Assembly: GCA_021323755.1 (NCBI GenBank)
Contig: JAJPKJ010000069.1
Location: 22,064 to 86,063, forward strand
Length of the DNA: 64,000 nucleotides
Direction of reading: 5' to 3'
Origin: Chitinophagales bacterium
GTDB taxonomy: Bacteria; Bacteroidota; Bacteroidia; Chitinophagales; Chitinophagaceae
Within the stretch, counting starts at the first letter, position 1. Each line of letters opens with the position of its first letter. The notes under the pieces were generated by a model that was not told the DNA's origin, did not search any database, and worked only from the letters and a program-made list of their open reading frames with translations. This document shows positions 1 to 64,000 of this stretch, in pieces. The position numbers and the translations under genes are program-made.

Positions 1-429
1 GATTCCATTTTTACATTGGTCTTGCCCGATGGATCGATTTACGAAAAGCCGGGTCATCTTGTTTTGCTGGATCGCGCCGTTGATCCGCAAACAGGAACCA
101 TCAAAGCAAGATTGGTCTTTGCCAATGGGAAGAAAATGTTGAAACCGGGGATCACCACAAATATTCGGGTTAAACACAGTGCGAGTGAAAACAGTCTTTT
201 GATCCCTTATAAGGCGGTCGTTGAGCAGCTGGGAGAATATTTTGTGTATACTGCAAATAATGGACGGGCAAAACAACATAAAGTGGCTTTAGGTACAAAG
301 ATCAACGCCAGCGTGGTTGTAAAAAGCGGATTAGAGGCCGGCGACAGTGTCATTACCGAAGGTGTGCAAAAAGTGAGAGACAGCGTTGCCATTCAGATAG
401 GTGCTCCGAAACCTGCTGCAGCCAAATAA
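1..429 (+). CDS. RND efflux periplasmic adaptor (MFP), C-terminal part, truncated by window start
   Basis: Reading frame open from base 1; 'VDPQTGTIKARLVFANGKKMLKPG...V...AVVEQLGEYFVYT' adaptor C-terminal pattern; followed by RND permease. Confidence 0.85.
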   Translation, partial: DSIFTLVLPDGSIYEKPGHLVLLDRAVDPQTGTIKARLVFANGKKMLKPGITTNIRVKHSASENSLLIPYKAVVEQLGEYFVYTANNGRAKQHKVALGTKINASVVVKSGLEAGDSVITEGVQKVRDSVAIQIGAPKPAAAK

Positions 430-557
430 TTGATAATCGAGTAACTAACAGTAAGGTATAACCCAATTAGGAATGATCAATAGAATTCATGAGGCCCGGA
501 TCAAAATTTTTAATCGCTATTAGTGAATAGCGGCACATCGTAAATCGTACATAAATA

Positions 558-3500
558 ATGAAGTCTACAAACATATTTCTGAGAAGACCGGTAACAGCGA
601 TCGTAATTTCAATCGTAATATTAATGGTTGGAACGCTTGCGATCATTAATATGCCCGTTAGCCAGTATCCGAATATTACACCGCCAACGGTGCAGATTAC
701 GAGCAACTTTACCGGGGCAGATGCTCAAACCGTTGAACAAACCACCACCACCGCCATCGAAACGCAGGTTAATGGTGTGCCGGGGATGGCTTATATACAA
801 AGCAATAGCGCCAACAATGGCGTATCAACGATTACGGCAACATTAAATGTGGATGCGGATCCAAATGTCGTCGCCCTTGACATTCAAAATCGCGTGGGAA
901 TTGCTACCCCTGCATTACCAGCGCAGGTGCAGCGTTTGGGGATTACCACATTAAAACGTAATCCGAGTATTTTAATGCTGGTAGCTATTTATTCACCCGA
1001 TGGGACTCACAGCGTCCCGTTCACGGATAACTATGCAAATATTTATGTGCGTGATCAGTTGTTGCGTGTGCCGGGTGTTGGTGATGTATTCAGCAGAGCT
1101 GATAATTTCAGTATGCGTGTTTGGCTCCAAACAGATAAACTTGCACAGCTGGGATTAACAGTGAACGATGTCCAAAATGCGATCAACGAACAGAATTTGC
1201 AAGTTGCTGCGGGCTCAGTGGCATCGCCCCCGCAGAATTCTTCTTCAGCTTTTGAATTTACTGTGTTCACCAATAGCCGTCTTACGACAGAAAGTGAATT
1301 CGGAAATATTATCGTTCGAGCAAATCCACAGCAGGGATCAATTGTTTATCTAAAAGATGTTGCGCGTATCCAGTTGGGGAAAGTAAGCTATACGGCTAAT
1401 TCCTTTGTAGATGGAAAACGGGCATCATACCTGTTGGTTTATCAGGCGCCTGGAAGTAATGCCTTAGCTACTGCGGACGGGGTATATAAGGCCATGGCCG
1501 ATATGAAAAAATATTTCCCTGCGGATATAGACTATAAAGTTCCATTCGAATCGGTATCTGTTGTAAAAGTGTCTATCGATGATGTGGTGAAAACTTTAAT
1601 GATCGCTTTATTACTGGTGACAATCGTGGTGTTTTTGTTTTTGCAAAACTGGCGTTCAACATTGATTCCGGTGCTGGCCATACCTGTCTCTATTGTAGGG
1701 ACATTCATCTTTTTTATCCCACTTGGTTTTACGATCAATACATTAACCATGTTTGGTTTTGTACTGGCGATCGGGATCGTGGTCGATGATGCCATTGTCG
1801 TAGTGGAAGCCGTGCAACATTATATTGATGAAGAAGGCTTATCTGCGAAAGAGGCTACCGCCCGGGCTTTGTCAGATATAACCGGACCGGTGATCGCCAT
1901 TGCATTGATCCTTGCAGCTGTATTTGTTCCCGTAGGATTTATTCCCGGTATTGTGGGAAGATTATATCAACAGTTCGCTATCACTATTGCGATCTCTGTT
2001 TTGATTTCTGCATTTGTTGCCCTGTCATTGACCCCGGCCTTGTGTTCTCTATTATTAAAACCACAGAACATCAATGAAAAATCCCGGGGGCTGAACAGGT
2101 TTTTTTATTTGTTTGATAAAGGATTTAACTGGTTCAATAAGAAATATACTTCGGGAGTAAGAGGATCGATAAGAAAAGCACCATTGGTCATTGTCCTCCT
2201 GGCTTGTATAGTTGTTGGAGACGTACTATTATTCAAAAACAAGCCCACAGGATTTATTCCTACTGAAGATGAGGGTCGTATTTATATCACTTTTGAAATT
2301 CCAGAAGCCGCTTCAACAACAAGAAGTCTGAATGTTCTTGATAGTATGATGCATATTATCAAGGATGTTCCGGGAGTTGGTCACTACGCTGCCTTGGGTG
2401 GACTGAATGTGCTCACTTTTGGGATCAAATCAAATAGCGGAACCATCTTCATGCAATTGAAGCCATGGGATGAAAGGGGGGATAATACCTCGCAAAAAAT
2501 AATGGCAGAGTTAACCAAACGCCTTTCTGTTATCAAGGAAGCAAGAATCGTTGTGATTCCGCCTCCTGCGATCCCTGGCTTGGGAAATGCGGGTGGTTTC
2601 AGCATTCAGATAGAGCAACGACAATCCAATGATGACATCAAAACTTTTGAAAGAGTGGTGAATGGTTTTGTTGCCGAAGCAAACAAGCAACCGGAGATAG
2701 CGGGTGCGTTTACTTTCTTTAGTGCCAGAACGCCAGGCTATGAAGTGGACGTTGACCGGGATAAGGCAAAAAAGCTCGGGTTGAATCTGGCTGATGTGTA
2801 CAACACGATGCAGATGTATATGGGAAGCACATACATTAATCAGTTGACGATCTATGGCAGAAATTTTTATGTTGTTGCACAAGCAGATACCAATTTCAGA
2901 AACGATATCCAGAGTATCGGGAAATATTATGTAAAAAATTCAGGAGGTGAAATGATTCCACTCAGCGCCGTGGTGAGTTATAAATTGACTGAATCCGCCC
3001 CTCTTATTTCTCATTTTAATATTTACAGAAGCGCTGAAGTCGATGGAAATGCAAGACAGGGATTTAGCAGCGGTCAGGCGCTTGAAGCCTTACAGCGTGC
3101 GGCTGCAAAAGTTTTGCCAGAAGGCTATGGTTACGAATTTTCCGGACTTAGTTTGCAGGAAATAAAATCGGGCTCCAGCTCTGTGTATATTTTTGCATTG
3201 TCTGTCGTGTTTGTATTTCTGTTTCTTGCGGCATTGTACGAAAGCTGGTCTGTCCCATTTTCTGTGTTGCTGGCAGTTCCTATCGGTGTGTTGGGTGCAA
3301 TTATTGCGCTGACAATTGTGACAAGACTATCCAATAATGTATATGCGCAAATCGGGTTGATAACGCTGATCGGTCTGTCTGCAAAAAATGCCATCCTGAT
3401 TGTCGAGTTTGCCAAAGAAAGAGTGGATCGCGGCATGGATGTTATTGCCGGGACACTCGAAGCCGTGCGACTGCGTCTTCGGCCAATATTAATGACATCC

Positions 3501-3728
3501 ATCGCATTTATACTGGGAGTTCTCCCACTTGCGCTGGCTACCGGCGCGAGTTCTGTGGCGCGTAATACAATTGGCTGGACCGTATTGGGCGGAATGGTCG
3601 CAGCGACCGGTCTGGCGATATTTATCGTTCCGGTTTTGTTTGTGGTCATAACCAAACTATCCTACGGTAAAGCAAAACTGGAAGAATTAAAGGAACAGGC
3701 TTCATCAAATATCGAGGAAAATACATAA
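558..3728 (+). CDS. RND multidrug efflux permease (HAE1/AcrB-like)
   Basis: 1056 aa; 'FLRRPVTAIVISIVILMVGTLAIINMPVSQYPNITPPTVQI', 'GIVVDDAIVVVEAV', 'LIGLSAKNAILIVEFAKE'. Confidence 0.95.
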   Translation: MKSTNIFLRRPVTAIVISIVILMVGTLAIINMPVSQYPNITPPTVQITSNFTGADAQTVEQTTTTAIETQVNGVPGMAYIQSNSANNGVSTITATLNVDADPNVVALDIQNRVGIATPALPAQVQRLGITTLKRNPSILMLVAIYSPDGTHSVPFTDNYANIYVRDQLLRVPGVGDVFSRADNFSMRVWLQTDKLAQLGLTVNDVQNAINEQNLQVAAGSVASPPQNSSSAFEFTVFTNSRLTTESEFGNIIVRANPQQGSIVYLKDVARIQLGKVSYTANSFVDGKRASYLLVYQAPGSNALATADGVYKAMADMKKYFPADIDYKVPFESVSVVKVSIDDVVKTLMIALLLVTIVVFLFLQNWRSTLIPVLAIPVSIVGTFIFFIPLGFTINTLTMFGFVLAIGIVVDDAIVVVEAVQHYIDEEGLSAKEATARALSDITGPVIAIALILAAVFVPVGFIPGIVGRLYQQFAITIAISVLISAFVALSLTPALCSLLLKPQNINEKSRGLNRFFYLFDKGFNWFNKKYTSGVRGSIRKAPLVIVLLACIVVGDVLLFKNKPTGFIPTEDEGRIYITFEIPEAASTTRSLNVLDSMMHIIKDVPGVGHYAALGGLNVLTFGIKSNSGTIFMQLKPWDERGDNTSQKIMAELTKRLSVIKEARIVVIPPPAIPGLGNAGGFSIQIEQRQSNDDIKTFERVVNGFVAEANKQPEIAGAFTFFSARTPGYEVDVDRDKAKKLGLNLADVYNTMQMYMGSTYINQLTIYGRNFYVVAQADTNFRNDIQSIGKYYVKNSGGEMIPLSAVVSYKLTESAPLISHFNIYRSAEVDGNARQGFSSGQALEALQRAAAKVLPEGYGYEFSGLSLQEIKSGSSSVYIFALSVVFVFLFLAALYESWSVPFSVLLAVPIGVLGAIIALTIVTRLSNNVYAQIGLITLIGLSAKNAILIVEFAKERVDRGMDVIAGTLEAVRLRLRPILMTSIAFILGVLPLALATGASSVARNTIGWTVLGGMVAATGLAIFIVPVLFVVITKLSYGKAKLEELKEQASSNIEENT

Positions 3729-3827
3729 GACCGATGTTTCGGGATCACGAGTTTGGGCTATGCTTTGCCGTTGGTTGTTTCTTTTGTATCCGGCGGAGGT
3801 TTAATGAATGTGCTTTCGTTAGCACAA

Positions 3828-3865
3828 TAAAAAATCCCTGCGGGATGCAGGGATCTTTTTAAAAG
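3828..3865. terminator. Bidirectional intrinsic terminator between convergent genes
   Basis: AAAAAATCCCTGCgggatGCAGGGATCTTTTTAAAA: stem flanked by A-tract and T-tract. Confidence 0.75.
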
Positions 3866-3876
3866 AGTTTTTGGTC

Positions 3877-4317
3877 CTACCATTTGTCAACCTCTTCATT
3901 AGCGTTAGTTGTTGCTGCAGGTGGTGGTGTTTCTTCGATTTTTTCAGGAACAACCGCTTCCACTTCTGCAATAGTTTCGGTTTTTTCAATGCCGTTTTCA
4001 CTGCTGACATGTTCTGTTTCGGGAACTGTATCGTGATTGTAGGCATCAAAATCAAAGTCCGGCATCAGGTCAGTTTTTACATAATCAACTGTTTCGTTCA
4101 ATGCCTTAATAAATTTGTTGAAGTCTTCTTTGTACAGGAATATTTTATGCCTGTCGTAGCCATCTTCATTAAATTTTTTTCGGCTTTCGGTAATAGTCAA
4201 GTAATAATCATTGCTCCTGGTTGCCCTAACGTCAAAAAAATAGGTTCTTCTTTTACCGGCTCTTATGCGTTTGCTATAAACGCTTTCCATTCTTTTTTCA
4301 TTGTTGTCGTACGCCAC
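3877..4317 (-). CDS. PUR family DNA/RNA-binding protein (DUF3276)
   Basis: 'VYSKRIRAGKRRTYFFDVRATRSNDYYLTITESRK' typical of Bacteroidota PUR-alpha-like proteins. Confidence 0.85.
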   Translation of the reverse strand: MAYDNNEKRMESVYSKRIRAGKRRTYFFDVRATRSNDYYLTITESRKKFNEDGYDRHKIFLYKEDFNKFIKALNETVDYVKTDLMPDFDFDAYNHDTVPETEHVSSENGIEKTETIAEVEAVVPEKIEETPPPAATTNANEEVDKW

Positions 4318-4446
4318 AAATAAAATTTTTAACGATTAATCAATACAGTTTTTCAAGAAGTCACAAATATAATATTGTTTTTGAACTGACAAAATTTGCA
4401 ATGCGAAAAATCAGGAGGATAAAGTATGCAGCAGATCTGGCATTGC

Positions 4447-6321
4447 TCAGGATTGGACGTCTTCTTCTTTCTCCTGTTGCTGTTGTTCATAAAGATATGT
4501 ATAATAACCGTTGCGAGCAAGTAGCTGTAGATGAGTTCCGGTTTCAACAATCTTTCCATCATCCATTACGATAATATTGTCGAAATTGAACATTGAAAAT
4601 ATGCGATGGGTAATGATTATAGCGGTTTTATGCTGAAGATAATTGTACAGGTTTTCGATGATCTCTTTTTCGGTTTTAGTATCCACTGCGCTCAGGCAAT
4701 CGTCAAAGATTACGATTTCCGGATCTTTTATTAAGGCCCGGGCGATCGAAATTCGCTGCTTTTGCCCTCCGCTCAATGTCACGCCGCGCTCACCGATCAT
4801 TGTTTCATATTTTTCAGAAAATCCCTGGATTTCCTTTTCAACGCTGGCATACTGTGCGGCTTTCTGGACCATTTTATCATCTGCATTTTCTACACCAAAC
4901 CTGATATTGTTGGTGACAGTGTCACTGAACAGAAAAACATCTTGGGGAACATAACTTATTTGTTTTCGCAGATCCTGAAGATCGAGTTGTTTGAGATCTG
5001 TACCATCAATATCAATATTTCCTTTATCCGGATCATACATACGCAACAACAATTGTGCGACGGTGGTTTTGCCGCTGCCGGTCCTTCCGATTATCGCGAT
5101 CTTTTGTCCTTTTTCAATATGAAGGTTAAAATTTTTCAGGGCATGAATTCCTGTATTTGGATAAATGAATTCCACATTTTTAAAGGAAATATTTCCTTCA
5201 AATTTTTTTATTATCGGTGATGGTGGATTTCTTATTTCAGGAACGGTATCTAAAAATTCATTTAATCTTTTTTGAGATGCAGCGGCTCGTTGAATCATGC
5301 TGGCGACCCAGCCGATGGCACTTACGGGGAAGGTAAGCATGGTAATATAGATCACAAATTCAGTGACCGTTCCCAGATCAGTATTGTGTTTTCCGTAGAT
5401 CACATATAATCCACCGATCATGATGGTCAACAGCGTGCTAAGACCGATCATTAACCCCATCGAAGGGAAATAAACAGATTCAACTTTAGCAAGATTGGTC
5501 GCATTTTTCCGGTAGTCTTCACTGTTAGTATCAAAGACCCGCAACATTGCTTTTTCCTGCACATAAGATTTTATGACGCGAATGCCGCTGTAAGATTCCT
5601 GGGCATTGGTGGTGAGACTACTGAGCAATGCCTGTATGCGTTCGCTTTTTTTATGAATAATGGTATTTACATAATAAATGGTGATGGCAAGAATGGGTAA
5701 TGGTGTCAGCACATAAAGAGATAGCAAGGCATCTTTGCGCAGCATAAAAAATAAACTGAACCCGATTCCTGCCAGCAGATTGATGAGATACATCATCGCC
5801 GGACCGGTGTACATGCGCACGCGGCTTACGTCTTCGGCAATTCTGTTCATCAGGTCGCCGGTGCTGTGTGTTTTATAAAAATTGGCATGAAGTTTTTGAT
5901 AATGGGTATAGACCGCATTTTTTTGATCGTATTCAATATGCCGACTCATTACTATAATGGTCTGTCGCATAAGAAAGGTAAAAAAGCCGCTGATCAAGGC
6001 AAGTATCAATAATGTAATCCCGCAAATGAATATTTTCTTATTAAAAGAAGGTTTTGTTTCATTGATCTTGCTGATGAATTTTCTTACGAGAATATCATAA
6101 TTTGCGCTATCTCTTTTTTCAGTTTGAGCACGTCTGGCAGGACTGATATTGTTTGTTGAATCTGACGTGATATTTTGTTTTTCAGCGAGATTCACGACAT
6201 AACCCGTAACCTGTGGCGCCAGTATTCGGAAGTAGTTGGAAAGAACAATAAAAACAATACCGAGCAGAAATCGCCAGCGATACTTCCATAAATATTTATT
6301 GAGTGATTTTAAATAGCGCAA
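4447..6321 (-). CDS. ABC transporter, fused permease and ATP-binding protein (MsbA/multidrug type)
   Basis: Walker A 'IIGRTGSGKTT', signature 'LSGGQKQRISIARAL', N-terminal membrane domain. Confidence 0.95.
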   Translation of the reverse strand: MRYLKSLNKYLWKYRWRFLLGIVFIVLSNYFRILAPQVTGYVVNLAEKQNITSDSTNNISPARRAQTEKRDSANYDILVRKFISKINETKPSFNKKIFICGITLLILALISGFFTFLMRQTIIVMSRHIEYDQKNAVYTHYQKLHANFYKTHSTGDLMNRIAEDVSRVRMYTGPAMMYLINLLAGIGFSLFFMLRKDALLSLYVLTPLPILAITIYYVNTIIHKKSERIQALLSSLTTNAQESYSGIRVIKSYVQEKAMLRVFDTNSEDYRKNATNLAKVESVYFPSMGLMIGLSTLLTIMIGGLYVIYGKHNTDLGTVTEFVIYITMLTFPVSAIGWVASMIQRAAASQKRLNEFLDTVPEIRNPPSPIIKKFEGNISFKNVEFIYPNTGIHALKNFNLHIEKGQKIAIIGRTGSGKTTVAQLLLRMYDPDKGNIDIDGTDLKQLDLQDLRKQISYVPQDVFLFSDTVTNNIRFGVENADDKMVQKAAQYASVEKEIQGFSEKYETMIGERGVTLSGGQKQRISIARALIKDPEIVIFDDCLSAVDTKTEKEIIENLYNYLQHKTAIIITHRIFSMFNFDNIIVMDDGKIVETGTHLQLLARNGYYTYLYEQQQQEKEEDVQS

Positions 6322-6411
6322 AAGAAGAATTTTTGCGAATTTACCAAAACAAATGCGAAAACGAATCTAATGTGGTGAGCGGTTATCGGCCGTTATGTAG
6401 CAAGCATACAT

Positions 6412-6849
6412 TTATTTTGCACTTAGTAAAGTAATATGCAGGGCAACAAGCATCCATTTGTTTTTTCTTTTTTCATAAACGGACATATAACTGTTATGGA
6501 GATTTGAGATTACTCCATGAAGATTTCTTACCAAAGATGTTTTAACCATTAATATTCCGGTATTGCCGATTATTCTTGCGCTCGTTATTGAATCAATTTT
6601 TGCGCTAATATATTTTCTGTCCGGATCCATTATCAGGGTGAGAATTTTCTTTTTGTCAAGTGTCTCGCCGAGTGTATTGACAAAAACCAGGTCTTCAGCA
6701 AGGATTTTATTTAAAGTTGAAGTATCTTTTGTAACAAAAGTGCCAACACGTGCTTCCTCGGTTTTTTTAAGCGTTTCAATGTCATTGCTCTGAGCAAAAA
6801 TGCTGCCCGTGACGAAGGTGAGAAGCAAGAATGAAATAATGTTTTTCAT
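6412..6849 (-). CDS. Exported NTF2-like (DUF4440-type) protein
   Basis: Signal peptide from internal Met (MKNIISFLLLTFVTG); 'EEARVGTFVTKDTSTLNKILAEDLVFVNTLGETLDKKK'. Confidence 0.7.
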   Translation of the reverse strand: MKNIISFLLLTFVTGSIFAQSNDIETLKKTEEARVGTFVTKDTSTLNKILAEDLVFVNTLGETLDKKKILTLIMDPDRKYISAKIDSITSARIIGNTGILMVKTSLVRNLHGVISNLHNSYMSVYEKRKNKWMLVALHITLLSAK

Positions 6850-7139
6850 GTCAGTACTGATAATATTTTTTAAGTTAGCCAATTGCAAAAATTCAATCAT
6901 TGTGACCCATTACACCGATGTCCTGCTGCGTTTATTTCATCACGCAATGTTAGTTTGAAATTTTCATTTGCAGATTATCGTGATGTTAATGATTTGTTTA
7001 CAGCATGGAGATCGCAGTTTTAATATTCAGATTTCCATCGACAATGATTCTTTCTCTCATTATCTTTGCTCTTCTTTCTGCTAATCAAAAACACATCGCA
7101 TTTAATAAAATATTTCTTTTCTAAAAATTTATTACTGAG

Positions 7140-8531
7140 ATGGTTGAATTCTTAGGTAAGGTCAGGCGTCATTTGAAATTATCTTTTGACAGCATTAGAA
7201 ATGAACGGTTAAAAAAGAATTTGCTCCAGGCAATTCCTTTCTGGGTGGCCTCGTTGATCACCGGTTTGCTGGCGGTATTATACACCAGGCTTTTTTCCTA
7301 TGCTGAACATGGAACAGCTTATTTGTTTCAACACATAGCCTGGGTCTTTTTTCTGCTTACTCCATTATGTTTTATTGTTGCCTGGTGGCTGGTAAAAAAA
7401 TTTTCGCCTTTTGCGCGTGGCAGCGGAATACCTCAGGTAATCGCATCCATTGAGCTGGCCACGCCAAAGCAACATCAAAAAATAAATAAGCTATTAAGTT
7501 TGCGCGTGATTTTTATCAAGGTGCTCTCAAGTCTGGTCATGGTTTTTGGCGGCGGCGTAATTGGGAGGGAAGGCCCAACCATTCAGATCGCTGGTTCCAT
7601 CTTCAGAAAAATAAATCAGTGGCTGCCCAGATGGTGGCCGAATGTTTCAAGAAGAAATATGATCATGACCGGCGCGGCAGCCGGGCTGGCTGCGGCATTT
7701 AACACACCACTCGGGGGGATAGTTTTTGCTGTGGAAGAACTCACCAAAACCCATATTAGTTATTTTAAAACAGCGCTTTTCACGGCTGTTATTATTGCCG
7801 GATTGACTGCCCAGGCATTATTGGGTCCTTATTTATATCTAGGTTATCCAAACATCAATAATCTTTCTCCGTTTATTTTTTTAGGAGTTATTGCGGTGGC
7901 GATTATCTCGGGATTGGGAGGTAGTATAATGTCGAAAATAATTTTATTGATCTTTCGATGGAAAAATAAATTCAAATTCAATTACCAGCATGTCCTGTAT
8001 GTAACAGCTTGTGCTTTATTGATCGCAGGACTGGCTTTTTTCATTAATGAAAGAATGTTTGGTTCGGGAAAAGAAATAATGGCGACCACCTTATTCACCG
8101 CCAATAAATCTTTGCCCTGGTATATGCCATTATTCAGGATCGCCGGCCCCATACTTTCATTTACCACAGGCGCAGCGGGCGGCGTTTTTGCACCCTCATT
8201 AAGTGCGGGAGCCAGTGTCGGCGCGGTTTTTTCAAGTTGGTTTCATTTTTCTGATTCAAATACAAACCTGCTCATCTTATCGGGAATGGTTGCCTTTCTT
8301 ACGGGGGTAACCCGCACCCCTTTTACCTCTGCTATTCTTGTTTTGGAAATGACCGACAGGCATAATGTTATTTTTCATTTGATGCTTGCGGGGATGGTTG
8401 CATCACTTGTTTCCATTGTTGTAGATAAACATTCTTTCTATGATCACTTAAAAACGTTTTATCTCCGGGAATTGGAACGCGAAGAAAATGAAGAAGATAA
8501 AGCGCAGCCCCCGAATCTACAGTTGGAGTAA
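7140..8531 (+). CDS. Chloride channel (ClC) family protein
   Basis: 'GSGIPQV', 'GREGPTIQIAGS', 'GAAAGLAAAFNTPLGGIVFAVEE'. Confidence 0.95.
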   Translation: MVEFLGKVRRHLKLSFDSIRNERLKKNLLQAIPFWVASLITGLLAVLYTRLFSYAEHGTAYLFQHIAWVFFLLTPLCFIVAWWLVKKFSPFARGSGIPQVIASIELATPKQHQKINKLLSLRVIFIKVLSSLVMVFGGGVIGREGPTIQIAGSIFRKINQWLPRWWPNVSRRNMIMTGAAAGLAAAFNTPLGGIVFAVEELTKTHISYFKTALFTAVIIAGLTAQALLGPYLYLGYPNINNLSPFIFLGVIAVAIISGLGGSIMSKIILLIFRWKNKFKFNYQHVLYVTACALLIAGLAFFINERMFGSGKEIMATTLFTANKSLPWYMPLFRIAGPILSFTTGAAGGVFAPSLSAGASVGAVFSSWFHFSDSNTNLLILSGMVAFLTGVTRTPFTSAILVLEMTDRHNVIFHLMLAGMVASLVSIVVDKHSFYDHLKTFYLRELEREENEEDKAQPPNLQLE

Positions 8532-8545
8532 CTAATCAAGACCTT

Positions 8546-9418
8546 TTACAACCTTATCGTTTCAGGAAGATATTTGCGGATAAGGCCTTCATAATAGGGC
8601 TTCAGTTCTGCAACCACAGGCGGTTTCGGACTTTTTGAATACAGGTCGTATGGGTTGAATTTTTTTACCCACTCGAACATTTCACGATCATGATCATCCA
8701 TCAGATGTTCGTAGCCATGTTCTCTGTGTTGGGAATAAAATGAATGATAACGAATCATGTATAACGCAGGTTCGGGTAAATAGTCTTTCATGATATGATA
8801 AAGATATTCATCGTGTCCCCAGCTCATGGTGACGTTGCGCAAGCCGCAGCTTTCGGCGTAAATTCCATATTTAGTATTGAAACGATCATCGCTGTAATCA
8901 GGATTATTGGCAAAGAATTCCGGGTAAACAATTTTATCAGAATATGCACAACCTACCGGGAACGTATCGCCGACAACGGCCCATTGCGGTTCCCCGAATA
9001 AGCACAATACTTTGCCCATATCATGAATAAATCCCGTCAACACAAACCAATCCGGATGTCCGTCCGCGCGAATGGCTTCACCGGTTTGTAATAAATGCTG
9101 CAATTGATCTAATTCAATGTCCGGATCTGAATCATCAACCAAGGTGTTTAAAAAATCCATGGCATCCCAGACCCGCATTTGTTTGCGTTTGAATTGCAAA
9201 AATTCCTCTCTTTTTTGCTGTACAAAATCGTAGCTCTGGTAAGTATGGTTCAATCGATAAAACTCACGTACGGTATCGCGTTGCGGATTGTCATAATTCC
9301 GATACTCATTCTTTGTTTTCCCATCTTCAGTATATCTTTCCAGCACGTCTTCATCCCATTGTTCAATATTGTGGAGTGGATTGATTTCTTTTTCAGAAAA
9401 TGAATTTTGCTCTTTCAT
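8546..9418 (-). CDS. Inositol oxygenase (MIOX family)
   Basis: 'DDSDPDIELDQLQHLLQTGEAIRADGHPDWFVLTGFIHDMGKVL...FGEPQWAVVGDTFPVGC...MSWGHDEYLY' MIOX signature with HD-type iron ligands. Confidence 0.95.
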   Translation of the reverse strand: MKEQNSFSEKEINPLHNIEQWDEDVLERYTEDGKTKNEYRNYDNPQRDTVREFYRLNHTYQSYDFVQQKREEFLQFKRKQMRVWDAMDFLNTLVDDSDPDIELDQLQHLLQTGEAIRADGHPDWFVLTGFIHDMGKVLCLFGEPQWAVVGDTFPVGCAYSDKIVYPEFFANNPDYSDDRFNTKYGIYAESCGLRNVTMSWGHDEYLYHIMKDYLPEPALYMIRYHSFYSQHREHGYEHLMDDHDREMFEWVKKFNPYDLYSKSPKPPVVAELKPYYEGLIRKYLPETIRL

Positions 9419-9570
9419 AAAGCGTATTTAATAAAACTAAATTTACCATTTTTTTTCAATCCTCCCAATCCACGGTTTTATTTTGTCAAACCAATTGAGG
9501 CAAAAAATATTTCATTATCTTTCAAGTCATTCATTGCCTGCCAGCATTTTCTAACCGAATCAACATTACC

Positions 9571-9831
9571 ATGAATTCACTTAGTATTACCATTATCGGT
9601 CTTATTGCCGCTTTTTGTACTACCATTTCTTTTCTGCCACAGGCAATAAAGACCATTCGAACAAAAGATACCTCAAGTATCTCCGTTTCTATGTATTCAC
9701 TTTTTACCGTGGGGACGTTCATGTGGTTAATTTATGGGTCGCTCTCTGCCAACATTCCGGTTATTATTGCCAATGCGATAACATTGATATTTGCCAGCAT
9801 TATTTTGGTGTATAAAATAAAATACAATTAG
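9571..9831 (+). CDS. SemiSWEET (PQ-loop) sugar transporter
   Basis: 86 aa, 3 TM; 'FLPQAIKTIRTKDTSSISVSMYSLFTVGTFMWLIYG'. Confidence 0.9.
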   Translation: MNSLSITIIGLIAAFCTTISFLPQAIKTIRTKDTSSISVSMYSLFTVGTFMWLIYGSLSANIPVIIANAITLIFASIILVYKIKYN

Positions 9832-10003
9832 TATTTTTTTAGCACAACATGTCATGATGACGACAAAATCCGCATAATCTCTTTATAACTTTGTATCCGT
9901 ATTTATTTGATGGCGGCTTTTGGTCGCCTCCCGAAAATCGATAACGCGCCTTTTTTTCCCGGATGGAAGGCCTTGCGGTTCATTAAATAATAAAAGCGTC
10001 ATT

Positions 10004-10750
10004 ATGAAAAAATATTTTCTTGTTCCCGCCATCTTGCTGACATTATCATTCTTTGCATTCCGTTTTTCTAAAAATCCTGAAAATAAGAGTGGTCAGGGGT
10101 TTGCGGTTATTGAGTTATTTACGTCTGAAGGATGTTCCAGTTGCCCCGCCGCCGATGATGCAGTTGCAGAAATTGCCAAGCAATCTAAAAACAATGTTTT
10201 TATTCTCGGTTATCACGTTGATTATTGGAATTATCTTGGCTGGAAAGATGCTTTTAGCAATAGCGCTTATTCGGATCGTCAAAAACAATATGCAAATGTC
10301 TTTCGGCTCAATAGCATCTACACGCCACAAATTGTGGTGAATGGGAAAACGGAATTTGTAGGATCAGATAAGAATAAACTGCAACAAACAATCGCCAAAG
10401 AGCTTAGTATGGTAATGATGAGGCCATTTGATGTTAGTGCAAGGGCTCTCGATGACAAAACGATTACGGTGGATGTTAAAATGCCTTCTTCTCCAAATGA
10501 TATTATTAATATCGCGCTGGTTCAATTACAGGCGCAGAGCAGTGTTAAGCGAGGTGAAAACAGTGGACGGCAACTTCACCATATCAATATTGTGCGGGAA
10601 TTAAAAACAATTGATCCATCCACGAAACAACCTTCCATAAATTTTATTTTGCCCGGCGGAATGACGAAAAAAGATTTTACAGTAATTGTCTTTTCTCAAA
10701 ACAGGAACAATTTGCAAATTGATAATGCTGCACAGGTAAATATTCAGTGA
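10004..10750 (+). CDS. DUF1223 secreted thioredoxin-fold protein
   Basis: 'VIELFTSEGCSSCPAADDAVAEIAKQ...YHVDYWNYLGWKDAFS'. Confidence 0.9.
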   Translation: MKKYFLVPAILLTLSFFAFRFSKNPENKSGQGFAVIELFTSEGCSSCPAADDAVAEIAKQSKNNVFILGYHVDYWNYLGWKDAFSNSAYSDRQKQYANVFRLNSIYTPQIVVNGKTEFVGSDKNKLQQTIAKELSMVMMRPFDVSARALDDKTITVDVKMPSSPNDIINIALVQLQAQSSVKRGENSGRQLHHINIVRELKTIDPSTKQPSINFILPGGMTKKDFTVIVFSQNRNNLQIDNAAQVNIQ

Positions 10751-10809
10751 GTAATTGTAAGTGTAAAATTTTTTAGATCAAAACTCCCCTCTTTCCTTAT
10801 TTTTATTAT

Positions 10810-11388
10810 ATGGAATTGGAAAGTTCAACTCCGGTATCAGCTTCAACTATTATTAAGGAGTGGGTGGGACTCTACACGGGTAAATTATTATCATGGGCTT
10901 TTTATAAAGTTTCGGACAAAGCGCTGGCGGAAGACCTGGTCCAGGATACTTTTCTTGCAGCTGTTCAATCTTTCCATAAATTCCAAAATAAAAGTGAACC
11001 GCAGACCTGGTTGTTGGCTATTCTTAATAATAAGATCGTTGATCATTACCGCAAACAGGCAAGGAACGCAAATTTTTCAGTTAGCTATACAGAAGATATT
11101 TTTTTTGATGAGCATGGAGAATGGAAGGAGGAATCTGTGCCGAATGATTGGAATATTGACTCAGCGCATCTTTTGGATGATCAGGAATTTAGAAGAACGC
11201 TCAGGGATTGTATGAATAAATTACCCGCCACATCATTGTCAGCCATGCAATTAAAATATCTTGAGCAAAAAGATGGGAAAGAAATTTGTCAGGATTTGGG
11301 GATTTCATCGTCTAATTTTTGGCAAATACTCTGTAGAGCGAAATTGCATGTCCGCGCCTGCATCGAAAAAAACTGGTTTATCCGATAA
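10810..11388 (+). CDS. ECF-type RNA polymerase sigma-70 factor
   Basis: 'ALAEDLVQDTFLAAVQSFHKFQNKSEPQTWLLAILNNKIVDHYRK' and region 4 helix-turn-helix. Confidence 0.9.
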   Translation: MELESSTPVSASTIIKEWVGLYTGKLLSWAFYKVSDKALAEDLVQDTFLAAVQSFHKFQNKSEPQTWLLAILNNKIVDHYRKQARNANFSVSYTEDIFFDEHGEWKEESVPNDWNIDSAHLLDDQEFRRTLRDCMNKLPATSLSAMQLKYLEQKDGKEICQDLGISSSNFWQILCRAKLHVRACIEKNWFIR

Positions 11389-11664
11389 GTGAAGAAAAAA
11401 ATCGTACATATTATCATACTTTCTTGCAAAACGGCAACGCGCCTGATTGAAAAAAAACTTCATACAAAGCTTTCTATTCGGGAAAATGTTCAGCTTAAAT
11501 GGCATAAGAGCGTTTGCGACGCTTGCACTATTTACGAAAAGCAAGTTGTGTTCCTTGATGAAGTCCTTAAACATGACCCATCCCAAACCCCCTCCGGGCA
11601 AGATTTCCCTGACCAAGAAGTGGTTTCTCTGCAAAAAAAGATATTGGGCTCAATCAATAGATAA
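11389..11664 (+). CDS. Small protein, possible zinc-binding anti-sigma factor
   Basis: GTG start immediately after sigma stop; 'HKSVCDACTIYEKQ' HxxxCxxC-like motif. Confidence 0.5.
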   Translation: MKKKIVHIIILSCKTATRLIEKKLHTKLSIRENVQLKWHKSVCDACTIYEKQVVFLDEVLKHDPSQTPSGQDFPDQEVVSLQKKILGSINR

Positions 11665-11746
11665 TTTTTTTTTTAGGTTTTTGTCAGGTTAACAAATGTG
11701 CAGCGACTAATCGCTAAATCAACATTATTATTAATCAGGACAGACA

Positions 11747-12214
11747 ATGAAAAAGTTATTTTACCTGGCGATCATCGGACTGGGGTTATCCCAAAAACTG
11801 CCTGCGCAAAACGAAAATGCAATGGCTAAACAATGTAATATCCATAAAGATGGAATCGCCATTAACGGCTACGATCCGGTTGCCTATTTCTCTGCTAATA
11901 AAGCCATAAAAGGGAAAAAAGAAATACAGTGCTTATTTAACGGACTTACTTATCAGTTCGCAAATCCCCAAAACAGAGAAACTTTCAAATCAAATCCTTC
12001 AAAATTTCAGCCGCAATATGGCGGCTGGTGTGCTTATGCCATGGGAACCAATGGCAGCAAAGTTGATGTCGATCCTGAAACTTTTAAAATACTGGATGGA
12101 AAATTATATCTGTTCTACAATAAGTTTTTTAATAATACGCTCGAATCGTGGAACAAAGACGAAATAAAATTGAAAGAGAAAGCTGATGACAATTGGAAAA
12201 AATATGTTCATTAA
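11747..12214 (+). CDS. Exported YHS-domain protein
   Basis: 'IAINGYDPVAYFSANKAIKGKKEIQCLFNGLTYQFANPQNRETFKSNPSKFQPQYGGWCAYA'. Confidence 0.85.
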   Translation: MKKLFYLAIIGLGLSQKLPAQNENAMAKQCNIHKDGIAINGYDPVAYFSANKAIKGKKEIQCLFNGLTYQFANPQNRETFKSNPSKFQPQYGGWCAYAMGTNGSKVDVDPETFKILDGKLYLFYNKFFNNTLESWNKDEIKLKEKADDNWKKYVH

Positions 12215-12252
12215 TCATCCTCAATAATTTTTAATTCTCAAATAAATCAATC

Positions 12253-12651
12253 ATGACACTAAAACAAAAAACGACTATGCTTTGGATCTTGCGATTAATA
12301 GCTGCTGTAATTATGTTGCAAACCTTGTATTTCAAATTCTCCGCTTCGGAAGAATCAGTATATATCTTTTCTACGATTGGCATGGAACCATGGGGGCGCA
12401 TCGGGAGTGGGGTAGTTGAATTGATCGCATCGATCTGCATCCTTATTCCCCGCACGACAGCAATAGGCGCTGTATTGGGTTTGGGGGTTATGAGCGGGGC
12501 TCTATTTTTTCATCTTACAAAATTGGGAATTGTGGTAAAGGATGACCACGGACAATTATTTATTTATGCCCTGTTGGTATTTATCAGTTGTTTCATTCTT
12601 GCAATTACTTACAGGAAACAATTGTTTTCGTTGATTCTTTCAAACAAATAA
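12253..12651 (+). CDS. DoxX-like membrane protein
   Basis: Four predicted TMs; 'YFKFSASEESVYIFSTIGMEPWGRIGSGVVELIASI'. Confidence 0.75.
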   Translation: MTLKQKTTMLWILRLIAAVIMLQTLYFKFSASEESVYIFSTIGMEPWGRIGSGVVELIASICILIPRTTAIGAVLGLGVMSGALFFHLTKLGIVVKDDHGQLFIYALLVFISCFILAITYRKQLFSLILSNK

Positions 12652-12677
12652 AGCAAAACTTATTAACTACTTCAATT

Positions 12678-13175
12678 ATGTTATCACAACAACCGATAAT
12701 GAATTTAATAGAGCAGCTTCAATTTGTTATTGAAGAGCTATCTGATGAGCAATACGTCACGCCAGTTTATATTTTATCAAATTCGACGATCGGTCAACAC
12801 CTTCGTCATATCATTGAATTCTATTTGGAGCTCAATAATGGCTATGATGATGGAACTGTTAATTACGACAGAAGAAAAAGAGATTATGCCATTGAATCCA
12901 ATAGAGATTGTGCCATTGAAAAATTGAATACGATAAGGCGCGCGCTTTTTAAAGAAGATAAAGATCTGTTATTGGCTGCAGAATTGAGCGCCAGCGAAGC
13001 GCCGGTGAAAGTGCCCACAAACTATTCTCGTGAACTGATCTACAACCTCGAGCATACAGTTCATCATATGGCATTGATGCGGATCGGCATTTCTGCGATC
13101 ACCGACCTGGTCGTGCCGGAAGAATTTGGTGTTGCTGCTTCCACCATAAAATACAGGCAAACATGTGCACAGTAA
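12678..13175 (+). CDS. DinB-like protein
   Basis: 'STIGQHLRHIIEFYLEL' and 'YNLEHTVHHMALMRIGI' His motifs; start at internal Met. Confidence 0.7.
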   Translation: MLSQQPIMNLIEQLQFVIEELSDEQYVTPVYILSNSTIGQHLRHIIEFYLELNNGYDDGTVNYDRRKRDYAIESNRDCAIEKLNTIRRALFKEDKDLLLAAELSASEAPVKVPTNYSRELIYNLEHTVHHMALMRIGISAITDLVVPEEFGVAASTIKYRQTCAQ

Positions 13176-14944
13176 CTTTCGTTCCGGCAAAAGAAAAGGT
13201 TTATCTCACTTCAAACCGGGATGAACATTATACACGCAGTTCCGCCATTTTCCCGGAGAAATATGCTGAACCCTTCGGCAAAATCATTTATCCAAAAGAT
13301 AAAGACAAAGGGGGTAGCTGGGTTGCAATGAAAAGCACTGGTGACGCGGCTGTTTTGCTGAATGGCGCTTTTGAAAAACATGAGCGCATCGGTCCATACC
13401 GTAAAAGCAGGGGGTTGATCTTTGTTGATATCATCAAAGCAAAGGACCCAATAGGTAGTTTTCAGCAAATGGATCTTAGTGGAATTGAACCATTCACGGT
13501 CATTGTATTTTTTGGGCAACAGCTGCATGAATGTATCTGGGATGGAAAAAGAAAATATTCTTCTCAACTCAACCCTGCAAAGGCGCATATCTGGTCATCA
13601 TCCACCTTGTATGATGAAGCTGCGCGAAAAGAAAGAAAAAAATGGTTTGTCAACTGGCAACAGAAAACAAATGAAATCGATACAAAGAATATTCTTGATT
13701 TTCATCAACACGCAGGAAACGATGATGTGGAAAATGGATTGGTGATCAATCGAAACGGAGAGATGCAAACGGTTAGCATAACATCGATAAAGTTATCCCG
13801 GTCAAAAGCAAGGATGACTTATCTGGATCTGAGAAATAAAAAACGATCGTCTGAAAGCATTCACGTTTTGTCATCGAGCAAAATGATTCGTACAAATCGA
13901 GACCTTTTCATCAGGAAATTATTGATAAGAACATTCAATCGCGAATATTGGCCGCACCATTTGGTATATGCGCCGCTTTATTTGTACTGGTTCTGGCTTA
14001 GTTTAAGAGCGCGGTCCTTCTTTTTTTTCAACGCTTCAAATCCATTAATAAAAAACGGGGGCTTTTTAATGGAGAGTAAAAAAGAGATTTATGATCTGAT
14101 GCCAGCAGCACTATACCCCAAGACCATTTTTTGCCAATTCAATACGGATATGCGCGATTTAATAAAAATGATGCAGGATAATGATCTTCGTTTTCCCATA
14201 ATCGCCAAACCTGATATTGGTTTGCAAGGATTTCAAGTGGAGTTATTGCATGATGAAAAGGATCTGATGGCCTATTCTAAAAAGAATAAGGTCGATTTTC
14301 TTTTGCAGGAATTCGTGGATTATGAAAATGAGGCAGGGATATTTTATTATCGTATTCCCGGCGAGAAGCGAGGGAAGATTTCGGGAATTGTTGGGAAAGA
14401 ATTTATCCAGGTTACCGGCGATGGGCGATCAACTATTGAAGAGTTATTATTAAAAGAAGAGCGGTACATACTGCAATTAGATAATCTCCGAGCTTGTTTT
14501 GGAGATGATTTACAGGCAATACTTCCGGCAAAAGTAGGTAAGATATTGGCCCATTATGGCAATCACCGCCGCGGCGCCAAATTCATTGACCTGACTCAAA
14601 GGGCGAATCAGCGATTGAACGATACCATCGACAATATTTGTAAACAGATCCCTGAGTTTTATTATGGAAGGCTTGACATTAAATTCAAATCATGGGAAGA
14701 CCTATGCGCAGGCCTACATTTTTCAATCATTGAATTGAACGGGGCTGGAAGTGAACCGACCCATATTTATGATCCTAAGCATTCTCTTTTTTTTGTTTGG
14801 AAAGAAATTGTTGGTCACTGGAGATTACTTTATCGAATCAGCAAACTCAATGCAAAACAAAAAGGGATAAGATTCATGAGCACAAATAAAGGATTGAAAA
14901 TGTTCAATGATAATAATCAATACTTAAGATTAATTAGCAAATAA
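13163..14944 (+). CDS. Fusion: NRDE/TANGO2-like N-terminus plus ATP-grasp (D-Ala-D-Ala-ligase-like) C-terminus
   Basis: 'MCTVTFVPAKEKVYLTSNRDEHYTR...GGSWVAM' N-term; 'FPIIAKPDIGLQGFQVELLHDEKDL...LLQEFVDYENEAGIFYYRIPG...IIELNGAGSEPTHIYDP' C-term; continuous ORF. Confidence 0.8.
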   Translation: MCTVTFVPAKEKVYLTSNRDEHYTRSSAIFPEKYAEPFGKIIYPKDKDKGGSWVAMKSTGDAAVLLNGAFEKHERIGPYRKSRGLIFVDIIKAKDPIGSFQQMDLSGIEPFTVIVFFGQQLHECIWDGKRKYSSQLNPAKAHIWSSSTLYDEAARKERKKWFVNWQQKTNEIDTKNILDFHQHAGNDDVENGLVINRNGEMQTVSITSIKLSRSKARMTYLDLRNKKRSSESIHVLSSSKMIRTNRDLFIRKLLIRTFNREYWPHHLVYAPLYLYWFWLSLRARSFFFFNASNPLIKNGGFLMESKKEIYDLMPAALYPKTIFCQFNTDMRDLIKMMQDNDLRFPIIAKPDIGLQGFQVELLHDEKDLMAYSKKNKVDFLLQEFVDYENEAGIFYYRIPGEKRGKISGIVGKEFIQVTGDGRSTIEELLLKEERYILQLDNLRACFGDDLQAILPAKVGKILAHYGNHRRGAKFIDLTQRANQRLNDTIDNICKQIPEFYYGRLDIKFKSWEDLCAGLHFSIIELNGAGSEPTHIYDPKHSLFFVWKEIVGHWRLLYRISKLNAKQKGIRFMSTNKGLKMFNDNNQYLRLISK

Positions 14945-14945
14945 A

Positions 14946-15602
14946 ATGATCCGCTATCTGAAATTGTTTGGCTATGTGCTAACGATAAGTTTTCTCGGCT
15001 CATTGCCAGTTGGAACATTAAATATTAATGTTGCGGGACTGGTCATCAATAAAAGGATTCCTGATGCTTTTGCGTTTGCGCTGGGCGCAATTTTGGTTGA
15101 AATGATCGTAGTGCGAATTGCCCTGGCAACGGTAAAAAAATTAAAAGCCCTGAAGCATTTGTATAAATTTTTTAACGGAATAACTTGCTTAATCCTGTTC
15201 TTATTTGCGGGGATGATCTTATATGCTGCTTTAAGAATGCAAAAGCTTGAAACAACATTACCCCTTACATCTCAACATCCTTTCTTGTCCGGACTTATTT
15301 TGAGTGTTCTTAACCCGCTGCACTTGCCTTTCTGGATCGGCTGGACAGCCATCCTTCAATCAAAAGGAATATTCTGGCATTCACGCTCATCTTATAATAT
15401 TTTTGTGTTTGGAATCGGGGTAGGCACCACAGCGGCATTTCTTATTTATGGAACATTGGGCAATATTCTGATTGAATTTTTAAGACAAAAACAAACGATG
15501 TTGAATTGGGTCATTGGTCTAAGTCTTTTAGTGACTGCTTTTGTCCAGTTTTACAAAGGATTTATCCGGCAAAATACCAACGATAAAAAAGCCTATTCTT
15601 GA
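14946..15602 (+). CDS. LysE family transporter
   Basis: 6-TM pattern; 'GSLPVGTLNINVAGLVINKRIPDAFAFALGAILVE'. Confidence 0.8.
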   Translation: MIRYLKLFGYVLTISFLGSLPVGTLNINVAGLVINKRIPDAFAFALGAILVEMIVVRIALATVKKLKALKHLYKFFNGITCLILFLFAGMILYAALRMQKLETTLPLTSQHPFLSGLILSVLNPLHLPFWIGWTAILQSKGIFWHSRSSYNIFVFGIGVGTTAAFLIYGTLGNILIEFLRQKQTMLNWVIGLSLLVTAFVQFYKGFIRQNTNDKKAYS

Positions 15603-15671
15603 GCTCCCCTTTTTTAGCCGAAACTTGATCCTGAAAAATGTTTAAATTACAGTTGCCAAAAAATCTGACAA

Positions 15672-16619
15672 ATGAAATTTGCATTATTAACTGTTACCTA
15701 CGGAGGATTATTCTATAAAGGAGCCGCATTAACGCTCGAACAACAAGTCCATCGCGCTAAAGAATTTGGATTTGATGGGCTTGCTATCGAAACCAAACGT
15801 CCTGTTGCATCTCCACTTGATCTTACCAAAACAGATCGTGATCGAATTAAAAAGCTTGCCGCTGATGAAGGCATTGCGTTGTGCGCTGTAGAAAGCATGT
15901 CGAATTTTGCCGGAAGGCATATGGAAGAACGGGAGAATAATTTAGCAATGATGCTTTATGTATTTCAGTTGGCTAAAGATCTGGGCGTTCAACTGGTGAA
16001 AATATTTGCAGCATGGCCGGGTATTATTAATGATGAAGAAGAAATTTCCTTATATGGTCAATTTGAAAGGGGCGAGTATTATAAAAGGTTATGGCCGGCA
16101 GACCTTCGTAAATGGAATCGTTGTGTGGAAGGTATTCGGGAAGTAGCCGATATTGCTGCGGATATGGGGATAACCTTGGCCTTGCAAAATCACGCACCGG
16201 TCTTGGCCAAAGGATATGAAGATACATTGACCATGATGCAGGAGGTCAACAGAAAGAATGTTGAGCTCTGTATTGATGTCCCTTTATTTTATGAAAGGCA
16301 AAGCGATGAATATATCCACGAAGCAGTGGAGCATTGCAAGGATCATATTGTACATACGCATTATGGCGCATGGAATTTTACCCAGAAAAAGAATGGAGAG
16401 ATAATCCAAGAGCCTTCGCCATCGAGCGGCAACCTTATTAATTATCCTGCTTTCATCGAAGCGCTTTACCATAATGGTTACAAAGGATATCTTACTTCTG
16501 AATATTGTTTGCCTGTCGTGAAAGATCATCAGCTCGCGGGAATAGAAGAAGTTGATCACGCCACACGTATTTCACTTCAATATATGAAACAACTTGTGCA
16601 GCAGGCGGTGCTGGCATAG
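15672..16619 (+). CDS. Sugar phosphate isomerase/epimerase (xylose isomerase-like TIM barrel)
   Basis: 'AKEFGFDGLAIETKRP', 'LALQNHAPVL', 'HIVHTHYGAWNF', 'GYKGYLTSEYC'. Confidence 0.85.
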   Translation: MKFALLTVTYGGLFYKGAALTLEQQVHRAKEFGFDGLAIETKRPVASPLDLTKTDRDRIKKLAADEGIALCAVESMSNFAGRHMEERENNLAMMLYVFQLAKDLGVQLVKIFAAWPGIINDEEEISLYGQFERGEYYKRLWPADLRKWNRCVEGIREVADIAADMGITLALQNHAPVLAKGYEDTLTMMQEVNRKNVELCIDVPLFYERQSDEYIHEAVEHCKDHIVHTHYGAWNFTQKKNGEIIQEPSPSSGNLINYPAFIEALYHNGYKGYLTSEYCLPVVKDHQLAGIEEVDHATRISLQYMKQLVQQAVLA

Positions 16620-16639
16620 TTTTAAACTATCGGTTGCTT

Positions 16640-17860
16640 ATGATTCTATATGCAAAAGCGCGCCTGAGTGTAATGATGTTTTTGCAATTTTTTATTTGGG
16701 GCGCGTGGTATGCTACTGCCGGAAATTATATGAATACCCATGGCATGACGAATGTCATCTATCTCGCTTATATGGCGAGTTCGGTGGGTTCTATCGTTGC
16801 TCCTTTCTTTTTAGGAATGATCGCTGATCGCTTTTTCCCCGTGCAAAAAGTGCTGGGTGTAATGCATATCCTCAGCGGCATTTTTGTTTTTTGTGCGCCT
16901 TTTTTTGCAGAAGGAAGTTTTGTTTCTACTCCATTATTTCTTGTTTTTTTATTACTGCATATGCTTTGTTATATGCCTACCGTTAACCTGGCGGCGGCAA
17001 CCGCTTTTCATATTTTAAATGACCGGGAGAAAGAATTTCCAATAATCCGGTTGTTTGGCACTGTTGGCTGGATAACCGCGGGTATAGTCGTAAGCAAATT
17101 ATTGCATGGAGATATAACAGCCATGCCTATGCGTGTTTCCGGTATTGGCGGAATAGTAATGGGCGTTTATAGTTTTTCACTTCCCAATATTCCGGCTACG
17201 GGCACTGGGAAAAGAATATCTTTTCGTGATGTGATCGGTGCAGATGTTTTTGCAAAACTGAAATCAAGATCGTTCATCATTTTCATCATCAGCTTACTGC
17301 TGATCAGTTTGCCTTTTGCCATTTATTTTCCCTACGTTCCTGTTTTCTTACAAAAAGCGGGTATCGAAGATCCGGGATTCAAAATGACCTTCGGTCAAAT
17401 GTCGGAGATCATTTTTTTGCTCTCCTTACCCTGGTTCTTTGCCCGTTTTGGATTGAAGTGGGTCCTGGTTATTGGGATGCTCGCATGGGTTTGTCGCTAT
17501 GCATTATTTGCATTGGCAGCGCCGGAGTCGATAACCTGGATGATCATCGGCGGAATATGGTTGCATGGATGTTGCTATGATTTTGTGTATGTGGCTTCCC
17601 AAATTTATATTGATAAGAAGGCGACTCCGGAGATTCGGGCACAAGCGCAAGGTCTCTTTGTATTGGTTTCTTACGGAGTAGGACAGGGGCTTGGCGCTCT
17701 GGGCGCCGGTTGGATATTTAATGGTTTAATGAAGCACGATAATTCATTGCATCAATGGCAAATATTCTGGATCATCCCATTATTGTTTGCATCAATTGTT
17801 GCCGTGCTTTATATTTTTGGATTCAGAGAGGATGTCGTAAAAATAAATTCAAAGAATTAA
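16640..17860 (+). CDS. MFS transporter, nucleoside permease-like
   Basis: 'FLQFFIWGAWYATAGNYMNTHGM...SIVAPFFLGMIADRFF'. Confidence 0.8.
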   Translation: MILYAKARLSVMMFLQFFIWGAWYATAGNYMNTHGMTNVIYLAYMASSVGSIVAPFFLGMIADRFFPVQKVLGVMHILSGIFVFCAPFFAEGSFVSTPLFLVFLLLHMLCYMPTVNLAAATAFHILNDREKEFPIIRLFGTVGWITAGIVVSKLLHGDITAMPMRVSGIGGIVMGVYSFSLPNIPATGTGKRISFRDVIGADVFAKLKSRSFIIFIISLLLISLPFAIYFPYVPVFLQKAGIEDPGFKMTFGQMSEIIFLLSLPWFFARFGLKWVLVIGMLAWVCRYALFALAAPESITWMIIGGIWLHGCCYDFVYVASQIYIDKKATPEIRAQAQGLFVLVSYGVGQGLGALGAGWIFNGLMKHDNSLHQWQIFWIIPLLFASIVAVLYIFGFREDVVKINSKN

Positions 17861-17879
17861 TGAGCGTTAACAACGAATT

Positions 17880-19001
17880 CTATCCGGATCTCTTTTTATA
17901 ATTTAAAATAGCCCAGGTATTGAAGAAAACCGCAAAGCCAAGTAATGCAAGGATATGATATTTGATATCAACCAGGCCACTTCCTTTCAATACAACCATT
18001 CGCATTACCTCAATAAAATAGGATACCGGGTTGAGTTTGGTGATGATCTGTGCCCATTGCGGCATGCTTTCAATAGGCGTATATAATCCGCTTAGCAAAT
18101 TAAAAATCATGGTGACGAAAAATGAAACAAGCATGGATTGCTGTTGCGTTTGTGCATAGGTTGACATCAATAAGCCCAGACCGAGTATGGCAAGAAGATA
18201 GATGGCAGCGAATACATAAATTGTCAGATAATGCCCGAGGGGGACAATGCCATAAATTATTCTTGCAATTAATAATCCAACAGTGAGCACCGATAACGCA
18301 AGCATCCAGAATGGGATTAATTTCCCCAGGATAAATTGTGTTTTTTTGAGGGGGCTCACATTGATCTGTTCTATCGTTCCGATTTCTTTTTCACGAACAA
18401 TATTATTGGATGCAAATGAGGAACCGATCATCGTTACCAGCATCACCAGTATACCCGGGACCATAAATACTTTGTAATTCATGTTCTCATTATACCAATT
18501 CGATGATGTTACTTCAATGGTTGGTTGCGGGCTGAGTCGCGGAAGCTGGATCCATTGCATGCGTACATCCTGGTTAAAATCTTGAATGATGCCTTGAATG
18601 TAAGCGCTGCCCAGTCCGGCTTTCACGCCGTTGATGGAATTGGCGGCGACAAAGAGCGTGGCTTCATTTTCTTTTACGAGTATTCTTTCAAACTGTGCCG
18701 GGATTTCTAAAATCAGATCTGTCTTATCCAATTCAATCGCATGTAATCCTTGTGGAAATGTGGCGCTATAATCTCTTAACCTGAAATAACCGGATGAGAC
18801 AATTTTGTTGATGAGTTTCTGAGAATATTCACTGTGATCATGATCTACTACACCAAGATTGATATTCTTGATTTCATAGTCTGCAGCAAGTGGCAGTATT
18901 ATCAATTGTATCATCGGCATGATGAACAAGATGAAAAAGATCGATGGATCGCGAAATATCTGGCGAAGCTCTTTCTGCAATAAAAATTTTAATGCTCTCA
19001 T
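17880..19001 (-). CDS. ABC-2 type transporter permease
   Basis: 'LLQKELRQIFRDPSIFFILFIMPMIQLIILPLA...NIVREKEIGTIEQINVSPL'. Confidence 0.9.
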   Translation of the reverse strand: MRALKFLLQKELRQIFRDPSIFFILFIMPMIQLIILPLAADYEIKNINLGVVDHDHSEYSQKLINKIVSSGYFRLRDYSATFPQGLHAIELDKTDLILEIPAQFERILVKENEATLFVAANSINGVKAGLGSAYIQGIIQDFNQDVRMQWIQLPRLSPQPTIEVTSSNWYNENMNYKVFMVPGILVMLVTMIGSSFASNNIVREKEIGTIEQINVSPLKKTQFILGKLIPFWMLALSVLTVGLLIARIIYGIVPLGHYLTIYVFAAIYLLAILGLGLLMSTYAQTQQQSMLVSFFVTMIFNLLSGLYTPIESMPQWAQIITKLNPVSYFIEVMRMVVLKGSGLVDIKYHILALLGFAVFFNTWAILNYKKRSG

Positions 19002-20104
19002 GCCAGCCTGATTTTAAAATTTCTGATACTGACGAACAATAACACCAATGTCATTCCTATTAATATCAATGTTTCCTTCCACACGGCTGTAAAGCCAAGA
19101 CCTTTTATCATCACGGACTTGACGATTATGTAATACCATTTTGCCGGGACTATATTGGAAATGATCTGCAAGGGCAGCGGCATATTTTCTACCGGAAACA
19201 AAAAGCCGCTGAATAATAATGTTGGTAAAAAAAGACTCATCATGGAGGTGAACATCGCCGTTTGTTGTGTCTTCGCTCCGTTTGAAATTAAAATGCCGAT
19301 TGATAATGAGGTGATGGTAAACAAAATGCTCTCTCCGATCAGCAAACCTAAATTTCCGGTGATCGGTACATCCAATACATAAACACTCAATAATAAGATG
19401 CACGCAATGTTCAGGACGGAAACCAATAAATAAGGAATCGTTTTTGCAATGATGATCAGGAATGGTCTCAATGGTGAAACCAAGATCACTTCCATGGTCC
19501 CCAATTCTTTTTCACGTACAATTGCGATGGATGTCATCATCGCGCAGACCAACATCAATACCAGCGCCATCACGCCGGGAACGAAATTGTATGCTCCTTT
19601 TAATTCAGGGTTATACAACATGCGCAATTGCGTGTTGATGGTGTATGGCAGCTTTTCATTATTATTAAGGGATTGCTGGTAATCATTGATGATCGCCGCT
19701 GCGTAATTGGTAAGTGTATTTGCCGTATTGGGATCTGAAGCATCGGCGATCAATTGTATCTGCGCGTGATTGGTGTGCAAAAGGTCATCGCGGAAGTTTT
19801 TTGGAAAGACCACGGCCAGCCTGATTTTGCCCTGTTTAAATGTGGCTTCAATATCATTATATGAATAGACATTTTTCACCAGATTAAAATACCTGCTTGC
19901 TGCGATCTTATTTGAAATTTCCCTCGTTGCATCATCTTTGGACTGATCAAAAATCGCGATCTTCGAATTCTTCACTTCATTGGTCAATGCAAATCCATAC
20001 AAAATAATTTGCACGATCGGCATCCATATCAGAATGAACAGTGTTCGCCTGTCTCTCCAGATATGAAGGCATTCTTTCTTAACGAATATGAAAAATTGTT
20101 TCAT
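18998..20104 (-). CDS. ABC-2 type transporter permease
   Basis: 'FVKKECLHIWRDRRTLFILIWMPIVQIILYGFA...IVREKELGTMEVILVSPL'. Confidence 0.9.
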   Translation of the reverse strand: MKQFFIFVKKECLHIWRDRRTLFILIWMPIVQIILYGFALTNEVKNSKIAIFDQSKDDATREISNKIAASRYFNLVKNVYSYNDIEATFKQGKIRLAVVFPKNFRDDLLHTNHAQIQLIADASDPNTANTLTNYAAAIINDYQQSLNNNEKLPYTINTQLRMLYNPELKGAYNFVPGVMALVLMLVCAMMTSIAIVREKELGTMEVILVSPLRPFLIIIAKTIPYLLVSVLNIACILLLSVYVLDVPITGNLGLLIGESILFTITSLSIGILISNGAKTQQTAMFTSMMSLFLPTLLFSGFLFPVENMPLPLQIISNIVPAKWYYIIVKSVMIKGLGFTAVWKETLILIGMTLVLLFVSIRNFKIRLA

Positions 20105-20128
20105 TTTATTTTGCTTTTTCTCTGATCG

Positions 20129-20875
20129 CTATTCATTCCTCACTGCTTTTCTCGCCAGTTGCAAAAACACGCCATCCATCGAGTCTGCAGAAAAATTCTT
20201 CATCAGGTTCGCCGGAGAATCAAGCGCATCGATTCTTCCATCGACCATTATCGAAACACGATTGCAATATTCCGCTTCATCCATATAATGTGTGGTCACA
20301 AAAATGGTGATTCCTTTTTCGGATGCCTCGTAGATCAGACTCCAGAATTCTCTTCTTGTGATCGGATCAACGCCGCCGGTCGGCTCATCTAAGAAAACAA
20401 TGGCTGGATCATGAACGATCGCGATTGAAAATGCAAGTTTTTGTTTCCACCCGAGCGGGAGCTCACGAACCAGTGTTTTCTCTTTTCCTTCAAGACTTAA
20501 TTGTTTCAGCAGCAGATTCGTTTTCTCTTTGATGCGCTGGTCAGACAATCCATAAATGCCAGCATAAAAACGGATGTTCTCGCGGATCGTCAGATCTTCA
20601 TACAAGGAAAATTTCTGGCTCATATAGCCAATATTTCTCTTGATCAACTCATTTTCTTTATAAACGTCAAAACCTGCTACAGTCGCAGTTCCTGAAGTGG
20701 GTAAGGAAAGCCCGCATAACATGCGCATGGCAGTTGTCTTGCCGGCACCATTGGCTCCGAGAAAACCAAAAATTTCTCCTTTGTTTACTTCAAAAGAGAT
20801 CTGGTCCACTGCCACGAAGGGACCAAATTTTTTGGTGAGCTTATCTGCAGTAATTACTTTTTCGTTGCTTATCAT
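20129..20875 (-). CDS. ABC transporter ATP-binding protein
   Basis: 'FLGANGAGKTTAMRMLCGL', 'VFLDEPTGGVDPITRREFW'. Confidence 0.9.
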   Translation of the reverse strand: MISNEKVITADKLTKKFGPFVAVDQISFEVNKGEIFGFLGANGAGKTTAMRMLCGLSLPTSGTATVAGFDVYKENELIKRNIGYMSQKFSLYEDLTIRENIRFYAGIYGLSDQRIKEKTNLLLKQLSLEGKEKTLVRELPLGWKQKLAFSIAIVHDPAIVFLDEPTGGVDPITRREFWSLIYEASEKGITIFVTTHYMDEAEYCNRVSIMVDGRIDALDSPANLMKNFSADSMDGVFLQLARKAVRNE

Positions 20876-21795
20876 TATTCTTTCATTAATGCCATAAAAC
20901 AATCTTCGATATTGGGTTCAATAGAATGAATTTCAGTTTGCGAAAAATGATTTGTTTGAATAATTTCTTCCAGCCTTTTTTTATCGTCTCCCGGGTTCTT
21001 AAATACAACGTGGTGGTATTGACCGAACGGATAACAACTTTCAACGGCGTTATCATTTTTAATCGCGTTCATCAGGTGAAACATTTCGCTGGCTCTCACA
21101 GCCCACAGTGGTTTTTTAAATTCCTTCGTTACGCCTTTGGGAGTATTGATTGAAAGAATTCCTCCTTTTTGTATCAATGCAACGCGATCGCAAAGACCCG
21201 CTTCATCCATATAAGGAGTGGAAACTAAAATGGTTATCCCTTCTGTTTTTAACCGGTGAAGCATTTCCCAAAACTCTTTTCGCGAAACGGCATCAACACC
21301 TGTTGTCGGTTCATCCAGGAACAAGACGGTAGGTTTATGAATAAGCGCGCAACTCAATGCCAGCTTCTGTTTCATCCCGCCGGACAGTTGTCCCGCTCTT
21401 CTAGTTTTAAACGGTTCGATCTGTTGATAGATGTCTTTTATCAGGGCATAATTTTCATTGATCGAAGTATTGAATATGGCGGCAAAAAATTCTAAATTTT
21501 CCTGAACGGATAAATCCTGGTACAAAGAAAATTTTCCGGGCATATAGCCAACACGATTACGGATCTGTTTGTAATCTTTCACCACGTCAAATCCATCAAC
21601 TGTAGCTTTGCCACTTTCTGCAATGAGTAAGGTGGTAAGAATTCTGAACAGCGATGTTTTGCCTGCGCCGTCGGGACCGATGATCCCAAATATCTCTCCC
21701 TTATCTACAGAAAAGGAGACACCTTTTAGTGCATCAACCGTATTTTTCTTGACGACATATTTCTTCACGATATTTTCTACGACTACAGCTTGCAT
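20875..21795 (-). CDS. ABC transporter ATP-binding protein
   Basis: 'IIGPDGAGKTSLFRILTTL', 'LSGGMKQKLALSCALIHKPTVLFLDEPTTGVD'. Confidence 0.9.
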   Translation of the reverse strand: MQAVVVENIVKKYVVKKNTVDALKGVSFSVDKGEIFGIIGPDGAGKTSLFRILTTLLIAESGKATVDGFDVVKDYKQIRNRVGYMPGKFSLYQDLSVQENLEFFAAIFNTSINENYALIKDIYQQIEPFKTRRAGQLSGGMKQKLALSCALIHKPTVLFLDEPTTGVDAVSRKEFWEMLHRLKTEGITILVSTPYMDEAGLCDRVALIQKGGILSINTPKGVTKEFKKPLWAVRASEMFHLMNAIKNDNAVESCYPFGQYHHVVFKNPGDDKKRLEEIIQTNHFSQTEIHSIEPNIEDCFMALMKE

Positions 21796-21797
21796 TA

Positions 21798-22739
21798 TCA
21801 GTTAAATTTCACTTCTCCGTACATTCCAATTTTTAAATATCCATCATTCTTTACGTGTATCTTAATGGCGTACACCAAATTTGCTCTTTCATCTTTTGTT
21901 TGAATTGTTTTCGGGGTGAACTCCGCCTTACCCGATATCCAGGTTATGACACCATCATAATCCCGGTATTTTGTTGCGCCATTATCTACCAGCACTCTTA
22001 CATTTTGATTCAATTTCACCTGCGATAGCTGACTACCGGTAATGTATGCGCGTAAGGTAATAACAGAAAGATCGGCGATCTTGTACAATGCTTTACCAGG
22101 GTTTGTGATTTCCCCGGCCATTGCATATTTTGTAAGCACTGTTCCGCTGATTGGATTAATGACATTTGCCCGATTTACCTGGTCCTGAATTTGAGCGATG
22201 GATCTTTTTAACGGCTTCACTTCACTCATCACCGTGCTGTTCTGTGTTCCTGTTGCCGTTTCCTGCACTTTTATTTGTTGCTCATTAACATCAATTTGCT
22301 TTTTGATCAGATCAATCTGGTTATTCAGATCATCCAACTGTTTTGTGGTGGCTGCATCTGCTTTCACGAGTTTTTCTGTTCTTGCTTTTTCATATTCTGC
22401 ATTTTCTAACTGAACTCTCTGGACTGCGATCTGATCTTGTAATAATTTTATTTGTGGTTTTACATCCATTGTTTTCTGGTGGAGCGCCCCGATAGTAGCT
22501 TCTACCTGTTCTTTTTGTAAAACAAGTTGCGACGAATCAATAACGGCGGCGACGCTGTCTTTAGCCAGAATTGAGCCTTCCTGCAGGTCCATCTTTAAAA
22601 TCTTTCCACTCACTTCTGATGATACGATCACCTCGTCTGCCTCAAAAGTTCCCGAAGCGTCGGAAATCTTATCATTCATGTTACAACTGGTGGCAGCTAA
22701 TACCAGCATACTGGCGTATATAAATACCGGAGATTTCAT
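21798..22739 (-). CDS. HlyD-family membrane fusion protein
   Basis: Lipoprotein signal; 'ASGTFEADEVIVSSEVSGKILKMDLQEGSIL', coiled coil, 'NPISGTVLTKYAMAGEIT'. Confidence 0.9.
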   Translation of the reverse strand: MKSPVFIYASMLVLAATSCNMNDKISDASGTFEADEVIVSSEVSGKILKMDLQEGSILAKDSVAAVIDSSQLVLQKEQVEATIGALHQKTMDVKPQIKLLQDQIAVQRVQLENAEYEKARTEKLVKADAATTKQLDDLNNQIDLIKKQIDVNEQQIKVQETATGTQNSTVMSEVKPLKRSIAQIQDQVNRANVINPISGTVLTKYAMAGEITNPGKALYKIADLSVITLRAYITGSQLSQVKLNQNVRVLVDNGATKYRDYDGVITWISGKAEFTPKTIQTKDERANLVYAIKIHVKNDGYLKIGMYGEVKFN

Positions 22740-22758
22740 GTTTATTGATTTTGAACGA

Positions 22759-24069
22759 TTATTGAATTTTGATATTCCCTATTGTGTTTTGATAGTTATA
22801 TTGAGATTGCAACAATTGTGTTTCATGAAGAATCAGATTCTGTCGCGCCTGGTCTTCTGCATTTACCTGCGTTATATAATCATGGGCGCTTAAGACACCA
22901 TTTTCTAATTGAGCATTGGCTGCATTCTTCACGGATTCACGCAAAGAAATGATTTCATCGTCTTTTTTCATTAATGCTGCATATTTTGCTATTTCTGCAT
23001 TTTGCTGTTTTTGCGCGATATGTGTGTTGAACAGAAATGTTTCTTTTTGTATATCGAGCGTTTTTCGGTTAATGTCTAAAATCTGCCGCTGATTCTTTAA
23101 GGTATATAAACTCCCAAGATTCCAATTCAATCGAAGACCTCCGATATAATACCATTGGAAATTATTGTTCAAGAAATTCAAGCCGGGTCTTCCATAACCT
23201 CCCTGGATAAAAAGACTGAATTTCGGTCTTAGCTGAACATCCAATAATCTATCCTGCAGGTCATAATTCCTTTTTTGATAATCATACAAGGTCAATTCGT
23301 GGCGACTAACCGAATCCGTAATATTGGGTGAGGAAGGCTTTTCAAGAGCAGTCTTTTCATCCAGCGAAAGATTAATAAATAAACCAAGCATATCCATATA
23401 GGCTTTTCGCATCGCGAGCAGTTCCACACGCGATTGATCTGCTTGTAAAAGTTGTGCCGACAATTCATCTGCGCTGCTTCGGTAGGCAACTCCATTGGCA
23501 ACTTGCGCTTTGACCTTATCGAGACCATTCTGAATATCTTTTTTCAACAGATCATTTTGTTTTAATTGTTCATCAATCAATAAAGAACCAAAAAACAATT
23601 GATTGACACGATCATATAAAGCGTATAACTCCACTTCGAGATTTTGTTCTTGAATGATCTCATTTACTTCGGCAGTTTGTTTTTGATTTTTAATTGCGCC
23701 ACCATCATAAATAACCTGGTCCGCTTCTGCATAAACCTTATATTGATCTTTGCTATAAGAGGGAAGTGTAAAACCGGTGATTGGAATTTTGAAAGGGAAA
23801 TTGGTTACATCCGATTGATAAGTTGCCTGACCATTTATGCTGAAAGAGGGCAGATAGCCTTTTGCTGCATTGCTCACCGCATAATCGCGGGATTTTTTAA
23901 TAAGATCTCTTTGCTTTATTAATGGATAATTTTTTCTTGCCAGTTGGTAGACCTGATCGATATTAAGCTGTGTTGATTGTTGCGCAAATAATAAGGAAGG
24001 CATAAATAGCAGGCACCAGCACAATATTCGCCTGGAGCACCTTTGAAACCTTGTCATTGACTTTGCCAT
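22759..24069 (-). CDS. TolC-family outer membrane efflux protein
   Basis: Signal peptide, TolC repeat pattern, in operon with HlyD and ABC genes. Confidence 0.85.
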   Translation of the reverse strand: MAKSMTRFQRCSRRILCWCLLFMPSLLFAQQSTQLNIDQVYQLARKNYPLIKQRDLIKKSRDYAVSNAAKGYLPSFSINGQATYQSDVTNFPFKIPITGFTLPSYSKDQYKVYAEADQVIYDGGAIKNQKQTAEVNEIIQEQNLEVELYALYDRVNQLFFGSLLIDEQLKQNDLLKKDIQNGLDKVKAQVANGVAYRSSADELSAQLLQADQSRVELLAMRKAYMDMLGLFINLSLDEKTALEKPSSPNITDSVSRHELTLYDYQKRNYDLQDRLLDVQLRPKFSLFIQGGYGRPGLNFLNNNFQWYYIGGLRLNWNLGSLYTLKNQRQILDINRKTLDIQKETFLFNTHIAQKQQNAEIAKYAALMKKDDEIISLRESVKNAANAQLENGVLSAHDYITQVNAEDQARQNLILHETQLLQSQYNYQNTIGNIKIQ

Positions 24070-24075
24070 AAGAAA

Positions 24076-24690
24076 TTATTTATTTAAGGACTCGATGATA
24101 AACTGTGGAATGGTTTTCTTTCTTTCTTCGACAAATGCTCTGAACTCATTCTCATCCATTCCGGTTGAGATCATCCACACAGGTCTTGCAATAAAAGGAA
24201 ATATGCACATGGAGATCATATTCATGAACAAATGCGCCGGATCGATCGATTTTATTTTTCGTTTTTGAGTTTCGCTTGCGATCTCATGGGCGAATTTTAT
24301 AAAAATTTGCTCCCGGTTCTTCCAAAGCTTTTGTTTGAAACGTTGTGGTTGTTTGGTTGCTTCATTCAATACAGATAAAGGCAGGTAGGGGTTTTGTAAC
24401 AACATATCAATGTATGCGGAACAAAAATTTTCAATTTTATCAAACAAGGGAATATCCGCGTCAATGATGCCATTGATCTTTGAGAAGAACAGCGCAGAAG
24501 CTTCTTTAAAGATCATCTCAAACAATTTTTCTTTGCTCTTAAAATAATAATGCAGCAACGCTTTATTGATACCTGCTTTGTCCGCGATGTCCTGCATGCG
24601 TGCGCCAGCCATTCCTTTTTCCAAAAAAACGCTTTTGGCGGCGCCCAGGATTTTCTGTTCGGTTGTGTCTTGTTTTTGTATTTTAACCAT
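24076..24690 (-). CDS. TetR-family transcriptional regulator
   Basis: 'KILGAAKSVFLEKGMAGARMQDIADKAGINKALLHYYFKSKEKLF'. Confidence 0.95.
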   Translation of the reverse strand: MVKIQKQDTTEQKILGAAKSVFLEKGMAGARMQDIADKAGINKALLHYYFKSKEKLFEMIFKEASALFFSKINGIIDADIPLFDKIENFCSAYIDMLLQNPYLPLSVLNEATKQPQRFKQKLWKNREQIFIKFAHEIASETQKRKIKSIDPAHLFMNMISMCIFPFIARPVWMISTGMDENEFRAFVEERKKTIPQFIIESLNK

Positions 24691-24694
24691 ATAG

Positions 24695-24712
24695 TTTAAC
24701 CAAATGGTTAAA
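24695..24712. promoter_or_regulatory. Probable TetR operator
   Basis: Perfect palindrome TTTAACCA-AA-TGGTTAAA just upstream of the tetR start, in the divergent intergenic region. Confidence 0.7.
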
Positions 24713-24813
24713 ACAAAGATATTCCTATTTTTAATGCTAAAAAATTTTCTTCAGATTTTCTTCAGAATCATTGTATTTATTTGTAGCCGGGTCATTATGT
24801 CCCGCAAGCAAAC

Positions 24814-26052
24814 ATGAAGCTAATCGGTTTATTTCTTTTTGTAACGATTATCAGTAACCGAATATCTGCGCAGGATAAATCGCTGGATTACTATGTCAGC
24901 ACGGCAATGCACAACAGTCCATTGTTGAAGGATTACAATAACCAGGCTCGATCAAATTTGATAGATAGTATGCGTATTCGCGCATCATACAAGCCGCAGG
25001 TTGGAGGCAATAGCACTAATTCATACGCGCCAGTCATTAATGGATGGGGTTATGATAATGCGATCACAAACGGAGCAAATATCAGCGAATTGGTTGGGGT
25101 TACGCAATCCTTGGTGAGCAGGCAAAATTTGCAAAATCAATATGAGGCCATTCGTTTGCAAAATGAAAGATTGAGTATTACCGGAAAAATAAGTGAGCAG
25201 GATTTAAAGAAGACCATCACGGGGCAATATATAAATGCATTTGGCATTTGGCAACAATTCAGTTATAATAAAGAAATGCTCGATCTGCTAAAGAAAGAAG
25301 GAGCCGTTTTAAAACAAATGACCGAGCGTGGCATTTACCGGCAAACAGATTATCTCACATTCTTGGTCGCCATTCAACAGCAGGAAGTATTGATCAATCA
25401 AATACACCTTCAATATCAAAACGAATTTGCCACACTCAATTATTTGAGTGGAGTGGTGGATACTTCTTTTAACGCATTGGCATCACCGGCGCTTGATTCG
25501 GTAAGCATTCCGGGATTGGAAAACACGGTTTTTTATCATCTGTTTGAACTGGACAGTTTAAAACTTCGGAACAATGATGCGCAAATTGATTTTATCTATA
25601 AACCAAAAGTGAAATTATTTGCAGATGCCGGTTATGTCTCTTCTTTGATGTATCTGCCATACAAAAATTTCGGAGCGAGTTTTGGGGTGAATGTTGCTGT
25701 CCCGATTTATGATGGTCGTCAAAAAAAAATGCAGCATGATAAGATCGCGATTGCCGAATTGACTCGCCAGGAGTACAGAGACTTTTATAAAACACAATAC
25801 AATCAACAGATCGCTCAACTGCTGCAACAATTGCAATCGACGCAATCACTCATTGAGCAGAGTACAGAGCAGTTGCGGTTTACACAAGGATTAATTGACG
25901 CGAATAAAAAATTGTTAGAGACTGGAGACGCAAGAATTGCCGATTATATTATCGCGATTGGCAATTATCTTACAGCAAGAAATACCATTACGCAAAATAC
26001 GGTCAGCAAATGGCAAATCATTAATCAACTGAACTACTGGAACAAAAAATGA
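24814..26052 (+). CDS. TolC-family outer membrane efflux protein
   Basis: Signal peptide and TolC-like repeats; overlaps adaptor and RND genes. Confidence 0.85.
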   Translation: MKLIGLFLFVTIISNRISAQDKSLDYYVSTAMHNSPLLKDYNNQARSNLIDSMRIRASYKPQVGGNSTNSYAPVINGWGYDNAITNGANISELVGVTQSLVSRQNLQNQYEAIRLQNERLSITGKISEQDLKKTITGQYINAFGIWQQFSYNKEMLDLLKKEGAVLKQMTERGIYRQTDYLTFLVAIQQQEVLINQIHLQYQNEFATLNYLSGVVDTSFNALASPALDSVSIPGLENTVFYHLFELDSLKLRNNDAQIDFIYKPKVKLFADAGYVSSLMYLPYKNFGASFGVNVAVPIYDGRQKKMQHDKIAIAELTRQEYRDFYKTQYNQQIAQLLQQLQSTQSLIEQSTEQLRFTQGLIDANKKLLETGDARIADYIIAIGNYLTARNTITQNTVSKWQIINQLNYWNKK

Positions 26053-26996
26053 AAATTAAAATTTTTATAAATTATGTATTTGCGGCGTTGCTGGTGGCTT
26101 TTGTCTCGGCATCCTGCCAATCCAAACCCGCTGAAAAAGAAACGCCTGCAAAAGATGCTGATTCAACAAGTGAAGGAACCCCGGTAACCGTTGCTCACAT
26201 TCAGTCCGGATCAATGAATGAAACAGTTGAAGTAAATGCAGTTTCTTCTTTTTTATTAAAAACCTATGTCAAGGCTAACGCCAATGGATACCTGCAGATG
26301 GTAAATGCCCAATTGGGAAAATATGTGAGCAAAGGGCAGGATTTATTTATTATTAAGACAAAAGAGGCCCAAAGCCTTGGTAATACCGTAACCTCACTGG
26401 ATACCTCTTTACATTTTGAAGGGGTGATTCATATCAAGGCCCCGGGAAGCGGCTACATCACCCAACTCACCTATCAGGTCGGAGATTATGTTCAGGACAA
26501 TGAACAACTCGCCATTATCACGGATACAAAAAGCTTCGTGTTCTTACTTGATCTCCCTTATGAGTTGAAACCGTATTTGCCCAATAATAAAAATGTGCAA
26601 TTGAAACTCCCTGACGGAACTGTTTTAAATGGCTATATAGATGCTGCTTTGCCAACCGTTGATGCCGTTTCACAAACACAGAATTATGTTATCAAAGTGA
26701 ATACTGATAAACAAATTCCGGAAAACCTCATCGCAAAAGTGAGCCTGATAAAAACGGCAAAACAGAACACGGTCTCTGTTCCTAAATCGGCGGTGCTCAC
26801 CGATGAGACGCAAAGCCAGTTCTGGATCATGAAATTGATTGACAGCACTACTGCGGTGAAAGTGCCGGTGCAAAAAGGAATTGAGACAAATACTGCTGTA
26901 GAAATATTATCACCGGTTTTATCGCCAGCAGACCAGATACTGGTTAGCGGCAATTACGGATTATCTGATACTGCAAAAGTGTCTATCCAAAAATAA
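26049..26996 (+). CDS. RND efflux periplasmic adaptor
   Basis: 'LKTYVKANANGYLQMVNAQLGKYVSKGQDLFII', lipoprotein signal. Confidence 0.9.
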   Translation: MKIKIFINYVFAALLVAFVSASCQSKPAEKETPAKDADSTSEGTPVTVAHIQSGSMNETVEVNAVSSFLLKTYVKANANGYLQMVNAQLGKYVSKGQDLFIIKTKEAQSLGNTVTSLDTSLHFEGVIHIKAPGSGYITQLTYQVGDYVQDNEQLAIITDTKSFVFLLDLPYELKPYLPNNKNVQLKLPDGTVLNGYIDAALPTVDAVSQTQNYVIKVNTDKQIPENLIAKVSLIKTAKQNTVSVPKSAVLTDETQSQFWIMKLIDSTTAVKVPVQKGIETNTAVEILSPVLSPADQILVSGNYGLSDTAKVSIQK

Positions 26997-29900
26997 TGTT
27001 CATGCTTAATCGTAATTTTTTTACTTCCTATAAAAACCCGGTAACCCTTGTTATTGTAATTATTATCCTCGGGGGAATGTTTGTATACAGCAAAATGCAG
27101 ACATCCCTTTTCCCCGAGATCACTTTTCCGAAAATCAAGATCATTGCGGACGCGGGTCAGCAGCCGGTAAAAAAGATGATGATCACGGTTACCCGTGAAT
27201 TGGAAAATGCGGTCAAGCAAGTCCCTGACCTGAAAATGATCCGCAGCACGACCAGCCGCGGCAGTTGCGAGATATCTGCGTTTATGGATTGGAAGGCCAA
27301 TGTTGACATCAGCCTTCAGCGTATCGAATCAAAGATCAATGAGGTAAGAAATGATCTTCCACCGGATATTCAGATCACGGTTGAACGAATGAATCCTTCA
27401 ATTCTTCCGATCATCGGATATTCATTGGAAAGCAAGACCCGGTCACCGATAGAAATGAAGCTGCTCGCACAATATACAATCAAACCATTTCTTTCACAGG
27501 TCGAAGGTGTTTCTGAGGTACGCGTGATCGGTGGCAAAACAAAAGAATACTGGCTTGTACTCGACACGCGAAAAATGAGCACGCTTGGCATTACGCCTGA
27601 CAATATCAATACTGCACTTAGCCAAACAAATTTTATAAAATCGAATGGCTATATCAGCGATTATAATTTATTATATCTCACCGTTACTGATGCATCCGTT
27701 TCATCAAAAGATCAATTGGAAAATATTGTGATCAACAATAACGGGAAAAGGATTGTGTTGCTAAAAGATATTGCCGATGTGCAAATTCAGGAAGCGAAAG
27801 AATATATCAGGATCAATGCAAACGGCCGTGAAGGGATTTTGCTTGCTGTGATCAAACAGCCCAACGCAAATCTGATTGATATTTCAGATAAGATGCAAGC
27901 AAAATTGCAGGACCTGAAAAGAATTCTTCCCAAAGACGTGACCATCGAGCCTTATTATGTGCAGGCAGATTTTGTAAAAGATTCCATTAAAAGTGTTACA
28001 GATAGCCTATGGATCGGGCTCGCACTGGCAATATTTGTTGCGATCATTTTTCTGCGTTCATTCAAAGCAAGCGCTGTGATCCTCATTACTATTCCCATAA
28101 CCTTATTGATGACGATCATCTGCATCTATGCATTCGGACAGACATTTAATATCATGACGCTTGGCGCAATGGCAGCGGCGATTGGATTGATCATTGACGA
28201 TGCCATTGTCGTGGTTGAACAGATCCATCGTACACATGAAGAAAACCCGAATGAATCATCAAGGTCCTTGGTTCAGCAAGCTATTCATTATTTATTACCA
28301 GCGATGATCGGGTCATCGTTAAGTACAATTGTGATCTTTATTCCTTTTGCCTTAATGAGTGGCGTAGCGGGCGCTTATTTTAATGTGATGACCAATACGA
28401 TGATCATTACCCTGGTTTGTTCGTTTCTGGTTACCTGGATATGTTTGCCCGTTATATATTTATTGTTCTCAAAACGGCCTAAGCCCGGCGATCCCGAGTC
28501 ATCCAAGAGAAGGCCACATGCGGTAAAAAATCAACGCTGGGTAAAATTCTTCATCACAAAACCGTATATCAGCATTATCATTCTTCTTGCATTCGGGTTC
28601 GCGATTTATTTCATTCTTCCAAAATTGGAAACGGGTTTTTTGCCTGAGATGGATGAAGGCAGTATCGTGCTTGATTACAATTCTTTACCTGGAACTTCTT
28701 TGGAAGAAACTGACAGGCAACTTCGCGAAGTGGAGAAGATATTAATGACCGTTCCGGAAGTAGAAGCATATTCTCGAAGGACAGGAACGGAAATGGGTTT
28801 TTTTATTACTGAACCAAACCGCGGGGATTATCTTATTCAATTAAGAAAATCACGGTCACGTACGACCGACGAGGTAAGTGATGACATACGGAAAAAAATA
28901 AACGCAACACAACCTTCACTGCGCATAGATTTCGGGCAAGTGATCACTGATATGCTTGGAGATTTGATGACCTCCGTTCAGCCGATAGAAGTAAAAATTT
29001 TTGGTAGTGACCAGCAGACCTTACAAAGATTATCCAGGCAGGCTGCAGATATTATTTCAAAAGTGGAGGGAACTGCGGATGTTTTTGACGGGATCGTGAT
29101 CGCCGGACCTTCTGTTGATATTGAACCCAATTACACAAAACTTGCACAATTCGGGGTGAGTCCGGCAAACCTTCAATTCCAGTTGCAGTGTGCACTGGAA
29201 GGAAATGTGGCCGGTGTTGTTTATGATAAACAACAACTTTCTAATGTTAGAATGGTCTATCCCGGCAATCGTGCCTTAAGTGTTGCAGATATCAATAAAG
29301 TCCCGGTTTTTCTTCCTGGTGGCAAACTGCAACCGATAAATGAATTGGTTGACATTCATGTAAACCCGGGAGACGCAGAAATTCAACGCGAAGACTTACA
29401 AACAATGGGCGTGATCACGGCAAGACTTGACAACCGGGATCTCGGAGGCGCTATAAAAGATATCCAAAAAGAAATTTCTGCCAAATTAATATTGCCGCAG
29501 GGATATGTTGTTGAGTATGGTGGCGCTTATGCAGAACAACAGCAATCTTTCAAAGAATTGTTGATGATATTAATCACTTCAAGTCTGTTGGTTTTTGGTG
29601 TGATATTATTTCTGTTTAGGGATTTTCGGATTGCATTTTTGATCTTGCTGATTGCGATGTTTGGCATTGGGGGAAGTTACCTGGCATTATATCTGACCAA
29701 AACGCCGCTAAATGTTGGTTCTTACACCGGGTTGATAATGATCGTGGGTATCATTGGAGAAAATTCCATTTTTACATTTCTGCAGTTCCGCGAATCTTTG
29801 AGAACCTCCAATAATATTGACAATGCCATCATCTATTCCATCTCAACACGCCTTCGCCCGAAACTAATGACAGCACTTGGGGCAATCATTGCCTTATTGC

Positions 29901-30073
29901 CCATTGCCCTGGGTATTGGGACCGGCGCTCAATTGCATCAGCCTTTAGCCATTGCGGTAATTGGCGGTTTTATTGGTGCCTTGCCATTATTATTGATCGT
30001 GTTACCAAGTATGATCAGGGTTTTGTTTCGCAATGAAAATAAAAAAACCGGGAACGATCTGATCCCGGTTTGA
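26996..30073 (+). CDS. RND efflux permease
   Basis: 1025 aa; 'AAAIGLIIDDAIVVVEQIHRTHEE', 'LIMIVGIIGENSIFTFLQF'. Confidence 0.95.
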   Translation: MFMLNRNFFTSYKNPVTLVIVIIILGGMFVYSKMQTSLFPEITFPKIKIIADAGQQPVKKMMITVTRELENAVKQVPDLKMIRSTTSRGSCEISAFMDWKANVDISLQRIESKINEVRNDLPPDIQITVERMNPSILPIIGYSLESKTRSPIEMKLLAQYTIKPFLSQVEGVSEVRVIGGKTKEYWLVLDTRKMSTLGITPDNINTALSQTNFIKSNGYISDYNLLYLTVTDASVSSKDQLENIVINNNGKRIVLLKDIADVQIQEAKEYIRINANGREGILLAVIKQPNANLIDISDKMQAKLQDLKRILPKDVTIEPYYVQADFVKDSIKSVTDSLWIGLALAIFVAIIFLRSFKASAVILITIPITLLMTIICIYAFGQTFNIMTLGAMAAAIGLIIDDAIVVVEQIHRTHEENPNESSRSLVQQAIHYLLPAMIGSSLSTIVIFIPFALMSGVAGAYFNVMTNTMIITLVCSFLVTWICLPVIYLLFSKRPKPGDPESSKRRPHAVKNQRWVKFFITKPYISIIILLAFGFAIYFILPKLETGFLPEMDEGSIVLDYNSLPGTSLEETDRQLREVEKILMTVPEVEAYSRRTGTEMGFFITEPNRGDYLIQLRKSRSRTTDEVSDDIRKKINATQPSLRIDFGQVITDMLGDLMTSVQPIEVKIFGSDQQTLQRLSRQAADIISKVEGTADVFDGIVIAGPSVDIEPNYTKLAQFGVSPANLQFQLQCALEGNVAGVVYDKQQLSNVRMVYPGNRALSVADINKVPVFLPGGKLQPINELVDIHVNPGDAEIQREDLQTMGVITARLDNRDLGGAIKDIQKEISAKLILPQGYVVEYGGAYAEQQQSFKELLMILITSSLLVFGVILFLFRDFRIAFLILLIAMFGIGGSYLALYLTKTPLNVGSYTGLIMIVGIIGENSIFTFLQFRESLRTSNNIDNAIIYSISTRLRPKLMTALGAIIALLPIALGIGTGAQLHQPLAIAVIGGFIGALPLLLIVLPSMIRVLFRNENKKTGNDLIPV
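30041..30073 (-). terminator. Intrinsic terminator for the minus-strand gene, inside the 3' codons of the RND gene
   Basis: AAAAAAACCGGGAacgatctgaTCCCGGTTT: 9-bp stem; on the minus strand followed by a T-tract. Confidence 0.65.
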
Positions 30074-30091
30074 AGTAGTAGAACATAGAAT

Positions 30092-30508
30092 TCATTTCAC
30101 GGACCTGCCATCTGGAAAAAGTTCAATTTCTTTTTTCCTGCCCTTTAGTTTAATGTCTGCTTCAAAAATTATTTTTCCATTAGGTTGTTCAATTTTGTCG
30201 GCACCGGAAATAATTGAAGTTGGATATTTTGTTTGGATTGATCTTGTCACAGCTTCAGGCAAATCTTTAACGGCAATTGCTGTTTCTGTTTCTTTCCAGT
30301 GGCCATTCAGGTCATAATTGGCCGACATGGTCGTCCCATTTAATTTAAAATTTGCTTCGTATTCCTGCGAATTTTCTTTGCCCCATTTTATATGGGTAGC
30401 ATGTGGAAATTGCTTCGTAAACGCGGTGGTTACCGCGTTTGGTGTTTTTATTTGGGCTTGCATCGAAGCGCTCGCAAATAATAATTGAGCGAAGAATATT
30501 TTTTTCAC
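30092..30508 (-). CDS. PepSY-like (DUF2874) exported protein
   Basis: 'VTTAFTKQFPHATHIKWGKENSQEYEANFKLNGTTMSANYDLNGHWKETE'. Confidence 0.8.
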   Translation of the reverse strand: MKKIFFAQLLFASASMQAQIKTPNAVTTAFTKQFPHATHIKWGKENSQEYEANFKLNGTTMSANYDLNGHWKETETAIAVKDLPEAVTRSIQTKYPTSIISGADKIEQPNGKIIFEADIKLKGRKKEIELFPDGRSVK

Positions 30509-30512
30509 CGAC

Positions 30513-31523
30513 TTATTTTTTCTTTACAACCAACACCTGGAAAGTTCCCGGAATCATTTTTGGTCTTTCTCCCGCTGCGGCCGGTTGGGTATCTGCTGCA
30601 GGCAAATAAACCTCGTGTTTTGTATCATCAACTGCAATTGTTCTGGCGCTCCTTTTTGTTTCAACATTATCAATCACCTTGAATTTATCTGCGTTTAATT
30701 CTTCAATAATGCTGAGCTTTCCCTCACCGCAGGATGCAAAAACATATTTCAAACCTTTATCAAAACCAACACCATCGCAACCATCCGCAATGGGCAATTT
30801 GTCAACAATTTTTCCGTTAGTTGCGTCAATCACCATCAGCAATTTATCACAACCAGCAAATAATCTTTTTGTTTTTGTATCTATAGCCAATCCGGTCGGA
30901 CCTTCGCCCGGTGCAATGCTCCAGCTTGCTACAACTTTATTGTTGGTGATATCAACTACGTCAATTTGATTTTTATCTTCAATGTTCACAAATATCTTTC
31001 CCTCATTGTCGGAGACGGCGGTCTCCGGTTTGCCACCCACCACTATTGTTGCCACCACTTTATCCGTTGCCGGATCAATAACAGAAAGATCTTTACTTCT
31101 TCCATTGCAGGTGATGATTTTTTTCGAAAATCCATCATACATAATGGCATCCGGATTTTGCCCGGTGGAAATCTGAGTAATAATCTGATTTGTCTTTAGA
31201 TCAAAAACGGTAACGTTATTCAATCTTCCGTTGCTCGTATAGCCTTTATTCAGCGTCGCTGCAAAGGCAATTCCATGGACCCCTGTTGTACCGGGAATGA
31301 CGCCAACAGAATCTCCGGTTTCCTGGTTTAGAATATTCACCTGCGTGCCGTGGCTTACATAGATCATATTATTGCCCGGTCCGGCAGCAATATAGTCCCA
31401 GCCGCCGCTGCTCACAATATGAAAAGTTTTTGCGACAGCAAACCCGCTTGCACCCTGAGCCTGAATTGCTTCAATACTTATTAGTAGCAGACTGATGATC
31501 AAACTTGTCTTTAAAGATTTCAT
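30513..31523 (-). CDS. YncE-like beta-propeller protein
   Basis: Repeats such as 'IYVSHGTQVNILNQETGDSVGVIPG', 'DLSVIDPATDKVVATIVVGGKPE'. Confidence 0.85.
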   Translation of the reverse strand: MKSLKTSLIISLLLISIEAIQAQGASGFAVAKTFHIVSSGGWDYIAAGPGNNMIYVSHGTQVNILNQETGDSVGVIPGTTGVHGIAFAATLNKGYTSNGRLNNVTVFDLKTNQIITQISTGQNPDAIMYDGFSKKIITCNGRSKDLSVIDPATDKVVATIVVGGKPETAVSDNEGKIFVNIEDKNQIDVVDITNNKVVASWSIAPGEGPTGLAIDTKTKRLFAGCDKLLMVIDATNGKIVDKLPIADGCDGVGFDKGLKYVFASCGEGKLSIIEELNADKFKVIDNVETKRSARTIAVDDTKHEVYLPAADTQPAAAGERPKMIPGTFQVLVVKKK

Positions 31524-31776
31524 TGTATTTTAATTTTGAAATGGTTAATACAGAACTTAACTCAAAGCTGAAAACCGATTCTGAAGAAATACTGAAGTTT
31601 GTATCAGAATTTAGCATTAATGCGCATTTAATGGTAACCCGGCTTAAATAAAACCAGTAAGCGCCCGATATATCGCAAACTTGTACAGCAAAATTTCTAT
31701 TCAACAATATGTTGAATAAATTTTAAACTTGCATATTCTTACTATAACCATTAACCATGGACAATCAACTTGTATC

Positions 31777-32451
31777 GTGAAAGTATTAATCGTCGAAGAT
31801 GAAAAATTATTGAGCGAAAGCATTATCACTTGTCTCCGGCAAGAGGGTTTTGTATGTGAAGCAGCCGACCACTATAAACTAGCTATTCAAAAAATTGAAT
31901 CGTTCGATTATGATTGCATATTGCTTGACATCAATTTACCCGGTGGCAGCGGACTGGATATTTTGAATCAGCTCAAAAAGAATAAAAAACTTGATGGCGT
32001 GCTGATCATTTCAGCAAGAAATTCATTGGAAGATAAAATAACCGGCTTGCAACTTGGCGCCGATGATTATCTGCCCAAGCCATTCCATTTGTCAGAACTT
32101 GTTGCCCGTATAACGGCAATCATTAGACGAAGAAATTCCGGTGGGAATAACATGCTCCAGTTCAATGAGCTGCTTATTGACACATTGGCAAAGACTGTTT
32201 CTGTTAATAATAAATTGGTTGAGCTTACCAGGAAAGAATATCAACTCTTGTTATATTTTGCGTATAATAAGAATCGGGTGATCTCGAAAAATGCAATAGC
32301 AGAACATTTGTGGGGAGATGAAACAGAAAGCGCGGGCAACTTTGATTTTATTTACACACATGTAAAGAACCTGCGAAAAAAATTAATTATAGCTGGTTGC
32401 GGAGACTACATTCAATCCGTTTATGGAATGGGCTACAAATTCATTAGTTGA
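31777..32451 (+). CDS. OmpR-family response regulator
   Basis: GTG start; 'VKVLIVEDEKLL...DCILLDINLPGGSGLDIL' and C-terminal winged helix. Confidence 0.95.
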   Translation: MKVLIVEDEKLLSESIITCLRQEGFVCEAADHYKLAIQKIESFDYDCILLDINLPGGSGLDILNQLKKNKKLDGVLIISARNSLEDKITGLQLGADDYLPKPFHLSELVARITAIIRRRNSGGNNMLQFNELLIDTLAKTVSVNNKLVELTRKEYQLLLYFAYNKNRVISKNAIAEHLWGDETESAGNFDFIYTHVKNLRKKLIIAGCGDYIQSVYGMGYKFIS

Positions 32452-32480
32452 AAAGTTGATCAGCCGGAAATATTGCCATT

Positions 32481-33737
32481 ATGAAACTCATTACAAAATA
32501 CAATCGTATCAATATTGTCGCCACAATTGTGGTGATGCTGATCGCGAGCATCTGTTATTATTTCATTGTGCGTTACGTACTGATTCACCAGTTGGATAAT
32601 ACATTGAAAGTGGAAGAAGCGGAAATTTTGAATTATGTAAAGAATAATAATAAACTGCCTGACCCAACAAATTATCGCGATCAACATACCAGTTTTGAAG
32701 CCGTAAGAGAATTGTTTAAAAGAAACTTTACCAATGTCAGGTTATATGAAGACCGGCATCATGAAGATAATATTTACCGCGTCCTTTCTTTTCCGGTCAC
32801 TATTGATGATAAACTATACAAAGCATCCGTAACCAAGTCCGAAGATGAAGTGGAAGATCTCATTGAAAAGATCGTATTGGTGACAATTGGTATCGTCATT
32901 TTATTATTGCTGACCTTATTCATCGCAAATCGGTTCCTATTGCGACGATTGTGGGAACCGTTTTACAATACCTTACAATCGATCAAGCAATTTAATTTTT
33001 CAAACAAGCAGATTTCCCCCTCGCAGGAAACGGATATTGCAGAGTTTAAGGACCTGGACACTGCCGTCAACTCCATGCAGGCAAGGATCATAAAAGATTA
33101 TGAAACCCTGAAAAATTTTGCTGATAATGCTTCACATGAAATGCAGACTCCGCTTGCTATATTAAATTCCAAACTGGATCTGCTTATCCAGGAGCCAAAC
33201 CTGAATGAATTTCAAACAAAACAATTGCAGTCGATGTATGATGCGATGAACAGGTTGGCGAAATTGAATCAGTCATTATTATTACTTACCAAAATCGAGA
33301 ATAATCAATTTGCCAATGCTCGTGCGATTCAACTCAATATTTTAATAAAAGAAAAACTAAACCAACTTGAGGATCTGATAATCGCAAAGCGCATTCATCT
33401 GTCTACGGACCTGGGAGGGAAAATTGTATATATGAATGACTATCTCGCGGATATTTTGCTTAATAATTTATTGAGCAATTCCATTCGTCATAATGATGAT
33501 GATGGCGCCATGAATATCTTGCTAAACAACGAAGCACTCATAATAAGTAATACAGGAGCTGTTTTCAGCTTCGATACCAATAATATTTTTGAGCGTTTCA
33601 AAAAAGGCGAAACCTCAGAAGGAATTGGGCTTGGGCTTGCTATTGTCAAACAGATCTGTGATAATTACGGGTTTGAGATTTCTTATTTCTTTAGAGAGGA
33701 TTTGCATCACTTCAAAATTCAATGGGCTAAAGAATAA
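32481..33737 (+). CDS. Sensor histidine kinase
   Basis: 'NFADNASHEMQTPLAILNSKLDLL', two TMs, GLGLAIVKQI. Confidence 0.95.
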   Translation: MKLITKYNRINIVATIVVMLIASICYYFIVRYVLIHQLDNTLKVEEAEILNYVKNNNKLPDPTNYRDQHTSFEAVRELFKRNFTNVRLYEDRHHEDNIYRVLSFPVTIDDKLYKASVTKSEDEVEDLIEKIVLVTIGIVILLLLTLFIANRFLLRRLWEPFYNTLQSIKQFNFSNKQISPSQETDIAEFKDLDTAVNSMQARIIKDYETLKNFADNASHEMQTPLAILNSKLDLLIQEPNLNEFQTKQLQSMYDAMNRLAKLNQSLLLLTKIENNQFANARAIQLNILIKEKLNQLEDLIIAKRIHLSTDLGGKIVYMNDYLADILLNNLLSNSIRHNDDDGAMNILLNNEALIISNTGAVFSFDTNNIFERFKKGETSEGIGLGLAIVKQICDNYGFEISYFFREDLHHFKIQWAKE

Positions 33738-33850
33738 GAAGGCTGTCTTTTTTTGACCATCCAAATCCGAAAGGTTATTTTAAAAAGATTTTCTTTTCGG
33801 GGGGAAATATTCTCGTTTAATGTATAAATTTAATCTACTAAAATTGCCAA

Positions 33851-35308
33851 ATGAGAAAATTAACACTTGCCGTTTTCTTTATAACAGCTTTCGCCTGCAA
33901 GCTCGCCGAGAGAAAAAATGAGGCATCGCCGGATTTTACCACGGAAGGGAAAAAAGTTACTGTTTATACAACTGCAGACAGCACCGATCTTCGGTTATCC
34001 ATTACCGATACACTCTCTTTTAAGGACCTTACGCAGCCAGTAGAAACGCAGGTTTGTGTTTTTGTTGATCCGACAAAATCGTTTCAGAAGGTATTGGGGA
34101 TCGGCGGTGCATTAACGGATGCATCCGCAGAGACTTTTGCAAAATTGCCAAAGGACAGGCAGCAGGAATTCTTAACCGCATATTATGATCCGGAAAAAGG
34201 TATCGGCTATAACTTGGGAAGAACCAATATTCACAGTTGTGATTTTTCCAGCGACACTTATACATATGTTAAAGATAATGACAGCACGCTGCAATCATTT
34301 TCAATTGAGCACGACAGAAAGTACCGTATTCCTTTTATTAAACAGGTTATTGCTGCTGCGGGCAACAAGCTCATTTTATATTGTAGTCCATGGAGCCCTC
34401 CTGCCTGGATGAAAACCAATAATGATATCCTTCATGGGGGAAAATTAAAACCTCAATATTATCAGGCTTGGGCAAATTATTATGTGAAATTCATTAATGC
34501 TTATAAAGATGAAGGCATACCTATTTGGGGTACTACTATTCAGAATGAGCCGATGGCAACGCAAAAATGGGAATCCTGTATTTTCAGTGCTGAAGAGGAG
34601 AGGGATTTCCTGAAAAATAATCTCGGGCCTACATTTGAAAAGGAAGGGCTGGGAGATAAAAAAATAATGGTCTGGGATCATAACCGCGATTTGATCTATC
34701 AGCGGGCAACAACGATCTTGAGCGACCCGGATGCGGCGAAATATGTGTGGGGCGTGGCTTTTCATTGGTATGAAGACTGGAGCGGCGGAACGCAGATGTT
34801 TGAAAATGTAAGACGCGTTAAGGAATCCTTTCCCCGAAAAAATCTGGTTTTTTCTGAAGGCTGTAATGGTCCGTTTAATATGGATAGTATTAAGAACTGG
34901 GATCTTGGCGAACGTTACGGGCGCAGTATGATCAACGATTTTAATAATGGTACCGTTGCCTGGACAGATTGGAATGTATTACTCGACCAGACCGGGGGAC
35001 CAAATCATGTGCAGAACTTTTGTTTTGCTCCGGTACATGCAGATTCGAGAACAGGGAAGCTGATTTATACCAATGCTTATTATTATATCGGGCATTTTTC
35101 AAAGTTTATAAAACCAGGCGCAAAAAGAGTCATTAGTGCATCGAGCAGAAGCCAATTATTGACAACCGCTTTTTTAAATGAAGATGGAAAATTGGTTGTA
35201 GTTGTCATGAATCAATCAAACAAAAAAATTGATTATAAACTTTGGATAGCAGGCAAAGCTGCAGATGTAAGTGCGTTGCCTCATTCCATTGCAACCCTTG
35301 TTTTATGA
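33851..35308 (+). CDS. Glycoside hydrolase family 30 (glucosylceramidase-like)
   Basis: 'VLGIGGALTDASAETF', 'YCSPWSPPAWMKTN', 'PIWGTTIQNEP', 'VFSEGC'. Confidence 0.95.
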   Translation: MRKLTLAVFFITAFACKLAERKNEASPDFTTEGKKVTVYTTADSTDLRLSITDTLSFKDLTQPVETQVCVFVDPTKSFQKVLGIGGALTDASAETFAKLPKDRQQEFLTAYYDPEKGIGYNLGRTNIHSCDFSSDTYTYVKDNDSTLQSFSIEHDRKYRIPFIKQVIAAAGNKLILYCSPWSPPAWMKTNNDILHGGKLKPQYYQAWANYYVKFINAYKDEGIPIWGTTIQNEPMATQKWESCIFSAEEERDFLKNNLGPTFEKEGLGDKKIMVWDHNRDLIYQRATTILSDPDAAKYVWGVAFHWYEDWSGGTQMFENVRRVKESFPRKNLVFSEGCNGPFNMDSIKNWDLGERYGRSMINDFNNGTVAWTDWNVLLDQTGGPNHVQNFCFAPVHADSRTGKLIYTNAYYYIGHFSKFIKPGAKRVISASSRSQLLTTAFLNEDGKLVVVVMNQSNKKIDYKLWIAGKAADVSALPHSIATLVL

Positions 35309-35339
35309 TTTTTTTGCTGATTCATTTTATTTAACCTGA

Positions 35340-36104
35340 ATGAAAAGAATTCTTTTTTATATTTTCTTTATATTCTTTACTGGTCAATTCCTGGGCTGTG
35401 TTTTTCTTGATAAGGATGTATTATGCAGGATATGGATGTATGGTGATGAGATGAAGGCGCCTGATTTCGATTCTTTGCAATTGAATCCGGTGAGTTTTAT
35501 ATCGTTTTACTCAAATGGAACTTATACAAGTGATTTTGGAACATTTGAATATGGAAGATGGAAAGCGAGCAATTCTAGGATTGAATTGACGAACTATAAG
35601 AATAAAACAAAAGCCTATGGAATAAAATTCATTTGGCCGAATTCATTAAAGATCATTGCGGAGGATGGTTTTATCGTAGGTTTTGAAGGTCAGCCTTCAA
35701 TGTTTTCTTCTCCGGGTAAAGACCCTTACTGTTTACAAAATAATCAATGGAGATTAGCAGCTACTCACAAAGAATCCGAAAAAGAAATAAAAAGCCGCCT
35801 GGTCAATCATTGTCATTTTTGGCAAATCTATTTTACCTGGGCACTGAAAAATAAAATTGACTATGTTGATGTAAGAAGTACACCTACCTTGCTAAAAATA
35901 TATGGGAACGGTTTTGTACTGAGAACATTTGAAAATTTACCGGATGAATGGAAGGCTTACTTTTTTGATGAAGCGGATTGTAAGAAAGCCAATGAAATGA
36001 TGGAAGATGTTTTGGTGATGCATAAAATAAAGATTGAAAAAACGGATGATAAATATAAAATGTTCATTTCTATGTTTAAGCAGGCCCAACAGGCCTTGCA
36101 ATGA
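35340..36104 (+). CDS. Hypothetical lipoprotein
   Basis: Lipobox-like N-terminus 'FTGQFLGC'; no family recognised. Confidence 0.65.
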   Translation: MKRILFYIFFIFFTGQFLGCVFLDKDVLCRIWMYGDEMKAPDFDSLQLNPVSFISFYSNGTYTSDFGTFEYGRWKASNSRIELTNYKNKTKAYGIKFIWPNSLKIIAEDGFIVGFEGQPSMFSSPGKDPYCLQNNQWRLAATHKESEKEIKSRLVNHCHFWQIYFTWALKNKIDYVDVRSTPTLLKIYGNGFVLRTFENLPDEWKAYFFDEADCKKANEMMEDVLVMHKIKIEKTDDKYKMFISMFKQAQQALQ

Positions 36105-36214
36105 TGATTTTAGTAAGGAATACACAGTCGGCTGGACGGAATGCGATTATACCTAACTGTTGGTTCCCCGGAAATCAAAAATGTTCATTAATTACTGAAT
36201 AATCATTTCACGTT

Positions 36215-36589
36215 ATGAATTTCCTCGGCAACATTATCTGGCTGGTATTCGGCGGTTTTCTGGCAGCGCTTGGTTATATATTTGGCAGTTTTATCCTTTG
36301 TATTTCCATCGTTGGATTGCCATGGGGAATGCAGTGTTTTAAAATTGCAGGACTTGAACTATCGCCATTTGGAAAAAAAATAGTGTCCTCCAATCGGGGC
36401 GTGGGTTGCTTATCCACTTTTTGCAATATTATCTGGTTGCTGAGCGGCGGTTTATATACCGCTTTCATTCATTTGATTTTTGCTGCTATTTTATTTATCA
36501 CCATCATCGGTATTCCATTTGCAAGACAACATCTTAAATTGATGGAGCTTTCCCTTATGCCATTTGGCAAAAGTGTCGTGTATGAATGA
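36215..36589 (+). CDS. YccF-domain membrane protein
   Basis: 'LGNIIWLVFGGFLAALGYIFGSFILCISIVGLPWGMQCFKIAGLELSPFGKKIV' tandem repeat. Confidence 0.9.
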   Translation: MNFLGNIIWLVFGGFLAALGYIFGSFILCISIVGLPWGMQCFKIAGLELSPFGKKIVSSNRGVGCLSTFCNIIWLLSGGLYTAFIHLIFAAILFITIIGIPFARQHLKLMELSLMPFGKSVVYE

Positions 36590-36642
36590 AAATAAGCCGT
36601 TTAAAAAATATTTAATTCAAGCGCTTCTAAAATTTTGAAACT

Positions 36643-38259
36643 ATGTTGGCCAGAACTTTATTAATAGCTGTTTGCTTCTTTTTTTCTTTCTCAATCATTG
36701 CACAACAAAAAGAGATATTGATCTATCATCCCATTCAAACTGATGATAAAGGCAAAATCATTCCCTGGTATGATAAAGATCCGGGCACGGCCTATAATCA
36801 TATCATCGATATCGTTTGGAATTTCTGGGATACGATGCGCCACGATATGAATGGCCTTCCGTATTATATGAATCATCAGGTGTGGAATCCGGACTTTAAT
36901 GACCCGCGCGGAATTGGTGGCGATCAGTTTGCAATGGCGCTTTCCTCTTGGCGTTTATATTATGCATATACGGGTAATGAAAGGGTGAAAGCGAATATGA
37001 ATTTTATTGCAGATTATTATCTCACGCATTCTTTGTCCGCAGCAGATGCAAAATGGCCGGATCTCCCCTTTCCCTATAACAGTTTTATCTATTCAGGTTT
37101 TTATAATGGCGATATGCGTGCTGGAGAAAATATTTTGCAGCCAGATAAAGCCGGATCGTTTGGGCTCGAATTGGTGCATTTATATAAAATCGGGGAGAAC
37201 TATCTTTATTTAGATGCAGCAGTTAAAATTGCCAATACACTTTGTGCGCATATTAAAGAGGGCAATATTAATTATTCGCCACTGCCTTTTAAAGTTAATC
37301 CCTACACGGACACGATCGGGTTGCTGAAACATTTTCACACCGGCATATGGAAAGATACCGCTGGTTACACCAGCAACTGGGCGCCGACCATGCAATTGCT
37401 GCTCGATCTAGCAGCATTGGGAAAAGGAGATGTGAAAGTTTACACAGCGAGTTTTAATAAATTGTTGTCCTGGATGAAATCCTTTCCTATGAAAGAAAAT
37501 AAATGGGGACCTTTTTTTGAAGACGTTGATGAGTGGAGTGAAACGCAGATCAATGCAATGACCTGGGCGCGTTTTATTATGGAGCATCGTGAATATTTTC
37601 CTGACTGGAAAAAAGATGTACAAAAAATCATTTCCTGGGTGCATCAAAATTTTGCAAATGATAGTTGGAAAAAATATGGGGTTGTTGTTACCAATGAGCA
37701 AAGCGTCTATCCAACACCAGCAAACAGTCATTCATCAAGGCAAGCCGCTGACGAATTGTTGTTTGTAAGTATGAGCGGGGATAGTTCCCTGTACGAAAAT
37801 GCGGTTCGGGAATTGAACTGGGCAACTTACATGGTGGACTTTAATGGTACAAACCGATTTCCTACAGATGAACCCTGGCTCACGGATGGTTATGGCGATT
37901 ATGTTCGGCATTTCTTAAGAGCGATGGATGAAGCTCCCGAGCTGGCGCCAAATGAAGACCATATTATTTCTTCCACTTCAGTTATTCAGCAAGCAGATTA
38001 TGCAGGCAATTTTAAAAAATTCATTTACCTCAATTTTGAAAAAACAGATAGCAATAAAGTAAAATTGTTTTATCGCACCTTTGATCTGCGCGGTGTAGAA
38101 AAGATAAAATTAAAAAATAAACCTTCGGGGATATTATTGGATTATAGATCCCTTTCTGAAAATAAAATCGGCGAAGGATATTCATGGAAAGCAATGAAAG
38201 AGGGCGGACTGCTGACAATACGAAGAGAAAATGGCAATAAAGTTCTTATCATCAAATGA
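36643..38259 (+). CDS. Exported alpha/alpha-toroid (six-hairpin glycosidase-like) protein
   Basis: Signal peptide; helical repeats 'GGDQFAMALSSWRLYYAYTGNERVKANMNFIADYYL'. Confidence 0.6.
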   Translation: MLARTLLIAVCFFFSFSIIAQQKEILIYHPIQTDDKGKIIPWYDKDPGTAYNHIIDIVWNFWDTMRHDMNGLPYYMNHQVWNPDFNDPRGIGGDQFAMALSSWRLYYAYTGNERVKANMNFIADYYLTHSLSAADAKWPDLPFPYNSFIYSGFYNGDMRAGENILQPDKAGSFGLELVHLYKIGENYLYLDAAVKIANTLCAHIKEGNINYSPLPFKVNPYTDTIGLLKHFHTGIWKDTAGYTSNWAPTMQLLLDLAALGKGDVKVYTASFNKLLSWMKSFPMKENKWGPFFEDVDEWSETQINAMTWARFIMEHREYFPDWKKDVQKIISWVHQNFANDSWKKYGVVVTNEQSVYPTPANSHSSRQAADELLFVSMSGDSSLYENAVRELNWATYMVDFNGTNRFPTDEPWLTDGYGDYVRHFLRAMDEAPELAPNEDHIISSTSVIQQADYAGNFKKFIYLNFEKTDSNKVKLFYRTFDLRGVEKIKLKNKPSGILLDYRSLSENKIGEGYSWKAMKEGGLLTIRRENGNKVLIIK

Positions 38260-39035
38260 TTGTTCCTGGTGACCTGGGTCATCGTAGACATTGATCGCCG
38301 GGAACAGTTGTCGGTTATCCTGAAATAAGAATTCCTGAACAGAAGATCTCTTAAAAATCGTGAACTACCGGAAATGAAACAATAATAACTATTGAAAATA
38401 CGCGAAAGCTATTTTCTGTATTCTTTATCATGCTGATAGCCTAAGATCAATGCATATTCTGATGAATGCTGCAACAAGGCATTAGAGTCAGCAATGAATG
38501 GATCCTGCGATTCAGCAGCATCAAATTGACATTAACGAGAATCAACTAAGCAAAAAAGATGATGAAGTTTAGTAAAAAGATAGCGCTTAATAAACCTACA
38601 GCCATTAAAGCGATTCTGCCATTTTCATTCAGCGTGAAGAGAAGTTTTTTAGTTTTCATAAAATTTGAATTGGGTGAACGGATAAAAATTATTACGAGAA
38701 TAATGTCGCGAAAAACGTGCCAAAATATTTAAATCCAATAATTTATTTTATCAATTGTTTTAAGCGATTAGCGAAAAGGTAAATCTACTATTCAAAGATT
38801 AAAGGAGAAGTACGCATATCGCATGCTGCAATGGTTTCTCTCAGCTAACGCTGACGGCTACCTGAATGCCAGAAACGCGGAGAAAATGGATGATTGAAGA
38901 AATCAGGCGCTATGCATCAAGTGGGAGTGGGGGGAATCCAATCGAACTCCTGATGAACCCGATACCTTATTTCGAAAAATAAGATTTGAATAATTAAAGG
39001 TAGAGGTAAAATCAAGATCGCATCGACTTGAAAAA

Positions 39036-41498
39036 TTAGTTTTCCTGTCTTTCAGTGCTATGTTCAATTTTCTTTGCCTGAAAAATATCTTTCCCGAAAT
39101 CATAAGAAAAACTGAGGGAAACCCTCGCTGCGATCCTTGTCCTTTCAAAGTTTAAAAAAACACCGTTACCGTCGCGAACGAAAGCCCATTTCAGGGTATT
39201 AAAAATATCTCTGCCATTAAGGGTCAATGAAGCCTTATTATTAAGCAGCTTTATTTTTGCGCCGGCGTCAACCTCAAAACTTCCGCGGTCCCTATCTTGC
39301 CCGGTCACTCCCGGCGCGTGGTAATCGCAACGCACCTGTAGGGACATATTTTGGAACAAGAAAAAATTGTTGGTCACATTAACGTTCCAGCTAAACCCGT
39401 TGGTGTTTATTACTCCATATTCTGGTGCTCCCTCGGTTTCTGTTTGAAACAAATTTGCGTTGATAATGGAATTCCATGATTTAAGGACACTGACCCTGCT
39501 GATGATTTCCAGTCCACCAACATATTCATGAGGAAGATTTTCTGAAATGGTGGTTATTACACCGTTAACTGGTGCGGTTTCTATATGATCTATGAAATCT
39601 TTTGTGATACGATAATAGATGCTTGTCGTCAAATTCATTTTGTTTCCGACTTTGGAATAGCCCAACTCGAAACTATGAATGTCCTCTGGTAAAATATTAG
39701 GGTTGCCGAGATCATAATTCACCGGATCAGAAATATCCGGGATCGGGCTGTAATTGCGCGGTGTGGGTCTGGCAACCCTTCTCGTATAATTGAATTGAAG
39801 CTGCTGACCCGCATCGTATTTCTGTATGAGGGTAATTGCGGGATAAAGTCTGTTAATTACCACACTCACTGGGGTGATTAGCGGTGTGCCGCTACTTTCA
39901 AACCCAGCGACATATCCTTTTAAATTAGCTGCTTCCATGCGAAGCCCAAGCTGATATTCAAAATTGCTTATCTGATTTTGATAGTTCATATAAAGCGCGT
40001 GTATTTGACTATTGCTATGGAAGTAGGCAGTGAAAGGATAAAATTGGGTATATATTCCGGAAGATTTATCAAAGTTGTAAACCAATTGACCCCTGTCGTC
40101 AATACGCAAATGACTGCGATAGCCAGCAGCGAAAATGCCTTTGCCCAGGGGCAATGAATAGTCGGCTTGAATATTATAATAAGCATTGTGATTATTGATA
40201 AAAGGACGAATAATCGTGGTATCAAAAAAATCGGGGTAGCCATTCAGGTTATTGATATCAGATCTAAAATCAAGATCCGATTTATTAAATCCGTGAGCAT
40301 AGCCAATACTGAAGTCAAGTTCCTCTTTTGGCTTATGGAATGTCCTGACATAATCCAGGTTTAAATTATACGTATATCCATCTCCGTTAAAGAAATTCAT
40401 ACTCTTGATTCTTTGAAGCAGTGATTGCGCGGCATCCAACTGTTGAATATCCAGATCTTCCCTGCGGTGATTTTTGGTAATATTAAGACCTCCAGAAAAG
40501 CTCAAGAGGTTCTTAGGGTTGAGATAATATTCCATGCCTCCTTTTAAGTTATGAGAACTGTTCACGGTTGTTGAAGGAAAGATTTCATTGGAATAGACAA
40601 TGGAATCTGAAGGTTTTGCATATTCTATGTTTTGGTACCCCGTGCTGTAGACATCACTGTACTTGTAATCGTAATTCGCAAATACATTTATTTTGCTGTT
40701 TTCAAAACTTAACGCAGTGCCTGCGTTATAATTATTCCGGGTTCCCGCAGTCGAATTGAATGAACCAGTAAAGCCCAATTTTTTATTTTTCTTGAGTATG
40801 ATATTAATAATGCCCGCGGATCCTTGTGCATCATATTTTACAGAAGGATTGGTAATTATTTCAATACTCTCAATCGAATTTACAGGGATAGAAGAGAGGA
40901 TCTGGATGACATCACCACTACCGATCAGCGATGGTTTTCCGTCAATAAGAACCTGCACCCCGGAAGAACCGCGCAGGTTAACAGCACCGCTGCCGTCAAT
41001 GGTCACTGTTGGTATATTTTGCAAAAGATCGGTGGCTGTGCCGCCTTTGCTCACCAGACTTTGTTCAACGGAGAATTTCTTTTTACTTATTCCGGTCTCT
41101 GGATTTGTTTTTGCCGCAGTCACAGTTACTTCTTTCAACAGCCTGATCATGCTTCGATTCATTGATAAATTTCCCAGGTCTAATTTTGTATAATTTGTAT
41201 CAATAAATAAACTGTCCCTGTAAATGGATTGATAGCCTGTATAACTGATCTCCATTTTGAATACACCCGCCGGTATATTCCTGATGATTACAATTCCGTT
41301 GGTGTCTGACTGCGAGCCTTTGAAAACACGATTTGTTTTTTTGGCTGTTAAGACGGCGTTGGCAAAAGCAATGGGCAGGCCAGTTTGTTTATCTGCTAAT
41401 CGAAGGGTGATGGACGAATTGTTTTGTGCTGATACTGTTATAAGAAAGACTGGCGCAAATAAGGACAACAGAAAGCATTTTCTGGCGAATGTCTTCAT
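39036..41498 (-). CDS. Outer membrane beta-barrel (TonB-dependent-receptor-like) protein with carboxypeptidase-regulatory-like domain
   Basis: 'SITLRLADKQTGLPIAFANAVL', plug 'ATDLLQNIPTVTIDGSGAVNLRGSSGVQVLIDGKPSLIG'. Confidence 0.9.
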   Translation of the reverse strand: MKTFARKCFLLSLFAPVFLITVSAQNNSSITLRLADKQTGLPIAFANAVLTAKKTNRVFKGSQSDTNGIVIIRNIPAGVFKMEISYTGYQSIYRDSLFIDTNYTKLDLGNLSMNRSMIRLLKEVTVTAAKTNPETGISKKKFSVEQSLVSKGGTATDLLQNIPTVTIDGSGAVNLRGSSGVQVLIDGKPSLIGSGDVIQILSSIPVNSIESIEIITNPSVKYDAQGSAGIINIILKKNKKLGFTGSFNSTAGTRNNYNAGTALSFENSKINVFANYDYKYSDVYSTGYQNIEYAKPSDSIVYSNEIFPSTTVNSSHNLKGGMEYYLNPKNLLSFSGGLNITKNHRREDLDIQQLDAAQSLLQRIKSMNFFNGDGYTYNLNLDYVRTFHKPKEELDFSIGYAHGFNKSDLDFRSDINNLNGYPDFFDTTIIRPFINNHNAYYNIQADYSLPLGKGIFAAGYRSHLRIDDRGQLVYNFDKSSGIYTQFYPFTAYFHSNSQIHALYMNYQNQISNFEYQLGLRMEAANLKGYVAGFESSGTPLITPVSVVINRLYPAITLIQKYDAGQQLQFNYTRRVARPTPRNYSPIPDISDPVNYDLGNPNILPEDIHSFELGYSKVGNKMNLTTSIYYRITKDFIDHIETAPVNGVITTISENLPHEYVGGLEIISRVSVLKSWNSIINANLFQTETEGAPEYGVINTNGFSWNVNVTNNFFLFQNMSLQVRCDYHAPGVTGQDRDRGSFEVDAGAKIKLLNNKASLTLNGRDIFNTLKWAFVRDGNGVFLNFERTRIAARVSLSFSYDFGKDIFQAKKIEHSTERQEN

Positions 41499-41533
41499 CG
41501 AATTGATCTGATTGTTGTGACAATAACTTTTTT

Positions 41534-42049
41534 CTAATTCACGGGTACAAGAACTGAAATCATTTCCCAATCCATCGAAAATCCTGCTGAAGAAATCTTA
41601 TATAAAAGTTGTTCCTGGACGCTTGCCCTCATTTTTGCTTTGACCTCTATGCGTAACTGATCTTTTGATTGGTCATACTTAAATGCTCCCCATTGATTCC
41701 ATACTTTATTGAAAATGGCAATCCATTCTCCCCCAGATGAAGGGATAAGAAAAAAACCATACTTTCCTTTCGGTAGTGGCTTACCGGCAACGCTAATGTC
41801 CCTGTCGGTTTCGAATGTTGTCGCTTCGTTAGCTCCTGCGCGCCATACGCTATCATATTTTACCAATCCGCCCCAGATCTTTCTGTCTTTAACTGAGGGG
41901 CTGCTATAATGAATAGTGATGGTTGCGCCATTCACCACTCCACTAACAGATGCAGGTGGGCTCACACGTGGTTTTGCCGTTTGCGAAAATGCGATAGTAC
42001 TGGCAGCTGCTGCAATCAGCAGCGTAAACAGGTGTTTGATAATATTCAT
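41534..42049 (-). CDS. DUF2911 exported protein
   Basis: '[54 protein letters not shown]'. Confidence 0.9.
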
Positions 42050-42228
42050 ATTTTTAAGTTTTGTTGGAGCAAAGCTTTCCTTTATTTCATGCCCTTAAAA
42101 ATCAATTCAATTATTTTGGAATTATTTTTAACATGCAGCGGTGTTTCTTCAACCATACATTCGTTGAATAAAATGGGCAATCCGTTTAAATCAATCGGCT
42201 GTAAGAAAAAAGCGCAGTAGTTTTAATA

Positions 42229-43248
42229 ATGGAATTAATTAAAGGCACCCCCAAGGTGATCTATCTTCAGTTGTCCGTTTGGGCATCTGCTGTATTGCTG
42301 ATCTTTTTTTCCATGCTTCCGATGGATGGAATGACAAAGGCGCTGATATATACTTTGGTGAATTCAGTTGTTTATGCCCTTATAATCTACGGCAATATCT
42401 TGTTTTTGTATACCGAATTTTATGTGCGCGGAAAATGGCTTACTTATATCATTCTCGTCATCGTTTTTATTTCTGGCGCGGGGATCTTGCGTGGCTATAT
42501 CACCATTGTCGCTTACAATCATTTTTTGCATGATGCCCCCAGACCAGTAAACTTCGGCGTGCTTATTAGTTATATTCCCGCAGCTATTCTTGTTTTCGTG
42601 CTTAGTCTGATTTTTCGTGTGGCGATTGCCTATTTTACGCTGAAGCAACATGCGGATGAAATGCTTGTACAAAAAAGCACAGCCGAACTGAATTTATTAA
42701 AATCGCAGGTGCAGCCGCACTTTCTTTTCAACACTTTGAATAATATCTATTACGAAGCCTATAAGGAATCACCACGCACGGCGGTATTGGTCGAAAAACT
42801 GTCGGGCATCATGCACTACTTCGTTGACGAAAGCCCCAAGGACCTCGTCCCCATAACAACAGAAGTGCAATTTCTTGAAAATTATATTTCATTGGAAAAA
42901 ATCCGCCTGCGCTACGAAATAGAGATCAATTTTAAAAGGGACGTTGATGCAGACCTGCAAATTCCGCCTATGCTACTCATGACATTTATAGAAAATATTT
43001 TTAAACATGGCATCGACAAATCAAGCACATACAATAGAATTGATGTTTCCCTTTACCAGCAAAACGGATATCTGTATTTCAAGACAATCAATACTATTTT
43101 TGATTTGGGAGAATCCAAAGTGCACAATGGTTTTGGGATAGAAAACCTGCGCAAACGACTTTGTATGCTATACAGTTCAGATTTTGACATGTATGTTGAA
43201 AGAGGAGAAAAATCTTTTACCGCCTACTTAAAAATCCCCCTGCCATGA
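42229..43248 (+). CDS. LytS/YehU-type sensor histidine kinase
   Basis: 'LNLLKSQVQPHFLFNTLNNIYYEA...FLENYISLEKIRLRYE'. Confidence 0.95.
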   Translation: MELIKGTPKVIYLQLSVWASAVLLIFFSMLPMDGMTKALIYTLVNSVVYALIIYGNILFLYTEFYVRGKWLTYIILVIVFISGAGILRGYITIVAYNHFLHDAPRPVNFGVLISYIPAAILVFVLSLIFRVAIAYFTLKQHADEMLVQKSTAELNLLKSQVQPHFLFNTLNNIYYEAYKESPRTAVLVEKLSGIMHYFVDESPKDLVPITTEVQFLENYISLEKIRLRYEIEINFKRDVDADLQIPPMLLMTFIENIFKHGIDKSSTYNRIDVSLYQQNGYLYFKTINTIFDLGESKVHNGFGIENLRKRLCMLYSSDFDMYVERGEKSFTAYLKIPLP

Positions 43249-43952
43249 ATTTGAATTGCATCATTATTGATGACGAACCCAATGCCGTCAATTTACTTGA
43301 GATGCTGATCAGTCAATCAACAGAATGGAGAGTACTTGCCAAATGCTATAATGGACTGGAGGCATTGGAATTTTTGAAAACGCATAAAGTAGATTTCATT
43401 TTTCTTGATATCAATATGCCACTACTGTCTGGAATTGATCTCGCTGGTTTATTGCCAGCACAAACAAAAATTATTTTTACCACAGCCTATTCCGAATATG
43501 CTGCAGAGAGCTACACATTTCAGACGATCGACTATTTGGTAAAGCCTATCACATTAAAACGTTTCCTGGGAGCAGTTCAAAAAATCGAATCTTATTTTCA
43601 TGCATCTGAGACGAAGCAATCTGGCCAAATACCATCTGCAGAATATTTTTTTGTAAAATCGGGCAAAGTCATAAGAAAGATACTTTTGAAAGACATCTTT
43701 TATTTCGAAGGCGAAAAGGAATATGTACGCCTGGTCACTGCACAAGAACAACTATTGGTATATCGCCGCATGAAAGATATTGAGGAACAACTCTTGACCG
43801 AATTCGTCCGAATTCACAATTCATATATCGTAAAAATTAGCGCCATCACCAAGATTGAAGATAACCATGTTTTTGTAGCTGATAAACGCATACCGATCGG
43901 CGAAAAATTCAAAAATGATTTTCTAAAATCTATCGATAGAAGAAAATTTTAG
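43245..43952 (+). CDS. LytTR-family response regulator
   Basis: 'CIIIDDEPNAVNLLEMLI...FIFLDINMPLLSGIDLA' plus LytTR DNA-binding domain. Confidence 0.95.
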   Translation: MNLNCIIIDDEPNAVNLLEMLISQSTEWRVLAKCYNGLEALEFLKTHKVDFIFLDINMPLLSGIDLAGLLPAQTKIIFTTAYSEYAAESYTFQTIDYLVKPITLKRFLGAVQKIESYFHASETKQSGQIPSAEYFFVKSGKVIRKILLKDIFYFEGEKEYVRLVTAQEQLLVYRRMKDIEEQLLTEFVRIHNSYIVKISAITKIEDNHVFVADKRIPIGEKFKNDFLKSIDRRKF

Positions 43953-44032
43953 GGATAACTTTTTTGAAGTTGCGCAAAAATTAAAAAGAAGTTCAAAAAT
44001 TAAAAATCTTTCGACCTCTCTTAGAATGAGCA

Positions 44033-44917
44033 TCAAATCTTCCTGAACATCTCCATAAAGGCTGTCGGAGTTAATGCGGTCTTTTTTTTAAAAAAACGAA
44101 AAAAATAAGCGCTGTCTGTATATCCAAGTTCAATGATGATTTCAGCGATGGTTTTTTCTGAAAATACCAGCAATCTTTTTGCTTCAAGAATAATCCTTTC
44201 TGTTATAAGATCTGAAGTGGTTTTATTCAGGCTAACTTTTACCATCCTGTTGAGATGTTTTTCACTTACGAACATGAGCTTTGCATATTTTCCAGGAGAT
44301 TTTACATCAACGAAGTTTTTATCAATCAGGTTTTCGAGCTGCTGCACTTTTGCCAGATAGGGAAGATTTTGTTTGGCCCGCATTTTTTCAGGCAGATATT
44401 CTCTGGACAATTCGATGTACAAAATATTTAGAAGGGAGGATAGTTTCTTAAATTTCATCAATTCATTTCCCCGGTATTCTTCCACTATTTCTTTGAAGAT
44501 TGGCTCAATTTTTTTTCGCGCTGATTTTTTTAAGGTGATCAATGGCGAATTACGCAATGAACTGAAAAATGGATAATTTTCAACTTTTTCGTAAGTAAAA
44601 CTCAAGTCATAAAACTCCTTTGTATGAAAGAAAATATAGCCGTCAATATCATCCGATAAATCCCAGGTATGTACTTTACCTGGGCCCAACATAAAAACCC
44701 TGCCAGGTGCTATAACATAATGGTTGAATTCTATATCGTGAGTGCCGCTGCCAGCGGAAAAAAGCAAGCCCATATAAAAATTGTGCCTATGCGGTAAAAG
44801 AACTAAACGATCGTGTTCTTTTAAATGCGATTTGAAATCATTTGCATAAAAATCCAATTCATTACCTGAGTGTTGAAACTGAGCAATATCATAAACAGGT
44901 AGAACTTTATTTTTCAT
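44033..44917 (-). CDS. AraC-family regulator
   Basis: 'TIAEIIIELGYTDSAYFFRFFKKKTALTPTAFME'. Confidence 0.95.
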   Translation of the reverse strand: MKNKVLPVYDIAQFQHSGNELDFYANDFKSHLKEHDRLVLLPHRHNFYMGLLFSAGSGTHDIEFNHYVIAPGRVFMLGPGKVHTWDLSDDIDGYIFFHTKEFYDLSFTYEKVENYPFFSSLRNSPLITLKKSARKKIEPIFKEIVEEYRGNELMKFKKLSSLLNILYIELSREYLPEKMRAKQNLPYLAKVQQLENLIDKNFVDVKSPGKYAKLMFVSEKHLNRMVKVSLNKTTSDLITERIILEAKRLLVFSEKTIAEIIIELGYTDSAYFFRFFKKKTALTPTAFMEMFRKI

Positions 44918-45078
44918 ATAAATCCATTAAAAGAAGTCTTTATTATCCAATAAAAAGAGCTTTTTATCATTGCATGAAAAAAATATCTGCCCCAGCTTTG
45001 CATAAGTAAAATTACCAATAACGAATCGGTAATTACAAAATAAAAATTCAATTTCTTTTAGAATAAAGCGATAGTAGT

Positions 45079-46584
45079 ATGAATAGTCAAGCAAATACAC
45101 CGCAGGCAAGGGATGAGAATTCAAATTCCGACAGTAATGAACAAAGATTCGGGATGGTGGTGGATAGAGAAACTGACCATGCAAATGTTAATACCGATTT
45201 CAACGACAATATAAATGTGAACGAACTTAAGAATGTTTTTGAACGGATAACTGATGCGTTCGTGGCTTTTGATCCCCTTTGGAATTATATTTATTTAAAC
45301 AAAAAGGCTGCAGAGATTATAGGCCGTCCCCCTGAAAACCTTATCGGGAAAAACATATGGGAAGAATTTCCTGAAAAGAAAGATGATTTATTTTATCAAT
45401 CATTTTTCACTGCAATGAAAGAACAGGAAACACTGACAAAAGAAGATTATTGCAGACCACTGGGGATCTGGCTTATGACAACGATGTATCCTTCTCCCGG
45501 AGGTTTATCGGTTTATATGCAGGATATTACTGAGAGGAAGAAAACCGAACTGGCACTTGCAGCAACTCGCGAACAATACCGGCAGATCGTTGAAACTGCA
45601 CAGGAAGGAATATGGATGATTGATGAAAACAATAAAACCGTATTCGTTAATCAGAAGATGTGCGATATACTGGAATATTCAATCGATGAAATGATGGGGA
45701 AAGAGAACAATTATTTTATGGATGAAGATGAGAGGGAATTGTCTCAGCAGTCCCTTAGGCGAAGAAAAAAAGGTATAATAGAAACCCTATTTAAAAAATT
45801 TATCACAAAAAGCGGGAAACATATCTGGACAAATATGTCCGCCAATCCAATTTTTAATGAAGAAGGAGAATATAAAGGTGCGCTGGCAATGGTTTCGGAC
45901 ATTACCGACAAAGTAATATTGCAGCAGCAGTTGATGAATGAACAAATGAATAAACAAAAAGAAATTGCTAAGGCTGCATTAAGCGCGCAAGAAATAGAAC
46001 GCAACAAGATTGGCGAAGAATTACATGATAACATAAATCAGTTGTTGTCGGCATCCAATCTATTTCTTGGGCATAGTCTTAATACTGACGATTATAAACC
46101 ATTCATTATGAAAGGCAGAGCATGCGTTAACGAAGCCATTGAAGAGATTAGGAAACTTTCAAAGGAATTGGTCGGTCCGGCAAAGGCAGAAACAATCGGT
46201 CTTATAAAAACGGTAACTGACCTCGTCAATGATATTGTACTTGTAAAGAAGATGAAAATCAAATTCAACTATTCAGCTTATTGCGAAGAAAAAACCAATG
46301 CAGGTTTGAAAGTAATTATCTACAGAATTATTCAGGAGCAGTTTAATAATATCTTGAAACATGCAGAAGCTACAGCCGTGTTGATAAAGTTAATTTCTAC
46401 AAAAGATGATTTGATTTTACTGATAAAAGATAACGGGAAGGGCTTTGATATGGCAGTAAAGAGAAAAGGGATAGGACTTAAAAATATTATTAGCAGGGCG
46501 GAAACATATAACGGCAATGTTGAATTCATTTCTTCGCCCGGAAAGGGATGTACGATGCAGGTTACATTTAATCTTTCAAAATAA
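45079..46584 (+). CDS. PAS-domain sensor histidine kinase (NarX/HisKA_3 type)
   Basis: Two PAS repeats; 'EIERNKIGEELHDNINQLLSASNLFLG'. Confidence 0.9.
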   Translation: MNSQANTPQARDENSNSDSNEQRFGMVVDRETDHANVNTDFNDNINVNELKNVFERITDAFVAFDPLWNYIYLNKKAAEIIGRPPENLIGKNIWEEFPEKKDDLFYQSFFTAMKEQETLTKEDYCRPLGIWLMTTMYPSPGGLSVYMQDITERKKTELALAATREQYRQIVETAQEGIWMIDENNKTVFVNQKMCDILEYSIDEMMGKENNYFMDEDERELSQQSLRRRKKGIIETLFKKFITKSGKHIWTNMSANPIFNEEGEYKGALAMVSDITDKVILQQQLMNEQMNKQKEIAKAALSAQEIERNKIGEELHDNINQLLSASNLFLGHSLNTDDYKPFIMKGRACVNEAIEEIRKLSKELVGPAKAETIGLIKTVTDLVNDIVLVKKMKIKFNYSAYCEEKTNAGLKVIIYRIIQEQFNNILKHAEATAVLIKLISTKDDLILLIKDNGKGFDMAVKRKGIGLKNIISRAETYNGNVEFISSPGKGCTMQVTFNLSK

Positions 46585-46600
46585 AAAATTGAATCCTACA

Positions 46601-47233
46601 ATGAAAAAAGTTAAAATCCTTATTGCAGATGACCACAAATTAATCAGAGAGACTTATAGTTTTTTACTGAATAATGATGAGAGATTTCAGGTAGTTGGTG
46701 AATGCAGCAACGGGGAGACCGCTGTTGAATTGTGCCGCAAACTTCATCCCCAGGTTGTAATTATGGATATCAATCTGCCCGGTATAAGCGGCTTTGAAGC
46801 CACTGATTTTATAAGAAAATATTCTCCCGACACAAAAGTTTTAGGAGTATCGATGCATAACGGATTATTTTATGTGAAGAAGATGTTTCAGAAAGGTGCA
46901 GCTGGTTATGTAACTAAAAATTCATCCGTCGAAGAAATGATTAAAGCCATAATTGCAATTCAGGAGGGAGAAAAATATGTTTGTCCGGAAATAAAAAATG
47001 TTTTGAAAGAACAATTTGAAACAGGAAAAGATCCTCAAAAGGATATAGAATCCTTGTCAGAAAGAGAAATTGAGATTGCTTTTCTTGTTAAAAACGGAAG
47101 CTCTTCAAAAGAAATCGCGGAGGCACTGAAAATTTCTGAACGAACTGTCGAAGTTCACCGCCATAATATTTTAAAAAAATTAAATCTTAAAAACACGGCA
47201 GCACTGGTAAATTTCATGGATTACCGAAATTAA
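46601..47233 (+). CDS. NarL/LuxR-family response regulator
   Basis: 'KILIADDHKLIRETYSFLL...LSEREIEIAFLVKNGSSSKEIAEALKISERTVEVHRHNILKKL'. Confidence 0.95.
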   Translation: MKKVKILIADDHKLIRETYSFLLNNDERFQVVGECSNGETAVELCRKLHPQVVIMDINLPGISGFEATDFIRKYSPDTKVLGVSMHNGLFYVKKMFQKGAAGYVTKNSSVEEMIKAIIAIQEGEKYVCPEIKNVLKEQFETGKDPQKDIESLSEREIEIAFLVKNGSSSKEIAEALKISERTVEVHRHNILKKLNLKNTAALVNFMDYRN

Positions 47234-48029
47234 TGAAAGGCCAATTTTGATTTTAATAGAATCCCAATGCCAATTGTCCAGATACCTTAGCCACAAATCC
47301 GAACGGTGATTACCTCTGAACTGTATCTTATGAAAAATTTCAGATTCAAATTCGATGAAAAGACCAATGGCCATTTCTTTATGCCGATGAAAAGCCGGCT
47401 AATCCGCTATCCTGCAAATTTTGCGAAAAGGCGACTTTGAAAAGTGAATGGCCATTTTTTACTTCTACAGAATTCCAAATGAACATAATAATTTTATAAG
47501 AGTATGCAATTTCATTAAATGTTCTTGTAAATAATTTGTCACGTGCAGGGAATCATTTAAGCGCGGGCATGAAGGATTTGTATTCTTAACTCCCCATTCA
47601 GAATCAATAGGGTAAATAAAATATTCAAAGTCAACAAATAGATTGCTTTTTTCATAATGACAATCTTATTAGATTATTCAAGACGGTCGAAAGAATTCCG
47701 AGCGCTCTCTTCACGCTTTATTTCATTTTCGCTTGTGCCCGTGGCGTCTAATTTATTTATTTTATCGAAGGTGCTTCTAAATTCGCTTTTTGATAGTTTT
47801 GTTTTGGCCATTGATACTTTTTAAATTTAGCCATCCTTATTTTTTTCGATATTTGCGGTCTGCATTCCATTTGTACAAAACTCTTTTACTACCGCTACCG
47901 TTACGGTGGACAAAGAACTTACCCGTCAGGCAGACAGTATTCCGGTGGACGGCAAAGTTGTGGAAGGGGGTAGCCAATCTGTTTTACATTGACTTCCATC
48001 CTAACTGCGCCTTGCGTCGCATAGCTTGG

Positions 48030-49427
48030 TCAATCATCAATGCCGTAGCCAACAATTTTGTCCGCGGGATCAAATTGTATTACCAGGTCAATATAGTCGT
48101 ACCCATAGTCTAATCGGTAACGATAGGTTCGTCGCCCATTTCTTTCCCTCCGTGCGATCAGTGTTATTGAGTTGATCTTGCCGTCAATAGCACCGGCCAA
48201 CGCGCTTGTGTGCGCTTTGGTATAATCCTTAGCAATATTCCCTGCTAAGGTGCTGGTATCGATTGCAGATTGGTGTTGCAGCGTATAAATGAAGTTTTTT
48301 ACTTTAGTTGTAATTCCCGGTTCTGTATCAGGCAGGGCTGGCGCAGGCAGTGGTTTTAGTACAGGCATATAAAATCCTGCAACATTTTGCGCTATCCGTT
48401 CCGCATTTGCACTGCCAACATTAGTCAGCACAATCACCGAGAATCCGTAATCAGGATAGTGTTCAAAATCCGACCTGAACCCCGGAACGCCTCCATCATG
48501 ATGTACACGCAAATGAGTATTAACGGAATCGATAAACCAACCGAGTCCATATGGCGCGTTTGTTCCGTCTTTCAGTTTACTCGCCGCCCACATTTGTTTT
48601 TTGCTGCTTGCGGTTAAAAGCGTACCGCTATAAAGCATTCGATCCCATTTTGCCAGGTCCGTTATGCTGGAAACAAAGGCCCCGCTTGGTCGCAAGGCGA
48701 GCCATATATCTGCATTTTTCCAGCCTGCACTTGCTTTTTCATAGCCGTCTGCACGGTTTGGGATGATATCGGAAATGCTGTATGCGCGGGTTTGGCTCAT
48801 GCCGCACGGCTCAAAAACATGCTTCCTGATCCACCCGACCCAATTTGTATCGGCAACTTTTTCAATAATGGCAGCAAGTACATAATAGTTCATATTACTA
48901 TAGTCCCATTGTGTTCCCGGAGGAAAATCAAGCGGCAAATGATAGATGGCTTGTATATCTTCGTTAAGCGTTCGTACTTTGAGGGGATCAAAATCAGGGG
49001 CATCTCTAATCAGCCCCGAAGTGTGGCTAAGCAGGTTTTGCACAGTGATGCTTTGCCAGGTCTGGGGCAAGCTGTCAAGGTAGGCGCTGACCGGTGAATC
49101 AAGGTGTAACTTTCCGCACTGCTCCAGTAGCATAACTGCTGCTGCAATAAATTGTTTACTGAGGGATCCAAGTTTGTACACAGTCTGTGAAGTAACAGCG
49201 GTGCCTGTTTCTATATTAGCCAGTCCATAACTTTGCATCTTCAGGATTTTCCCCTCTTTCAAAATGGCAACTGAAAGCCCGGGTATGTGTTTTTTTGACA
49301 TCATCAACCGGATATACTGACCTGTTTTTTCACCGGGCGAACCGGTAATTCCTTGAGCAAGTACAGTTAAAAAGCAGCCCGGTGCAAGCGACACCGCCAT
49401 GGCAAAGATCAAAAGCGTTTTTTTCAT
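48030..49427 (-). CDS. Serine hydrolase (beta-lactamase/transpeptidase-like)
   Basis: 'YKLGSLSKQFIAAAVMLLEQ' SxxK; 'WDYSNMNYYVLAAIIE' YxN. Confidence 0.9.
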   Translation of the reverse strand: MKKTLLIFAMAVSLAPGCFLTVLAQGITGSPGEKTGQYIRLMMSKKHIPGLSVAILKEGKILKMQSYGLANIETGTAVTSQTVYKLGSLSKQFIAAAVMLLEQCGKLHLDSPVSAYLDSLPQTWQSITVQNLLSHTSGLIRDAPDFDPLKVRTLNEDIQAIYHLPLDFPPGTQWDYSNMNYYVLAAIIEKVADTNWVGWIRKHVFEPCGMSQTRAYSISDIIPNRADGYEKASAGWKNADIWLALRPSGAFVSSITDLAKWDRMLYSGTLLTASSKKQMWAASKLKDGTNAPYGLGWFIDSVNTHLRVHHDGGVPGFRSDFEHYPDYGFSVIVLTNVGSANAERIAQNVAGFYMPVLKPLPAPALPDTEPGITTKVKNFIYTLQHQSAIDTSTLAGNIAKDYTKAHTSALAGAIDGKINSITLIARRERNGRRTYRYRLDYGYDYIDLVIQFDPADKIVGYGIDD

Positions 49428-49519
49428 GTTACGAATGTAACCTAATGGCAAAAACTGTGTCTTGAGAAAAGCTTTAGAAAACATCAAGAAAGCTTAATTT
49501 TAATAAATATTTACTGGAT

Positions 49520-50068
49520 ATGCTGATTAATGACCGATTTTATGTTGACCCATTACGCAATGAGGTTACCGATAAGCAAAAGGGCAAGCTTGAACGTGTA
49601 GAGCCAAGGCTGATGAAGCTTTTATGCCTTATGGTAGAAAACGAGGGAAGAACAGTTTCAAGAGAAAAGATTGTTACAGAAATCTGGAATGATTATCCCG
49701 GCGGTGACGAGGGGTTAAACCAGGCTATTTCAGTTTTACGGAAATTACTCAATGACAATGAAAAGCGTATCATAGAAACACTCCCCAAGACCGGTTATAG
49801 TTTTCATGGGACAATTGACCACAGCCCAATTGCTCCCAAACGGAAATCAAACAAAGTAATTTATGCTTTGGCTGCTTTGTTTTTATTATTGAGCATCGCA
49901 TTGGCAACGGCCTATTATAAGTACCGTCCGAATGACAAAATTATTCCGGGTAAGCTTTCCCATCAAGAAGCCGTCAGGGCTTCTAAAATAGATAGCAAGG
50001 AGAATAGCAAGGGACTTACAATGGATTCCTTGGCCAAATTGGATAGCAAAAAAAGTTTGCATCAATAG
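49520..50068 (+). CDS. Winged-helix (Trans_reg_C, CadC-like) regulator with a TM segment
   Basis: 'RVEPRLMKLLCLMVENEGRTVSREKIVTEIWNDYPGGDEGLNQAISVLRKLLND'. Confidence 0.85.
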   Translation: MLINDRFYVDPLRNEVTDKQKGKLERVEPRLMKLLCLMVENEGRTVSREKIVTEIWNDYPGGDEGLNQAISVLRKLLNDNEKRIIETLPKTGYSFHGTIDHSPIAPKRKSNKVIYALAALFLLLSIALATAYYKYRPNDKIIPGKLSHQEAVRASKIDSKENSKGLTMDSLAKLDSKKSLHQ

Positions 50069-50377
50069 AAACCCAGCTAGCCGGTCCCCGTAATCCAGCA
50101 CAGGAAGAATGCAAGTCTTTCTAAAATGATTTTTGCATCCACTGAAATTTGTTTTTCATAAGAATCATTTATTGAAGACTGATATTCTTTTTCAGTCTGA
50201 TAAAATAAATAATAAACTTTATTTACGAAATATTTGCTTTGCGATTGTTTGTCATAAAAGGTCAACGCAAATCGCCTCTATTATAGGAGAAGACAATATC
50301 ACAAGATTTTCTGTAAGCTCCCCTGAATTTGATGCCACTAACAATTAGAGTTTTCTAGTTTTTAGTAATTCTAGGGA

Positions 50378-50480
50378 AACCGTAGGAATAACAATGAACT
50401 TTTATATCTTTATCCAAGCATCGTTTGTGAGCTGACTTATTTCAAAATCCACCACATCGCCAATGCTCGAACGTTGGCTG
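50378..50480 (+). repeat. Site 1: attC-like right half-site, first element of the array
   Basis: AATAACAATGAAC...GAGCTGACTTATTTCAAAATCCACCACATCGCCAATGCTCGAACGTTGGCTG, matches right half of the type A sites. Confidence 0.8.
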
Positions 50481-50499
50481 TAATTATTGACAGACTCTC

Positions 50500-50988
50500 A
50501 TGATATCAAAATTTACTCTAAAATCTGTCTTTCCTTTAGTTTGTATTATCCCTTTAATATTTGGACTTTCATTTTATACTTACTTCTCGTTTGACAAAAC
50601 TAAAACTCCAACACCATTGCATGGGATACCACTAATTTTATTATTGACATTTACTTTAATCTTGTTATTCTTTGGAGAATTCAGAAACAAAATGATTAAA
50701 GTTGAACTTCATAACACATTCTTGACAATTAAAAAATTCGGAGGACTTTCTTTTTCAAAAAAATATTTGTATCAAGATCTTGACGGCTTTAAAATATCAG
50801 TTCTTCGTTCATCGGCGACAAACAATGAATATTTATATTTTATGCAGAACGGTAAAAAGATTGGAAAAATTTCAGACTTCTATCACAAAAATTATTTGGA
50901 CATGAAAGCCGAAATAGAAAGCAAATTAAAAAATTTGGGGTTTGAGAAGTTCAGTTACGTCGATGAGCTAAAGGAGATATTCATTTAA
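50500..50988 (+). CDS. Cassette 1: small membrane protein, unknown
   Basis: Two N-terminal TMs; lies between sites 1 and 2; C-terminus resembles the fragment at 53706-53903. Confidence 0.7.
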   Translation: MISKFTLKSVFPLVCIIPLIFGLSFYTYFSFDKTKTPTPLHGIPLILLLTFTLILLFFGEFRNKMIKVELHNTFLTIKKFGGLSFSKKYLYQDLDGFKISVLRSSATNNEYLYFMQNGKKIGKISDFYHKNYLDMKAEIESKLKNLGFEKFSYVDELKEIFI

Positions 50989-51008
50989 CAACAAATAATC
51001 GTGAAATA

Positions 51009-51216
51009 TAACTACAGCGAAAAGTAGGTTTGGCAAAAAACTTGCTGACGAACAACGTTCTTTAACTTCAGTTCTTTGTTTCAGCATTTGTTCCGGCAGA
51101 CAATATTCTATTGAGCTAAATATCTTAACTTGAACTATAAACAAAAATCTAGTTTAGCAAGACGGGCGGACAGAAATCCATTTACCGCAAATTTGCCAAT
51201 CCCTGACGTTGGCTGC
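51009..51216 (+). repeat. Site 2: divergent attC-like site
   Basis: Left AACTACAGCGAAAAGTAGGTTTGGCAAA; right CAAATTTGCCAATCCCTGACGTTGGCTGCT. Confidence 0.6.
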
Positions 51217-51248
51217 TACTCTTTCGGACTATCCTAAATTTTTTAAAA

Positions 51249-51995
51249 ATGATTTATACAAACGACGAAGCTGACAAATCAATAAGACAGAAAAACTTTT
51301 ATCTAACAGTTTATGTTTTGCCAATAGCGGCGGTGGCTATAATTTGTGGACTCGTTTATTCGGCTTCAAAGGCAAATTACCTGACAAGAACTGATACAAC
51401 TTATGGCTATGTTTTTTCACTTACGCCAGCACTTTTACTTTATGCGTTTAACAAGCGAAACTGGTTAAAAATGCCTGACGGAACTTATCACAACATCAAA
51501 GGTATTTCCCAAACAAACACAGTGACCGTAAATGAGCCGATAGAATATGAAGCCGAATATTTTTATTCTAAAAAAGAAAAGGCGACTTCGGCTCTTCTTG
51601 GGTTATTAATGGTCGGCATTGGAATTTGGGTTGCAGCTATAGGTGCAAAGACAATTCTTGTTCCAATTGTAACTGTAATTGGTGGACTGTTTTTAGCTTA
51701 CATAGGTATTAAAGGATTGCTCGACAAGACTGCAAAGTTGAAACTTGCAAAAAAAGGGATTTGGACAAAAAAATTAGGTTTTGTTGATTGGAATAATGTA
51801 ACGAAGGCACAAGTAATTGAAGATAGAAGTGGACGGACACCACAAACAATTTTAGAGATTTATTTAAAAGGTACAGTTTTCGCAGAAGCAAACCAGCCTG
51901 ACGAAAGGCTTATTTTGACGGATATTGAAGACAAAGGAATGGTTGAAACAGTAGTGGGCACATTAATGAGTAAACGCACTGAACTCGTGACATAG
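51249..51995 (+). CDS. Cassette 2: membrane protein, unknown
   Basis: 248 aa, about four TMs; between sites 2 and 3. Confidence 0.75.
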   Translation: MIYTNDEADKSIRQKNFYLTVYVLPIAAVAIICGLVYSASKANYLTRTDTTYGYVFSLTPALLLYAFNKRNWLKMPDGTYHNIKGISQTNTVTVNEPIEYEAEYFYSKKEKATSALLGLLMVGIGIWVAAIGAKTILVPIVTVIGGLFLAYIGIKGLLDKTAKLKLAKKGIWTKKLGFVDWNNVTKAQVIEDRSGRTPQTILEIYLKGTVFAEANQPDERLILTDIEDKGMVETVVGTLMSKRTELVT

Positions 51996-52200
51996 AGCAG
52001 CAGCAAACATTGCATTGACGTTATTTGGGCGGATGCTAATACTGACTTCAACTTCAGCTACCTATTAACGTTAGGTTCAGTAGACTATTAAGAATTTGGA
52101 ATTATTAATATCAATTATCTTTTGTAAATTTATTAAGTATTTGTAATCGGATGACGAATTTCAAATTACGCCGAAACACAAATGCGTCAAAGTTGTGTGC
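51996..52200 (+). repeat. Site 3: attC-like site
   Basis: GAGCAGCAGCAAACATTGCATTGACGTTATTTGGGCGGA...CACAAATGCGTCAAAGTTGTGTGC. Confidence 0.75.
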
Positions 52201-52206
52201 CATAAT

Positions 52207-52851
52207 ATGACTCGCTATTTATTCATAGGTTTTTTTCTAATGACATTTCATAATTCTCCAGCGCAGACATTGGACAAATATGCAGACCAGCTTTATCTTG
52301 GTATGCTTTCTTTGCATCCTGATACTTCGATAAATGAATTTCTGGTGAAATACGTTCCAGTTGTTTTTAAAAAATTTGACAGCAACATGAAGTGGACAGT
52401 ATATCCTAAAGTTTCAATCAAAGAACCAGAATATTATAAAGTGACTAACTCGTATATTTTTAACAAGCATCCATATTTTAACGGACATTTTAAATCTGGA
52501 CAATTAGCAATAACCCAAAAGATTTATTCTGAAAAAAAATGGAGCGATATTACGGACATTGAACTTTGGTTTGAATTCGACACTAAAGATGACGCGAGAA
52601 AATCTTTTTCGCAATTGGTTGACACATTTTCAAGTTTTAATGTCCTTAAAAGAATAACATCACAACAAGGAATTGACAAAGTTGAATTCACAGATAAAAA
52701 TTGTGACAAGTATTATAGTAATATTCAAATCATTTTAGCTACCGATTATTCTCTTGGCAAAACATATATCATGCCAACAAAAAATGGCACAAAGACTATC
52801 ACTAAAGCTGGATACAAAATTCTCGTTGAAATCGGAAATAATCTATATTGA
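52207..52851 (+). CDS. Cassette 3: exported protein, unknown
   Basis: ATG downstream of the site 3 core; signal-like N-terminus MTRYLFIGFFLMTFHNSPAQ. Confidence 0.7.
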   Translation: MTRYLFIGFFLMTFHNSPAQTLDKYADQLYLGMLSLHPDTSINEFLVKYVPVVFKKFDSNMKWTVYPKVSIKEPEYYKVTNSYIFNKHPYFNGHFKSGQLAITQKIYSEKKWSDITDIELWFEFDTKDDARKSFSQLVDTFSSFNVLKRITSQQGIDKVEFTDKNCDKYYSNIQIILATDYSLGKTYIMPTKNGTKTITKAGYKILVEIGNNLY

Positions 52852-52854
52852 CGA

Positions 52855-53057
52855 TTGCGGCACACAACATTCGGTTTGCAGCTATGCTTGCGCGGCGAAA
52901 ATGACTTCGGCGGCAAATCATTATCTCGCTTTTGTTCCGGCAGACGGAATTCTTTTAAGTATTGTTGTTAACTTCAAATAAATATTTTCAATCGGCTTCA
53001 GTTCTGGCTGACAATTATAAGATCCCAGCACAGCAGCAAGCCGTCAACGTTGGCTGC
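52855..53057 (+). repeat. Site 4: attC-like site, type B
   Basis: GCGGCACACAACATTCGGTTTGCAGCTATGC...CCCAGCACAGCAGCAAGCCGTCAACGTTGGCTGC. Confidence 0.75.
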
Positions 53058-53065
53058 AAATAAAT

Positions 53066-53737
53066 ATGACATACCTAAAACTCATAGCGGGAATCTTAAT
53101 AATTACTTTTACAACCTTCGGGCAATCAACAAATAGGACACAATCAAAACGTTTAAATGTAAAGCGGGACAATCCTTCTTCTATAATTTTTGGAATATTT
53201 TGTGGGGAATGTATAGGGCACTGTGCAACTATGTATCGTTACAACATAATAGGTAGTTCTAAAACATTATACGTTGACACTACTGATAGCTATTTTAAAA
53301 ATTTTGGCAAGGTTCTTTGTAAAACACAAATAAGTGATACCAGCGAATTCGAGGCAATCGACAAACTTGTTCAACACATACCAAAAGCATTTTTTACGAC
53401 AGTCAAAACAGAGCTGACTTTTGGGTGCCCAGACTGCACGGATGGTTGTGGAATTTATTTTGAACTTCGGCAAGACACTACAATAAGAAAGTTCTACATT
53501 GACTATAGCACAGATAAACTTGAAAAAGACGCAAAAGATTTTGGAGAATTTGTAAAAACAACTATTGGAGAATTGAACAAAAGAATTAAATACACCTTTA
53601 TGCCTCCAGCCAGCATTAGGTTTACCGCAATGCTGGCGGGCACAATAGCAATCAGCGGCAAATCATTAATAATCTTCGGTTCCGGCGGCCATTATTCAAT
53701 TGAGCTTTGTAAGAAGGTCCAGTTATGGTTCTCATAA
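53066..53737 (+). CDS. Cassette 4: exported protein, unknown; last ~45 residues are read-through of a half-site
   Basis: Signal-like N-terminus; C-terminal 'PPASIRFTAMLAGTIAISGKSLIIFGSGGHYSIELC' is encoded by type B site sequence. Confidence 0.6.
   Translation: MTYLKLIAGILIITFTTFGQSTNRTQSKRLNVKRDNPSSIIFGIFCGECIGHCATMYRYNIIGSSKTLYVDTTDSYFKNFGKVLCKTQISDTSEFEAIDKLVQHIPKAFFTTVKTELTFGCPDCTDGCGIYFELRQDTTIRKFYIDYSTDKLEKDAKDFGEFVKTTIGELNKRIKYTFMPPASIRFTAMLAGTIAISGKSLIIFGSGGHYSIELCKKVQLWFS
53605..53700 (+). repeat. Left half of a type B site (right half lost)
   Basis: TAGGTTTACCGCAATGCTGGCGGGCA...ATCTTCGGTTCCGGCGGCCATTATTCAATTGAGC; matches 60676-60770. Confidence 0.75.
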
Positions 53738-53903
53738 AGAAATATTATTTATACAAAACAATAAAGTTATTGGCATAATTTCCAGTGAATATAATTCTAA
53801 CTATAAAGAATTATTAAGTGCTATAACCGGCGTAAGTTATCTTGGGACATTTGACTATAATTTCCAAGATAAAATAGGAATGCTATTTAATAAGGGAATC
53901 TGA
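53706..53903 (+). pseudogene. C-terminal fragment of a paralog of the cassette 1 protein
   Basis: RRSSYGSHKEILFIQNNKVIGIISSEYNSNYKELLSAI...DKIGMLFNKGI vs cassette 1 LRSSATNNEYLYFMQNGKKIGKISDFYHKNYLDMKAEI...DELKEIFI. Confidence 0.65.
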
Positions 53904-53907
53904 AAAG

Positions 53908-54117
53908 CCTGCCACCAACATTGCGTTGGGGTTATGTCGGCGGACAGATTAATAAACCTCGGCTTCAGCTATCTATCATCTTTAGTCCGGGCTGGACATT
54001 ATGAATTGAGCGATAGGAATAACAATGAACTTTTGTACATTTAACCAAGCATCGGTTGTCGGCTGACTTTTTTCAAATTCCGCCACAAACGCCAATGCGA
54101 AACGTTGGCTGCAAGCT
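53908..54117 (+). repeat. Site 5: attC-like site, type A
   Basis: CCTGCCACCAACATTGCGTTGGGGTTATGTCGGCGGA...TCCGCCACAAACGCCAATGCGAAACGTTGGCTGC. Confidence 0.85.
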
Positions 54118-54120
54118 TAA

Positions 54121-54585
54121 ATGAGAGGTTCCAAAATCAAAATATCCAACTTAATTAGGAATACTTTTTTTATTCCTTTCTTTTTCCTCGGACATATATT
54201 TTATGACTTAGGAATTGGATATTGGTTGTTTGAACTTGCGGGAGGGATTACATATCATCCAGAAGAACCAGTTTTTAAAACTCATTTCGGGGGTATAAAT
54301 TGGGCTTTCGAGACACCATTATATATCCCTGGAAGTTACTTGATGGCAGAGCATAATGTTGCACCTTGTACATGGACTGGCGGTCAATGGGACATTTTAT
54401 TACTACTTTTTGCGACAACGTTGACAGCAATTGCAACTGGACAATTGATTCAGAAAATTATAAATAAAGACAAAAATAAGTTTGGAAAGTTTTATTGGCG
54501 TTTAATAATTATTATACTTGGCTGGGTTTTTATTCCTGTTCCAGTTGAAATGACAATGGCATATGAATGGACAGTTTTATGTTGA
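54121..54585 (+). CDS. Cassette 5: membrane protein, unknown
   Basis: 154 aa, about three TMs; between sites 5 and 6. Confidence 0.75.
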   Translation: MRGSKIKISNLIRNTFFIPFFFLGHIFYDLGIGYWLFELAGGITYHPEEPVFKTHFGGINWAFETPLYIPGSYLMAEHNVAPCTWTGGQWDILLLLFATTLTAIATGQLIQKIINKDKNKFGKFYWRLIIIILGWVFIPVPVEMTMAYEWTVLC

Positions 54586-54597
54586 CAAAATATAAAA

Positions 54598-54805
54598 GCC
54601 AGCAGCCAACTTGTGCATTTGTGTTACGTCGGCGGACGAAAATGCCGACATCAGCTTCAGCTATCTATTAACGTTAGTTTCAGCAGACAATTGAGAATTA
54701 GACATTATTAATATCAATGATCTTTTTTTAAATTTATTAAGCATTTGTAATCGGCTGACGAATTTCAAATTCCGACGACAACACAAATGCGAAAACGTTG
54801 CAAGA
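54598..54805 (+). repeat. Site 6: attC-like site, covariant arms
   Basis: GCCAGCAGCCAACTTGTGCATTTGTGTTACGTCGGCGGA...AACACAAATGCGAAAACGTTGCAAG. Confidence 0.85.
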
Positions 54806-54814
54806 AATTTTAAA

Positions 54815-55342
54815 ATGACAGTTCGCTCCGTAATTTACAGTTTGACAATTGTTACTTTTTTCTTATCCTCAATTGTTGGTTGTGGACAAGTAACAAAACC
54901 TAAATCAATTGACAAAACTCAATCTCAACAAAATAACAATCTAAAGTTTGATACTTCAGCTACGACAATAATTCAGTTTGACAAACAGGTAAATTATCCG
55001 TTTGGCAATACATATAAGCAATCAACATTGACACAGACTGATATTAATAATATTGACAGTTTATTAATTAAGTGCGTGACAGACTACAATAATTCATTGC
55101 AGCAACCTTACAAGCAATTAAGCATAGACTTGACAAAAAAGAATTACAGAAAACAATTAGTTGTTGTGACAAATAATAAAGGCGAAAAGGAAGTATGGGT
55201 GAATTGTTTTTGTGACACTTGGGACAAGAATTGGAAAAAAGAAATTTTGCTTGTGCAAGATGGAGGTAATTGTTATTTCAACTTCAAAATTAACTTAACA
55301 ACGAAGAAATATTATGACTTAATGGTAAATGGCGATGCTTGA
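54815..55342 (+). CDS. Cassette 6: lipoprotein, unknown
   Basis: Lipobox SIVGCG; between sites 6 and 7. Confidence 0.75.
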   Translation: MTVRSVIYSLTIVTFFLSSIVGCGQVTKPKSIDKTQSQQNNNLKFDTSATTIIQFDKQVNYPFGNTYKQSTLTQTDINNIDSLLIKCVTDYNNSLQQPYKQLSIDLTKKNYRKQLVVVTNNKGEKEVWVNCFCDTWDKNWKKEILLVQDGGNCYFNFKINLTTKKYYDLMVNGDA

Positions 55343-55347
55343 CAAAA

Positions 55348-55555
55348 ACTGCTTGCAACATTGCATTGGCGTTATGTCGGCGGACAGATTAATAAACTTC
55401 GGCTTCAGCTATCTATCATCTTTAGTTCGGTTTGGACTTTTTGTATTGAGCGATAGAAATAGCAATGAACTTTTTGTAATTTTAATTAAGCATCGGATGT
55501 CGGCTGACGATTTTCAAATTCCGCCGGAAACGCGAATGCGTCAACGTTGGTTGCT
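55348..55555 (+). repeat. Site 7: attC-like site, type A
   Basis: ACTGCTTGCAACATTGCATTGGCGTTATGTCGGCGGA...CCGCCGGAAACGCGAATGCGTCAACGTTGGTTGC. Confidence 0.85.
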
Positions 55556-55563
55556 ATTTTAAA

Positions 55564-56082
55564 ATGACACTCTCTAAATTTTTAAAAATATTTGTTGGAC
55601 TGCTTTTGTTTGGTGCAGCTATCTGTATTTTGACATACAAAACTTGTCCCATTCTTTTAAAGTTCGTAATTGGTTCAGCAAGACAAATTGGTAAACCAAT
55701 AAATGCAACAGTTTATACAAACGGAAGAGTTAACAAGGACATTAAAGTTTATCACACTAACAAATATTGGGACACAACCGCAAAGGCGGACGACTATATT
55801 ATAAGTTTGAAAGAGTTTGACAGTTTGGGTATGTTTAAATTTTTCAATGTTGACTTAAAAGAAAAATGGATTGGCAGACCAGTCGGTACATCCAATAATG
55901 ACTATGACATTGTGTTTGGACATTTATTTCAAAGTCAAACAGGCGGACACTTTATGCCATTTCAAGACGACATGAAAGGTTTCAACTTCGACCCACATCT
56001 TTCATTTACTGACAGAGAAATAAAATTTAATGTTCCACCAAATTTATTAAAGTTTGACAGTGTTAGAATAGAATTGCAATAA
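55564..56082 (+). CDS. Cassette 7: membrane-anchored/exported protein, unknown
   Basis: N-terminal TM; between sites 7 and 8. Confidence 0.75.
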   Translation: MTLSKFLKIFVGLLLFGAAICILTYKTCPILLKFVIGSARQIGKPINATVYTNGRVNKDIKVYHTNKYWDTTAKADDYIISLKEFDSLGMFKFFNVDLKEKWIGRPVGTSNNDYDIVFGHLFQSQTGGHFMPFQDDMKGFNFDPHLSFTDREIKFNVPPNLLKFDSVRIELQ

Positions 56083-56096
56083 ACTCCTTGGACAAA

Positions 56097-56300
56097 ACAG
56101 CAACCAACATTGCATTGGCATTATGTCGGCGGACAGATTAATAAACTTCGACTTCAGCTATCTATCACATTCAGTTCGGGCTGGACGTTATCAATTTAGC
56201 TGCAGTTTTTATCTTCAACTTTTGTAATTTTATTCGGCATTGGTTGTCGGCTGACGTTTTTCAAATTCCGCCACATCGCCAATGCGAAAACGTTGCAAGC
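56097..56300 (+). repeat. Site 8: attC-like site, type A
   Basis: ACAGCAACCAACATTGCATTGGCATTATGTCGGCGGA...CCGCCACATCGCCAATGCGAAAACGTTGCAAGC. Confidence 0.85.
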
Positions 56301-56308
56301 AATTTTCA

Positions 56309-56878
56309 ATGACACTTCGTATAATCTCAATTATTACTTTGACATTAACCTTATTGTTTGACACAGGTTGCAATGTTGACAATACAAATTCCAAAATTGT
56401 AAAAAATGATACGACAGATATTTTAAAAATTTTAATTGACAGTGCGCTTTATCACGAAAGATTGCCTGACTTTGGCTTTTTAACTCGCAACAATCCATTT
56501 GGCGACACAATTATTTTTAAGTTTGACAGCATTCTTGTTGGACATTTGCCAACAAACTTAAAGTATAAGCTTTTGACACAAGATGAGATTTGTTCACTTG
56601 CCAGGCTGCATTGCTATGACGCAAATCATTCCTGTTCTTTCCTCAAACTTGACAGCTTTAAAAAAGTTGACAGCACATACAAAGTCTTTTTGCAAAATCA
56701 ATGTGTAATGCCTTTGTTTGACAAAAATGGTAAGCAATTGTTTGACTCTGCGTTTATGCAGAGACATAATTATTCTAAATGTACATCTGGTGGTTTGTGT
56801 GGTGGTGGTATGTCGATGACTTTTGTTATGCAAGTCGACACTGTTAAAGCTAAAATTGAAGGTTTTTGGTCAGACTAA
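56309..56878 (+). CDS. Cassette 8: lipoprotein, unknown
   Basis: Lipobox-like FDTGC; ATG about 17 nt from the site core. Confidence 0.75.
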   Translation: MTLRIISIITLTLTLLFDTGCNVDNTNSKIVKNDTTDILKILIDSALYHERLPDFGFLTRNNPFGDTIIFKFDSILVGHLPTNLKYKLLTQDEICSLARLHCYDANHSCSFLKLDSFKKVDSTYKVFLQNQCVMPLFDKNGKQLFDSAFMQRHNYSKCTSGGLCGGGMSMTFVMQVDTVKAKIEGFWSD

Positions 56879-56879
56879 A

Positions 56880-57089
56880 ACTGCTTGCAACATTGCATTG
56901 GCGTTATGTCGGCGGACAGATTAATAAACCTCAACTTCAAAATATTTATCATCTTTAGTTCAGGCTGGACGTTATGAATTTAGCCTTAGTAATAACAATG
57001 AACTTTTATACCTTTAACCAAGCATCGGTTGTCGGCTGACGTTTTTCAAATTCCGCCACATCGCCAATGCTTCAACGTTGTGTGCAAGC
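56880..57089 (+). repeat. Site 9: attC-like site, type A
   Basis: ACTGCTTGCAACATTGCATTGGCGTTATGTCGGCGGA...CCGCCACATCGCCAATGCTTCAACGTTGTGTGC. Confidence 0.85.
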
Positions 57090-57172
57090 CAGTATCAACC
57101 CTTCTTTATTTTCAGGCATGACATTTATGCAAAATTTAATATTGTTGCATCAAGATAAAAATATAAGCGACA

Positions 57173-57664
57173 ATGAGAAAAATACTATCTGCCATTACAT
57201 ACTCTTTCTTATTATGTTTATTGTTTTCATGTAATTCGACGAAAAACATATTTGGTGTTTACAAATCAAATTTTGCTGTCGGTGGCTTTTTCGGAACAAC
57301 AGTGAGATTATATTCAGACTCCAGTTTTACTTTTCGAATGAGTGGCGATTTAGCTTATGACACAGCCGCAGGACATTTCAAAATTTCTAAAAACTCTGTC
57401 ATTTTAATTTATAAGCCTCTGACAATTGATACATCTTCGGAGTATCAAACAATGAAAGAATCATTTTCTATTCATGAGGCAATAACAGGCAATCATAATC
57501 TTCGTGAACCTACTAAGTATTTGGCTGGACACAATAAACTCTTTTTGACAGATAAAAATGGTTTTAGAGTTAAACGACAATGGGGTTATTCAGGGCACAG
57601 AAAATATATTTTGTTCGGAAAACATTGGTACATGAAAAGATATTTTTTAAAGCGGCGTGACTGA
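57173..57664 (+). CDS. Cassette 9: lipoprotein, unknown
   Basis: Lipobox LLFSCN; between sites 9 and 10. Confidence 0.75.
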   Translation: MRKILSAITYSFLLCLLFSCNSTKNIFGVYKSNFAVGGFFGTTVRLYSDSSFTFRMSGDLAYDTAAGHFKISKNSVILIYKPLTIDTSSEYQTMKESFSIHEAITGNHNLREPTKYLAGHNKLFLTDKNGFRVKRQWGYSGHRKYILFGKHWYMKRYFLKRRD

Positions 57665-57872
57665 AGCCTGCACACAACATTGCATTGGCGTTATGTCGGC
57701 GGACAGATTAATTAACTTCAACTGTAGCTGTCTATCATCTTTAGTTCGGGCTGAACATTATTAATTTAGCTGCGATTGTTATCTTCATCTTTTGTAATTT
57801 TATTCGGCATTGTTTGTCGGCTGATGTTTTTCAAATTCCGCCACAAACGCCAATGCGCGAACGTTATAGGCT
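57665..57872 (+). repeat. Site 10: attC-like site, type A
   Basis: AGCCTGCACACAACATTGCATTGGCGTTATGTCGGCGGA...CCGCCACAAACGCCAATGCGCGAACGTTATAGGC. Confidence 0.85.
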
Positions 57873-57917
57873 ATGATAGGGCGACATCTCACGCCACGAC
57901 GGACAAAAACTAAGACA

Positions 57918-58490
57918 ATGCAAACGGAAATAAAAACAGTTGACATCTTTGAGCGGTTGCGAAGCGGAGAAACTATTCCACCAAACGACCCTGAAGCATA
58001 CAAAATGATAGAAACTTCGTTCGCTACAAAAAAATTACTTGTTCGCATGAATAGTACAGACGACCCGACCGAAGTAAGAAATTTATTAAGCCAAATTACA
58101 GGTCTTGAAATTGATAAAAGCACAACCATATTTACACCATTATACATCAACTACGGAAAGCATATCAAAATTGGCAAAAATGTATTCATTAATTTCGATT
58201 GTACATTTTTGGACTTGGGTGGAATTACTATTGAGGATGGTGTACTGATTGCTCCGAAAGTTAGTTTGCTTTCGGAGGGGCATCCTGTTTCGCCAGAAAG
58301 CAGGCATTCGTTAATAGTGGGACATATTCACATCAAGAAAAATGCGTGGATAGGTGCAAACGCTACCATTTTGCAAGGCGTGACGATAGGTGAAAATGCA
58401 GTTGTAGCTGCAGGAGCAGTAGTCTCTAAAGATGTTCCCGCTAATACGATTGTTGGCGGTATTCCAGCAAAGGTCATTAAAACGATTTGA
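57918..58490 (+). CDS. Cassette 10: hexapeptide-repeat (maltose/galactoside O-acetyltransferase-like) acetyltransferase
   Basis: '[37 protein letters not shown]...[45 protein letters not shown]'. Confidence 0.9.
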
Positions 58491-58508
58491 AAGCAGGTGA
58501 CCAATGCC

Positions 58509-58719
58509 CACAGCCTATAACATTGGTATTTGCAAAAGCTGGGCAGACGTATGCTGTGTTTCAACTTTTGTTTTTCAATTTGGCGTCATATCGGGCAGGA
58601 CGTTACTAATTTAGCTATGAGCATATCATCAACTTTTATTTATAAATTTAGCTTCAGGTAGCCGGGCGGACGGAATACAATTCCCCAGCATTCGCAAATA
58701 CCTGCTCGTTGCCTGCAAC
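58509..58719 (+). repeat. Site 11: attC-like site, distinct arm sequence
   Basis: CAGCCTATAACATTGGTATTTGCAAAAGCTGGG...CCCCAGCATTCGCAAATACCTGCTCGTTGCCTGC. Confidence 0.8.
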
Positions 58720-58742
58720 CATTTGACAACAGTACGATACCA

Positions 58743-59294
58743 ATGAAACTAAAAATTTTTACCACGACATTTGCACTTTTCTTGTTAACAAGTTTGACAA
58801 TCTTTGGGCAGACAATTGACACTTCAACACAAGCTATTCATTCAGTTCAGGCAGACACATTAACGACTGCAACAAAGACTGACCAATTTGCTGGGACTGA
58901 CGACTTTTCACCAATGCAATTATTCTTTGTCCTGATTTTATTAGCAGTTGTTTTGTTAGGTATTGGTTTGACAATATTAATACTGTTCATTTTGTTCGGT
59001 CTTGTTTCAGTTGGCATTTTATCAACTTCAATAATTGTAGGATTAAATAAAAAATCATTTACAAAAGGTTTCAAAACATTTATACTTCTTGCAACGACAA
59101 TTGCTGGATTTTTAATTGGTGGCTTAACTTTTCTGTTAATACATAAAATCAATCATTGGTGGACACTAAAGACATCAATTATTTCGGGAACAATATCTGG
59201 GCTTTTGGGAGGTTTTGTATTCGGGCTCTTGTTATTTTATATTCTACGACGCTTGACAACTTATTTTAAACAAAAACTTAAACTGACAATTTAA
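58743..59294 (+). CDS. Cassette 11: polytopic membrane protein, unknown
   Basis: Signal-like N-terminus plus about four TMs. Confidence 0.75.
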   Translation: MKLKIFTTTFALFLLTSLTIFGQTIDTSTQAIHSVQADTLTTATKTDQFAGTDDFSPMQLFFVLILLAVVLLGIGLTILILFILFGLVSVGILSTSIIVGLNKKSFTKGFKTFILLATTIAGFLIGGLTFLLIHKINHWWTLKTSIISGTISGLLGGFVFGLLLFYILRRLTTYFKQKLKLTI

Positions 59295-59311
59295 TAACAC
59301 CAGAGAGTATG

Positions 59312-59519
59312 GCAGCAGGCAACATTGCATTGGCGTTATGTCGGCGGACAGATTAATAAACTTCAGCTTCAGCTATCTATCATCTTTTGTTCCAGCTCGA
59401 CGTTATTAATTTAGCTCTGGTTCTTATCTCCATCTTTTGTAATTTTATTCAGCATCGGTTGTCGGCTGACGTTTTTCAAATTCCGCCACAAACGCCAATG
59501 CGAAAACGTTGGCGGCAAT
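59312..59519 (+). repeat. Site 12: attC-like site, type A
   Basis: GCAGCAGGCAACATTGCATTGGCGTTATGTCGGCGGA...CCGCCACAAACGCCAATGCGAAAACGTTGGCGGC. Confidence 0.85.
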
Positions 59520-59644
59520 TAGCAAAGAAAGTTTTTAAAATCGACAAAACAATTAAGACACTTCACCTAAATTTATTTACTATGCCATTGGGTAAGGACG
59601 TGCAATATCATAAATTAGCGTGTTGGCTGCTATAATGGTTTTCT

Positions 59645-60091
59645 ATGCGATTACTACTCATATATTCTTTAATTCTAACAGCAAATAGTTTTTGCAAGCC
59701 AACGGAGTTGCGTCATGACATAATTGAGCTCAGGGATAAGACAAGCATTGCCAAAAGGTTGATTCGTCTGGACACTGTATTTTCATTTACCGGGGTTGCC
59801 GTAGACAGTTTTAATACGGAGTGCAGCAGATACGCAGAATGTATCTGTTTTGACAACGTACGATTTAAGGTTATTATTTGTCCAGACTCTATGAAACTAA
59901 AAGACAAAATAATTGGAGTTTACATCAGATGTTTTGAAGACAGCTATAATTTTAGATTATACAAAGACTCAACTTTTTTTATTACTGTGACAACAAAATT
60001 CACTCCAAGGACACTCATTAAAGACAAGTATGAAAGTGACAATTTGCGACAGTATTGGTGTACTAAAATTGAACCTGCTAATCTAAAGTAA
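59645..60091 (+). CDS. Cassette 12, ORF a: small exported protein, unknown
   Basis: 148 aa; signal-like N-terminus. Confidence 0.65.
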   Translation: MRLLLIYSLILTANSFCKPTELRHDIIELRDKTSIAKRLIRLDTVFSFTGVAVDSFNTECSRYAECICFDNVRFKVIICPDSMKLKDKIIGVYIRCFEDSYNFRLYKDSTFFITVTTKFTPRTLIKDKYESDNLRQYWCTKIEPANLK

Positions 60092-60095
60092 CAAA

Positions 60096-60647
60096 ATGAA
60101 ACTCTTTCCATTTTTAAAAAAGAAGGACAATAAAATAGTTTACAAATGTTCTTGTTGTGGACAAGAATATGACAGTGTTCCTCTTTGTTTTGGCGGAGAT
60201 TTTCCAGACTATTATTTTTCTGTTCCACCTGAAGAAAGAAATGAAAGAATCGAATTACAACCAAGCCTTTGTGTCGTTGACAAAACACATTTTTTTCATC
60301 GTGGAAGGTTGACAATCCCAATCATTGACCACACAGAGAATTTAATTTTCAACGTTTGGACTTCTATAAGCGAAGACAATTTCGGAATTAGAATGGACTT
60401 TTGGGAAGACCCAAAAAGAGTTTACCAAGAACCGTATTTTGGTTGGTTACAAACAATTGTCCCAACTTATGGTGACACACTAAATACTAAGACAATTGCA
60501 ATCGAACAAGAAGTTGGACTAATTCCAAATATTCAGGTTATAGAAGAAAATCATCCGCTAAAAATTGACCAAGACAATGGGATTACATATAAAGAAGCAT
60601 TAAAAAAAGTTGACGAAATATTACGAATGAATCATCAGAAAAACTGA
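60096..60647 (+). CDS. Cassette 12, ORF b: DUF2199-like protein
   Basis: 'YKCSCCGQEYDSVPLCFGGDFPDYYFSVPPEERNERIEL...NFGIRMDFWEDPKR'. Confidence 0.8.
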   Translation: MKLFPFLKKKDNKIVYKCSCCGQEYDSVPLCFGGDFPDYYFSVPPEERNERIELQPSLCVVDKTHFFHRGRLTIPIIDHTENLIFNVWTSISEDNFGIRMDFWEDPKRVYQEPYFGWLQTIVPTYGDTLNTKTIAIEQEVGLIPNIQVIEENHPLKIDQDNGITYKEALKKVDEILRMNHQKN

Positions 60648-60662
60648 GCATACTATTTTACG

Positions 60663-60867
60663 GAGCAGCAGTCAACACTAGGTTTGCCGCAATGCTGGCA
60701 GTTAAGATAACAATCATCGGCAAATTTTTAAGCAGCTTTGGTTCCAGCGGACATTATTCTATTAGGCATTTGTATTAGCTTCAGCATAAAACCATTGACG
60801 TGGCTTTTCTTTTGGCTGACGGAAATAAAACGCCAGCACTGCAGCAAGCCTCGGTCGTTGTGCGCAA
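60663..60867 (+). repeat. Site 13: attC-like site, type B (complete)
   Basis: GAGCAGCAGTCAACACTAGGTTTGCCGCAATGCTGGC...GCCAGCACTGCAGCAAGCCTCGGTCGTTGTGCGC. Confidence 0.8.
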
Positions 60868-60871
60868 TATT

Positions 60872-61435
60872 ATGACCTTACGATTTTCAATATCATTATT
60901 GTTTCTAGTGTTGACTCTTCAATTATACTCTCAGGTTGACTTTAGAATTCGTAAGCAGAAACTTAAACCTACATTCATTGATACGACAAAGGAAAAAATC
61001 ATTATTTATGAAGTTCCTAACGCAATTCTCTACTTTAGACAGGACGACATAAAAAGCTTCATTGATAATCCAGAAAATAAAAATATATTGGCAAATTATG
61101 GATATCAAGCATTGCAAGACACGTTAGCTAAAACAGCTGGAAGAATTAAAATAACTGACATTTACTTTTCCTATGATCAACGTCAACGTGACAGTATATT
61201 CAGACAGCAGCCAGAAAATATTTTGACCGAAAAACTTAACGAAGAATTTTATTTCCTTTGTGCAGGGTTTATTTTAAACGGAAGGTTTATGGTTTATTCA
61301 AAGTCAAAAAAAATATTTATAATAAAAGGGCTTATTGCAAGAAGACAAAAAGGGTATTTAGGTGAAGAGTCTTTGCAGTTTTATTTGCCAGACAAAAAGG
61401 GATTTTATTCAATAGTAACAAGACTTGGCGAATAA
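60872..61435 (+). CDS. Cassette 13: exported protein, unknown
   Basis: Internal ATG 13 nt after the site core; signal peptide MTLRFSISLLFLVLTLQLYSQ. Confidence 0.7.
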   Translation: MTLRFSISLLFLVLTLQLYSQVDFRIRKQKLKPTFIDTTKEKIIIYEVPNAILYFRQDDIKSFIDNPENKNILANYGYQALQDTLAKTAGRIKITDIYFSYDQRQRDSIFRQQPENILTEKLNEEFYFLCAGFILNGRFMVYSKSKKIFIIKGLIARRQKGYLGEESLQFYLPDKKGFYSIVTRLGE

Positions 61436-61641
61436 ATGCTACGCACAAAATGGGGTTTTATGCTATTGGGGCTTGACCAACAATCTTCATCTAAAAACAA
61501 AACCAGTCTTTAGTTATAGCTGGACAAACACCTTTGAAATTTAGTAAAAACAATGAACATTTAATTATAAATTTAGCAGTAGTACTGGGCAGAACATTGG
61601 TAAATATCCCAACAGCATAGAGCCCTGAACGTTGTTTACTA
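61436..61641 (+). repeat. Site 14: attC-like site, distinct arm sequence
   Basis: GCTACGCACAAAATGGGGTTTTATGCTATTGGGGC...CCCAACAGCATAGAGCCCTGAACGTTGTTTAC. Confidence 0.7.
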
Positions 61642-61664
61642 TGCGTTGACAAACCTCAAACCAT

Positions 61665-62168
61665 ATGGCAGTTTTTGAAAATAATCCTGACGAATGGCAA
61701 AGACTTGACTGGCAGATTTTACAAAATGGCTGGACAAGTTTATATTGGCGACAAAGTATTTTAGACAACGACATTGACTGGTTTAAAAAAGAAAAATACA
61801 ATATCATTGACATTGATTGCACAAACTGGGCAGTCACAAATCAAATTCATAAAGACCTCAAAAAGCAACTTGACTTTCCAGACTATTATGGAGATAATTT
61901 CAACGCTTTAAATGATTGCCTTTCTGAACTTGAAATAAAAGACGCAGGACTTGTTATTGCATTTCGACACTTTCAAATTGTTGACAAAGACCTTGCTCAC
62001 AGTTTGCTTGACATCTTTGCTCGTAATTCGCGACTGCATTATTTATTTGGCAAAAGGCTATTAACACTTGTTCAAGTTGACAATCCAAAATATCAAACTG
62101 ATCCCGTAGGATCAAGTTCAGTCTTATGGAATGCTGCAGAATGGTTGGACTCAAAAAGAGGTTTATAA
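61665..62168 (+). CDS. Cassette 14: barstar-family protein
   Basis: 'IIDIDCTNWAVTNQIHKDLKKQLDFPDYYGDNFNALNDCLSEL' barstar motif (DFPDYYGxNxxALxDCL). Confidence 0.85.
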   Translation: MAVFENNPDEWQRLDWQILQNGWTSLYWRQSILDNDIDWFKKEKYNIIDIDCTNWAVTNQIHKDLKKQLDFPDYYGDNFNALNDCLSELEIKDAGLVIAFRHFQIVDKDLAHSLLDIFARNSRLHYLFGKRLLTLVQVDNPKYQTDPVGSSSVLWNAAEWLDSKRGL

Positions 62169-62196
62169 ACTGACTCATTCTGTAACTTGACAAAGA

Positions 62197-62230
62197 AGTA
62201 CTGCACACAACATTGCAATGGCGCTATGTC
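62197..62230 (+). repeat. Left half of a type A site, broken after TATGTC
   Basis: AGTACTGCACACAACATTGCAATGGCGCTATGTC. Confidence 0.7.
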
Positions 62231-62779
62231 CTTTAGGTTTGTTAAAGACAAGTTCAACATTACTATTTTTACCCTTTCTTTTTTTGCTTCTTTTTTTACA
62301 ATTCACAATTTTTTGTGAATAAACTAATCAATGGTGGCAACAACTCATTAGGCATTATGTAGGGTTAATTGCCCATCTGCCGATATAATCTGATGCCACC
62401 TTAATTGCCATTGTGTTCATATAGAAATTAGGGATTAAAGGCCCAATATAAAGGACTAGAACCGAAGCAATATGATTAACATTTTTTGAATTGCTAAAAG
62501 TAAAATTCATGAACCAAAAAAGTTTGTAGGAGTTGATGTATCAACACACACACTTAATGACGCTTTTGTAGTCCGCAATGATGATGAACTTACCAATCCC
62601 TAATGGAAACAATTTGAAAATTCCGGTAGTGGAATAAAGCAAATTGAAAAATGGCTTGTACAAATGAGTATTCGTCTTAATGGGCAAACCATTTTTGTGT
62701 TGGAAAATACAGGGACTTATCAGGGGCTGTTGTGGCAATCATTTATTGCAACAGGTGTGGATGTGTGCATTGAAATGGG
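62231..62779 (+). mobile_element. IS110-family insertion sequence remnant (left noncoding end plus N-terminal transposase fragment)
   Basis: From ~62520: KKFVGVDVSTHTLNDAFVVRNDDELTNP*WKQFENSGSGIKQIEKWLVQM...TIFVLENTGTYQGLLWQSFIATGVDVCIEM; internal stop and C-terminus missing. Confidence 0.75.
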
Positions 62780-62912
62780 CTTCGGCTCCGGCGGACATTA
62801 TTCTATTGAACATTTGTTTTAACTTCAACATAAAATCATTGACCGGGCTTCAACAATCTGCGGACGAATATAAAATCCCAGCACTGCGGCAAGCCTCGGT
62901 TGTTGTGTGCAA
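62780..62912 (+). repeat. Right half of a type B site
   Basis: CTTCGGCTCCGGCGGACATTATTCTATTGAAC...CCCAGCACTGCGGCAAGCCTCGGTTGTTGTGTGC. Confidence 0.75.
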
Positions 62913-62930
62913 TATTTAACACAAACCAAA

Positions 62931-63446
62931 ATGACAACATCACTACAAAAGACTGCTCAAATCGCTTTCTGTTTTTCAATTCTGACTATTGCTTTGTGGA
63001 GCTGTAATTCAAACTCACAAAAAGTTGACATTAACAAGAATATTGAAACAGTAAAAAAATACCATGAAGTTTGGTCAAATGGAAATATAGAAGAACTTGA
63101 CACCATTATAGCTCCAAATTTTATAAGTCACTTTATAGGCGGATTTGAATACAAAGGAATAGATGGCGCAAAGGAATCTGTGCTTGAGACCAGGAAAGCC
63201 TTTCCAGATTGGAGAGAGCAGCCTGTCGATATTATCGCCCAAGGTGATAAAGTTGTTACCAGATTTCATTCCACAGGTACCCAGCTTGGCACTTGGGACG
63301 GCATCGATTCAACAGGAAATAAAGTAGACATTTACGAGGCATCAATCTATCGCCTTGAAAATGGCAAAATCGTTGAACAATGGGGATTCTGGGATGAAAT
63401 AAACTTGAAAAAGCAAATGAAGGCAAAATCAAACCAATCAAAATAA
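62931..63446 (+). CDS. Cassette 15: SnoaL/NTF2-like ester cyclase-type lipoprotein
   Basis: Lipobox LWSCNSN; 'YHEVWSNGNIEELDTIIAPNFISHFIGGFEYKGIDGAKESVLETRKAFPDW'. Confidence 0.8.
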   Translation: MTTSLQKTAQIAFCFSILTIALWSCNSNSQKVDINKNIETVKKYHEVWSNGNIEELDTIIAPNFISHFIGGFEYKGIDGAKESVLETRKAFPDWREQPVDIIAQGDKVVTRFHSTGTQLGTWDGIDSTGNKVDIYEASIYRLENGKIVEQWGFWDEINLKKQMKAKSNQSK

Positions 63447-63448
63447 TA

Positions 63449-63620
63449 ACTGCACACAACAAATGCATTTGTAAAAGCATGGTTTGACAAGCCGCATTTA
63501 TACATCAGTAATTCTAATCATCTTTAGTTATCGTCAGACATCACGCTATTGAAAATTTGTAATTATTTTCAACATCAGTTTTTCAATTAAGCATTTGTAC
63601 CGGCTCACCAATCGCTATTG
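63449..63620 (+). repeat. Terminal degenerate attC-like site (right arm not recognisable)
   Basis: ACTGCACACAACAAATGCATTTGTAAAAGCATGG...AAGCATTTGTACCGGCTCACCAATC. Confidence 0.55.
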
Positions 63621-63904
63621 CCTTGCTTGGCTGACTCAACGATCAATGAATCTGTACGTGAACTTTATCATCCGTTGATAGCATTAGAAGGTTAATAAGG
63701 CTTTAAATGCAAATTACTTGACGCAGGATTTCTAAAGAATGCAGAGATGCGCAAAACCGCGCATAGAAGAAGAAAGAGGGGTTCAAAATTCTTTGGTCTC
63801 TAAAATTACACCAAAAAGTCTGCTTTAGCCTGCGAGAATCAGCATTTTCCATAATTTGAAAAATGTTGATTTCCATCATTTTGCAGAAATCTGCGTGATT
63901 TTCA

Positions 63905-64000
63905 GTGGAGGTGAGGAGAGTCGAACTCCTGTCCAAACATATTCTTCAAAAGCTTTCTACATGTTTATTTGATTATTATTTGTCGGGAGAAAACAGGAAA
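63905..64000 (-). ncRNA. ssrA: tmRNA 3' portion (continues beyond window)
   Basis: Reverse complement has ...TTTGGACAGGAGTTCGACTCTCCTCACCTCCA, the tmRNA T-arm and acceptor end. Confidence 0.85.

Follow-up and report, generated by a model that had tools for sequence, protein, structure and literature searches.

A probable deletion scar between two cassettes in an orphan integron-like array of a Chitinophagales bacterium

How does a cassette gene come to run through half of an array site and into the tail of another gene? Such a unit lies in the window analysed here, 64,000 nt of DNA (positions 22064-86063 of contig C20) from a Chitinophagales bacterium whose 4.08 Mb genome is in 75 contigs and 99.8% complete. 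A first-pass annotation of this DNA had read the unit as a deletion scar. Our conclusion is that 53590-53903 is very probably just that, a scar that fuses two cassettes, neighbours or at one time close to each other, in an integron-like array. Homologs, sites and recombinases were sought in 399 genomes of the family, the relatives recovered being Chitinophagaceae; L numbers denote loci. Features are collected in Table 1.

Table 1. Positions in the window of the array, the fused unit and neighbouring features
Feature	Position	Strand	Remarks
Whole orphan cassette array	50381..63622	+	13 complete sites and four truncated (50381, 53598, 62774, 63442)
First array site	50381..50498	+	Right half only, columns 121-237
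Cassette 1 gene	50500..50988	+	162 aa; intact distant paralog of the fragment
Cassette 4 start, GTTGGCTGC	53049..53057	+	Right end of the preceding complete site (52854-53071)
Cassette 4 ORF	53066..53737	+	223 aa; homologs end near residue 171 (about 53580)
Type B left half-site	53598..53711	+	Site HMM columns 15-125 of 238 only
Deletion junction, CTTTGTA	53705..53711	+	Ambiguous by up to ~5-7 nt
C-terminal fragment of a cassette-1-superfamily gene	53706..53903	+	~62 codons; lacks the N-terminal membrane part and half of the soluble domain
Complete site after the fragment	53901..54123	+	Left end GCCACCAAC at 53911-53919
tmRNA gene	63903-64000	minus	Cut by the contig end

The cassettes of the array begin with GTTNNNNNN and end with NNNNNNAAC. 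Within a cassette the two hexamers complement each other, at 81 of 90 bases in all, where permuted data give 53±3.9 and none of 200,000 permutations reaches the observed value. Between the arms of a single site only 46 of 84 bases match. The ends of integron cassettes are complementary because both meet in the excised circle, so this pairing within cassettes is the integron pattern and marks the array as integron-like. The same holds elsewhere, where 72% of 83 consecutive site pairs share at least 9 nt, compared with 3.6% of mismatched pairs. Sites in the window align over ~230 columns, the site HMM having 238. Among 59 aligned sites we find 14 stem pairs; 12 have compensatory changes on both sides, and for 11 of these 12 the changes occur in 16-30 of the 59 sites. 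The AAC and GTTR of the core are conserved, while the RRRY of the attC core is not strictly kept. Most sites are ~205 nt long and some ~160 nt; in the L060/L061 array ~160-nt sites that have no hairpin middle stand among ~205-nt ones, suggesting that this part varies or can be dispensed with. No Rfam family covers the array sites, and a match to SNORD34 was dismissed as chance.

No recombinase for the array was found in this genome, and upstream of the first site (50068-50498) no integrase, recombinase or attI is left. For this reason, and because three further sites are truncated in addition to the one at the scar, we regard this orphan array as decaying, with ordinary decay as the simplest frame. 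The truncated site at 62774 adjoins a weak IS110-like transposase remnant; this decayed piece (PF01548, E=0.008, below cut-off) splits a site at 62190-62920, separating the left end from a right part further on. The last site (63442) is reduced to columns 10-189, with ~280 nt separating it from the 3′ end of the tmRNA gene. The cassette at 59302-60879 has two genes (59645 and 60097) with a lone GTTGGCTGC inside, at 59622-59630, and is possibly another fused cassette. Pfam recognises the cassettes at 57873-58490 and 62931-63446 (a hexapeptide-repeat acyltransferase and a SnoaL-like protein), and no domain in cassettes 1 and 4. A second short stretch of such sites, on contig C75 of the same genome (L075:2230-3837), comprises a right half-site, one complete site and one truncated site.

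At its left end the half-site reads CCAGCCAGC (53606-53614), which agrees with the complement of the cassette 4 start in 7 of 9 bases. It is closest to the site at 60664: 53607-53711 aligned to the complete type B site 60669-60774 gives a local score of 117, where the maximum of 200 shuffles is 36. Two further sites give matches as well, one at 52865-52965 and, in its right-hand part, one at 62768-62817. In three independent comparisons identity to the three type B sites stops at 53710/53711, and in the alignment to these sites nothing resembling a right half-site follows 53711, as the first-pass annotation had claimed. That annotation placed the break near 53700; the break itself is confirmed, and its position moves to 53705-53711. 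The junction is abrupt and has no repeat, and its exact position is ambiguous because the bases there fit both sides.

Two other origins of such a junction bear on these few bases. The genome is in 75 contigs and the sites are repeated, so two arrays might have been joined in assembly; nothing longer than ~5 nt is common to both sides of the junction, however, and unique DNA continues on either side, leaving an artefact extremely improbable. Alternatively, an insertion sequence or other element could have entered the site and left by an imprecise adjacent deletion. IS1111-attC elements target attC sites in integrons, and the split site at 62190-62920 with its transposase-like piece is a candidate case from this very array; at 53700-53760, though, no transposase remnant or terminal repeat is seen, and we judge this course quite unlikely. 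The term IS1111-attC is in use in PMC11187229.

The first-pass annotation was right that the cassette 4 ORF is open into the type B left half-site: all 223 codons are open, and neither the stretch up to the half-site nor the half-site itself contains a stop. In other genomes the homologs of cassette 4 (best, 47% identity over residues 5-170) end near residue 171, from which it follows that the tail comprises ~38 site-encoded residues and then a last ~9 that are paralog DNA read in another frame. The read-through claimed earlier thus stands, and its figure of about 45 site-encoded residues does not. An intact homolog ending like the 223-aa protein had been named as evidence against a scar; no cassette 4 homolog that we found ends in this way or has the extra tail. 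The type B sites at 60664 and 62774 have a stop in the same frame just past the break point (after RHLY and EHLF, respectively), and cassette 4 therefore probably ended there before the deletion. At L214:1899-1940 a cassette 4 homolog with an upstream site has a TAA stop that coincides with a site-like left core (CGCTAACAT).

Beyond the junction lies the end of a different gene. Its alignment to the cassette 1 translation, the check proposed at first pass, is significant (BLASTP, 33% identity over 61 aa, E=8e-7), and the cassette 1 family HMM finds it with E=3e-12, the best unrelated ORF of the 1122 in the window reaching 0.016. This bears out the claim of a C-terminal fragment of a cassette 1 homolog. 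The HMM was made from 19 full-length homologs, several of them cassettes bordered by sites like those of the array (L035, L046, L048 and L055), and 28 of the family's 399 genomes have relatives of cassette 1. In the homologs a soluble domain comes after hydrophobic N-terminal segments. The fragment retains only the last third, namely the family C-terminal domain with its NYxELK helix and the preceding strands. The 5′ part, reported missing at first pass, has no other copy anywhere in this 99.8% complete genome. No viral relatives of the fragment were found.

Could this remnant be a working gene? A 67-aa frame from 53700 is open, has a TTG start and keeps the C-terminal motif of the family, so it might be a functional short gene sharing a fold with cassette 1 by descent. 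We hold this to be very improbable, given that the start codon lies inside the half-site with no cassette start before it and that homologs have the N-terminal part.

The first-pass annotation took the fragment to show that the array once held a second copy of the cassette 1 family. At superfamily level this is upheld; as a duplicate or closest relative of cassette 1 it is not. The fragment is nearest to an intact cassette of Ilyomonas limi, L055 (33% identity over 64 aa). A tree built on the C-terminal region gives support of 0.83 to the node joining these two and splits their clade from that of cassette 1 with 0.98, and a recent duplicate of cassette 1 is thereby rejected. Since it clusters with other subfamilies, the fragment is probably an independently acquired paralog from a subfamily other than that of cassette 1. 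L055 has a complete site on both sides, and an arrangement of this type is the kind from which the scar must have derived. Looking in relatives for the intact form of the scar yielded only such analogous intact cassettes: the ancestral arrangement itself was found in none of the genomes searched, and so the deletion ends cannot be mapped from outside.

On its downstream side the fragment ends in the complete site 53901-54123 at the usual spacing. A half-site and a C-terminal gene fragment followed by a complete site in its regular place support the deletion reading. From the left end GCCACCAAC, the start of the lost cassette is predicted to have been GTTGGTGGC. Of the 6 variable bases in the ends of the fused unit, GTTGGCTGC at 53049 and GCCACCAAC at 53911-53919, only 4 pair; this is near what chance would give, and is expected if the composite derives from two cassettes. 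The same ends bear on whether the deletion took place here. It might have occurred on a different replicon or in a different genome, with the resulting composite (cassette 4, half-site, fragment and site 53901) being captured later as one cassette. The composite is still bounded by a site end at 53049 and another at 53919, and many genomes have cassettes of the same system. Capture as a unit is nevertheless unlikely in our view: unlike most cassettes of the array the composite has poorly pairing ends, and this genome has no recombinase to capture it.

A deletion within the array may be reconstructed as follows. Cassette 4 would first have been closed by a complete type B site, and a later cassette would have carried a full-length (~160 aa) relative of cassette 1 with the site at 53901 behind it. 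A single illegitimate deletion, possibly at a short shared TTTGT, would then have taken out the right half-site, the 5′ two thirds of the paralog and any cassettes between, so that the type B site now runs from its middle into the paralog at codon ~100. The half-site should be unable to form a hairpin, for which both arms are needed, so that cassette 4 and the gene remnant, presumably a pseudogene, would act together as a single composite cassette (53049 to 53919). Since a stop lies shortly beyond the break in intact type B sites, the cassette 4 protein would have lost no more than the last few of its site-encoded residues. The partial homologies, their abrupt junction, the missing halves and the lack of a recombinase are observed. 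That a single event was enough, in what order things happened and by what mechanism, and that the site lost function and mobility, we infer from the remains.

Two further ideas about the event were discarded. The first array site lacks columns up to 121 and the scar lacks those from 125, as if breaks favoured the hairpin centre; half-sites elsewhere break anywhere from ~45 to 193, a count blurred by partial HMM matches, and with positions so scattered a special cutting mechanism is not supported. Entry of the block between the two half-sites as one circle was rejected on finding no N-terminal part of the paralog upstream of 50381.

Relatives show what this array may once have had. Many genomes of the family have such arrays, with up to ~25 sites; Ilyomonas limi, Pinibacter soli, Terrimonas and Flavisolibacter are among the named carriers of both an array and the recombinase described below. 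Related loci of the integron-like system include L060, L065, L073, L128, L172 and L201. The signature is also seen in Anaerophaga (Bacteroidales) and in one Cytophagales MAG, each a single case. In several relatives the DNA directly upstream of the array encodes, on the same strand, a tyrosine recombinase ~370-435 aa in length with PF00589 and a SAM-like domain. It is found in 159 of the 399 genomes of the family and in 3 of 9 sampled other genomes of the same genus. The phylum-wide count is 80 of 248, which is not a count of integron-like systems, since the recombinase relatives of marine Flavobacteriia (Arenibacter, Maribacter and Euzebyella) have no array by either test.

For the array-adjacent recombinases the best family match is XerA (NF040815, 207-219 bits against a cut-off of 220), and the best structure match by sequence is the XerC/XerA-like 4a8e (E=3e-40). 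They differ from XerA-type recombinases in an extra N-terminal part of ~90 residues, in their place in front of cassette arrays, and in a C-terminal end (SPLD motif) that the integron-integrase model also matches. That model, TIGR02249, matches in two pieces (about 2-181 and 240-315) with 162-191 bits, cut-off 265; we take the unmatched region between ~181 and 240 to be the IntI-specific domain. An attI-like core, GTTRNNNGY, lies 100-310 nt after the recombinase, often with CGTATATTTAT before it. In 27 of 32 loci at least 9 nt of it complement the left end of the first site, compared with 10.6% of mismatched pairs, and crossover would presumably fall at its GTT.

With integron arrays this system shares tandem co-oriented small genes, hairpin-forming sites ending in GTT, and cassette ends complementary within a cassette; as in integrons with IntI, attI and attC, a tyrosine recombinase and an attI-like site precede the array in relatives. 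attC sites are usually shorter than ~150 nt, with the core RYYYAAC / GTTRRRY, whereas here most sites are ~205 nt and the core is GTTRNNNGY. Recombinase and array are moreover on the same strand, unlike in integrons, and the neighbouring recombinases appear to lack the IntI-specific domain, so we do not file the system under IntI integrons. CALINs are attC clusters without an integrase, and the present array is like these; cassette excision and capture would proceed by analogy. Sedentary chromosomal integrons leave deletion remnants of the same form as our scar, a pseudogene fragment and a broken site in an otherwise regular array. The difference is that this is a system of Bacteroidota, which software that searches for integrons by the IntI domain would be expected to miss. 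According to the work of Messier and Roy (2001), as it is cited in PMC9668308, the domain is necessary for IntI activity. Surveys report few integrons in the phylum: IntegronFinder 2.0 (PMC9024848) gives one complete integron for Bacteroidetes proper (Salinibacter), and earlier only In0. No published description of such a system was found in the open-access journal literature, which our search covered.

We therefore face what looks like a gene-capture platform of Bacteroidota that has so far gone unrecognised. We think it likely that the phylum has a widespread integron-type system, with attI, folded attC-like sites of ~205 nt and single-gene cassettes, served by a XerA/XerC-type recombinase without a domain thought indispensable for integron integrases, and that the scar is a snapshot of decay after loss of the recombinase. 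On its own the scar is an ordinary deletion, which shows how arrays erode and cassettes fuse; its value comes from its position in a decaying member of this apparently unrecognised system. If the recombinase works on folded single strands without the IntI-specific domain, the requirements of the integron reaction would have to be revised, and a large pool of uncharacterised mobile genes would open.
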